From the NCBI GenBank assembly GCA_913051935.1, contig CAJXCU010000021.1, positions 1 through 40,223 on the forward strand: a stretch of 40,223 nt of DNA, read 5' to 3'. Each line of letters starts with the position of its first letter. The first letter of the stretch is position 1. Source of the stretch: an uncultured Flavobacteriales bacterium (GTDB lineage: Bacteria > Bacteroidota > Bacteroidia > Flavobacteriales_D > Crocinitomicaceae). The translations under genes were made by a program, and so were the position numbers. Below the pieces are notes generated by a model. The model made no database searches. It had not been told where the DNA came from and saw nothing but the letters and a program-made list of their open reading frames with translations. Of this stretch, positions 1 to 40,223 are shown in pieces.

Positions 1-13
1 AAATATACTAAAG

Positions 14-1534
14 TTAATGTTTGAAATGACGAATTCCTGTAAAAACCATTTTCATATTATTGGCGTCACAGTAATCAATGGACTGCTTGTCTTTTATCGA
101 CCCTCCCGGCTGAATTACGGTATCTATACCCTCATTATGAGCGATTTCAACACAATCAGGAAAAGGAAAAAATGCATCACTCGCCATTACAGCACCTTCT
201 AAATGAAATTCAAAAGACTTTGCCTTATGAATGGCTTGTCGCAAGGCGTCAACTCTGGAGGTTTGTCCTGTTCCGCTGGCTAGTAATTGTAAGCCTTTTG
301 CCAAAACGATGGTATTTGACTTCGTGTGTTTTGCTATTTTATTGGCAAACAGTAAGTCCTCTATTTCGCTATTCGAAGGAGTATTCATAGTTGCATTTTG
401 CAGAGATTTTTTAGTTTCTATGGCGGAGTCTTTGTCTTGAACAAGATAGCCATTTAAGACGGACCTTACGCTTTGCGGACTTGCCTTAAGGGGTTTAGAT
501 TTAAGGAGTATCCGGTTTTTTTTCTGTTTTAAAACATCAAGTCCTGCTTGGTCAAAAGAGGGTGCAATGAGCACCTCACAAAATAGCGTATTGATAAGCT
601 CTGCGGTCTCTTTATCAATCGCTGTGTTTGAGATTAAGACCCCTCCAAAAGCACTGACGGGGTCACCGGCTAAGGCACATTCGTAAGCCTCTTTGATTGT
701 AGCTCGGGTGCTTAAACCACAAGCATTGTTGTGTTTCATTATGGCGAATGTTGGCCCGTCATTTAAAAACTCTTTCATAAGATTGGTCGCAGCGTCTACA
801 TCTAAGAGATTGTTGTATGAAAGTTCTTTTCCATGAAGCTGCTCAAATACAGCGCTGAAGTCCCCGAAAAACGAGCCTTTTTGATGAGGATTCTCACCGT
901 ATCGTAGGGAACGTTTTTGACTATTGCTGATTTTAAGGACCTCATTTGAGTCTTCAGCGAAGTAGTTAAAAATAGATGTATCGTAATGTGACGATATTTG
1001 GAAAGAAGCGCTCGCATAGGATTTTCTTTGCTCAAGGCTAAAAGCTCCATTTTGGGATTTTAAATCGTTTAAAAAATCTGAATACTGATGGGTTGAGGAA
1101 ACGACCATGACATCAGCATAGTTTTTCGCTGCCGCCCGGATCAATGAAATTCCACCAATATCGATTTTTTCAATAATATCCGAATGAGGCGCTTTTGAGG
1201 CCACAACTTCTTCAAAGGGATACAAGTCTACAACCACCAAGTCGAGTGCTGGGATATTATATTCTTTAATTGTTTCTTGGTCTGCTGGTAAGCTTCGTCT
1301 ATTAAGGATACCGCCAAATATTTTTGGGTGTAATGTCTTAACTCGACCGCCAAGAATTGACGGGTATTCGGTGAGTTCTTCTACTGGAGTAACGGGAATA
1401 TTTAGGGACTCAATGAAGGTTTGTGTGCCTCCGGTTGAATATATTTGAACCTGGTTTTTATGTAGCTCTTTGACAATAGAATCTAGGCCATCTTTGTAAT
1501 AGACTGATATTAATGCAGATTTTATTTTTTTCAT
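14..1534 (-). CDS. purH: Bifunctional AICAR formyltransferase / IMP cyclohydrolase
   Basis: PurH catalyses the last two steps of de novo IMP synthesis in the cytosol: formyl transfer from 10-formyl-THF to AICAR, then cyclisation to IMP. The N-terminal 190 or so residues are the MGS-like cyclohydrolase domain, with the STGGT loop at 33-37. The rest is the AICAR transformylase domain, with RYGENPHQ at 211-218, the catalytic Lys267-His268 pair, GDPVSAFGG, and SDAFFPFPD followed by QPGGS near the end. At 506 aa it is close to the usual length (about 510-530), and it ends in a TAA only 13 bases from the window edge, so it is complete. It lies 82 bases downstream of nrdA on the same strand. The gap holds a perfect 16-bp palindrome that could be an operator or a weak hairpin. 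Family assignment is certain. Confidence 0.98.
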   Translation of the reverse strand: MKKIKSALISVYYKDGLDSIVKELHKNQVQIYSTGGTQTFIESLNIPVTPVEELTEYPSILGGRVKTLHPKIFGGILNRRSLPADQETIKEYNIPALDLVVVDLYPFEEVVASKAPHSDIIEKIDIGGISLIRAAAKNYADVMVVSSTHQYSDFLNDLKSQNGAFSLEQRKSYASASFQISSHYDTSIFNYFAEDSNEVLKISNSQKRSLRYGENPHQKGSFFGDFSAVFEQLHGKELSYNNLLDVDAATNLMKEFLNDGPTFAIMKHNNACGLSTRATIKEAYECALAGDPVSAFGGVLISNTAIDKETAELINTLFCEVLIAPSFDQAGLDVLKQKKNRILLKSKPLKASPQSVRSVLNGYLVQDKDSAIETKKSLQNATMNTPSNSEIEDLLFANKIAKHTKSNTIVLAKGLQLLASGTGQTSRVDALRQAIHKAKSFEFHLEGAVMASDAFFPFPDCVEIAHNEGIDTVIQPGGSIKDKQSIDYCDANNMKMVFTGIRHFKH

Positions 1535-1580
1535 TGTGTAGTGCGTTTAAAAAATAAATGAGACTGGATTTTTCGCCCAT

Positions 1581-1596
1581 TTACAATCGATTGTAA
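1581..1596. promoter_or_regulatory. 16-bp perfect palindrome between nrdA and purH
   Basis: TTACAATCGATTGTAA is a perfect palindrome located 47-62 bases upstream of the purH start and 20 bases after the nrdA stop. Its core AAnCGnTT is the signature of operators bound by LacI/PurR-family repressors, which fits a site controlling purH. No T-run follows it on the minus strand, so it is a poor terminator for nrdA. The operator role is inference; no regulator gene is in the window. Confidence 0.4.
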
Positions 1597-1616
1597 GTTT
1601 AGTGATTTTCACTGGT

Positions 1617-3959
1617 TTAAGATTCCGAATTTTTGCTGTTTTGTATATTAAATTCTTTATTAGATTTCTCAGTACCCCCTATTGTTTTTTGGACATCGGC
1701 TTTGTTAATAGTGAATTTAATAGAATCTGTCGAGGCTTTTGTTTTCAGATGGAACATTCCAGTCTTTAATCCTTTTTCCCATGCATGAAAATGTGCAGCC
1801 GTGAGTTTTCCGAAGTTTGCATTTTCCATAAAAATATTGAGGGATTGACTCTGACAAATGAATGCGCCACGATCCGCAGCCTGATTAATCAGTGTTGTTT
1901 GTGGAATTTCCCATGCTGTCTTGTACAAGTTTTTAATTCTTTGAGGAATACCGTCGATGTTCTGAATAGAGCCATTATTTGCCATTATTTGCATTCCCAT
2001 ATCGGTTCCCCAAAGCCCCTCACTGACCAAGTCTTTTTGTAAGTGTTTGTTCACAGCAATAAATTCTCCTGAATTTATGCATCGCGTCGATATGTTTGAA
2101 GTATATGGCTCAAAGCAAGGGCTGTTTCCTAAAACCTGTGCTGTTGAATATGTTGGCATGGTAGCAATCATCAATGAGTTGCGAACACCGTATTTTTTCA
2201 CTTCTTCTTTAAGAAGGTTCCATTCCCAACGTTTGGTTGGTTTAACATTCCACAGGTCATATTGGAAAAGTCCTTTAGAGACAGGTGATTCAGGAAAGGA
2301 ATCATAATAGCCGTATTTTTTTGCGAGGTCCTTTGACGCCGTCATGGCTGCAAAATAAATTGTTTCGAAAATATCTTGATTCAACAATTTTGCATCTTTA
2401 GATTCAAAAGGAAATCCCATTAAAATAAATGCGTCCGCTAGCCCTTGAATACCTAGCCCAATAGGTCGATGTCTCACATTAGATCTTTGGGCCTCATCGA
2501 TGGGGTAATAATTGTTATCAATAATCTTATTTAGATTTAATACCGCTTGATAAGATACCTGAAAGAGTTCATCAAAATCAAAGTTCTTTTGTTCGTTGAT
2601 GAATTTAGGTAGGGAAAGAGAGGCAAGTGGGCACGCCGCTACCTCATCTGGTGAACTATACGCGACAATTTCAGCACATAAATTTGATGTTTTTACAACG
2701 CCCAAATTTTGTTGGTTGGATTTGTTATTTGCTGCATCTTTATACAACATGTAGGGCATCCCTGTTTCAATTTGTGTTTCTAATATTTTAAACCAAAGGT
2801 CTTGAGCTTTTATGGTTTCTTTCCCTTTTCCTGCTTTTTCATATTTTGTATAAAGCACTTCGAATGATTCACTGTGAACATCTGAAAGCCCTGGACATTC
2901 ATAGGGACACATTAAAGTCCAATTCCCATTTTCTTGAACACGTTTCATAAATAGATCAGGAATCCACAAGGCATAAGAAAGGTCTCTTGCCCGCTGCTCT
3001 TCTTTTCCATGATTCTTTTTTAAATCAAGAAAGTCAAATACATCAGCATGCCAAGGTTCTAAATAAATGGCAAAAGAACCCTTCCTTTTTCCACCTCCTT
3101 GATCGACATACTTCGCTGTATTATTAAAAACTTTGAGCATGGGGACAATCCCGTTTGATACTCCGTTTGAACCTTTGATGTATGACCCTTTTGCCCGTAC
3201 CTCGTGGATGGCAAGTCCAATACCTCCTGCGAGCTGTGAGATTTGAGCACAGGATTTTAGTGTGTCATAAATGCCGGTTATACTATCTTCTTTGTTGGTC
3301 ATCAAAAAACCTGAGGACAATTGTGGTTTTGCTGTACCTGCATTAAATAATGTGGGAGATGCATGTGTAAACCAACCCTCTGACATCAGGTTGTATGTTT
3401 TCAGTACAGCATTAATATCGTTTTTATGTATTCCTATTGACACGCGCATCAGCATTTGCTGCGGTCTCTCTACAATTCGGCTATCGAGTTTCATGAGGTA
3501 TGAACGCGTTAAGGTTTTAAAACCGAAATAATCATATTTAAAGTCTCGGTCATATACTATACTTGAATCAAATAGCTCTTGATTCCCCATTACAATTGAA
3601 TATACCTCATCAGATAAAAGCGCAGCATTTTCGCCTGTTAAAGGGTCAATATAATTGTATAAATCATTCATGACCTCAGAAAAGTTATTTTTGGTTTCTT
3701 TGTGGAGGTTGGAAACGGCAATTCGTGATGCTAGTAGCGCATAATCAGGGTGTTCTATTGTTTTGGTTATTGCCACTTCTGCGGCAAGTTTGTCTAATCC
3801 TGTTGTGGTGATACCGTCAAAAATTGATTCAATAACTTTCATCGTTACTGCCTCGGGAGAAACCAAATGGTCAAGACCGTAGCACATTTTAACTATACGC
3901 GCTGTAATCTTATCAAACTTTATAGCTTCCTTACTTCCATCTCTTTTTACTACGTACAT
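1617..3959 (-). CDS. nrdA: Class I-type ribonucleotide reductase large subunit, atypical
   Basis: Family role: reduction of ribonucleotides to deoxyribonucleotides with an NrdB radical partner. Residues 1-90 are an ATP-cone (MYVVKRDG start); the rest is the ten-stranded barrel, closely colinear with eukaryotic and Bacteroidota class I large subunits. The thiyl-radical loop SNLCAEI is intact (Asn426, Cys428, Glu430), as is the second barrel cysteine, Cys443 in VAACPLA. Three conserved features are missing. The redox cysteine of LSSCFL is Gly217 (codon 3309-3311, GGT). The radical-relay Tyr-Tyr of GMYYLRT is Phe736-His737 (1749-1754). The C-terminal tail has no CxxC or any other cysteine after residue 702. 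The phosphate loop reads MPTYSTAQ where MPTASTAQ is usual. nrdB is not adjacent. The 780-aa frame is clean, so decay is not obvious. This is either a specialised paralogue with other redox chemistry or a non-catalytic homologue. Confidence 0.9.
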   Translation of the reverse strand: MYVVKRDGSKEAIKFDKITARIVKMCYGLDHLVSPEAVTMKVIESIFDGITTTGLDKLAAEVAITKTIEHPDYALLASRIAVSNLHKETKNNFSEVMNDLYNYIDPLTGENAALLSDEVYSIVMGNQELFDSSIVYDRDFKYDYFGFKTLTRSYLMKLDSRIVERPQQMLMRVSIGIHKNDINAVLKTYNLMSEGWFTHASPTLFNAGTAKPQLSSGFLMTNKEDSITGIYDTLKSCAQISQLAGGIGLAIHEVRAKGSYIKGSNGVSNGIVPMLKVFNNTAKYVDQGGGKRKGSFAIYLEPWHADVFDFLDLKKNHGKEEQRARDLSYALWIPDLFMKRVQENGNWTLMCPYECPGLSDVHSESFEVLYTKYEKAGKGKETIKAQDLWFKILETQIETGMPYMLYKDAANNKSNQQNLGVVKTSNLCAEIVAYSSPDEVAACPLASLSLPKFINEQKNFDFDELFQVSYQAVLNLNKIIDNNYYPIDEAQRSNVRHRPIGLGIQGLADAFILMGFPFESKDAKLLNQDIFETIYFAAMTASKDLAKKYGYYDSFPESPVSKGLFQYDLWNVKPTKRWEWNLLKEEVKKYGVRNSLMIATMPTYSTAQVLGNSPCFEPYTSNISTRCINSGEFIAVNKHLQKDLVSEGLWGTDMGMQIMANNGSIQNIDGIPQRIKNLYKTAWEIPQTTLINQAADRGAFICQSQSLNIFMENANFGKLTAAHFHAWEKGLKTGMFHLKTKASTDSIKFTINKADVQKTIGGTEKSNKEFNIQNSKNSES

Positions 3960-4412
3960 CTGTATTTCTCTTTTCTTAGTTTTTAAATTCTCTGCGCTCA
4001 GCTAAAGCCCTTTTAGAACCATGAAAAGTTAGAGTACTTTGTGTATTAAGTATCAAGCTTTTTTAGAATTTGGCTCTTTTTTAAGTCAATAATTGTGGGC
4101 AACCGAGGCGTACAAAAGTTGTTAAAAATCTTACAGAATCAAATTAAAGAAATGAACAATAAATTATTGTTTTCAACACCTTATGTCTACATCCGAAGAT
4201 TGATAACCCTTTCGGTAATTATGAACATGAAACCGAAAGATATCCACATCTTTTTGATGCATGCCGTAAAAACTTTTCTCGATGGTTTTGGTAATTTGCA
4301 TTGTTTTTTTTGCAATACTTAAGCTATTTAAATATGGATGACCACCCGATGTATTAAATAAAAATAAATTGCTGTTTTCGCAGGATCGTAGCCCAAAAAG
4401 TCAAAAGGTTAT
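3960..4412. other. Divergent intergenic region nrdA/comF, no gene recognised
   Basis: This 453-base AT-rich gap lies between divergent genes and must hold the promoters of both nrdA and comF. I see an 8-bp inverted repeat, CTTTCGGT at 4209-4216 with ACCGAAAG at 4232-4239 (15-base loop), and a single near-match to a DnaA box (ATATCCACA, 4239-4247). No exact TAnnTTTG promoter element stands close to either start. The one longer reading frame (4095-4322, plus) has no recognisable protein features and was not called. nrdB is absent, although it often neighbours nrdA. Confidence 0.5.
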
Positions 4413-5138
4413 ATGTTTAACGTTGTAAATTTATTGGGGTATTTCAATTCTTTTCGTGCTGGTTTGGTACATTTGATTTATCCAGACTTATGCCTTCATT
4501 GTAAAAGGGCACTTCACCACAATCATCCGTTTTTGTGCTATGCTTGTTTGTCTAGAATTGAATTGGTAAAATGGAGGGAAAAGGAGACACATCATTTACT
4601 TCAACAATCTTTAAATGACCCTCATCTATCTTGCTCAGTTATTCTGTATAGATTTGAGAAAGGTGGTGCTGTTCAGACAATATTGCATGAATTGAAGTAT
4701 AAAAATAATCGTGAAATCGGATTGTATTTTGGGCGCCTTATAGGCGAGGAAGCCCGAAATAAATTGGCAAGTCATACAATTGATGCATTAATCCCGGTGC
4801 CTATTCACCATCGAAAGCGATTTGACCGTGGCTATAATCAAAGCGAGCTTTTGGCAAAAGGGATCTCATCACTTACTGGTATTCAAGTGAAATCTCATCT
4901 ATTATCGAAAACGAGGAATACCAAAAGTCAAACCAAGGTTTCAAAAGAAGACCGTATTGAAAATACAGCGGGTACCTTCTCTGTTGCTGAGGAGGTCAAA
5001 GAATATACCTCTATTGCTTTGGTTGATGATGTAATTACTACAGGAGCTACTGCGGGGTCAATTTGCAAGGCGCTAAGAAAAAAAAATAAAAACTTACAAA
5101 TTACTATTCTCAGTCTTTCAATTGCCAGCAGGAATTGA
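4413..5138 (+). CDS. comF: ComF family phosphoribosyltransferase-like protein
   Basis: ComF proteins are cytosolic PRTase-fold proteins associated with DNA uptake in competent bacteria; in non-competent species their role is unsettled. The 241-aa product starts with a zinc-ribbon in which Cys27, Cys30, Cys42 and Cys45 form two Cx2C pairs. It ends with a PRTase domain carrying the PRPP-binding motif VDDVITTGAT at 204-213. The segment LIPVPIHHRKRFDRGYNQSELLAKG is typical of the family. ATG at 4413 is the only start that keeps the zinc finger with a sensible leader. It stands alone: the next gene has its own promoter-like element. Nothing in the neighbourhood supports a specific competence role. 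Confidence 0.93.
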   Translation: MFNVVNLLGYFNSFRAGLVHLIYPDLCLHCKRALHHNHPFLCYACLSRIELVKWREKETHHLLQQSLNDPHLSCSVILYRFEKGGAVQTILHELKYKNNREIGLYFGRLIGEEARNKLASHTIDALIPVPIHHRKRFDRGYNQSELLAKGISSLTGIQVKSHLLSKTRNTKSQTKVSKEDRIENTAGTFSVAEEVKEYTSIALVDDVITTGATAGSICKALRKKNKNLQITILSLSIASRN

Positions 5139-5182
5139 TGCCCCATGCAGATAAATAATAGTTTAAATATCCGTAGAAACAT

Positions 5183-5190
5183 TATTTTTG
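5183..5190 (+). promoter_or_regulatory. Bacteroidota -7 element for the 5210 lipoprotein gene
   Basis: TATTTTTG matches the Bacteroidota -7 consensus TAnnTTTG exactly, 20 bases ahead of the ATG, implying a short leader of about 13 bases. The -33 position shows only TTTA (5162-5165). The element is flanked by the arms of an inverted repeat (AGTTTAAA 5160-5167, TTTAAACT 5191-5198). Confidence 0.5.
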
Positions 5191-5209
5191 TTTAAACTGT
5201 TAACCTACC

Positions 5210-6097
5210 ATGAAATACCGCATTTTAAATTTATCTCTTTGTTTCTTCATCCTCAGCTTCATGATTATATCTTGTAAAAAACGTGGTTGTACTGACCCCT
5301 GCGCAATTAATTACAATGCAGAAGCGGTAAAAGATAATGGCAGCTGTGAATACAGCTCGAATTGTCCTTACGAAACGATCAATACATCTTATTCAGAATT
5401 AGATTTAGGGGATGCAAATAACTGTGATTTATTTGTAATGAATATTGATGAAGAACTAGATAGCTTGAACATTGATTTAAACTGTGATGGAGTTAATGAT
5501 TTAAGCATTTTTGGACAGTCAGAGCAATATTGGGTATCCGATGATATGAATCATGATGTTTCTTTGCTTTCTTCAAAACTCAGTATATCTACACTTCATT
5601 CAAATGTTTTCATTCTTTCAGACTCTACAACAGATAGCACATTTACTTATCAGAATATAGATACCAATGATTTTCATATCACAAATCTCAGCTCAGTTTC
5701 ATCTAACCAAGTTATTGGTTCTGTATTCTCATCGATTGAGGAAAATTCATATGTATCAAATATGGATAGTTCAAATATATTAACGGCGGACGATCCTAGA
5801 TGGACTTTTACCAGCTCATCCTCTACTCCGAACGCACAAATCGTAAGATCGCACTATCGATACACCACTCGTTACAGTACTTCTAATTGGAACGGTTATT
5901 CGTACGATGAGATAGTAATGGATGAATATGAAAGAGGCATCATCCCAAATCAAAAAACCTCTTGGATTCCATTTAAATTCATTACCAATGAAAATCACAT
6001 AAAACTTGGTTATTTGAAAGTACTGCCTCGGCTCGGGTCAGACTTAATGATGGGATTTATGAGTTTCGGGGTTTCTTCTTGGGCAATTCAGCGCTAA
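5210..6097 (+). CDS. Lipoprotein with an N-terminal GCTDP..DNGSC motif, function unknown
   Basis: The 295-aa product has a lipoprotein signal peptide ending at the lipobox IISC with Cys22, so it should be anchored in the envelope, possibly on the outer membrane. Immediately after the lipidated cysteine, residues 26-48 (GCTDPCAINYN...DNGSCEY) form a short cysteine-containing module common in surface proteins of marine Bacteroidota; the same module appears in the product of 19521-21803. A NIDLNCDGVNDL stretch, around residue 78, resembles a single calcium-binding FG-GAP or dockerin-type loop. The remainder is Ser/Asp-rich with no family I recognise. It has its own -7 element and is followed 17 bases later by an FAD oxidoreductase, with no terminator visible between them. 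No function is proposed. Confidence 0.8.
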   Translation: MKYRILNLSLCFFILSFMIISCKKRGCTDPCAINYNAEAVKDNGSCEYSSNCPYETINTSYSELDLGDANNCDLFVMNIDEELDSLNIDLNCDGVNDLSIFGQSEQYWVSDDMNHDVSLLSSKLSISTLHSNVFILSDSTTDSTFTYQNIDTNDFHITNLSSVSSNQVIGSVFSSIEENSYVSNMDSSNILTADDPRWTFTSSSSTPNAQIVRSHYRYTTRYSTSNWNGYSYDEIVMDEYERGIIPNQKTSWIPFKFITNENHIKLGYLKVLPRLGSDLMMGFMSFGVSSWAIQR

Positions 6098-6114
6098 TAA
6101 TCAGCTAATAAAAA

Positions 6115-7152
6115 TTGAAAAATACACTAATTATAGGAGGTGGGATCGCAGGGTCTTCATTGGCAATTCAATTGATGAAACGAGGGGTTGGAGTCACGCT
6201 CTTAGACCGAGGCAAAAATCATTCTTCTGCGGTTGCATCCGGCATGGTAAATCCCATGGTTTTTCGCCGCATGAATTTATCTTGGCGTGTAGATGAAATG
6301 CTACCATATGCCCGTGATTTTTATTTAGAATTGGAGGATACGTTAAAAGCTAAATTTTATGATACGCTCAGGATTCGTAGGTTCTTTTCGTCCGAACAAG
6401 AAAGAGGCTATTGGGAAAAGAAACAGCACGAGGTGGAGTATCAAAAATACTTGACTTTACATGATGATTTTGATGAAAAAGTTCCATTGGCAAAAAATGA
6501 ATTTGGTTCAGGGATTGTGAAAAAGGCCTTTTGGATTCGTTCAAAGCGCTTCATGGAAAAAATGCATCTTTTTCTGAAAGAGCAGAAGGTTTTGCAGTAT
6601 GGTCAGTTTGAGCCTGCTAAATTTATTTTAGAGGAATTGAGCTATGACGGTTCAATATATGACTCCATTGTCTTTTGTTGTGGATCAGATAATGATAAGA
6701 TTCCTTATTTCAATCAGGCAAATATACAGCACAATAGAGGCCAAATACTTCATATTGAAAGTAGTGAGCTTTCACAGCATGAATTATGGAATCGAAAGGG
6801 ATTTATTTTACCTGTGGGAGAGGAAAAATTCATGTTGGGAGCTACCTATGAGTGGAATGAACCCAGTCTGAATATTACTGCTCAGGCACGAGAAAAACTT
6901 GAAGAGGTTTTTCAAACCATTACCGAGGCAAGTTATGAAGTACATGGGCAAACTGTAGGTATGCGCCCGACCGTTGCAGATCGCCGGCCCGTTATGGGCG
7001 AACATCCTGAACACAGAGGGCTTTTTATTTTCAATGGCTTAGGAACGAAGGGATATATGCTTGCCCCATTACTTTCGTTGGAAATGGCTCAATATATGAC
7101 CGAAGGAATAGCGCTACATAAAGAGGTTGCTTTTTCTAGATTTTACAAGTAA
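6115..7152 (+). CDS. FAD-dependent oxidoreductase, DAO family
   Basis: This 345-aa flavoprotein belongs to the D-amino-acid-oxidase-like (DAO) group, which oxidises amine substrates; the substrate cannot be read from the sequence. The N-terminal Rossmann fold carries the FAD-binding glycines G8-G10-G13 (LIIGGGIAGSS), and a C-terminal NGLGTKGYMLAPLL segment closes the FAD site. GMVNPMVFRRMN and VGMRPTVADRRPVMG are typical DAO landmarks. The start is TTG at 6115; it is needed because the dinucleotide-binding strand begins at once and the next ATG would remove it. It lies 17 bases behind the lipoprotein gene. Its similarity includes the oxidoreductase half of MnmC, but the methyltransferase half is absent. 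Confidence 0.85.
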   Translation: MKNTLIIGGGIAGSSLAIQLMKRGVGVTLLDRGKNHSSAVASGMVNPMVFRRMNLSWRVDEMLPYARDFYLELEDTLKAKFYDTLRIRRFFSSEQERGYWEKKQHEVEYQKYLTLHDDFDEKVPLAKNEFGSGIVKKAFWIRSKRFMEKMHLFLKEQKVLQYGQFEPAKFILEELSYDGSIYDSIVFCCGSDNDKIPYFNQANIQHNRGQILHIESSELSQHELWNRKGFILPVGEEKFMLGATYEWNEPSLNITAQAREKLEEVFQTITEASYEVHGQTVGMRPTVADRRPVMGEHPEHRGLFIFNGLGTKGYMLAPLLSLEMAQYMTEGIALHKEVAFSRFYK

Positions 7153-7204
7153 TAACCATATAATAAATAGCGCTTAAAACGAGAACAAATTCAGATTTTA
7201 AGTG

Positions 7205-7212
7205 TAATTTTG
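7205..7212 (+). promoter_or_regulatory. Candidate -7 element very close to the lepA start
   Basis: TAATTTTG is an exact TAnnTTTG match ending 7 bases before the lepA ATG, so a transcript from it would have essentially no leader. No clear -33 TTTG is seen around 7185, which lowers confidence. Confidence 0.3.
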
Positions 7213-7219
7213 ATAGTCC

Positions 7220-9016
7220 ATGAAACACATTCGAAATTTTTGTATCATTGCCCATATTGATCATGGGAAAAGCACACTTGCCGATCGTCTTTTACAAGCG
7301 ACCGGTACAATCTCCGACCGCGAGATGCAAAACCAAGCTTTAGATGACATGGAATTGGAGCGAGAAAGGGGGATTACAATAAAAAGTCACGCCATTCAGA
7401 TGAGTTATCGGCATGATGAGACGGATTATATTTTAAATTTAATTGATACCCCTGGACACGTTGATTTTTCCTATGAGGTTTCCCGTTCTATCGCTGCTTG
7501 CGAGGGTGCTTTATTGATTGTGGATGCCTCTCAAGGAATTGAAGCACAAACCATCTCTAATTTATATTTAGCACTTGAGCATGACTTACAGATCATTCCC
7601 ATTCTCAACAAAATGGATTTGCCAGGTGCCATGCCCGAGGAGGTTTCTGACCAAATAGTTGAGCTTATCGGTTGCGAATATGAAGAAATAATTCAAGCAT
7701 CTGGGAAAACTGGGCTTGGAGTTGAAGAGATACTAGCAGCTGTCGTGAATTCAGTTCCTGCACCTCAAGGCAATGAGGAGGCTCCTTTACAAGCGATGAT
7801 TTTTGATTCCGTATTTAATCCTTTTAGAGGAATTATTGCCTATTTCCGGGTGAAAAATGGTGTAATAAGAAAAGGACAAAGAATTCGTTTTTTTAATACA
7901 AAGAGAGATTACAACGCCGATGAAATTGGTGTGCTAAAAATGGGGTTAGACCCTAAAAAAGAGCTCAGAACTGGTGATGTGGGTTATATCATTTCTGGAA
8001 TAAAGCAAGCCAATGAGGTTAAGGTTGGTGACACTATTACATCATCTGAGAATCCTTGTCAAGAGGATCTAAAAGGTTTTGAAGATGTGAAACCTATGGT
8101 GTTTGCAGGCATCTATCCAGTAGACTCAGAAGATTATGAAGAATTAAGATACTCCATGGAAAAGCTCCAGCTAAATGATTCATCATTGGTTTTTGAACCT
8201 GAGTCTTCAGCGGCCTTAGGCTTTGGTTTTCGTTGTGGGTTTTTGGGAATGCTTCACATGGAGATTATTCAGGAGCGCCTTGAGCGAGAATTTAACATGA
8301 CTGTGATTACAACGGTGCCCAACGTATCCTATAAGTCATATATGAAGAAAACCCCAGACGAGGTATTTATCGTAAACAACCCTTCGGAGCTTCCGGACCC
8401 ATCTGGCATGGATAAAATTGAAGAGCCGTATATCAAAGCTCAGGTGATTACAAAAACAGAATATGTCGGTGCGATTATGACACTGTGTATTGAGAAGAGA
8501 GGAGAGCTGCAAAACCAAGTATATCTCACTCAGGATAGAGTGGAAATCACCTTTGAAATGCCTTTGGCGGAAATCGTTTTTGATTTTTATGACCGACTAA
8601 AATCAGTATCAAGAGGCTATGCTTCTTTTGACTATCATCCAACAGGCTATAAGGCATCAGATTTAATCAAAATGGACTTGCTACTTAATGGCGAGCAGGT
8701 TGATGCTCTGTCTGCGCTTGTTCACAGGAGTAATGCTTTTGATTTAGGAAAAAGAATTTGTTTGAAGCTGAAAGAACTAATCCCTCGACAGCAGTTTGAA
8801 ATTCCTGTACAAGCGGCAATAGGTGCAAAAGTAATTGCTAGAGAAACCATCAAAGCCTTAAGAAAAGACGTAACGGCGAAATGTTATGGTGGCGACATTA
8901 CACGTAAGAGAAAACTTTTAGAAAAGCAGAAAGCGGGGAAAAAGCGAATGCGTCAAGTAGGCAAAGTTGAGGTTCCGCAAGAAGCGTTTTTAGCGGTACT
9001 AAAGTTGAACGATTAG
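7220..9016 (+). CDS. lepA: Elongation factor 4 (back-translocating GTPase)
   Basis: LepA/EF4 is a ribosome-associated GTPase implicated in back-translocation, initiation and ribosome biogenesis under stress. The G domain shows AHIDHGKST at 11-19 (G1), [12 protein letters not shown] (G3) and NKMDLPG (G4). Domain II, the EF-G-like domains and the LepA-specific C-terminal domain follow, ending in the basic [33 protein letters not shown] typical of the family. At 598 aa the length is normal. The start at 7220 ([12 protein letters not shown]) is the standard LepA N-terminus. A candidate -7 element stands 7 bases ahead. Assignment is certain. Confidence 0.98.
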
Positions 9017-9110
9017 AAATGATTATTGTGACACAAATCTTTTATTAAGAAAGTCGCACAGATACAACAGAATTCGGAATCATCTTTATAATTTTAAAAA
9101 AAATACCATT

Positions 9111-9470
9111 ATGAAAGCACATACCACTTCCGCAATTAGTTCATTGATACTCATCTCTATGAGTGCTTGGGGCTATTTCGCATCCGATACTCCATCATTC
9201 ACCGCGTTGATCCCATTAATATTTGGACTTGTAATTTTAGCACTTTATAAAGGAGTGAAAGCGGAAAATAAAGTAATTGCACACATCGCTGTTCTTTTGA
9301 CACTTGTTGTTTTGATTGCTCTGTTTATGCCCTTAAAAGCAGCAATGAAAAGAGATGATAGTCAAGCTATTTTTAGAATTGTTGTAATGATGATTGGTGC
9401 CGCGGTATCAATGGTTGCATTTATACAAAGCTTTAGAGCAGCAAGAAAAGCCAGAGAGAATAACGTTTGA
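9111..9470 (+). CDS. Small four-helix membrane protein, function unknown
   Basis: The 119-aa product is mostly hydrophobic, with about four predicted membrane segments: residues 10-24 (SSLILISMSAWGYFA), 31-47 (LIPLIFGLVILALYKGV), 57-76 and 87-106. A basic end (FRAARKARENNV) suggests a cytosolic C-terminus. Small inner-membrane proteins of this pattern are common in Bacteroidota and are usually annotated as hypothetical. It sits in a 500-base stretch between lepA and hflX, 94 bases after lepA and 47 bases before hflX, all on the same strand. No function is proposed. Confidence 0.8.
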   Translation: MKAHTTSAISSLILISMSAWGYFASDTPSFTALIPLIFGLVILALYKGVKAENKVIAHIAVLLTLVVLIALFMPLKAAMKRDDSQAIFRIVVMMIGAAVSMVAFIQSFRAARKARENNV

Positions 9471-9517
9471 TTTTTTTAGCAAAAATGTTTTTGGTAGCTC
9501 CAATGGTTTAAAAATTA

Positions 9518-10705
9518 ATGGGTAAATCAAAACAAATAATGAAAGAAGAACAAGAGTTCTGCCTGCTTGTTGGAGTTGCGCACTCTCGAATATCAGAGGA
9601 AGAAGCGCTTGAGCACCTTGAAGAGCTACGTTTTTTGGCGGAAACGGCAGGCGCTAAAACAGAAAGAATGGTTTTGCAGAATCTTCCCGTTCCAAACCCC
9701 AAAACCTATGTGGGGAGTGGCAAAATTGAAGAAATCCGAGATTATGTTAAGTCAAAAGAAATCAGCTTGGTCATTTTTGATGATGAATTGTCTCCATCAC
9801 AGCTACGAAATATTGAAAAGATATTAGGGTGTAAAATTTTGGACCGAACGATTTTAATTCTTGACATATTTGCCAGCCGTGCAATGACTTATCATGCAAA
9901 AACACAGGTTGAATTAGCACAGCTTCAATACATGCTACCAAGATTGACGGGGCTATGGACGCACCTCGAAAGACAGAAGGGTGGAATAGGAATGCGCGGA
10001 CCAGGTGAATCTCAAATTGAAACAGATAGGCGAATCATTGGACAACGGATTTCCCTCATGAAGGAGCGATTAAAATCAATTGACAAGCAAAAACGTGTGC
10101 AAAGAGGAAATCGTGGTCAGCTTGTCCGTGTCGCCCTAGTAGGATATACGAATGTAGGTAAGAGTACCTTAATGAATGTGCTTTCAAAGTCCAAAGTCTT
10201 TGCCGAAAATAAGTTGTTTGCGACACTCGATACGACCGTTCGAAAGGTCGTTTTAGGCAATTTACCCCTTCTTTTAACGGATACAGTTGGGTTTATTCGT
10301 AAGCTTCCTCAACAGCTTATGGAGTCTTTTAAATCTACACTAGATGAGGTAAGAGAGGCAGATTTACTGATTCACGTATTGGATATTTCTCATTCGAACT
10401 TTGAAGATCATTTTCGCGTTGTAAATGAAACCCTCTCTGAGATTGATAAATCATCAAAACCAACAATTGTGGTTTTCAATAAAATAGATGCTTATTTTCC
10501 ACCAGTTAACGAGCTGGAGCATCCAGAGGGATTGTCTTCACTTGAGGCATTAAAAAAATCTTGGATGGCCAAGTTGGGGCCACAAAAGGCGATTTTCATA
10601 TCTGCTCAGAAAAAGGAAAACATGGACGAGCTTAGGGATATCTTATACAAAGAGGTCAAGGAGATATTTAAAGTACGTTATCCTTACAACAACTTCTTGT
10701 ATTGA
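9518..10705 (+). CDS. hflX: GTPase HflX, ribosome-splitting factor
   Basis: HflX is a GTPase that binds and splits stalled 70S ribosomes under heat or antibiotic stress. The N-terminal HflX domain includes the PNPKTYVGSGK motif (about 59-69), and RGPGESQIETDRR at 160-172 is the family signature. The G domain has GYTNVGKST at 209-217 (G1), DTVGF at 255-259 (G3) and NKID at 321-324 (G4). At 395 aa it is in the normal range. The ATG at 9518 is used; a second in-frame ATG at 9539 (MKEEQEF) is possible and would cost only seven residues. It ends one base before the stop of the convergent PaaZ-type gene. Confidence 0.97.
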   Translation: MGKSKQIMKEEQEFCLLVGVAHSRISEEEALEHLEELRFLAETAGAKTERMVLQNLPVPNPKTYVGSGKIEEIRDYVKSKEISLVIFDDELSPSQLRNIEKILGCKILDRTILILDIFASRAMTYHAKTQVELAQLQYMLPRLTGLWTHLERQKGGIGMRGPGESQIETDRRIIGQRISLMKERLKSIDKQKRVQRGNRGQLVRVALVGYTNVGKSTLMNVLSKSKVFAENKLFATLDTTVRKVVLGNLPLLLTDTVGFIRKLPQQLMESFKSTLDEVREADLLIHVLDISHSNFEDHFRVVNETLSEIDKSSKPTIVVFNKIDAYFPPVNELEHPEGLSSLEALKKSWMAKLGPQKAIFISAQKKENMDELRDILYKEVKEIFKVRYPYNNFLY

Positions 10706-10706
10706 T

Positions 10707-12758
10707 TTATTGACTTTGGTCTATTTTCTTTACCATAGTCAAAATAGTTGCTAAAGCAACAGTTTCCCCTGTTTCGTCATAAACGTCTACAAGAAAACGA
10801 ACAATGCCTTTTGCGATGTCATCCTCACTTCGTTTCTCTTGATCCATTTTTTCTTTTACGGTAAAACGAACACCGATGGTCGCTCCTGGATAAACAGGTT
10901 TAATAAACCGGGCGTCATCAAGACCGTAATTGAGCAGAACTGGTCCTTTTTTAGGGTCAACAAATAATCCTGCAGCTTTTGATAAGATAAAATAACCATG
11001 GGCAACGCGTTGTTCAAAAATTGTTCCGTCCAAAGATGTGGCATCCATGTGTGCATAAAAGTTATCACCTGAAACATTTGCGAAATTTACAATGTCAGCG
11101 TCAGTTACAGTATGTTTGTGCGTAAAAACGGTTTCTCCTACGACCAATTCTTCAAAGTGTTTTCTGAATACATGTGGATTCGCCTCAGGCATTTCTGCTC
11201 CGATTTGAAATTGTTCTGTTATTGCCGTAATCGTCGTTGGATGTCCTTGTATTGCGGTTCTTTGAAGATAGTGAAGCACACCTCTTTTACCTCCCATTTC
11301 TTCTCCGCCTCCTGCTCGACCAGGCCCTCCATGGGTTAGTAAAGGCATCGGAGATCCGTGACCGGTACTTTCCTGGGCACACTCTTTATTGAGCACTAAA
11401 ATTCTTCCATGCATGCTGGCTGCGCCTACGACATATTCTTTTGCCTCTTGGTTATTGGGAGTAACAATGGACGAAACCAAAGACCCCTTTCCCATCTTGG
11501 CAAGCTCAATAGCTTCTCCCAAATCTTTATAGGGCATGATTGTGGATACAGGGCCAAAAGCTTCGATATCATGACAATCTATTTTATTAAACGGATTTTC
11601 ATTTCTAAAAAGAATTGGTGAGAAGAATGCTCCTAACTTTTGGTCAGCTCCTTCAACATCGAAGTTTTCTAAATCACCTGAAACAATTTTTTGCGATTTC
11701 TCAAGTGCAAGGACACTTTCTTTGACGCGTTCTACTTGTAATTTTGTAGCCAAGGCCCCCATACGTACTCCTTCTATTGAAGGGTCTCCTATTTTTGTTT
11801 TTTCAAGTTTGGAGCTGATGGCAGTTTGCACATCATCTAAAAGCTTTTCAGGGACAATAATTCTTCTTACCGCGGTACATTTTTGACCAGCTTTAATGGT
11901 GATTTCTTTGACACATTCTTTAACGAATAGATTAAATTCCTCTGTATCAGGCGTGGCACGCTCACCGAGAATGGATGCGTTTAATGAATCAGCCTCGAGG
12001 TTGAAAGAAACACTTCTGTCTGTGATATGTGGAAGCCCTTTTAGTATTTTCCCTGTCGCGGCGCTTCCGGTGAATGTCACGGTATCTCTCGCATCAACAT
12101 GATCAATAATTCCTCGACCCAATCCGCATACAAGCTGTAACGATCCTTCAGGTAATATTTTAGAGGCGATGATGTCCTTGACCATAACTTCGGTTAAGTA
12201 ACAAGTATATTCCGATGGTTTTACAATCGCAGGAACCCCAGCCATCAGGTTTACGGCTATTTTTTCGAGCATACCCCATATGGGGAAGTTAAAGGCATTG
12301 ATGTGAATGGCAACACCTTCTTTCGGAACCATAATATGATGGCCAATAAAGCTTCCTCCTTTGGAAAGAGGAGCAGCAACACCGTCAATATAATAAGGTA
12401 AATCCGGAAATTGTTTTCTTAGGGAGGCATTGGCAAATAAGTTCCCTATGCCACCTTCGATATCAATCCAAGAATCTACTTTAGTAGCCCCTGTCCATGC
12501 ACTTACTTTGTAGTATTTTGCTTTTTTTTCCAATAAATAAAAAGCCAATGCTTTTAGCATTCGTCCACGCTCCTGAAAGGTCATTTTTCTGAGCGCAGGA
12601 CCACCTACATTCCGGCCATATTTGAGTACGGCTTCATAATCAATACCTGCACTGGAAACTTCTCCGAGTAGGTCTCCGTTTATGGCATTGTAAAGTTTCG
12701 TTTCTGTTCCTTCGCCTTTTCCCCAGGCGCCGAGAATATAATTTTGAAAGTCTTGCAT
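10707..12758 (-). CDS. paaZ: PaaZ-type fusion: aldehyde dehydrogenase plus MaoC-like hydratase
   Basis: PaaZ opens the oxepin-CoA ring and oxidises the resulting aldehyde in aerobic phenylacetate breakdown. Counting from the ATG at 12758 (MQDFQNYILGAWGKG, 683 aa), the aldehyde dehydrogenase half has catalytic Glu255 (FNLEADS) and Cys294 (AGQKCTAVRR), one off from the E. coli PaaZ numbering Glu256/Cys295. The C-terminal half from about 540 is a MaoC-type hot-dog hydratase with GDNFYAHMD and VAHGYFILSKAAGLF. An in-frame start at 12803 would add 15 atypical residues and is less likely. No other paa genes are in the window, so the rest of the pathway must be elsewhere, or this enzyme serves another CoA-thioester route. 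Confidence 0.9.
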   Translation of the reverse strand: MQDFQNYILGAWGKGEGTETKLYNAINGDLLGEVSSAGIDYEAVLKYGRNVGGPALRKMTFQERGRMLKALAFYLLEKKAKYYKVSAWTGATKVDSWIDIEGGIGNLFANASLRKQFPDLPYYIDGVAAPLSKGGSFIGHHIMVPKEGVAIHINAFNFPIWGMLEKIAVNLMAGVPAIVKPSEYTCYLTEVMVKDIIASKILPEGSLQLVCGLGRGIIDHVDARDTVTFTGSAATGKILKGLPHITDRSVSFNLEADSLNASILGERATPDTEEFNLFVKECVKEITIKAGQKCTAVRRIIVPEKLLDDVQTAISSKLEKTKIGDPSIEGVRMGALATKLQVERVKESVLALEKSQKIVSGDLENFDVEGADQKLGAFFSPILFRNENPFNKIDCHDIEAFGPVSTIMPYKDLGEAIELAKMGKGSLVSSIVTPNNQEAKEYVVGAASMHGRILVLNKECAQESTGHGSPMPLLTHGGPGRAGGGEEMGGKRGVLHYLQRTAIQGHPTTITAITEQFQIGAEMPEANPHVFRKHFEELVVGETVFTHKHTVTDADIVNFANVSGDNFYAHMDATSLDGTIFEQRVAHGYFILSKAAGLFVDPKKGPVLLNYGLDDARFIKPVYPGATIGVRFTVKEKMDQEKRSEDDIAKGIVRFLVDVYDETGETVALATILTMVKKIDQSQ

Positions 12759-12841
12759 ACGAATGTATTTTAATGTTCGCCAAAAGCTTAGGAAAGACCT
12801 CAAAAGGATCCTGTCTGTAATTGGACATGATATAAGTCAGT

Positions 12842-13060
12842 CTATTTACAGTTCTTATAGCTTGCGATGAATTCTGCTTTTTGCTCAGCAGACATATTAT
12901 TTTCAGTATCCTTGCATTTTTTTTTCATTTCTGTACTTGCGGCTTCACCCTTCAGATCGTTTGACCTACAATCACAGGCAGAGATTCCACTGCACGAGGA
13001 GAGTGCAGATAGCGTGCAAATGGCAAAAAAGAAAGCAATGCTTGGACGCGTAAAGTTCAT
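12842..13060 (-). CDS. Small cysteine-rich lipoprotein, function unknown
   Basis: The 72-aa product has a lipoprotein signal peptide ending in the lipobox LSSC with Cys23, so the mature protein is only about 50 residues. It contains further cysteines (CDC at 29-31, one near 49 and one at 71) and a Lys/Glu-rich stretch, MKKKCKDTENNMSAEQKAEFIASYKNCK. Such small periplasmic lipoproteins are frequent in Bacteroidota. It sits 83 bases upstream of paaZ and 54 bases after rseP on the same strand. A one-mismatch -7 element (GATTTTTG) lies just upstream. No function is proposed. Confidence 0.7.
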   Translation of the reverse strand: MNFTRPSIAFFFAICTLSALSSCSGISACDCRSNDLKGEAASTEMKKKCKDTENNMSAEQKAEFIASYKNCK

Positions 13061-13114
13061 TTAATTTTTTTTATAAAGAAACAAAAATCATTTGAATTCA
13101 ATTGTGACATACCT

Positions 13115-14536
13115 TTAAAAGCCTCCATTGATCCATCGAATTAAATCATTTCCATTCGCATAGATCATTAGACCGAGTAGGAGGAAAATCCCAATATACT
13201 GCGCAATTTCTAGGACCCTTTGCGGAGCTTCTTTTCCTGTAATCATTTCGTAAATTAAAAAGATTACATGCCCTCCATCTAATGCGGGGATAGGTAAAAT
13301 ATTCATAAACGCAAGAATGATTGAGAGCAGTGCCGTTTGCATCCAAAACGCTTGCCAATCCCAAACGGGAGGAAAAAGGTTTCCGATAGTTGCAAATCCG
13401 CCAATGGATCCTGCCCCTTTTTTTGTAAAAATAAACTTGAACTGACTCACGTAATCTCCAAGGGTATTAAGGCCGTATTGTGTGCCTTCGGTAATACTAT
13501 TTAAAAATGAATAAGAGACCGTTTCAACAGCGCTAGAATCTTCCACTGCTGAAATTCCAACCGAAAACCCAATAGTTCCAAACTCATTGACCTTGGCATC
13601 AAGTATAATGGTATCGCTTACTGCTTCGCTGGTTGGCCTAAGAACAGTTAGGCGAACATTTTGGTCTTTTTTTGTGTACAATGCCTCTTGAATATCATCA
13701 AAGTATGTAATGCTTTTTTCGTCAATTTTTATAATCTGATCTTTTGACAAAAGGCCTGCACTCTCTGCATTAGACCCTGGCTGAACTTCTTCAACATAAG
13801 AAGATGAGGTTCGCATACCAAATGCAGGAAAGGCATTATTTTGAAACAATTCAAGTCCAATGTTCTCAGGAATGTCGATGGACTCAAGCCCGTTATCGCT
13901 ATGCTTTACCTTTATGCTCGTCAGGTCTCGAAGCATAATGATTTTATTCAGCTCATCTAAATTTGTTATGGTTTTTCCATCTACTTCAATAATCTGGTCA
14001 CCTGATTCGAGGCCATATTTCTCAGTTATGTATGGATGGACGCTTACGCCATGATCCATTTTTTGTGGGTTGATTTGCACTCTCCCCCAAGCAAAAATTA
14101 CCATAGTATATATAAAGAATCCTAGTAGTAAATTCACTGTTACACCACCAATCATGATAATCAACCTTTGCCAAGCTGGTTTTGAACGAAATTCCCATGG
14201 CTCAGCTGGCTTTTCTAGTTGCTCTTTATCCATGGACTCATCAATCATACCCGCAATTTTTACGTAGCCACCCAAAGGAAGCCACCCAAGCCCCCACTCA
14301 GTCGTACTTTCATCATCTTTCCATGCTTCAGGAGATTCTTTAGTGAACCACACGTATTTCTTTTTGCCCTTTACGCGCTTGTAGCGAAATAGCGAAAACC
14401 AAGGATTAAAAAAAAGATAAAATTTCTCAATGCGTGTTTTAAAAAGCTTCGCCGGAATAAAATGACCCAATTCATGCAGGGTAACCAAAATTGCGAGAGA
14501 TAAAAATAGCTGGGCAGCTTTAATCCAAATGTCCAT
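13115..14536 (-). CDS. rseP: RseP-type site-2 membrane zinc protease
   Basis: RseP cleaves transmembrane segments of anti-sigma factors or leftover signal peptides in the inner membrane. From the ATG at 14536 (MDIWIKAAQLFLS, 473 aa) the zinc motif HELGH is at 21-25 in the first membrane helix, and the third ligand motif NILPIPALDGGHV lies in a C-terminal helix. Two PDZ-like segments lie between them (about 195-330). The length is normal. An upstream in-frame start at 14566 is rejected because the -7 promoter element at 14556-14563 falls between the two, and the shorter form has the standard N-terminus. It lies downstream of polA on the same strand but probably has its own promoter. Confidence 0.96.
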   Translation of the reverse strand: MDIWIKAAQLFLSLAILVTLHELGHFIPAKLFKTRIEKFYLFFNPWFSLFRYKRVKGKKKYVWFTKESPEAWKDDESTTEWGLGWLPLGGYVKIAGMIDESMDKEQLEKPAEPWEFRSKPAWQRLIIMIGGVTVNLLLGFFIYTMVIFAWGRVQINPQKMDHGVSVHPYITEKYGLESGDQIIEVDGKTITNLDELNKIIMLRDLTSIKVKHSDNGLESIDIPENIGLELFQNNAFPAFGMRTSSSYVEEVQPGSNAESAGLLSKDQIIKIDEKSITYFDDIQEALYTKKDQNVRLTVLRPTSEAVSDTIILDAKVNEFGTIGFSVGISAVEDSSAVETVSYSFLNSITEGTQYGLNTLGDYVSQFKFIFTKKGAGSIGGFATIGNLFPPVWDWQAFWMQTALLSIILAFMNILPIPALDGGHVIFLIYEMITGKEAPQRVLEIAQYIGIFLLLGLMIYANGNDLIRWINGGF

Positions 14537-14555
14537 TTTTAAAAAATTTGAGACA

Positions 14556-14563
14556 CAAAGATA
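14556..14563 (-). promoter_or_regulatory. Bacteroidota -7 element for rseP
   Basis: On the minus strand TATCTTTG matches TAnnTTTG exactly. Transcription would begin near 14549, leaving about 13 bases before the ATG at 14536; this decides the start codon of rseP. A -33 TTTG at the right spacing is not evident. Confidence 0.5.
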
Positions 14564-14614
14564 CAACTATTCAAGAGTCATTTTCGCATGTAGAGTTTGG
14601 ATTAACAAATATTA

Positions 14615-17446
14615 TCAATGGGCATCTAACCAATTCCCAGCAATCTTATATTCAACCTCCAAGGGGACGCTTAATTTCAAGGCACTCTCCATCCTTTCTT
14701 TGACTAGTTTTTCTAGAATTTCCTGCTCATCGGAATGGACATCAAAAACCAATTCGTCGTGTACTTGAAGAATCATTTTTGAGTGTAATTTTCTTTTGAC
14801 CATTTCTTTTTGAACAGCAACCATTGCAAGCTTTATGACATCAGCGGCAGAACCCTGAATCGGGGCATTTATGGCATTTCTCTCAGCATATCCCCGAACA
14901 ATGGCATTTGAACTATTTATATCTGGGAGATATCTTCTTCGGTCTAGTACAGTTTTTACGTAGCCTTTCTCTCGTGCCGAAGCAACTACATTTTCCATAT
15001 GTTTTTTAATGGTTGGATATTCTTCGAAATAGCTATCAATAATGATTTTTGCCTCTTTTCTGCTAATATTCAAATTTTGTGCAAGTCCAAATGCGGACTG
15101 TCCATAAATGATTCCAAAATTTACAGCTTTTGCCTGGTACCTTTGATCTCGAGTGATTTCAGAAACGGGTGTTTTGAATATTTTAGCTGCCGTTGCAGTA
15201 TGAATATCGACACCTTTTTGAAAGGCTTCAATCATAGATTTGTCCTCGCTAAGTGCAGCAATTATGCGTAATTCTATCTGAGAGTAGTCAACCGCCAAAA
15301 GCTGGTGCTTTTCGTCTCTAGGTACAAAGGCCTTTCTAATTTCCCGTCCTTTTGCTGTTCGTATTGGAATATTCTGAAGGTTTGGGTTGTTTGAGCTCAA
15401 TCTTCCTGTTGCCGTAACGGTTTGCATAAAACTAGTATGAATTCTACCATCGACTGGATCACATAGTTCAGGCAGCGGATCAACATATGTGCTTTTGAGT
15501 TTCTTGAGCTGTCTGTAATTCAAAATATTTCCTACAATGGGATGGTCTTTTTCGTGTTTTTGTAAAACATCTTCCGAGGTGGCATACTGACCTGTTTTCG
15601 TTTTTTTTGCTTTACTTGAAATTTGCATTTTTTCAAAGAGGATTGTTCCGAGTTGTCGAGGTGAGTCGAGGTTGAAGTCTTCACCCGCTGCGTCAATAAT
15701 TTCTGATTTGAGCCGAACCAGATCATTATTCAGCTCCTCTCCAAACCTTTTCAATGCCTCCACATCTATATTTATACCTTCGATTTCCATGTTTTTTAAA
15801 ACATACATTAAAGGCATTTCGACATCTTCAAATAGCGATTTGAGGTGTGGCTTTTCTATTTCAGCTTCAAAAATTTTTTTTAGCCGCAGCGTAATGTCAG
15901 CATCTTCAGAAGCATAGTCACATACCTGTTCATCCGGGATGTCCTTCATGTTTTTTTGGTTTTTCCCTTTTTTCCCAATTAGAGATTCAATAGAGACACA
16001 TTTATAGTTCAGATATTGTTCCGCCAAGAAATCCATACTTTGTTTGGATTCAGGATTGATTAGGTAGTGGGCAATCATTGTATCGAAGCACCCCGATGTT
16101 AAATTAATTCCGTATCTGCTAAGGACTTTTAAGTCGTATTTCAGGTTGTGTCCTATCTTCAGAATTTTGGGATCAAGAAAAATAACTGAAAATTGATGAA
16201 TTAAACTTTCAGAAAAATCATCAACCTCTGGAATAGGGACATAATAGGCTTCTTTTTCTTTAAATGAGAATGAGATTCCAACGAGATTGGCGTGTCTTGG
16301 CTCCAGATTATCTGTTTCCGTGTCAAAACAAACTTCTTTTTGTTTTTTGAGTAGGCTGATGAGCTTTTCTCGTTCCTCTGTGGTATTGACAAGATGGTAT
16401 CGAGCACCTTCTGTGGCAAGTGTTTTGAATGATGAGGTGGGTATGGGTTCTTTTTCTTCGATCAAACTTTGCGTCCCGAATAAATCAAGCTGTGAAACAT
16501 CCTTTTTTGAGGATTTTACCTTCGGAGTATTTACAGGTGCTTCTGTAATCTCGATTTCCTCTCCAAGAACTCTTTTTCCTAAAGTTCTAAATTCAAGCGC
16601 CGTAAAGGCAGCCTTTAATTTTTCTTTATCAATGGGTTTTACCTTGAGTTTGTCCTCTTCGAAGGCCACATCGACATCTGTTATAATCGTTGCAAGTTTT
16701 TTTGACAGAAGTCCTTGTGCTCCAAATTCGATTACGTTTTCTTTTTGCTTCCCCTTTAATTCCTCAACATTTTCAATGAGTCCCTCTATAGAACCATATT
16801 TGGCTACAAGGAGTTTTGATGTTTTTTCTCCAATCCCTGGAATTCCTGGGATGTTGTCCGAAGCGTCACCCCAAAGGCCTAAGATATCGATGACTTGTTG
16901 GGGGTCATTTACACTAAATTTCTGTTGTACCTCTGCCACACCAAGTATTTGTGCAGGAGCTCCACCTCGACCAGGCTTATAAATAAAAGAATTATTTGAA
17001 ACGAGTTGTGCGTAATCCTTATCTGGGGTCATCATATAGGTCCAAAAGCCTTTTTTCTCGGCCATTTTACACATTGTTCCAATGACATCATCTGCCTCAT
17101 AACCAGCAACTTCAATCACTTCAATATTAAATGATAGGATGAGGTTTTTTATTGGATCAATCATTGACCGAATATCTTCGGGCATAGCCTCTCGGTGAGC
17201 CTTGTATTCCGCGAAGTCCTCTTGCCTTATTGTAGAACCTCCTGGAGGGTCAAAAACGACGGCAATATGCGTGGGTTTTTCATTTTTTAAAATATCAATC
17301 AACACATTTGTAAAGCCAAATGCAGCGGATGTATTTTGGCCGTTTGAGCTGATTCTAGGATTTTTTGAAAAAGCAAAGTACGCGCGATAAATCAAGGCAT
17401 AGGCGTCTAATAAAAATAGTTTTTTGGGATGTTCAGCCGATAGCAT
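14615..17446 (-). CDS. polA: DNA polymerase I
   Basis: Pol I fills gaps and removes RNA primers in replication and repair. The 943-aa protein has a 5'-nuclease domain (1-290; DDVIG at 119-123), an active-looking 3'-5' proofreading domain (Asp375 and Glu377 in CFDTETDN, Asp438 in HNLKYDL, Asp515 in YASEDAD) and the polymerase domain. The last has motif A VDYSQIELR at 719-727, motif B with QAKAVNFGIIYG at 771-782 and motif C VHDELVFD at 895-902. In the linker after the nuclease domain, QLDLF at 319-323 matches the bacterial sliding-clamp binding consensus QL[SD]LF. The ATG abuts the TAA of the upstream lipoprotein gene without a spacer, so it is co-transcribed with it and with the M20 peptidase. 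Confidence 0.98.
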   Translation of the reverse strand: MLSAEHPKKLFLLDAYALIYRAYFAFSKNPRISSNGQNTSAAFGFTNVLIDILKNEKPTHIAVVFDPPGGSTIRQEDFAEYKAHREAMPEDIRSMIDPIKNLILSFNIEVIEVAGYEADDVIGTMCKMAEKKGFWTYMMTPDKDYAQLVSNNSFIYKPGRGGAPAQILGVAEVQQKFSVNDPQQVIDILGLWGDASDNIPGIPGIGEKTSKLLVAKYGSIEGLIENVEELKGKQKENVIEFGAQGLLSKKLATIITDVDVAFEEDKLKVKPIDKEKLKAAFTALEFRTLGKRVLGEEIEITEAPVNTPKVKSSKKDVSQLDLFGTQSLIEEKEPIPTSSFKTLATEGARYHLVNTTEEREKLISLLKKQKEVCFDTETDNLEPRHANLVGISFSFKEKEAYYVPIPEVDDFSESLIHQFSVIFLDPKILKIGHNLKYDLKVLSRYGINLTSGCFDTMIAHYLINPESKQSMDFLAEQYLNYKCVSIESLIGKKGKNQKNMKDIPDEQVCDYASEDADITLRLKKIFEAEIEKPHLKSLFEDVEMPLMYVLKNMEIEGINIDVEALKRFGEELNNDLVRLKSEIIDAAGEDFNLDSPRQLGTILFEKMQISSKAKKTKTGQYATSEDVLQKHEKDHPIVGNILNYRQLKKLKSTYVDPLPELCDPVDGRIHTSFMQTVTATGRLSSNNPNLQNIPIRTAKGREIRKAFVPRDEKHQLLAVDYSQIELRIIAALSEDKSMIEAFQKGVDIHTATAAKIFKTPVSEITRDQRYQAKAVNFGIIYGQSAFGLAQNLNISRKEAKIIIDSYFEEYPTIKKHMENVVASAREKGYVKTVLDRRRYLPDINSSNAIVRGYAERNAINAPIQGSAADVIKLAMVAVQKEMVKRKLHSKMILQVHDELVFDVHSDEQEILEKLVKERMESALKLSVPLEVEYKIAGNWLDAH

Positions 17447-17902
17447 TTAAGGTAGTATTAAAGATTTTGTAGGCAATTTACGCTCTAATTCAAAAGGTAC
17501 ACTTTTTTTCAAGATCCAACCTCCGCCAATTACATTGCCTTTAAAAATAAAGTCTGCTGAATCTTTCAATGCGAGCATCCCCAATTTGAACATTGCTCCT
17601 TTTTCTAGTGAAATAATGAGGGGTATTGAAAGTTGCGTAGTTGTCTTTTTCTGCAGTTTAAATTTTTCGTCGATGACTAGCGAACCTAGCTTGCGGCCGT
17701 TCACAATTATTTCGCTATTTAATTTATGAATGTATATTGATTTGTTGTTCGGATTTTCTATAACGCCATTAAGATTGAGGCTTAAAACCTTTTCTTTTAT
17801 CGAAAATTTAGAAAGACCATCGTAACTGATTAACTCTGGAGTTTCCCATGGTGTACATGAGCTTAATCCAGCAATTAAAAGGATAGAAAGAAGGATTTTC
17901 AT
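17447..17902 (-). CDS. LEA14/WHy-type lipoprotein
   Basis: The 151-aa product carries a lipoprotein signal peptide with lipobox LSSC (Cys16). The mature part, with SLNLNGVIENPNNKSIYIHKLNSEIIVNGRKLGSL, looks like the LEA14/WHy beta-sandwich fold: the ENPN motif and the alternating strands are typical. In bacteria these are small envelope lipoproteins without an established activity. The gene sits between an M20 peptidase (one base between them) and polA (stop abuts start), so it is in the middle of a tight operon. That it shares a function with either neighbour is not supported. The family call is moderately sure. Confidence 0.75.
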   Translation of the reverse strand: MKILLSILLIAGLSSCTPWETPELISYDGLSKFSIKEKVLSLNLNGVIENPNNKSIYIHKLNSEIIVNGRKLGSLVIDEKFKLQKKTTTQLSIPLIISLEKGAMFKLGMLALKDSADFIFKGNVIGGGWILKKSVPFELERKLPTKSLILP

Positions 17903-17903
17903 C

Positions 17904-19292
17904 TTATTTCATTCTCTTAGCGAATGATTCATAAAAGTATGGTATAGTCTCAATTCCTTTATAGTAATTAAAAAGACCATAGTGCTCGTCGGGGGAGTGA
18001 ATAGCGTCACTATCTAGCCCAAAACCCATAAGAACAGTTTTTAAACCAAGCTCTTTTTCGAACATTGCCACTATCGGAATACTTCCCCCACTTCTAACCG
18101 GTATTGGCTTCACGCCAAATGATTTTTCATAAGCATCGCTTGCTGACAGATAACCAACAGAGTCTACAGGGGTAACTGCCGGTTCTCCACCGTGGTGTGG
18201 CGATACTTTGACTTTCACGCCCTTGGGGGCAATCGCCTGGAAGTGATCACAAAATAGTTTTGTTATTTTTTCTGGGTCTTGATTTGGCACAAGGCGCATG
18301 GATATTTTCGCATATGCTTTGGATGCGATAACCGTTTTCGCTCCCTCACCTATGTATCCTCCCCAAATTCCATTTACGTCCAAAGTGGGTCTGATTGATC
18401 CTCTTTCGGGCGTCGAATAACCTTTTTCACCATGAGTATCCTGAATATCAATAGATTCACAATAGGCTTCATGTGAAAATGGTGCCTTGGCCATTTCAGC
18501 CCTTTCCTCTGCGGATAGGACTTCTACATCGTCGTAAAAGCCTGGGATTGTCATTTTTTGATCTTTATCCTTCAGAGAATCTATCATTGAGCAAAGGATA
18601 TTAATTGGATTCGCCACGCAGCCGCCATATAACCCGGAATGCAAGTCACGATTTGGCCCGGTGACTTCAACCTCTACATAACTCAAACCTCTCAAACCAG
18701 TAGTAATGGACGGTACGTCATTTGCCAGCATTCCGGTATCAGAAACTAAAATTATATCCGCTGCGAGTCTTTCTTTTTCGTTTGCAACAAATACTCCGAG
18801 GTGCTCACTCCCTACCTCTTCTTCGCCTTCAATCATTAGCTTTACATTACATGGTAATTCATTTGTAGCAAGCATCGCCTCAACAGCCTTCACATGCATG
18901 TGCATTTGTCCCTTATCGTCACAAGCACCTCGTGCAAAAATGGCACCCGAAGGATGAATGTCTGTTTCTTTAATTACCGGGTCAAAAGGAGGATTTGTCC
19001 ATAAATCAATAGGGTCTGCAGGTTGAACGTCATAATGTCCGTATACAAGAACTGTAGGGAGGTTTGGGTCAATAATTTTCTCGCCAAAGACAATGGGGTG
19101 ACCGTCTGTTTGGCATACTTCTACATTATCAAGACCAATTTTTTTTAAATCCTCAGCTAGCACTGTTGCACATTCTGCAACGTCGTTATTATATACTGAG
19201 TCCGCAGAAATTGATGGAATGCGCAAAAGACTTATGAGCTGATTTAAAAATTGATTTTTATGCGCTAAAATGTAGTTTTGTGTTTGTACCAT
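17904..19292 (-). CDS. M20-family metallo-dipeptidase
   Basis: This is a dinuclear zinc peptidase of the M20 (carboxypeptidase/carnosinase-like) family that cleaves dipeptides or short peptides, probably in the cytosol because no signal peptide is seen. The metal and catalytic residues are visible: His86 and Asp88 in YGHYDVQP, bridging Asp125 in GACDDKG, the catalytic and metal-binding glutamates in EGEEEVGSEH (155-164), and SDTGM further on. The lid domain carries LRGLSYVEVEVTGPNRDLHSG, and the last ligand His is in SDAIHSPDEH. At 462 aa the length is typical. It is the first gene of an operon with the LEA-type lipoprotein and polA, and is divergent from the T9SS operon. Confidence 0.92.
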   Translation of the reverse strand: MVQTQNYILAHKNQFLNQLISLLRIPSISADSVYNNDVAECATVLAEDLKKIGLDNVEVCQTDGHPIVFGEKIIDPNLPTVLVYGHYDVQPADPIDLWTNPPFDPVIKETDIHPSGAIFARGACDDKGQMHMHVKAVEAMLATNELPCNVKLMIEGEEEVGSEHLGVFVANEKERLAADIILVSDTGMLANDVPSITTGLRGLSYVEVEVTGPNRDLHSGLYGGCVANPINILCSMIDSLKDKDQKMTIPGFYDDVEVLSAEERAEMAKAPFSHEAYCESIDIQDTHGEKGYSTPERGSIRPTLDVNGIWGGYIGEGAKTVIASKAYAKISMRLVPNQDPEKITKLFCDHFQAIAPKGVKVKVSPHHGGEPAVTPVDSVGYLSASDAYEKSFGVKPIPVRSGGSIPIVAMFEKELGLKTVLMGFGLDSDAIHSPDEHYGLFNYYKGIETIPYFYESFAKRMK

Positions 19293-19454
19293 ATATTTAT
19301 GTTTTTCGGTTCCAAATTACTGCTTTTTTCTCTTATATGAGTTATGTCTGTATGCTCATATTATAAAGGGCTTGAAATGGTAAAATTATGGTGTAAAAGT
19401 GGGTGTGATATATTGTTGTACTTCTTGACTTTTTTTTAGTCGTGAATTATTGCT

Positions 19455-19462
19455 TATTTTTG
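19455..19462 (+). promoter_or_regulatory. Bacteroidota -7 element for the T9SS cargo operon
   Basis: TATTTTTG matches TAnnTTTG exactly, 58 bases ahead of the TTG start of the first gene, implying a leader of about 50 bases. Upstream TTGAC at 19425-19429 is further away than the usual -33 spacing, so the -33 element is uncertain. Confidence 0.45.
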
Positions 19463-19520
19463 CGTACAACTACGTATTAAAGGTTCACGTCTTTGATATA
19501 CACTATCAATTACTAGAAGT

Positions 19521-21803
19521 TTGAAACAGTTTTTAATTTTTTCATTTACACTGCTGTGCTTGACACATGTATCGCGTGCTCAGCTTACAGTGGCATCAGG
19601 AATGACTCCTGAACAATATATACAAAGTCTTGTAGGCGGTGGTATTGTTATCTCAAATGTTACATTCAACGGAAATGCGAATCAAATTGGTACTTTTAAC
19701 GGAGCCAATTCGAATGTCGGTTTTAATGCAGGGGTTGTTATGGCTGCAGGTCCTATAAATGGTCTTTTAGGGGCTCCTAACAACGCAGACACGGGTCAGC
19801 CTGGAAGTGGTATTTCTGATAACGATTTACTTGCAGTCGCTCAATCCGTAAATGGTGGGATTTTCTCAACAGATGATGCTGCAATTTTAGAATTTGATTT
19901 TGTCCCTTCTTCAAACGAAGCGGCATTTAATTTTGTTTTTTCATCTGATGAATACCTAACTTATGTAAATACAAACTTTAACGATGTATTTGCTTTTTTT
20001 GTCAGTGGACCTGGTATTACAGGACCCTATTCTTCTCCGGCAGCTTTTCCTAATGGTTCTGCGAATGTGGCCTTAGTACCCGGGACGAATACGCCAATTA
20101 CGATTAGTACGATTCATCCAGGTGCAAACGGTCAGTTTTACATCAACAATACGGGTAACTCATTTACACACAATGGATTTACTGTTCCGATTCCTGTTGA
20201 GCTTGAAGTTGAGTGTGGCGAAACCTACCATTTTAAATTCGCCATCGCGGATTGTACGGATGACTATTTGAATACAGCTGTTTTTCTAGAGGGAGGTAGT
20301 TTCGTATCGGACGCTGTTGACGTATCGGTTGCAACAGTTTCGGGTGATTCAACAATTGTGGAGGGTTGTACAGATGCGAATTTTTATTTCACTCGTCCGG
20401 AAGGAGATGTAGATGATACGCTAATTATCAACTATGAAATTGGAGGAGAAGCAGTTGAAGGAACGGATTATAACTTCTTAACGGATACAATCATATTTCT
20501 TCCAGGGGAAGATTCAGTGACAGTTAATCTATCACCAGTTCAAGATGGGCTTGATGAGGGTTTTGAATCGGTCACTATTTCTGTGGAATTAGTCAATGTA
20601 TGCGGAGATACGATAATTTCTTCTGGAATTATTTACATAGGCGATGGCCCAATATTGAACATTACAGAATCAGATGACACGGTCTTGTGTGCAAACGACA
20701 GCGTGCCGTTAGGTGCATCGGCTTCGGGTGGCTATGCTCCTTACACCTATTCTTGGACAGATATGGATGGAAACCCTATAGGAACAGGAGATACAATTTA
20801 TCAAGCGATATCTGAAAATGGGTCGATTGATGTTTTGGTAACGGCTACCGATTTTTGTAATTTTTCAGGTGTTGACACAGTTACCTTGACCCAAAACCAA
20901 ACCTTGGAAATAGATACAATTTATATTGGTCCGGCGACCTGCGAGCCTGATGGTTATGTCTCAGCCATTGTGGTTGGTGAAACCACAACACCTGAACACG
21001 GGGTATACTACTCCTGGTTAAACCAATCGGGAATGGATGGTCCTGCTGCATCAGTTTGGACTGATCTTCCCGCAGGATGGTATTATATTTCAGTTGAAGA
21101 TGCGGTTTGTACGGTGGAAGACAGCGCATTTGTTGAGCTTCTGGACCCGCCTATTGCCGCATTGACAGCAACGCCTGAGCAGGGATGTTCGCCCCTATCT
21201 GTTACATTTGATTACAGTGAGAGTCAAAATGCTGATGCCTATGAATTGTCGTTTGGCAATGGTAATTCGCAGTCAAGTAATAGCATCGAGCAGATGAACC
21301 AAATGTATGATGGAAGCCCAGGATCCTATAATGTTCAACTGGTGGTTTCTCAAGGAATTAATTGTGCCGATTCTACTCAACTACAGATTATCATTGATAT
21401 TTGCGGTTGTACGGATCCGAACGCGCTCAATTTTAATCTAAATGCAACAGCAGATGATGGTTCTTGCGTCTATCCTGAGCCAATCATTTCTGCACCGAAT
21501 GTTTTTACACCCGATAATGACCAAGAAAATGTCAACGAGCTATTTGAGTTGACGACAGAAAATTTATCGGAGCTTCAGCTGATTATTTTTAACCGTTGGG
21601 GAAACATTGTTTTTAACGAAACAAGTGTTGATCCCGATAATAACAACCCAGCATGGAATGGTAAAATCGATAATTCTGGTAAAGAAGCTGAAGATGGCGT
21701 CTACTTCTACAAGTACATCGGTGTAGGTGTAGAAAATCAATCTTCAGACGCCGCAACTCCTACAGTAGAGGGCCATGGTTTTCTGCACCTTGTGCGTAAG
21801 TAA
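19521..21803 (+). CDS. Secreted choice-of-anchor-L protein with type B T9SS tail
   Basis: This 760-aa secreted surface protein starts from a TTG that gives a classical signal peptide (KQFLIFSFTLLCLTHVSRAQ); the first in-frame ATG (MTPEQ) would delete it. The domain order is a choice-of-anchor-L domain (about 25-270; GGGIVISNV, FSSDEYLTYVN, DDYLNTAVFLEGG), a Calx-beta-like repeat (about 280-375; EGTDYNFLTDTIIFLPGEDSVTV), SprB/PKD-like modules (390-630), a GCTDPNALNFN...DDGSCVY module near 640, and a C-terminal type B sorting domain (APNVFTPDND, IFNRWGNIVF, WNGKIDNSGKEAEDGVYFYKY). Proteins of this type are exported through T9SS and sit on the cell surface; roles in adhesion are common but unproven here. 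It leads an operon, with 17 bases before the next gene. Confidence 0.9.
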   Translation: MKQFLIFSFTLLCLTHVSRAQLTVASGMTPEQYIQSLVGGGIVISNVTFNGNANQIGTFNGANSNVGFNAGVVMAAGPINGLLGAPNNADTGQPGSGISDNDLLAVAQSVNGGIFSTDDAAILEFDFVPSSNEAAFNFVFSSDEYLTYVNTNFNDVFAFFVSGPGITGPYSSPAAFPNGSANVALVPGTNTPITISTIHPGANGQFYINNTGNSFTHNGFTVPIPVELEVECGETYHFKFAIADCTDDYLNTAVFLEGGSFVSDAVDVSVATVSGDSTIVEGCTDANFYFTRPEGDVDDTLIINYEIGGEAVEGTDYNFLTDTIIFLPGEDSVTVNLSPVQDGLDEGFESVTISVELVNVCGDTIISSGIIYIGDGPILNITESDDTVLCANDSVPLGASASGGYAPYTYSWTDMDGNPIGTGDTIYQAISENGSIDVLVTATDFCNFSGVDTVTLTQNQTLEIDTIYIGPATCEPDGYVSAIVVGETTTPEHGVYYSWLNQSGMDGPAASVWTDLPAGWYYISVEDAVCTVEDSAFVELLDPPIAALTATPEQGCSPLSVTFDYSESQNADAYELSFGNGNSQSSNSIEQMNQMYDGSPGSYNVQLVVSQGINCADSTQLQIIIDICGCTDPNALNFNLNATADDGSCVYPEPIISAPNVFTPDNDQENVNELFELTTENLSELQLIIFNRWGNIVFNETSVDPDNNNPAWNGKIDNSGKEAEDGVYFYKYIGVGVENQSSDAATPTVEGHGFLHLVRK

Positions 21804-21820
21804 GAAACCTTAATGAAGCT

Positions 21821-24652
21821 ATGAAAAATTTCATTTCGATAGTCTTCTTGTTAACCACTCATCATTTATTTTGCCAAGCTTTAACTTGGGAAACTTTTGT
21901 TGATTCAATACCTACGCTTTCATCTCCACGTTCATGTGATTTAAACAACGACGGTGTCCTTGACATTGTTATTGGAGGCGGAACTGAGGGTGAAAGTAGT
22001 AATTACGGAGTGATGGCCTTTGATGGTATCGATGGTTCACTATTGTGGAATGCAACCTCACGAAGCGAGCTATATGGTTCTCCTACCTTTTATGATATCA
22101 ATAGTGACGGAATAGAAGATGTTTTTATAACGGGTAGAGAAGCACAGTTTTTAGTATTTGATGGTGTAACAGGTTCTTTACTTTGGGATTTTTTTCCATA
22201 CGGTACAAATCCCGCGGATAGTGGGTGGTACAACTTTTATAATCCTCAGTTTATTGATGATGTGAACGCTGATTCGTTTCAAGACCTCATTGTGACTAAC
22301 GGCGGTGATTATTCGGCGCCCGAGTGGGAAACAGACCGTCCTCCGGGACACGTTCTGGTAATTTCATCAATCGATGGAGAAACCCTCGCGAAAGCAGTTG
22401 TTCCGGACAGCGCTGAAACATATTGCTCTCCAATTGTTTGCGATCTCCAAGGCAATGGTGTCCGCTGGGTTTTATTTGGAACAGGTGGAGAAAATCTCGG
22501 AGGCCACTTTTATGTCTGTCCACTTTCAAGTATTTTAAATAATAATATGGAAGGTGCAGTTACATTAACTTCTGACTCTTTAAAAGGATTTATTGCACCT
22601 CCTTCTTTGGTTTTTAATGAGCTGACCAATACATATGACATTTTTGTTTTGTCTTATGGAGGAAGGCTCCAAAAGTTTTCTGGAGCTGATTTCGCAGAGA
22701 TCTGGTCATTCCAGCATCCTGATACAGAGTCAAGTGCTGCTCCTGTAATTGGAAATTTCACTTCAGACCATACGCCAGATGTGTTTTTGACATTATTTAA
22801 GGGTATAGCCCCTTCCTTTAGTGATTTTTATCAAATTATGTTAGACGGGTCGAATGGAGATTTGAAATTTATCGATAGTCTTGGTCAATTGAATTATGCA
22901 TCCGGTAATGCGATAGATTTAAATAATGATGGCAGGGATGAAGCCGTTGCCTCTCTTACCTATGTCATGAATGGTTATTTTGAACATAGGATTGAAAAAA
23001 TTGACTTTCAGACGAATGTATCTTCTCCGATCACAACTTTAGAGGCAGGGGTTAATTTAGGTTCTACACCATTATTTACCGATTTAGATCAAGACGGGTT
23101 TGTTGACTTGCTTTTTGCCTCGCGAAAAGACAGCTTAAATCCCGTGGCATGGAATGGAATTGTAGTGAGCAGAATGGAACTTGAAACGTCTGTCCCAAAT
23201 TCTGGTATTGCGTGGGGCTCCTATCTAGGTAGTAATTACGATGGTTTATATTCTAATACCGCTCAATTTTGTGGAGATTATACGGTGGTTGCTTCAGCAA
23301 ACGTGATTAATCCATCTTGTAATGGTTTTTCGGACGGGTCAATAAGTATAAACGCCACTGAGACATCATCTTCTTATGTTTATCATTGGACGAATGGAAT
23401 TTATGAACCTTCTTTGTTAAATCTTGATGCCGGTTTCTATACCGTTCGTGTGACAGACGCCTCAGGTTGTTACGAAGACCTAACTTATGAGCTTGTTGAC
23501 CCCTATGAAATCACATATGGCGCCATCTCCTCACCAACGTGTATAGGAGATGCTGACGGGAGCGCGACGCTTTCATCTTCAGGTTGCCCATGCATGTTTA
23601 GCACCTGCACTTTTCTATGGGAAAATGGGGCAACGACTAAGCCAAATGATTCGCTCGTTTCTGGCTGGAACTCAGTAGTGATTACTCATCCTGATGGTTG
23701 TATTGTAGAGGACTCTGTATTTATTTCGGAGTCGAGTGAAGTCGTAGATTCTGTGGCAATTCAAAATGTAAGCTGTTTTCAAGAAGAGAATGGGCAACTT
23801 ACTTTATTGATGGACTCTATTTATATGCCTTATGACTTTTTATGGTTCAATGGCGATACCTTGAGTTATCTAGACAACCTTTCTGCGGGAATTTACAATG
23901 TTTGGATTCAAGATACAAGGGGCTGCATAGATACCCTTGCATTGGAGGTTAATCAGCCGGATCCATTAATTATTCAAAGTGAATATTCAGAATATTTGTG
24001 CGCAGAAAGTTCAGACGGAACGATATCTTTTGCTGCGCTTGGCGGAACAGCACCCTATGTTTATCAGGTGAATTTAAATCCATTGAATGTTACCACGCTT
24101 AATAATTTATCTGCAGGTATATATATTATTGATGTTGTCGATTCTAATGCTTGTCAGGCAACGGAAACAATTGAAATTATTGAGATTGGTGCTATTTCTG
24201 CTGCATTTGAGACTTTTCCTGAAACGGAGGCAGGGGCTTTTAATGGCGCAGCAATCGTTACACCGAGCGGTGGATTACCTCCATACACCTATAATTGGAG
24301 TTCGTTTCATCTTGATTCTAGTGCGGTTTATTTAAATTCAGCATGGTATAGTGTAGTGATTACAGACTCCATTGGATGTACCTTTGAAGACTCCGTATTT
24401 GTAGGGCTTTTGGGCTTGCCTGTTATAGGAAATTTGAATATAAATGTCTATCCAAACCCTAGCTCAGGTGGTGTTTATTTGAGTCAGCTTTGCGACCAAA
24501 TAGAAGTTTTCAGCCAAGAAGGGAAATTACTTTTTACGAAGCCCAAAAGTGATTTTATCGATCTTTCCTCACTTGTGAACGGCTCATATTATCTCAGGTT
24601 AAGAAATAAATATGGGATTCAGCAGGTTCCTATTTTTAGAATTTCGAATTGA
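21821..24652 (+). CDS. Secreted FG-GAP / SprB-repeat protein with type A T9SS tail
   Basis: The 943-aa product has an N-terminal signal peptide (KNFISIVFLLTTHHLFCQA). An N-terminal beta-propeller of FG-GAP-like repeats follows, with calcium-loop cores such as DLNNDGVLDIVIGG, DINSDGIEDVFI, DLNNDGRDEAV and DLDQDGFVDLLF (about 35-435). From about 490 to 840 there are SprB-like repeats, each beginning near a Cys and carrying SDGSI, ADGSA, ENGQL or SDGTI. The C-terminus is a type A sorting domain starting with NINVYPNPSSGGVYL and ending VPIFRISN. It should be an outer-surface adhesin-like protein. It lies 17 bases after the choice-of-anchor-L gene and its TGA overlaps the next ATG (TGATG), so the three genes are coupled. 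Confidence 0.9.
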   Translation: MKNFISIVFLLTTHHLFCQALTWETFVDSIPTLSSPRSCDLNNDGVLDIVIGGGTEGESSNYGVMAFDGIDGSLLWNATSRSELYGSPTFYDINSDGIEDVFITGREAQFLVFDGVTGSLLWDFFPYGTNPADSGWYNFYNPQFIDDVNADSFQDLIVTNGGDYSAPEWETDRPPGHVLVISSIDGETLAKAVVPDSAETYCSPIVCDLQGNGVRWVLFGTGGENLGGHFYVCPLSSILNNNMEGAVTLTSDSLKGFIAPPSLVFNELTNTYDIFVLSYGGRLQKFSGADFAEIWSFQHPDTESSAAPVIGNFTSDHTPDVFLTLFKGIAPSFSDFYQIMLDGSNGDLKFIDSLGQLNYASGNAIDLNNDGRDEAVASLTYVMNGYFEHRIEKIDFQTNVSSPITTLEAGVNLGSTPLFTDLDQDGFVDLLFASRKDSLNPVAWNGIVVSRMELETSVPNSGIAWGSYLGSNYDGLYSNTAQFCGDYTVVASANVINPSCNGFSDGSISINATETSSSYVYHWTNGIYEPSLLNLDAGFYTVRVTDASGCYEDLTYELVDPYEITYGAISSPTCIGDADGSATLSSSGCPCMFSTCTFLWENGATTKPNDSLVSGWNSVVITHPDGCIVEDSVFISESSEVVDSVAIQNVSCFQEENGQLTLLMDSIYMPYDFLWFNGDTLSYLDNLSAGIYNVWIQDTRGCIDTLALEVNQPDPLIIQSEYSEYLCAESSDGTISFAALGGTAPYVYQVNLNPLNVTTLNNLSAGIYIIDVVDSNACQATETIEIIEIGAISAAFETFPETEAGAFNGAAIVTPSGGLPPYTYNWSSFHLDSSAVYLNSAWYSVVITDSIGCTFEDSVFVGLLGLPVIGNLNINVYPNPSSGGVYLSQLCDQIEVFSQEGKLLFTKPKSDFIDLSSLVNGSYYLRLRNKYGIQQVPIFRISN

Positions 24653-26340
24653 TGTCAAAACTTTATTACAGCTTCACAGTATTTTTTTTGTTGATTGTTT
24701 CGTGCTCAACGTCTGATGATAAAGATATATTGATTGCGAAGGGAGGTCGAATATACGGGGGAAAAGCTTCTTATTATGCTTCTGAAAAGTCAGATCATAT
24801 TTTTCCAATGTCTGTCATCTCGATGTATGACCAAAGGGCCACGGCACCTATTTTTGAAACATTACTTTCTTATGATGAGGATGCTCAAAAGTTGGTTTCA
24901 AATTTAATAGAGGCGTATTCATTTTCTGATGATAATGCCTACCTTAATTTAAAGATAAGACAAGGGGTTTACTTTCATGCAGACTCGTGTTTTACAGGCC
25001 AAAGTCGAAAGTTGCTTGCAAGTGATGTAAAGTTCACCTTAGATTTCGCTTGCTCGAGACATGCCCTAAATGAGCAAGCACAATTACTCACTCCTAAAAT
25101 AATCGGTGCACAGGACTTTTTGAATGATACAAGTGTTGATTTTAGCGCTGGTGTAAGTGGTATTGAGGTGCTTTCTGATTCTATTTTAAGGCTGCGGTTG
25201 ATTGATTCTTCTCAAACAATCTTAAAAATCTTAACCCATCAAAGTCTTGCTGTAATTTCTAAAAAAGCGTTTGAAACCTATGGTAATACTATTGCTAATC
25301 ACCCTGTAGGTACTGGTCCATTTACCTTCAAGCAAAAGTCAGCCGAGGGAATAATTTTTGAAAGAAACCCAAATTATTGGCGAAGCGATAATTATGGCAA
25401 TAAGCTTCCTTTCTTAGATACCTTAATGATTAGGTTTCAGAAAGAAGGAGAGGATATATTTGATTCATTTACCTCTCAAAAAACAGATTTACTTTCTGCA
25501 ATTCCCATCAATGAAATTAATTCATTATTCGGAACGCTTTCTGATGCTAAAGAAGGCAAGAATATTCTTCATAAAGTACAACATAAGAAGGGGGTAAAGG
25601 TCAATTTTTTAGAGTTTGATTGTAATACCGCACCATTTAATGATTCAAATTTGCGTAAGGCAATTTACCATGCTGTAGACCGTCAAGAAATTTGTCGTGA
25701 CTTTCTTTTTGGTGAGGGTTCTCCCGCTGAGCAAGGGCTCCTTCCATCAGTGCCTTTTTTTAAATATACACGTAGTATTAAAAACCCATACAACTTAAGG
25801 TTGGCAAAAAGTTACCTTCGGAAAAGTAGCTATAAGGAGGGAGATACCATTATTTTTCATGTAAGTACGAAAGAGGGATCTCCCGAGGATAAGTGGTGTT
25901 TGAATCTGGTCGAAAAGTTACGTCGAACGCTGCGGCTGAACTTGAGGTTGGAACGTAAATCGTTTAATGAAAAAATGAATTTGATACAATCTGGTTTGGC
26001 ATCAATGTGGATGTCAGGATTTATTTCGGATTATCCCGACGCAGAGTCTTTTTTAATGCCATATTACTCAAAAAATAAAGGCGGTTCTAGCCTTAAAAAT
26101 AGTCACTTCGTGAGCCTGGAGTTTGACACAATAATGGATAAAGCTAGAGCGGTAATGGAGCCTATTGAGCGCAATGAATATTTTAATTTATGTGTAGACT
26201 TACTGAATCAAAAAGCACCTATTGTTCCTTTATATTTCGAAGACCTTGTAGTTGTATTTAACTTACGATTAAGAGGTGCTCGAGTGAATTCTTTTGGTGT
26301 TTTAGATTTGTCAGAGGCATACCTCAAACCAATTAAATAG
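24652..26340 (+). CDS. OppA-like (family 5) solute-binding lipoprotein
   Basis: This is a 562-aa ABC-type extracellular solute-binding protein of the peptide/nickel family 5, lipid-anchored through the lipobox IVSC (Cys18). Family landmarks include ATAPIFETLLSYDED near the start of the mature part, LKIRQGVYFHADSCF, LLASDVKFTLDFA, HPVGTGPFTFKQ with FERNPNYWR, and LRKAIYHAVDRQEICRDFL. A TTG at 24649 is in frame, but the ATG at 24652 overlaps the upstream TGA and gives the better start. No permease or ATPase genes are nearby. Its place behind two T9SS surface proteins is unusual and may mean that it binds peptides released at the surface, which is inference. Its stop is five bases from the convergent dioxygenase stop. 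Confidence 0.9.
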   Translation: MSKLYYSFTVFFLLIVSCSTSDDKDILIAKGGRIYGGKASYYASEKSDHIFPMSVISMYDQRATAPIFETLLSYDEDAQKLVSNLIEAYSFSDDNAYLNLKIRQGVYFHADSCFTGQSRKLLASDVKFTLDFACSRHALNEQAQLLTPKIIGAQDFLNDTSVDFSAGVSGIEVLSDSILRLRLIDSSQTILKILTHQSLAVISKKAFETYGNTIANHPVGTGPFTFKQKSAEGIIFERNPNYWRSDNYGNKLPFLDTLMIRFQKEGEDIFDSFTSQKTDLLSAIPINEINSLFGTLSDAKEGKNILHKVQHKKGVKVNFLEFDCNTAPFNDSNLRKAIYHAVDRQEICRDFLFGEGSPAEQGLLPSVPFFKYTRSIKNPYNLRLAKSYLRKSSYKEGDTIIFHVSTKEGSPEDKWCLNLVEKLRRTLRLNLRLERKSFNEKMNLIQSGLASMWMSGFISDYPDAESFLMPYYSKNKGGSSLKNSHFVSLEFDTIMDKARAVMEPIERNEYFNLCVDLLNQKAPIVPLYFEDLVVVFNLRLRGARVNSFGVLDLSEAYLKPIK

Positions 26341-26351
26341 TCAGGCTATTT
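26335..26351. terminator. Short hairpin spanning both convergent stop codons
   Basis: AAATAG (26335-26340), five loop bases, CTATTT (26346-26351) form a 6-bp stem whose arms contain the stop codons of both convergent genes. It has no long T-run, so it is at best a weak two-way terminator. Confidence 0.3.
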
Positions 26352-27383
26352 CCTGAATGCAGAACCGGTTTTTATTGAGTCTGCAAGTACTTCCTCTACC
26401 CATTTCTTACCCCATTCGTTTTTTTCTTTTTCACTCCAAAGCTCAGGGTAAAAGATTCGTCTTTGAAATCGAGGTGGAAGGTATTTCTGCCAGTTCGTTC
26501 CCCCAGTTCCTTTTTCATCACCTGTCCCTTTGGAAAGATAATGCACTGCGGTACGGAAATGTACTAAGGGCCAGTTCACATTTACATGAATGTCTAGTGC
26601 TCGAAGTTCCGCAATCAGTGTTTCATTTTCTTTATCTTTCGCGGGTAATGTTGTGTATTTTTCCCAAATATTAATGGGCTGGTATTCATCTGCAAAGTCA
26701 TGAAATCCTTGTAGATATTTTTTTTCAAAATCCCTTAGCGTCAATGCTTTTTCTCCCGTTTCCTCTACAATAGCTCCTCTGCGCCAATAGATGTTATTCA
26801 GTTGTTCGTGGATATCAGCATCTTTGAGTATTTCTCTTTGGTCTTCCATGACCAGGTGCTTCAAATCTGTACATGCAATCTCGATTTGACGGTAAGCTGC
26901 TGTTTGAAAGCCACTTGACGACAATAGAGACATTCTAAATTTTGTAAACTGATCTTTCTCCATGCCGAAACGCATGACCTCAAAAGACTTTGTTAAGGTT
27001 TCGAAGTACATATTGATTCTTTTCAGCCGCTCAACAAAGAACTCAAGATCCAAATGGTCATTCCAACCCAAATCTTGACCTGTCTTTGAGATGATTTTAC
27101 CATTGTGACAGACCTGTTCTAGCTCATGTAGAATTAAACTGAAATATAGCTCAGTAATTTGGTGGTAAACAATAAATATTTTTTCGTCAGGAAAATCGGT
27201 TTTAGGTTTTTGCAGACTCAATAAAGCGTCTACCTCAATGTAATCCCAATAGGTAATCGGATTGGCATATATTAAACCATCTAGGTAAGAAGCAAGGTCT
27301 TGCCCTATTGCAGCATATTTTTTACTTAGCTGCTCTAAACGGTCTTTTATTTCCGGACTGATTTCCATAGATTTTCGGTTCAA
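26346..27383 (-). CDS. Tryptophan 2,3-dioxygenase family protein
   Basis: Heme dioxygenases of this family open the indole ring of tryptophan to N-formylkynurenine, the first step of the kynurenine route. In the 345-aa product, YWDYIEVDALLSLQKP (45-60) matches the usual YGDYLxLDxLLxxQ, His74 in VYHQITELYF is the conserved distal His, FRMSLLSSSGFQ (149-160) is the substrate loop, His275 in VHFRTAV is the likely heme ligand, and GTGGT is at 292-296 before YPELW. It is more divergent than textbook TDO: it has ELYF where ELWF is usual and an extended segment before GTGGT. No kynureninase or formamidase lies nearby, so substrate identity is family inference. ATG at 27383 is used; Met6 is a possible alternative. 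Confidence 0.85.
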   Translation of the reverse strand: MNRKSMEISPEIKDRLEQLSKKYAAIGQDLASYLDGLIYANPITYWDYIEVDALLSLQKPKTDFPDEKIFIVYHQITELYFSLILHELEQVCHNGKIISKTGQDLGWNDHLDLEFFVERLKRINMYFETLTKSFEVMRFGMEKDQFTKFRMSLLSSSGFQTAAYRQIEIACTDLKHLVMEDQREILKDADIHEQLNNIYWRRGAIVEETGEKALTLRDFEKKYLQGFHDFADEYQPINIWEKYTTLPAKDKENETLIAELRALDIHVNVNWPLVHFRTAVHYLSKGTGDEKGTGGTNWQKYLPPRFQRRIFYPELWSEKEKNEWGKKWVEEVLADSIKTGSAFRK

Positions 27384-27386
27384 ATT

Positions 27387-27410
27387 AATGACTACTCGAA
27401 GGTAGTTATT
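27387..27410. terminator. Hairpin between the small membrane protein gene and the dioxygenase
   Basis: AATGACTAC at 27387-27395 pairs with GTAGTTATT at 27402-27410 (nine pairs with one G-U) around the loop TCGAAG. It sits just upstream of the dioxygenase start on the minus strand and downstream of the 51-aa gene, so it may separate the two transcripts or act as a leader hairpin. The T-run is short on either strand. Confidence 0.35.
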
Positions 27411-27500
27411 TTTAAGAGAACTTACTTTTATCTGAAGTTAGAAGCACGCGGATGGTCACCAAAAATGGTTTGACAACAGCAGATGTTAAAGGGGATGGGT

Positions 27501-27656
27501 TTATTTCTTTTCTTCGTCTAATACGCGTTTCGGGCGTAATTGCTCAAATAATCCGAGTGTAATCCAATAGGGAAGAATGAATCCCATTAAGAACAATAAC
27601 ATCCAAAAGGCCATGCCTCCAATTAAAAGAAAGAAAACTATACCGAAAGTGCTCAT
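27501..27656 (-). CDS. 51-aa membrane protein, function unknown
   Basis: Reading the gap upstream of fumC on the minus strand gives an ATG at 27656 and a TAA at 27501, encoding 51 residues. They are a strongly hydrophobic helix-rich stretch (TFGIVFFLLIGGMAFWMLLFLMGFILPYWITLGLF) followed by a charged tail, EQLRPKRVLDEEKK. This pattern of one or two membrane helices with a cytosolic basic/acidic tail and no internal stop is unlikely by chance. An exact -7 element (TAATTTTG, minus strand 27692-27685) stands 29 bases ahead of the ATG. It is divergent from fumC and upstream of the dioxygenase. No function is proposed; synteny in relatives would confirm it. Confidence 0.7.
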   Translation of the reverse strand: MSTFGIVFFLLIGGMAFWMLLFLMGFILPYWITLGLFEQLRPKRVLDEEKK

Positions 27657-27663
27657 GTTCTAC

Positions 27664-27671
27664 TATTTTTG
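27664..27671 (+). promoter_or_regulatory. Bacteroidota -7 element for fumC
   Basis: TATTTTTG matches TAnnTTTG exactly, giving a predicted start near 27678 and a leader of about 44 bases. It overlaps the promoter of the divergent 51-aa gene. No good -33 element is seen. Confidence 0.45.
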
Positions 27672-27684
27672 CTAAAGCTGTAGT

Positions 27685-27692
27685 CAAAATTA
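27685..27692 (-). promoter_or_regulatory. Bacteroidota -7 element for the 51-aa gene
   Basis: On the minus strand TAATTTTG is an exact TAnnTTTG match, with a predicted start near 27678 and a leader of about 22 bases. The two divergent -7 elements here would fire from nearly the same base pair. Confidence 0.4.
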
Positions 27693-27721
27693 AAAAATTA
27701 AAATAAATAATTCATTATAAA

Positions 27722-29113
27722 ATGGAGTATAGAATAGAAAAAGATACGATGGGAGAGGTAAAGGTACCTTCCAAACGCTATTGGGGTGCGCAAACGGAGC
27801 GTTCACTTAATAATTTCAAAATAGGACCTGCCGCATCAATGCCTCTAGAAATTGTTCATGCATTTGCCTATTTGAAAAAGGCAGCAGCACATACCAATGC
27901 TGAGCTAGGGGTATTAGATTCAGCTAAAAAAGAGCTTATTTCTGAGGTTTGTGACGAAATCATAAAGGGTGTGCATGACGAAGAGTTCCCTTTGGTAGTT
28001 TGGCAGACGGGTTCCGGAACACAATCTAATATGAATTGCAATGAAGTTATTGCGAACAGAGGACACGTGCTTCAAGGCGGCGCGCTGACGGATACTGAAA
28101 AAGTGCTCAACCCAAATGACGATGTGAACAAAAGCCAATCCTCCAATGATACATTTCCTACGGCGATGCATATCGCTGCGTACAAGAAAGTTGTAGAGAC
28201 AACGCTACCTGGGATTAAAAACCTCAGGGAAGCCCTTGACAAAAAAGCTCAAGATTTTCAAGGTGTGGTGAAAACCGGTAGAACACATTTCATGGATGCA
28301 ACCCCGCTTACCTTGGGTCAAGAATTTAGTGGTTATGTTGCCCAGCTTGATCATGCAGAAAGAGCGATAAATAATGCTTTGGTTGCCATTAGTGAGCTTG
28401 CTTTGGGAGGTACCGCTGTTGGAACAGGATTAAATACACCCAAAGGGTATGATGTTTTAGTTGCCGATAAAATCGCGGCATTTACGGGACTACCTTTTGT
28501 TACAGCGCACAATAAGTTTGAAGCGCTAGCTGCACACGATGCTATGGTGGAACTTTCGGCAGCGTTAAAAAGAGTAGCGGTATCTTTAATGAAAATAGGA
28601 AATGACATACGCATGTTGTCTTCGGGCCCAAGATGTGGTATAGGGGAGCTGGTCATACCTGATAATGAGCCTGGTTCTTCTATTATGCCAGGAAAAGTTA
28701 ATCCAACTCAGCCTGAGGCACTGACAATGGTTTGTGCCCAAGTAATTGGTAATGATGTGACTGTCTCAGTGGCAGGCTCCAACGGGCATTTTGAGTTGAA
28801 TGTATTTAAACCAGTTATGGCGAAAAATGTCTTGGAATCAGCTAGACTTATTGGTGATGCTTGCCAATCATTTACGGATAATTGTGTCTCTGGGATAAAG
28901 GCAAACGAGCCTATGGTTCAAAAACATTTAGAAAATTCTCTGATGCTTGTTACGGCTTTAAATACAAAAATCGGCTACTACAAGGCTGCTGAAATCGCCA
29001 AGTATGCGCACAAAAACGGGACCACTTTAAAGGAGGCAGCGATTACTTTAGGCCATGTTTCAGAGACTGATTATGATGCCATTGTGGACCCTTCAAAAAT
29101 GATTGGTCACTAG
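27722..29113 (+). CDS. fumC: Class II fumarate hydratase
   Basis: FumC hydrates fumarate to L-malate in the TCA cycle, as an iron-independent cytosolic homotetramer. The 463-aa product starts with the standard [28 protein letters not shown]. It has the substrate segments [13 protein letters not shown] and [22 protein letters not shown], and the family signature [11 protein letters not shown] near residues 318-328, which holds the flexible catalytic loop. The length is typical. An exact -7 element lies 51 bases upstream. Its TAG overlaps the TAG of the convergent Nudix gene within one CTAG. Class II fumarases can resemble aspartase, but the N-terminus and overall sequence fit FumC. Confidence 0.96.
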
Positions 29114-29538
29114 GCCACAAATCGAATACCTAGGGGATTTTGTACATACTGAATATAGTATGCGAGCACCTCTCGGGCATATGAGCGAAGATATGGGATG
29201 TATAATACTAATGAGTCCTGGCTGACCCAGATACACTTTTCTATTCCCTCTTCCTTTTGTGGTGACAGATTTTGCTTTGAGCCTTTGTAATTGACTAGGT
29301 ACCACCTTGTTTTTATTTTCTTCTGCTTCAATAGATGGGCAGTTTTTCTAAGTGGTTGCTGTAGGGAAAGTTTGTCAAGTTCAAGACCCGTTTCTTCCGA
29401 TGTTTCTCTAAGAGCACCGGTCTTATTTTTTTCTTTTTTTTCAACCTTACCCTTCGGAAAGTCCCATTTCCCCTTTCGGTAAATGAGTAACAATTCTTTT
29501 TTTTCATTGATGACTAAAGACCCTGCGCGCATTTGCAT
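29110..29538 (-). CDS. Nudix hydrolase
   Basis: Nudix enzymes hydrolyse nucleoside diphosphates linked to another group; the substrate here is not readable. The 142-aa product is essentially one Nudix domain, with the box G30-x5-E36-x7-R44E45-x2-E48E49-x-G51 ([23 protein letters not shown]) complete. The hydrophobic residue after RE is replaced by Thr46, a mild deviation. The N-terminus [30 protein letters not shown] is typical; a start at Met3 is also possible. An 8-bp inverted repeat ends two bases before the ATG. The gene converges on fumC and shares its CTAG stop. Confidence 0.93.
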
Positions 29539-29540
29539 AA

Positions 29541-29566
29541 ACTACATTTTTGTGCTTCAATGTAGT
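29541..29566 (-). promoter_or_regulatory. Hairpin directly 5' of the Nudix start codon
   Basis: ACTACATT (29541-29548) and AATGTAGT (29559-29566) are perfect 8-bp inverted arms around a 10-base loop. On the minus strand the stem ends two bases before the ATG, where ribosome binding happens, so if transcribed it could limit translation. Alternatively it is an operator at the promoter. Confidence 0.35.
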
Positions 29567-29652
29567 AGTTCATCTCTTTCCCGCTCAGTTAATAAATCAT
29601 TACTATCAACATCGAATTGTTAAAACCACTGTGTAGCTTTTGCTTTTTTTGA

Positions 29653-30714
29653 CTAGGAGATATCCTTGTTCAATAGTGTTTGTGTTGGGAATGCAAAGTC
29701 AAGTCCGGCGGCATTAAACCGCTTAAGTACTTCCTTGCTGATTGTATTTTGTGCCTCTAAACCATTTGCATCTGGTTTTACATAGTATATAAATAATATC
29801 CCGAGCGCAAAGTCACCAAAGTCTTTGAACCCTGCGGCACAGTTTTCTTCAAGAATAGTTGAGTGGTCTGCTACAATTTCTCTTAGGATGTCTACTCCTT
29901 TTTGCATTCCAACTTCGTCAGTATCGTAGGTTAGTCCGAGATTAAGCACAACCTTTAATGCTGGCTGAGAGGTGACATTGACCACACTATTATCTGTAAA
30001 GGTGCTATTTGGAATCGTAACCACGCGTCCTTCTAATGTTCTGATGCGCGTGCTTCTTAGGCCAACCTCTTCGACCGTTCCGTCATAACCTTGTATTTGA
30101 ATTCTTTCTTTAACCTTGAATGGTTTGTCTAAAAAAATCATCACTCCGGCAAAAATATTTTTTACTGAGTCTTGTGCGGCTAGAGCTAAGGCTAGGCCCC
30201 CGATTCCAAGTCCTGCAATCATTGCTGTAATATCGAAGCCAATATTGTCAAGTCCAATGATTACCCCAAAAGTCCATATGATGCCTTTGACGGCTTTTGA
30301 CAACACAGGTAAAATATAGTTATCGCCTCCACCTTCGGTTTTTTCAACAATAGGAAGAACAACCTCTGTTACCAGCGCGTCAAATACTTTTGAAGCCGTT
30401 GAGGTTAATGTTAGTACTAGGAATAAGGATCCAATGCCCTCTAGGAAGGATAATAATTCAGAGTTTGAAATAGTTACATAGTGAATAGCAATCCAATAAC
30501 CCAAAATTAAAATTGAATATCGAATTGGTTTTTCAAGCTTTTCAACCAACACATCGTCAAGATTCGTTTTGGTTTTGGATGTAAGCTTTTTAATGATGTT
30601 GGCAATAAACCAGTAGACAATCTTTGTTGCTACGAATGTTCCCAGAATGATCCCTAAAGCGATCGCCCAATCTTTTATTGTATTCTCTAAAAATGGGTAG
30701 TCTAAAAATTCCAT
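29653..30714 (-). CDS. MscS-family mechanosensitive channel
   Basis: MscS channels open under membrane tension to release solutes during hypo-osmotic shock. The 353-aa protein has several N-terminal membrane helices (about 15-35, 60-80, 85-110). The pore helix includes the Gly/Ala-rich stretch ITAMIAGLGIGGLALALAAQDSVKNIFAGVMIFLDKPF (about 167-205), followed by the beta domain with IQGYDGTVEEVGLRSTRIRTLEGRVVTIPNSTF, the MscS hallmark. A cytosolic alpha/beta domain ends in LDFAFPTQT. ATG at 30714 is used. An exact -7 element lies at 30777-30784, followed upstream by two inverted repeats. It is downstream of the pirin gene on the same strand but probably separately transcribed. Confidence 0.94.
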   Translation of the reverse strand: MEFLDYPFLENTIKDWAIALGIILGTFVATKIVYWFIANIIKKLTSKTKTNLDDVLVEKLEKPIRYSILILGYWIAIHYVTISNSELLSFLEGIGSLFLVLTLTSTASKVFDALVTEVVLPIVEKTEGGGDNYILPVLSKAVKGIIWTFGVIIGLDNIGFDITAMIAGLGIGGLALALAAQDSVKNIFAGVMIFLDKPFKVKERIQIQGYDGTVEEVGLRSTRIRTLEGRVVTIPNSTFTDNSVVNVTSQPALKVVLNLGLTYDTDEVGMQKGVDILREIVADHSTILEENCAAGFKDFGDFALGILFIYYVKPDANGLEAQNTISKEVLKRFNAAGLDFAFPTQTLLNKDIS

Positions 30715-30776
30715 AATGTGTATTTAATTCTTTTCTAGTCAGTTATAAATAGTCTTTACTTAATTATCAAAGCATA

Positions 30777-30784
30777 CAAAGATA
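30777..30784 (-). promoter_or_regulatory. Bacteroidota -7 element for the MscS gene
   Basis: On the minus strand TATCTTTG is an exact TAnnTTTG match, implying a leader of about 56 bases. No -33 TTTG is present; that position is instead covered by inverted repeats (30783-30819). Confidence 0.45.
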
Positions 30785-30819
30785 GTTAGTATTCTCTAAC
30801 TAATAACCATTGAATGGTT
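30783..30819. repeat. Two adjacent inverted repeats at the MscS promoter
   Basis: TAGTTAG (30783-30789) and CTAACTA (30796-30802) are 7-bp arms with a 6-base spacer. Next to them, AACCATT-G-AATGGTT occupies 30805-30819. Together they fill the -7/-33 spacer and the -33 position of the predicted promoter, as regulator operators often do. They also lie downstream of the pirin stop, so a weak terminator role is possible. Confidence 0.4.
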
Positions 30820-30845
30820 TACAACTGAAATTCACCGAGAATTTT

Positions 30846-31715
30846 TTAGGAATCAAAGGTTTCGTTTAGGGTTCCCATATTACCGTTATGAAAGTCGTTA
30901 ACAGCTTGTTGAAGTTCTTCTTGAGTGTTCATCACAAAAGGGCCGTAAGCCGCAACGGGCTCGCCAATGGGTTCCCCCGCTAAAATAATGAGACGGCTGG
31001 GTTCAAGTATATCTATTTCAATACCTGCACCATCATTTTCAAACCAGATCATATCTTTTGATTTTGCATATTTACCATCAGCGGACAGCTTCCCATTTAA
31101 AATATAGAGTATGGTGTTATAACTATCTGGAATGGGGAGCCTCATTTTTGTTGATGAGTCTGCCTCAATACGAAGTAAGGCCTGAGGGCTATATGTTTTT
31201 GCTGGGCCAATCAAAGATTCGAATTCGCCTGCAACGACAGATATTTCTGCATTTTCTTTTTTGATTTTTGGCGTGTCATCAGCTGAAATAGGAAGATAAT
31301 AAGGAGGCTCCATTTTATATTTTGATGGGGTATTTACCCAAAATTGAATGAATTCTTGTTCTCCCCCATTTTTAACCAATTCAATACCTGGTCTTTCACT
31401 ATGAACGATTCCATTTCCGGCGTGCATCCACTGCGTTCCTCCTTCTGAAATAACAGCTGTATTTCCGATAGAGTCTTGGTGCCGCACACTACCCTTAAAG
31501 ATAAATGTTACTGGAGAAAACCCTCTATGTGGATGTGGTCCAACTCCAAGCTCGCTTTGTTCTCCTCCAGGTTTTAATGGCTCATCCCAATGATGGATCA
31601 ATAAGAATGGATCTATCGAATCTATGCTGTTTACGGGTAGCGGTTGATCTAACAAGTGCCCTCCCATATTAATGCGCTGGGCTGAAACTATTGTTTTGAT
31701 TGTTCGAATTTTCAT
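30846..31715 (-). CDS. Pirin family protein
   Basis: Pirins are bicupin proteins with one metal site; some act as quercetin dioxygenases and others as redox-sensing regulators. In this 289-aa product the metal ligands are visible: His61 and His63 in GPHPHRGF, then His105 and Glu107 in GIVHSERP. The segments HHWDEPLKPGG and GGTQWMHAGNG are typical, and the C-terminal cupin ends with ILAGEPIGEPVAAYGPFVMNT. ATG at 31715 is used. It is divergent from the carbonic anhydrase gene and upstream of the MscS gene. The physiological substrate is unknown. Confidence 0.94.
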   Translation of the reverse strand: MKIRTIKTIVSAQRINMGGHLLDQPLPVNSIDSIDPFLLIHHWDEPLKPGGEQSELGVGPHPHRGFSPVTFIFKGSVRHQDSIGNTAVISEGGTQWMHAGNGIVHSERPGIELVKNGGEQEFIQFWVNTPSKYKMEPPYYLPISADDTPKIKKENAEISVVAGEFESLIGPAKTYSPQALLRIEADSSTKMRLPIPDSYNTILYILNGKLSADGKYAKSKDMIWFENDGAGIEIDILEPSRLIILAGEPIGEPVAAYGPFVMNTQEELQQAVNDFHNGNMGTLNETFDS

Positions 31716-31811
31716 TAGACTGCCCTTTTTTAATATAAAAACCCTACCTGATTATTGTTCAAAAAGTCCGTTTATTTATGCATCCATTTAGTCTGGTTCA
31801 CGCGCAAGTAA

Positions 31812-31837
31812 ATTGTCACAATTGAGTGCTTGACAAT
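31812..31837. promoter_or_regulatory. Inverted repeat ATTGTCA-N12-TGACAAT upstream of the carbonic anhydrase
   Basis: Perfect 7-bp arms at 31812-31818 and 31831-31837 have centres 19 bases apart, about two helical turns, which suits a dimeric regulator. They lie about 55-80 bases upstream of the predicted transcription start of the iota-type carbonic anhydrase and within the shared region with the divergent pirin gene. The role is inferred. Confidence 0.4.
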
Positions 31838-31855
31838 CCCAATCATCCAAATCGG

Positions 31856-31886
31856 TTGTATTAATGTCACTTCTTTTTTATATTTG
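31856..31886 (+). promoter_or_regulatory. Bacteroidota promoter for the iota-type carbonic anhydrase
   Basis: TTG at 31856-31858 and TATATTTG at 31879-31886 (exact TAnnTTTG) are separated by 20 bases, a normal spacing. The start would be near 31893, giving a leader of about 50 bases before the ATG at 31944. Confidence 0.6.
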
Positions 31887-31943
31887 AATACTCATTTTTT
31901 TATAAAAGAAATGAGGTTGACATTTATTTAAAATTTTTATAAA

Positions 31944-32405
31944 ATGATAACAGAAAACAATGTTTTAGAAGCTCAAAAAGAGTGGGGAGCGGGTGTTGTA
32001 AAAATAGGCTCATTAAAGAATAGTCGTCCAGAATGTGAGGCCTATACCTCTGAATTTTTAGACAAGCTTTATTCATTTGAGTCAGGTCCAGTTCTCTTTA
32101 AGCCAACCAAGTGTAAATCAGAACAATTTAGGCCGTCCAAGGCAGAGGCTGTTTCTTATTTCATTGCCGGAGATGATCGCGCATGTGCTGAAGATAACGG
32201 TTTTGCTATTCAGCCATGGACAAAAGTGAGGTTTGAAAATACTGGATTTATTCTCGAGGATAATCGAGCAATAGCCATGGGGAATTACTTCTTCACCGAT
32301 TTAGATGGAAATGAGGCCAAAGTGGAATACACTTTCGGATATAAATTATCAAACGGTGCGCTTAAAATAGATCTTCACCATTCTTCTTTCCCGTATAATC
32401 CGTAA
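31944..32405 (+). CDS. Iota-class carbonic anhydrase (COG4337, SnoaL-like fold)
   Basis: I assign the 153-aa product to COG4337, the family of iota-class carbonic anhydrases that hydrate CO2 to bicarbonate. Cyanobacterial and algal members have been shown to work without a metal cofactor, while the diatom enzyme was first reported with manganese. Family features seen are the N-terminal VLEAQKEWGAGVVKIG, PVLFKPTKC at 49-57, SYFIAGDD at 71-78, EDNGFAIQPWTKVRFEN at 83-99, MGNYFFTD at 112-119, KVEYTFGY at 126-133 and the hallmark C-terminal HHSS at 145-148 followed by FPY. The length fits a single domain. There is no signal peptide, so it should be cytosolic. Such proteins are often mislabelled phosphoribosyl-AMP cyclohydrolase, which this does not resemble. 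A good promoter precedes it; a hairpin terminator follows it. Confidence 0.8.
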   Translation: MITENNVLEAQKEWGAGVVKIGSLKNSRPECEAYTSEFLDKLYSFESGPVLFKPTKCKSEQFRPSKAEAVSYFIAGDDRACAEDNGFAIQPWTKVRFENTGFILEDNRAIAMGNYFFTDLDGNEAKVEYTFGYKLSNGALKIDLHHSSFPYNP

Positions 32406-32489
32406 TCTTGGTATCGGGGCATTGACCATTCTACAATAGATTTGCTTGCCTAACTCATACAAAGAATATTAAATTATATGACAAAATGC

Positions 32490-32535
32490 ACCCTCATTAT
32501 CCTGGTCAAAAGACTGAAATAATGAGGGTATTTAC
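32490..32535 (+). terminator. Rho-independent-type terminator after the carbonic anhydrase
   Basis: ACCCTCATTAT (32490-32500) and ATAATGAGGGT (32519-32529) are perfect 11-bp arms around an 18-base loop, followed by a T-rich stretch. This should end the carbonic anhydrase transcript 85 bases after its stop, so the next gene needs its own promoter unless the hairpin is read through. Confidence 0.65.
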
Positions 32536-32623
32536 TTTTAGCTTTTTCAAAGCTTAAAGTATAATTCTATTTGGATGTTCCATGCTACTAAACTTAAACT
32601 GAAATTGAACGTTTCGAAATAAG

Positions 32624-33523
32624 ATGGAGGCAATTATTACTGTTGTGGGTTTCTTGGGCGCGGGTAAAACAACTTTACTTAAGCATCTGGTAAGCTCTTA
32701 CGTTAGGAATGACTGGAGTCCTTTTGTGATTCTTAATGACTATGAAAATGCTTACCTCGACATGCAGCAGTTTAAAGAAAAATTGGCGCCAGATAGTTTA
32801 TGGCCTTTAAATGGTAGTTGTATTTGCTGCAGTGGGATTATGGAGCTTCGAGATTGTGTCAATAGAATTCCGGAGCGAAAAAAAGGAATTACACTTATTG
32901 AGGCAAATGGGACATCAGACGCATGTTCTCTAATGGGTTTCTTGGGTGTTGGCCTGAAAGAACGGTTTTTACCTCCCATACAGGTATCAGTCGTAGACAC
33001 ACGAAATTGGCAGAAACGCGGCGAACACAACGATCTTGAGTCCAATCAAATTCAGGTTTCTTCTCTAATTGTTTTAACACACTATAATTATTTGTCTTCT
33101 GAAAGAATTCAGCTTGTATCTGACGAAATTAAGGCAATTAACCCGACAGCTGATATAATGAAAATGGATGAAATTGATGGGTCATTGCTTCCCAGGCTTG
33201 AACCCGTCCATCGGGATTCAAAACAAATGGACCATCTCAAGGCACATTGGGCATCCAGTTCGATAGACCTTCCAAGATTAAAATCTGAGCGGTCTCTTCA
33301 GCAGGTTTGTTGCGAGATACCGCAAAGTATTCTGCGCGTGAAGGGGTGCACGCAAATAGGCGAGCAGCAGCATTATACTTATTTTGAAAGGACTCCTGAT
33401 GGAAAGATTTCAATTCGTCCTTTTAATGGGGTGCCTCAGACGGGCCCGAAGCTAATTACTATTGGTCCTGGCAGTGAGCCGTCAATGCTGAAAAATATTA
33501 TTGACAAGGTTTTGGCTATTTAA
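32624..33523 (+). CDS. COG0523/CobW-like G3E GTPase, divergent
   Basis: COG0523 GTPases are metal chaperones or insertases for zinc, cobalt or nitrile-hydratase iron, and several are induced by zinc starvation. The 299-aa product has Walker A GFLGAGKTT at 9-17 and the family metal motif CxCC at 66-69 (GSCICCSG). The usual IExxG strand is IEANG at 92-96, and the canonical NKxD guanine-specificity motif is replaced by LTHYNYL around 151-157. No His-rich metal tail is present and the C-terminal domain is short. Nucleotide specificity is therefore uncertain. It lies 218 bases behind the iota-type carbonic anhydrase, beyond a terminator. Only a one-mismatch -7 element (TCTATTTG, 32566-32573) is seen upstream. 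Confidence 0.88.
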   Translation: MEAIITVVGFLGAGKTTLLKHLVSSYVRNDWSPFVILNDYENAYLDMQQFKEKLAPDSLWPLNGSCICCSGIMELRDCVNRIPERKKGITLIEANGTSDACSLMGFLGVGLKERFLPPIQVSVVDTRNWQKRGEHNDLESNQIQVSSLIVLTHYNYLSSERIQLVSDEIKAINPTADIMKMDEIDGSLLPRLEPVHRDSKQMDHLKAHWASSSIDLPRLKSERSLQQVCCEIPQSILRVKGCTQIGEQQHYTYFERTPDGKISIRPFNGVPQTGPKLITIGPGSEPSMLKNIIDKVLAI

Positions 33524-33540
33524 ATTTAGGGACATTCATC

Positions 33541-34194
33541 CTAATCACAGTCAATTTCAGGTGTCCACAACTTAAAACGCTCAAGCGAACCACTGTATGA
33601 GCCTTTGATTAAATCACCATTAACAGTTTCAATGACATAACGCAGTTCGGAATTTGTTGTGTTGATTTGCTCAATTTTTATTTCAGCGTATTCTACCGCT
33701 ACTAAATTGTTACCATTAGTAAACGAAGAGGCCACAGTATCTGAATTTAATATAGTATTGGTTCCTTCAATTGTACCCCAGGCATTTGAATTTTCGCCCC
33801 AGGTCATATTTCTCTCCATATGAATTGTGAAGTCATTGACATCTTCAGTTCTTGAGTATTGATAAACCCCATCAGCAAGTTCTGTTTGTGGGAACCATAT
33901 TTTTACGGATGCACTAGGGTTTTCAATATAACCGTCCCAATTCCCCCAACAACCAAGTCTTAAGGTGTCTCCAATTTCTCCATCTAAGAGGTGAATAAAA
34001 TTTCTTGTCCATTCATAGTTGGTATCAGTATATGCTCTATCCGTTTCAATTAGTTCACCAGTACTTTCAATTAAATAATGGTTGTTTAAATCAAAATCGA
34101 ATTCAAAACGATATGTGCTATCGTTACTTTTGTCTTTGGAGCATCCTACAATTGCAAGGGTTATCAGAATTAGGAATATCGAATAAGCTTTCAT
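33541..34194 (-). CDS. Lipoprotein, function unknown
   Basis: The 217-aa product has a lipoprotein signal peptide with lipobox IVGC (Cys18). The mature part is rich in beta-prone residues, Asn, Thr and aromatics, as in small beta-sandwich lipoproteins of Bacteroidota, and I recognise no family. Its ATG at 34194 follows a full promoter (34220-34250) by a short leader. It converges on the COG0523 gene with 17 bases between the stops. No function is proposed. Confidence 0.8.
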   Translation of the reverse strand: MKAYSIFLILITLAIVGCSKDKSNDSTYRFEFDFDLNNHYLIESTGELIETDRAYTDTNYEWTRNFIHLLDGEIGDTLRLGCWGNWDGYIENPSASVKIWFPQTELADGVYQYSRTEDVNDFTIHMERNMTWGENSNAWGTIEGTNTILNSDTVASSFTNGNNLVAVEYAEIKIEQINTTNSELRYVIETVNGDLIKGSYSGSLERFKLWTPEIDCD

Positions 34195-34219
34195 ATTCTT
34201 TACGAATTTATTTTTTATT

Positions 34220-34250
34220 CAAAACTATGTAGATATAGGGGTGATGCAAA
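34220..34250 (-). promoter_or_regulatory. Bacteroidota promoter for the 34194 lipoprotein gene
   Basis: On the minus strand TTTG (34250-34247), a 19-base spacer and TAGTTTTG (34227-34220) match both halves of the Bacteroidota consensus. The start would be near 34213, 19 bases ahead of the ATG. This is one of the two best promoters in the window. Confidence 0.7.
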
Positions 34251-34307
34251 TACCTTATTTGGGGTAAATCGCCTCTTCTCAAAATAATTGAAAAGAACAA
34301 TACGGAA

Positions 34308-35192
34308 CTATTTGTTCTTTTTTGTTGCTCGAATCATGGCTTCAAGTTGGTCCCACATTTCTTGTGGAATATCTTCTAGTAAATTGAACTCTCCCGCTCC
34401 TTTCAGCCATTCTCCACCGTCAATGGTAATTACCTCTCCGTTAATATAAGAGGAAAAGTCTGATACTAAATATGCCGCTAAGTTTGCAAGCTCTTGATGC
34501 TCGCCGACCCTATTTAATGGGACTTTTTTCGACATATCAAATTTCTCTTTCAAATCTCCAGGAAGCAGTCTGTCCCACGCACCTTTGGTGGGGAAGGGTC
34601 CTGGCGCAATTGCGTTGAATTGCATTCCGTATTTTGCCCATTCGACAGCAAGGCTTCTTGTCATGGCAAGTACTCCTGCCTTTGCAGCGGCACTGGGAAC
34701 GACATAACCTGAGCCTGTCCATGCATAGGTAGTTACGATGTTGAGCACCTTTGTGTTTTCTTGTTTGCTTTTAATCCAATGTTTTCCAAATGCAAGGGTA
34801 CAGTTTTTAGTCCCTTTCAGAACAATATCGATAATTGTATCAAATGCATTTGCTGATAATCTTTCCGTGGGTGAGATGAAATTTCCGGCTGCGTTATTGA
34901 GCAATACGTCGACCTCACCAAAGGACTTTAGGACTTCCGCCAAGACCTGTTCTACCTGATCATAATGCCTTACGTCACATTGAATAGGTAAGCATATCCC
35001 ACCTGTTTCTGCCTCGAGCTCTTTTGCGGTATTTTTTAGTTTATCGAAATTCCTTGAGGTGATGGTTACTTTTGCACCGAGTTCTAAAAAGTAGCGTGAC
35101 ATGGCTTTACCAAGTCCGCTACCCCCCCCAGTTACAACAATGGTTTTCCCTTTCAGCGCGTCATCACGCAACATTTTTTCAGTATGTTTCAT
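34308..35192 (-). CDS. SDR oxidoreductase, 2,4-dienoyl-CoA reductase-like
   Basis: This is a short-chain dehydrogenase of 294 aa with the NADP-binding motif TGGGSGLG at 21-28 and NNAAG at 99-103. The usual catalytic YxxxK is replaced: the aligned segment is GYVVPSAAAKAG, so Lys171 is preceded four residues earlier by Ser167, while the nearest Tyr is at 163. Absence of YxxxK is characteristic of the 2,4-dienoyl-CoA reductase branch, which reduces dienoyl-CoA intermediates when unsaturated fatty acids are degraded. NAIAPGPFPTKGAW and a C-terminal INGEVITIDGGEWL fit that branch. No other beta-oxidation genes are next to it. ATG at 35192 (MKHTEKMLRDDALKGK) is used. Confidence 0.88.
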   Translation of the reverse strand: MKHTEKMLRDDALKGKTIVVTGGGSGLGKAMSRYFLELGAKVTITSRNFDKLKNTAKELEAETGGICLPIQCDVRHYDQVEQVLAEVLKSFGEVDVLLNNAAGNFISPTERLSANAFDTIIDIVLKGTKNCTLAFGKHWIKSKQENTKVLNIVTTYAWTGSGYVVPSAAAKAGVLAMTRSLAVEWAKYGMQFNAIAPGPFPTKGAWDRLLPGDLKEKFDMSKKVPLNRVGEHQELANLAAYLVSDFSSYINGEVITIDGGEWLKGAGEFNLLEDIPQEMWDQLEAMIRATKKNK

Positions 35193-35500
35193 AGTTTATC
35201 TGTAGGTTTTGGCTAAAATACGGAAAGACTTTGGTGTTTTCATCGTTTAGTACGTTGTTCATAGGAAAATGTATCTAGATAAAATCCTGATTAAAGACGA
35301 TAGCCAAAAGATTTATTTTTATCATTCGGTTTGAAAACCAGGAATGCAATTAGAACTCGTATACACGATAGCACTCTAGTTATATACCGTGGTTTTTTGC
35401 GTTTAGTTATTAACGATCTGAAGACTATCTAATATTTTTTCTCCAACATCTTGATAATTTGCAAATTCTTTTCAGTGTTGTTTTTTGGCCTGAAATTATC
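35193..35500. other. 308-base gap between the SDR and AsmA-type genes, nothing recognised
   Basis: Both flanking genes are on the minus strand. The gap must hold the end of the AsmA-type transcript and the SDR promoter. I find only a one-mismatch -7 element for the SDR (minus strand TATTTTAG, 35220-35213) and no strong hairpin with a T-run, RNA gene or small coding frame. Confidence 0.5.
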
Positions 35501-38500
35501 TTAATTTTTATTTCGGTCCTTACCTAAGGATATTTTATAGTCATCCATATTCCCTTTGATTTTGAGATTCAAATAACGTGTCTTTTTAGTTGAATCTGCA
35601 CGAATAATTTCATCTTTATCCTGTTTTCCGCTTTGTTCTTTGTTTTTTCCAAAAAGGCTATACTGAGCTCCCTGTTTAATAATAGACCATGGAATTTTCA
35701 CATAGTATTCCATATTAAGGTCCATATCCTGCTTGCCAGACAATTCAAAATGTCCTAAAGTGGATTCTATGGTCATATTAGGTATAGTGAGTTCACCATT
35801 CGTAATGTCCATGTGGTTTTCTAATGTGTCAAAGCGTACTGAGCTGAGGTCTTTGTCCCCCATATAATCAGAAAGCATCATCATATAGCTGTAGTTCTCG
35901 AGCCTGCCATTCAATACCTGAATATCCATATGTATTTCTGATTTGTCAAGATCAGGAACCATATCGGGATACATCCTTATTTTTCCTGTAATATCTGCTG
36001 TGAGTTTTCCGTGCAGGTTTTCAGAGACAATTGCATCTTGTCCAAAATCTTCAAATTTAAATAGCACCTTGTCCATATCCATATTTTTCAATTGAAGCAT
36101 AGGACTCAGATAAATATGTTTGGGGTCTGAACCGTTGAAATATCCGGACATTTTCACCTCTCCTCCCGCGGCTTTTAGGTCTAAGGTATCGACGTATAGG
36201 TAATGATTTTGATTGGTTCGAAGACGAGAATGAATATTTTGTAAGTCAATGCGATGGTAGATAAAGTGACCGACATCGACATCAATTGTCATATCTGTAA
36301 AAGGTAGTTCATATACATTAAATGCTTCTTCATGCTTAGCGGTGTTTTGATCAGTAATTTGAGTCGAGCCTGGAAGGTTAAAATTAAATAGCTGATCGAA
36401 GTCAATATAATTTGCTTTCAGACCTATATGGTTGTCTCGTTTTCTGATAGATGGATTATTTCCGAGGTAATAATTCATGTCGAGATTAAATATCGTGCGG
36501 CCTATTTCCCCATGAAAATCTTGTACCATAAGGTGCTCATCCTCATAATGAAAACGGCCTCTGAAATTTTCAAAGCGCATAGGATGTAAACGCATTTTTG
36601 CATTCAGTCTGTCTAGCTCAAGATCAATAGAATGAAGTGCTGATTCCCGGTAATGCATACTAGATTGTAAATGAAGCACAAGCTTATCGACTTGCTCATG
36701 TCGATAATCTATCGGAACGTAGTTTTCTCCTCCGTACGAAAACACATCTTCTAAGCGAAAGCGATCAGAGGTAAATGTAATGTCTAAATCAACATCTCCA
36801 TCAAGAACGTCTTTCATCCAAAAGCCATAATCGTGGGCCAAACCATTAAAATGGAAATCTGAATCATCAATATATCCAGTAAAGTCCTTAATATTCAAAT
36901 CCCTTTCTCCGATTAAAAGATCAACATGGAAGTCGTGTAATTCATGGGGATAATGCTTTAGTTTCGCATATAAATTATCTATAAAAAATTCTCCAACTGG
37001 AAGGTTTGGTGATTCAGTAAAGGCACGTGCAGAAGAATTGAAAGAGAGTCCTACTTTCAGGCCTTCTATTTTTTCATCTACACCGATGCTGTCTTTTTTT
37101 GAATAATTTGTGATTTCAGCAAAATCAATTGTTTTGGATGTAATATCAAGGTGCGCATTTACAGGGGTACTTGTGTGGTGCATAATGGCTGGGAGATCAG
37201 AGAGGTATCCTGTTATAGATAGATCAGAATTACCAAACTGCATATCAAATAAATCAAGCTCAGCTTTTTTTCCATTCATGATTAGATGCAGGTTCAGTTT
37301 TTCAAGTGGAGCTGGCAAGTCAACAGATTTCATGGACAAGCCCTGAACGCTTAGCTCACTAAAATAAGCCTGGTTCAAGTCGTTTAAGGCCAGCCCGGGG
37401 TTGTCTATGTCAATAATGTCATGAAAGCGCATCTCGAGTTGTGCAGTGCCGGCTGCTTCTACACCGTCTATGCTTAAGAATTTGGTCAAAAAACCAACAT
37501 TAAAATCGGCGTTTAGGCGCATGTCAACCTCTGGCTCTTCAAAGTTTTTCACAAAAATGGAACCTACAAAACTCCCTGTTTCAAGCTTAGCAGTCATTCC
37601 TTTCAATGAAAACTCCATGGTCTGAAGGTTGCGTCTTGAACCATTTGTAAAGTGACCCTCAAAACCCATGTCATCTATTCGTTTTCCAGCACTTGTATTT
37701 TCAAGAAATGCTTCACTCGCTCCAAATTCTGCATCAATAAAGGGCATGATTCCATGCAATGTTGGCCCTTTTACGCGTGCATTGAAATAAATATTTCCCG
37801 CATTTTTATAACGTTCAAGCACAGGAAGAATATCAGAAGGAGCAAAGGCTATGAGCATGTCGAAGTTTGGTTTTGTTCCTTTTATATTGAGGTCTAGATC
37901 TACATTATTTTTAAGGTCAATCGAGCCGTGTATGTCAAAATCTCCATGCTCCATCCTTATCCCTGAAGGCTCTAGAACCAATTTGCCAGTTTTGTCATTT
38001 AAGGAAAGGTCTGTGTGAAACTCAAAGTGCTTGCGTTTGATATATGTTGAATCTCCGTTTTCTACAACATTCAGCTCGAATTCAGTATCAATATGTGCAT
38101 TAATTAGGTCCCCAGCAGTTTGAAAACCTCCTTTTGCATAGTAAATAAAGGTTTCAACATCTACATTTGTGGCCTCGTCGAGTTTATGAACATCTATGTT
38201 GCGAAGCTGTATATTTTTCAGGTGAATGTCCATTGGTTCTTCACCTTCCGACGCCTCATTTGTCTTTAAGGCATTTTGAATATTGATTGTTCCATCTTTG
38301 TGGAAAATTAGGTTTACTACCCCATCCGCAATCAATAGATTTTTGATATCAAAATTACCCTGAATGATGTCCCAGACATTAAATCCCGTATAGATATTTC
38401 CGACCTCAAGTAGCTTTTCAGCCGAACCATTTTTCGATTCGCTTATGCTTACATGCTCTACTTTGATTGAGATGTAAGGGAAATTTGCGAAGGGCTCTAG

Positions 38501-38689
38501 GTGAGTTTCTCCAATTGCTATTTTGCCCTCATATGACTGATTTAATGCAATGATTTCGGCCTGAATCAATTGATCCTGTTTTGCGTAGAGAATAAGTAAA
38601 GCAATGCTCAGAATAAAGACGGGTACAGTAAAAAGAATAACTGTAAAACGAATCCAGAATTTTTTTTTTAGAAGAAAGGATGGTCTCAT
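35501..38689 (-). CDS. AsmA-like envelope protein
   Basis: The 1062-aa product has one N-terminal membrane helix (about 11-35, WIRFTVILFTVPVFILSIALLILY) and then a long periplasmic region of repeating beta strands. This resembles the AsmA/TamB superfamily, whose members form lipid-carrying bridges or affect outer-membrane assembly. N-terminal LNQSYEGKIAIGETHLEPFANFPYISIKVEHVSI and C-terminal LNLKIKGNMDDYKISLG are typical of the Bacteroidota AsmA group. The middle shows recurring pairs such as HGDFDIHGSIDLKNNVDLDLNIKG. Lipid transport is family inference. ATG at 38689 follows a promoter by a short leader. It stands alone, divergent from the thioredoxin-fold gene. Confidence 0.85.
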   Translation of the reverse strand: MRPSFLLKKKFWIRFTVILFTVPVFILSIALLILYAKQDQLIQAEIIALNQSYEGKIAIGETHLEPFANFPYISIKVEHVSISESKNGSAEKLLEVGNIYTGFNVWDIIQGNFDIKNLLIADGVVNLIFHKDGTINIQNALKTNEASEGEEPMDIHLKNIQLRNIDVHKLDEATNVDVETFIYYAKGGFQTAGDLINAHIDTEFELNVVENGDSTYIKRKHFEFHTDLSLNDKTGKLVLEPSGIRMEHGDFDIHGSIDLKNNVDLDLNIKGTKPNFDMLIAFAPSDILPVLERYKNAGNIYFNARVKGPTLHGIMPFIDAEFGASEAFLENTSAGKRIDDMGFEGHFTNGSRRNLQTMEFSLKGMTAKLETGSFVGSIFVKNFEEPEVDMRLNADFNVGFLTKFLSIDGVEAAGTAQLEMRFHDIIDIDNPGLALNDLNQAYFSELSVQGLSMKSVDLPAPLEKLNLHLIMNGKKAELDLFDMQFGNSDLSITGYLSDLPAIMHHTSTPVNAHLDITSKTIDFAEITNYSKKDSIGVDEKIEGLKVGLSFNSSARAFTESPNLPVGEFFIDNLYAKLKHYPHELHDFHVDLLIGERDLNIKDFTGYIDDSDFHFNGLAHDYGFWMKDVLDGDVDLDITFTSDRFRLEDVFSYGGENYVPIDYRHEQVDKLVLHLQSSMHYRESALHSIDLELDRLNAKMRLHPMRFENFRGRFHYEDEHLMVQDFHGEIGRTIFNLDMNYYLGNNPSIRKRDNHIGLKANYIDFDQLFNFNLPGSTQITDQNTAKHEEAFNVYELPFTDMTIDVDVGHFIYHRIDLQNIHSRLRTNQNHYLYVDTLDLKAAGGEVKMSGYFNGSDPKHIYLSPMLQLKNMDMDKVLFKFEDFGQDAIVSENLHGKLTADITGKIRMYPDMVPDLDKSEIHMDIQVLNGRLENYSYMMMLSDYMGDKDLSSVRFDTLENHMDITNGELTIPNMTIESTLGHFELSGKQDMDLNMEYYVKIPWSIIKQGAQYSLFGKNKEQSGKQDKDEIIRADSTKKTRYLNLKIKGNMDDYKISLGKDRNKN

Positions 38690-38708
38690 ACAGTTGATAA
38701 AGTGAGTC

Positions 38709-38739
38709 TAAAGTTAGTTATCAATTTAACGCTATCAAA
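38709..38739 (-). promoter_or_regulatory. Promoter for the AsmA-like gene
   Basis: On the minus strand TTTG (38739-38736), 19 bases, then TAACTTTA (38716-38709), which has one mismatch to TAnnTTTG. The start would be near 38702, about 13 bases before the ATG. Confidence 0.45.
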
Positions 38740-38801
38740 GACTTTTGGGTACGTTAAAATCAAAAGGAAATTGGGTAACATAAAATTCACATTGTAAATT
38801 G

Positions 38802-38831
38802 TTTGTTAATCTAAAAGATTGAGTACTTTTG
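38802..38831 (+). promoter_or_regulatory. Bacteroidota promoter for the thioredoxin-fold gene
   Basis: TTTG at 38802-38805, 18 bases, TACTTTTG at 38824-38831 (exact TAnnTTTG). The start would be near 38838, about 20 bases ahead of the ATG at 38858. This rules out the in-frame TTG at 38819, which lies upstream of the -7 element. Confidence 0.7.
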
Positions 38832-38857
38832 CGCTCTCAAATATTAAAATATTAATT

Positions 38858-39520
38858 ATGAAAGTAGCGTTAATTAGTTTATTTACAGGTCTTTTGCTAT
38901 CAGTTTCAGCACAAGTTCCAAATTGGACACAGTACACCTGTGATGGTGATTCATACAGCATGTACAAGGAGCTATCCAAAGGAAAGGCAGTTGTTATTAA
39001 TTTTTCAAGTTTATGGTGCGCAGGTACTGCTGCTGGTGCAGAATCTACAGAGTCTCTTTGGCAAAATACAATGACTGAAAACGTAAAAGTTTTTGGTTTT
39101 ATCCATGAAGATCGAGATTTTAATACAGCGGATTGTGATGATGCTGGTCAATGGGGGTCTGACTATGGAATAAGCTACCCGATATTTATCAATATTGATA
39201 ATGTTTTACAAAGCTATATCAATAAGTATACGCAGAATGGTGCAACAACACTACCTTGGTTCTTATTGTTTCTTCCTGATGCTGAATCCCCAGAGGCAAG
39301 TCAGCTTGTATACAGTGGTCATGATATGGGTACATTAAATCATATCTTGAACGATCAATGGTTGCAGTCTGCCGGGCTTACAGCCGACATAGCAGCTAGT
39401 AAAGTTTTGGTTAGAATTTTAGACCATATGGGTCGCGAAACAGAATTCAAAGCGAATACGCCACTTATTTATGTTTATTCGGATGGGACTACAGAAAAAG
39501 TATTTACCATCGGACAATAA
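38858..39520 (+). CDS. Secreted thioredoxin-fold protein lacking the second active-site Cys
   Basis: From the ATG at 38858 the 220-aa product has a signal peptide (KVALISLFTGLLLSVSA, cut near Ala18-Gln19) and a thioredoxin-like domain. The strand AVVINFSSLWC (44-54) is followed by AGT where a CxxC protein would have GPC, so the active site reads Cys54-Ala-Gly-Thr57 and disulfide exchange by the standard mechanism is not expected. LPWFLLFLP further on supplies the cis-Pro loop. The C-terminal VLVRILDHMGRETEFKANTPLIYVYSDGTTEKVF resembles the last strands of a type A T9SS sorting domain, so it may be secreted to the surface. The gene is monocistronic, with a good promoter and terminator. Confidence 0.8.
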   Translation: MKVALISLFTGLLLSVSAQVPNWTQYTCDGDSYSMYKELSKGKAVVINFSSLWCAGTAAGAESTESLWQNTMTENVKVFGFIHEDRDFNTADCDDAGQWGSDYGISYPIFINIDNVLQSYINKYTQNGATTLPWFLLFLPDAESPEASQLVYSGHDMGTLNHILNDQWLQSAGLTADIAASKVLVRILDHMGRETEFKANTPLIYVYSDGTTEKVFTIGQ

Positions 39521-39538
39521 ATAATTCAAAATAAATAT

Positions 39539-39576
39539 AGAATAGCCTTTCTTTAAAGGGGGGGCTATTTTTTTTG
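39539..39576 (+). terminator. Rho-independent terminator after the thioredoxin-fold gene
   Basis: AATAGCC (39541-39547) pairs with GGCTATT (39563-39569), extendable by about two pairs, and is followed by an eight-base T-run. It lies between two convergent genes and is the clearest intrinsic terminator in the window. Confidence 0.8.
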
Positions 39577-39586
39577 TCTTTTCTTT

Positions 39587-40223
39587 TTAGGTTGAATTAC
39601 TCTTTCTTCTTCGAAGTAATAGAAAAGTGAGGACTGCTCCGATTAAAAGTCCTATCCCTAGAAATAACAATCTTTCATTTTTGATCTTCTCATTAATACG
39701 CTCTTTTGCCTTCAATGATTTATTATCTTTTTTGGTCTTTGCGGTCAATTGGTTCTGAAGAATCTCTAACGAATCGATTACCTGCATTTTATGTAAATGA
39801 ATAGAGTCTTGCTTATTGGCGAATTCATCGATTCCCATGAGTACAAGTTCAGGGTTGATTTGACTGCGCTTCATCATTTTAACAAATGCATCAGGCAGCT
39901 CAGGTTGTGAAGGCAGGTTATCTCTTTTAATATTGAGGGCTCTAATTTTTTCTTTTATTTTTCTGTCAAGCCAATTTGAATTCTCATATACTAAGGCATA
40001 TATGTATCCAAGTAATGCATTTTCATAAGAGCCATATTCCATATTGAAATCCCCGATGGTTTCTAAAAGATTCGCCATGACTTTATTAGGGGCAGGCGTG
40101 AACGGGGCCCTTGTTCGTAGCTGATAAAAAAAGTTTCGATTGATTTTTTCAATGTTCCGAGGGGACAACTCTCTATTTGTATGTTTTATAAGCTCTGATA
40201 TTTCAATGATATTGTTGCGGTCA
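39587..40223 (-). CDS. C-terminally membrane-anchored protein, incomplete at the window edge
   Basis: The reading frame is open to the right edge of the window: upstream of the TTG at 40168 the frame continues without a stop through DRNNIIEISELIKHTNRE, so the true start lies outside and at least 211 residues are visible. The visible part is helical and TPR-like (ETIGDFNMEYGSYENALLGYIYALVYE), then a Lys-rich coiled-coil-like stretch (SLEILQNQLTAKTKKDNKSLKAKERINEKIKN). It ends in one membrane helix (LLFLGIGLLIGAVLTFLLL) and a basic tail (RRRKSNST). This topology is like that of Bacteroidota sensor or TPR proteins that end after the helix, but I cannot name a family. It converges on the thioredoxin-fold gene. 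Confidence 0.75.
   Translation of the reverse strand, partial: DRNNIIEISELIKHTNRELSPRNIEKINRNFFYQLRTRAPFTPAPNKVMANLLETIGDFNMEYGSYENALLGYIYALVYENSNWLDRKIKEKIRALNIKRDNLPSQPELPDAFVKMMKRSQINPELVLMGIDEFANKQDSIHLHKMQVIDSLEILQNQLTAKTKKDNKSLKAKERINEKIKNERLLFLGIGLLIGAVLTFLLLRRRKSNST

Follow-up and report, generated by a model that had tools for sequence, protein, structure and literature searches.

In class I ribonucleotide reductases (RNRs), a cysteine pair, a Tyr-Tyr pair and the cysteines of the C-terminal tail perform redox chemistry and radical transfer. Human RRM1, yeast Rnr1 and the NrdA proteins of Flavobacteriales are RRM1-like large subunits of this class. Large subunits that no longer act as reductases have been described in cytomegaloviruses, whose R1 homologues (HCMV UL45 and MCMV M45) are catalytically inactive and act on host signalling, according to the available part of PMC5469499. 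A class Id enzyme, NrdAi/NrdBi, is that of Leeuwenhoekiella blandensis (available part of PMC5794259; structure 5olk), and NrdR offers, in the accessible portion of PMC9110341, a precedent for nucleotide sensing by an ATP-cone without catalysis.

The DNA analysed here (the window, the whole stretch of 40,223 nucleotides) comes from an uncultured bacterium of the Crocinitomicaceae, order Flavobacteriales, and encodes an NrdA that shares with the RRM1-like large subunits the fold, the arrangement of domains along its 780 residues, the ATP-cone and the Asn/Cys/Glu/Cys set of the radical loop, but that differs from them in lacking the redox Cys217, the Tyr-Tyr pair, Ala604, the tail CxxC and the partner nrdB. 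As for UL45 and M45 in the part of PMC5469499 available, an RNR large subunit presumably devoid of reductase function would have been kept for another role; unlike the viral genes, the gene of the window is chromosomal and bacterial, retains an ATP-cone and occurs beside a replacement RNR, and its inactivity is what we infer. The counterpart of the L. blandensis enzyme, as given in the same portion of PMC5794259, is an NrdA'/NrdB' pair found in the same genome, to whose subclass the NrdA of the window does not belong: it carries the ATP-cone itself and is ~30% identical, in pieces, to NrdA'. NrdR, as covered by the accessible portion of PMC9110341, is a transcription repressor, whereas the Pfam domain search found no DNA-binding domain in the window NrdA, and the analogy is one of working only. 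Inactive R1 homologues are thus already known in cytomegaloviruses, and a bacterial case is apparently new on a weak literature absence: none was found in the literature searched, outside of which most subscription papers lay, and the terms "pseudoenzyme", "inactive" and "orphan" do not occur in the main text of the RNR phylogeny PMC9531940, as far as the available text goes.

The gene and its distinguishing parts are listed below; residue numbers are those of the window NrdA (1-780), and the genome of the window is designated G000.

1617..3959, minus strand: orphan nrdA, an RRM1-like class I large subunit (open frame of 780 aa, domain and RRM1 matches)
3696..3959, minus strand: ATP-cone, residues 1-88 (Pfam)
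3309..3311, minus strand: codon of Gly217, a Cys in 111/113 NrdA rows (alignment with RRM1 and relatives)
2595..2699, minus strand: residues 421-455, with Asn426, Cys428, Glu430 and Cys443 intact (alignment)
2136..2162, minus strand: altered phosphate loop, residues 600-608, P600T and A604Y (alignment)
1749..1754, minus strand: Phe736-His737 where the Tyr-Tyr relay is expected (alignment)
1620..1724, minus strand: C-terminal tail without CxxC, residues 746-780 (translation, alignment)

The protein was assigned to class I by the model TIGR02506 (669.7 bits, cut-off 341) and by its Pfam architecture of ATP-cone, lgN and lgC, the last two covering the all-alpha and barrel domains, and the class II model TIGR02504 (NrdJ) reached 295 bits, below its cut-off of 400. 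An earlier note, made from the letters alone, had described a frame colinear with canonical large subunits, with its radical loop intact and its redox cysteine, tyrosine relay, tail CxxC and phosphate loop lost or altered, and the alignments agree with it throughout. Human RRM1 (3hnc) aligned colinearly with residues 1-769 (1115 bits); Asn426, Cys428 and Glu430, the thiyl cysteine and its companions, match RRM1, as does Cys443, while Gly217 stands opposite the Cys of LSSCFL, leaving the active-site redox pair (217 and 443) incomplete. Phe736-His737 occupies the place of the Tyr-Tyr radical relay, Tyr604 faces the Ala of MPTASTAQ, and no CxxC occurs in the tail of the translated 780-aa frame, a feature shared with the nrdA genes of loci L116 and L144, which keep the other marks. 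The AlphaFold model, whose nearest structures were those of human RRM1, was of medium confidence (pLDDT 73.8, pTM 0.78, partly low at 213-322), and residue-level claims rest on the alignments instead.

Three trivial accounts of these residues were ruled out. A shift of the residues was excluded by the RRM1 alignment. A sequencing or assembly error was excluded by a separate assembly of the same genus, G019, with the identical Gly217, Phe736-His737, Tyr604 and Cys-free tail, whose nrdA is 89% identical to that of the window in DNA and 92% in protein. A feature shared by the whole lineage, which the earlier note had named as a reason to discard its reading, was excluded since the losses are confined to 2/85 genus genomes, and the linked losses it had reported are real. 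Among 113 distinct full-length NrdA rows with an identity of at least 64%, Cys217, Ala604 and Tyr-Tyr occur together in 111, the only exceptions being G000 and G019. NrdA matches were obtained in 85 of the 86 genus genomes searched; position 217 was Cys in 82 of them, Gly in two and unread in one, and positions 736-737 were Tyr-Tyr in 82, Phe-His in two and Tyr-Asn in one, Gly217 and Phe-His being combined in G000 and G019 only. Viral NrdA proteins from 45 loci presented Cys217 in 38 (7 unread) and Tyr-Tyr in 36 (9 unread). In viral contigs L199, L201, L202, L203 and similar ones, nrdA either falls into two frames that part around residue 286 in query numbering or contains additional sequence that interrupts it. 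Pattern scans were swamped by chance matches, LSSGFL hitting 156/399 genomes of the order and TGMFHL 35/395 genomes of the class, and none of 20 loci taken from these scans encoded an NrdA relative among the matches listed.

The tail CxxC is a weaker mark than Cys217 and Tyr-Tyr. It was absent from the last 45 residues in six of the 113 rows, namely the G000/G019 pair, L038 and L122, which are cut or masked rows, and L116 and L144. In the latter two, no tail CxxC was found in the same or neighbouring frames even though both retain Cys217 and Tyr-Tyr and have nrdB upstream, so that the tail is possibly dispensable.

The surroundings of the gene were compared with the corresponding loci of relatives, in which nrdB lies directly upstream of nrdA. 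The neighbours carry the names that we take to be theirs.

14..1534, minus strand: conserved neighbour, purH (locus comparison)
3960..4412, minus strand: interval from nrdA to the comF-like gene, the site of nrdB in relatives, without nrdB remnant (locus comparison, tblastn)
~4069..4342, minus strand: conserved non-coding block, upstream of nrdB in relatives and here upstream of nrdA (alignment of loci)
4413..5138, plus strand: conserved neighbour, comF-like phosphoribosyltransferase (locus comparison; Pfam PRTase_2 below cut-off)
7220..9016, plus strand: conserved neighbour, lepA (locus comparison)

The order purH, nrdA, comF-like gene and lepA is retained in the window, with no nrdB coding sequence left from the conserved block to nrdA. 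On the fetched nrdA loci, nrdB was present in 82/85 genus genomes and absent in G000, G019 and G092. A tblastn search of the window and the G019 contig with the NrdB of the relative G027 returned chance matches only (best E 0.84). It had been noticed earlier that nrdB was not adjacent; this is true, and the comparison with relatives reveals the reason, which is the deletion of nrdB from the operon. No canonical nrdB was found elsewhere in the window's genome, the class Id NrdB being the only one in an assembly that is 90.67% complete; absences in G019 and G092 are likewise bounded by assemblies of 88% and 67% completeness. In the genomes aligned, block 4069-4342 carries an invariant TGTGGATATCTTT, which we assume to be DnaA-box-like, and Rfam yielded nothing at gathering score on the window.

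A search for other RNR genes in the same genome, proposed in the earlier note, gave the class Id type as the sole NrdB match (675 bits to L. blandensis 5olk, full length), with the ATP-cone of the class Id enzyme on NrdB' and with an adjacent NrdA' (751 bits to 6dqx) that keeps the cysteines, Tyr-Tyr and tail CxxC. NrdD had no match in G000, G019 or G027, and besides the class Id NrdA' a truncated NrdA-like frame was recovered on contig C1. This 910-aa frame (L098 11246-13978, minus strand) contains a pair of ATP-cones and an incomplete RNR barrel that passes into DUF1990; it is 39% identical over residues 3-569, covers 374/523 barrel positions and was not seen in other genus genomes. Beyond it, GC falls from ~0.36 to 0.25-0.33 towards the contig end, and the frame may stem from a chimeric contig or be another degenerate NrdA. 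The class Id genes and their crp-like neighbour (L097 8556-11619, minus strand, and the G019 counterpart) presented a dS of 0.76-1.06 between G000 and G019, in comparison with 0.39-0.48 for purH, nrdA, the comF-like gene, a mannosidase gene and like neighbours; does this excess reflect recombination or transfer of the class Id operon?

The presence of a second RNR bears on whether the window NrdA could still be an active reductase, with the class Id NrdB' as its radical source and a small thiol or glutaredoxin as its direct reductant. Cys428 and Cys443 are kept, and the L116 and L144 enzymes, which have no tail CxxC, retain Cys217, Tyr-Tyr and nrdB. However, Gly217 leaves the active site with a single redox cysteine instead of two, Phe-His removes the relay, the phosphate loop is altered and NrdB' is already paired with its own intact NrdA', which together make such an enzyme highly improbable.

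The orphan nrdA is under purifying selection and is no relic. Between G000 and G019 its dN/dS is 0.095 at a dS of 0.41. The corresponding ratio is 0.089 in purH and 0.159 in the comF-like gene, takes values of 0.133 and 0.053 in a pair of genes close to the class Id operon, and falls to 0.013 in NrdA' and 0.009 in NrdB'; canonical nrdA pairs with computable dS (11 sampled, near saturation) had a lower dN/dS than the orphan pair, of 0.017-0.060. Neutral simulation at the G000-G019 distance produced a mean of 27 stop codons and a minimum of 16 in 300 runs, and none is observed. Catalytic residues have been lost and the frame is kept by selection, as in a pseudoenzyme. The same data also revealed a burst of change on the stem followed by constraint: in the NrdA tree, the stem of G000/G019 measures 0.54 and the tips 0.02 and 0.10, and pN to G027 is 0.130 for nrdA (pS 0.77), 0.064 for purH and 0.0135 for lepA. 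This burst, the raised pN of nrdA and the looser tail (dN/dS 0.29 over residues 746-780) are what would be expected if nrdA were slowly decaying after the loss of nrdB and on its way out, not yet broken. Such a fate is nevertheless quite unlikely, given the low dN/dS since the two carriers split, the absence of stops where neutrality predicts ~27, the full length of the gene in three genomes and a pN that stays at 0.13 for a pS of 0.77 even across the stem.

The changes are not evenly spread along the protein. Invariant columns were defined as those identical in at least 93/94 canonical rows (407 columns), and 46 of them are broken in G000 and G019 alike. Over residues 1-745, the active-site segments (211-222, 421-455, 591-645 and 716-745) account for 28/102 broken columns in comparison with 17/304 elsewhere, with a Fisher p of 2e-8 that is optimistic because the segments were fixed after a first count. 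The damage is concentrated in the active-site segments and the ATP-cone is mostly spared, 4/46 columns being broken in segment 1-90, 3/55 in 223-300 and 0/25 in 646-715; when each of 94 other genomes was left out in turn, at most 11 columns were broken in any of them.

Segment 421-455 has 8/25 invariant columns broken in G000 and G019, and in the midst of them Asn426, Cys428, Glu430 and Cys443 are conserved in 85/85 genus genomes, the three orphans included. Their retention in G000, G019 and G092 counts against the complete loss of catalysis and is possibly compatible with altered radical chemistry. Together with selection on the whole protein, it could be taken to indicate a neofunctionalised enzyme in which these four residues serve a different thiyl-radical reaction, fed by a different radical source and reductant. 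On the other hand, neither a canonical NrdB nor an NrdD was found as radical supplier, the protein has lost its relay and one redox cysteine, and the retention of four residues in so small a set of columns carries no statistical signal; this outcome appears improbable. The earlier note had left the choice between a different radical source or reductant and a regulatory pseudoenzyme; the pseudoenzyme fits better with the deleted nrdB, the class Id enzyme, purifying selection and the G092 case described below, its regulatory part being a presumption, and the other radical source fits less well.

A second case was found in G092, of the same genus. Its full-length NrdA has Tyr-Asn at 736-737, Thr604 and no tail CxxC, and it keeps Cys217. 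Its nrdA locus is devoid of nrdB, a single NrdB match was obtained, of class Id type and located at a contig edge, and no NrdA' turned up in this assembly (67% complete). Thirty invariant columns are broken, nine of which are also broken in G000/G019 against 3.4 expected (hypergeometric p 0.003, assuming equally tolerant columns), and four substitutions are identical (T429A, T435S, V442A and P600T). The clustering in the active site is weaker (12/102 vs 17/304, p 0.035), and changes in the effector-loop region (G266R, N269D and G289A) indicate that effector sensing is unevenly preserved.

From these sequences, two nrdB deletions are proposed, that of G092 being apparently independent, with partly parallel decay. 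In a tree built from five flanking proteins (18 rows, not all of them complete, with G019 and G068 represented by purH alone), G000/G019 grouped with G027 and G060, and G092 with G031, G068, G074 and G091, all six of these relatives carrying nrdB. The main alternative is the transfer of a single orphan gene, in which nrdA would have been orphaned once and moved between the two lineages, the parallel changes being shared and not convergent. The NrdA tree leaves room for this, since a single clade of the three is not rejected (AU p 0.349), and it would readily explain the nine broken columns that the two cases share, four of which carry an identical residue. However, the flanking genes on both sides group G092 with nrdB-bearing relatives, a single clade being rejected in the flanking tree (AU p 4e-63); the leftover sequence between the block and nrdA in G092 is unlike that of G000/G019; the free NrdA tree also sets G092 apart; and G092 retains Cys217 and Tyr736. 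A single origin is thus unlikely, and two deletions are the reading followed here.

The converse configuration was observed elsewhere in the order. G054 (one contig, 99% complete) and G050 encode a canonical-type NrdB, and no NrdA like that of the window was found in them except class Id pieces.

L350 4881-5768, minus strand: tail-less NrdB of G054
L351 4232-5116, minus strand: tail-less NrdB of G050

Both proteins stop at the core, without the ~40-residue C-terminal docking tail present in eight other aligned NrdBs. They differ from the class O ferritin-like proteins, whose short C-termini end just after the relay tyrosine according to the available part of PMC9531940. Since a tail-less NrdB without NrdA mirrors the orphan NrdA, genomes with class Id that lose one of the two subunits may be left with a modified, partner-less copy of the other. 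G118 resembles G054 and G050 by scores only, among the matches listed. In G110 (same family, 100% complete), the best NrdA match has an E of 1.6e-303 and the best NrdB match an E of 2.5e-61, which is of class Id strength, among the matches listed; it is a possible further orphan, and its nrdA was not located in the 75 fetched stretches. Five of 399 genomes (G145, G346, G381, G394 and G405) had an NrdA match with an E of 0 and no NrdB match among the matches listed, and others had partial NrdB matches.

The reading that we favour is that the partner-less NrdA was probably demoted to a nucleotide-binding pseudoenzyme after the deletion of nrdB, with class Id present. A Crocinitomicaceae lineage carrying the class Id NrdA'/NrdB' enzyme has lost the nrdB of its ancestral RRM1-like enzyme, a deletion that, as the comparison of loci shows, left nrdA directly behind the old upstream region. 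Class Id would have taken over ribonucleotide reduction. NrdA then lost its relay, a redox cysteine and the tail CxxC in a burst that much changed the active site, and is at present under purifying selection. Because residues are lost and the partner is missing, class I ribonucleotide reduction would no longer be within its capacity, and it is most likely a nucleotide-binding protein that still folds. Since G000/G019 retain the ATP-cone and the greater part of the specificity-site region, nucleotide sensing is proposed: the protein would bind or sense (d)NTPs without catalysis and modulate dNTP supply, possibly via the class Id enzyme. The intact frame and the apparent second occurrence in a related lineage suggest a new job without catalysis.

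A broader proposal can be made only tentatively: that, on two or more occasions, a bacterial NrdA deprived of its partner became a nucleotide-sensing pseudo-subunit that regulates, in trans, the class Id RNR or the dNTP pool, the old active site being reshaped in parallel and the tail-less NrdB forming a mirror image elsewhere in the order. The equivalog TIGR02506 names such proteins working reductases, and automatic annotation calls for caution. The locus allows an essential radical enzyme to be compared before and after its apparent conversion into a non-catalytic protein: its partner has been deleted, a replacement exists, the chemistry has gone and the fold remains. The apparently independent repeat makes this outcome testable instead of anecdotal, and it asks of what use the large subunit of an RNR may be to the cell without catalysis.
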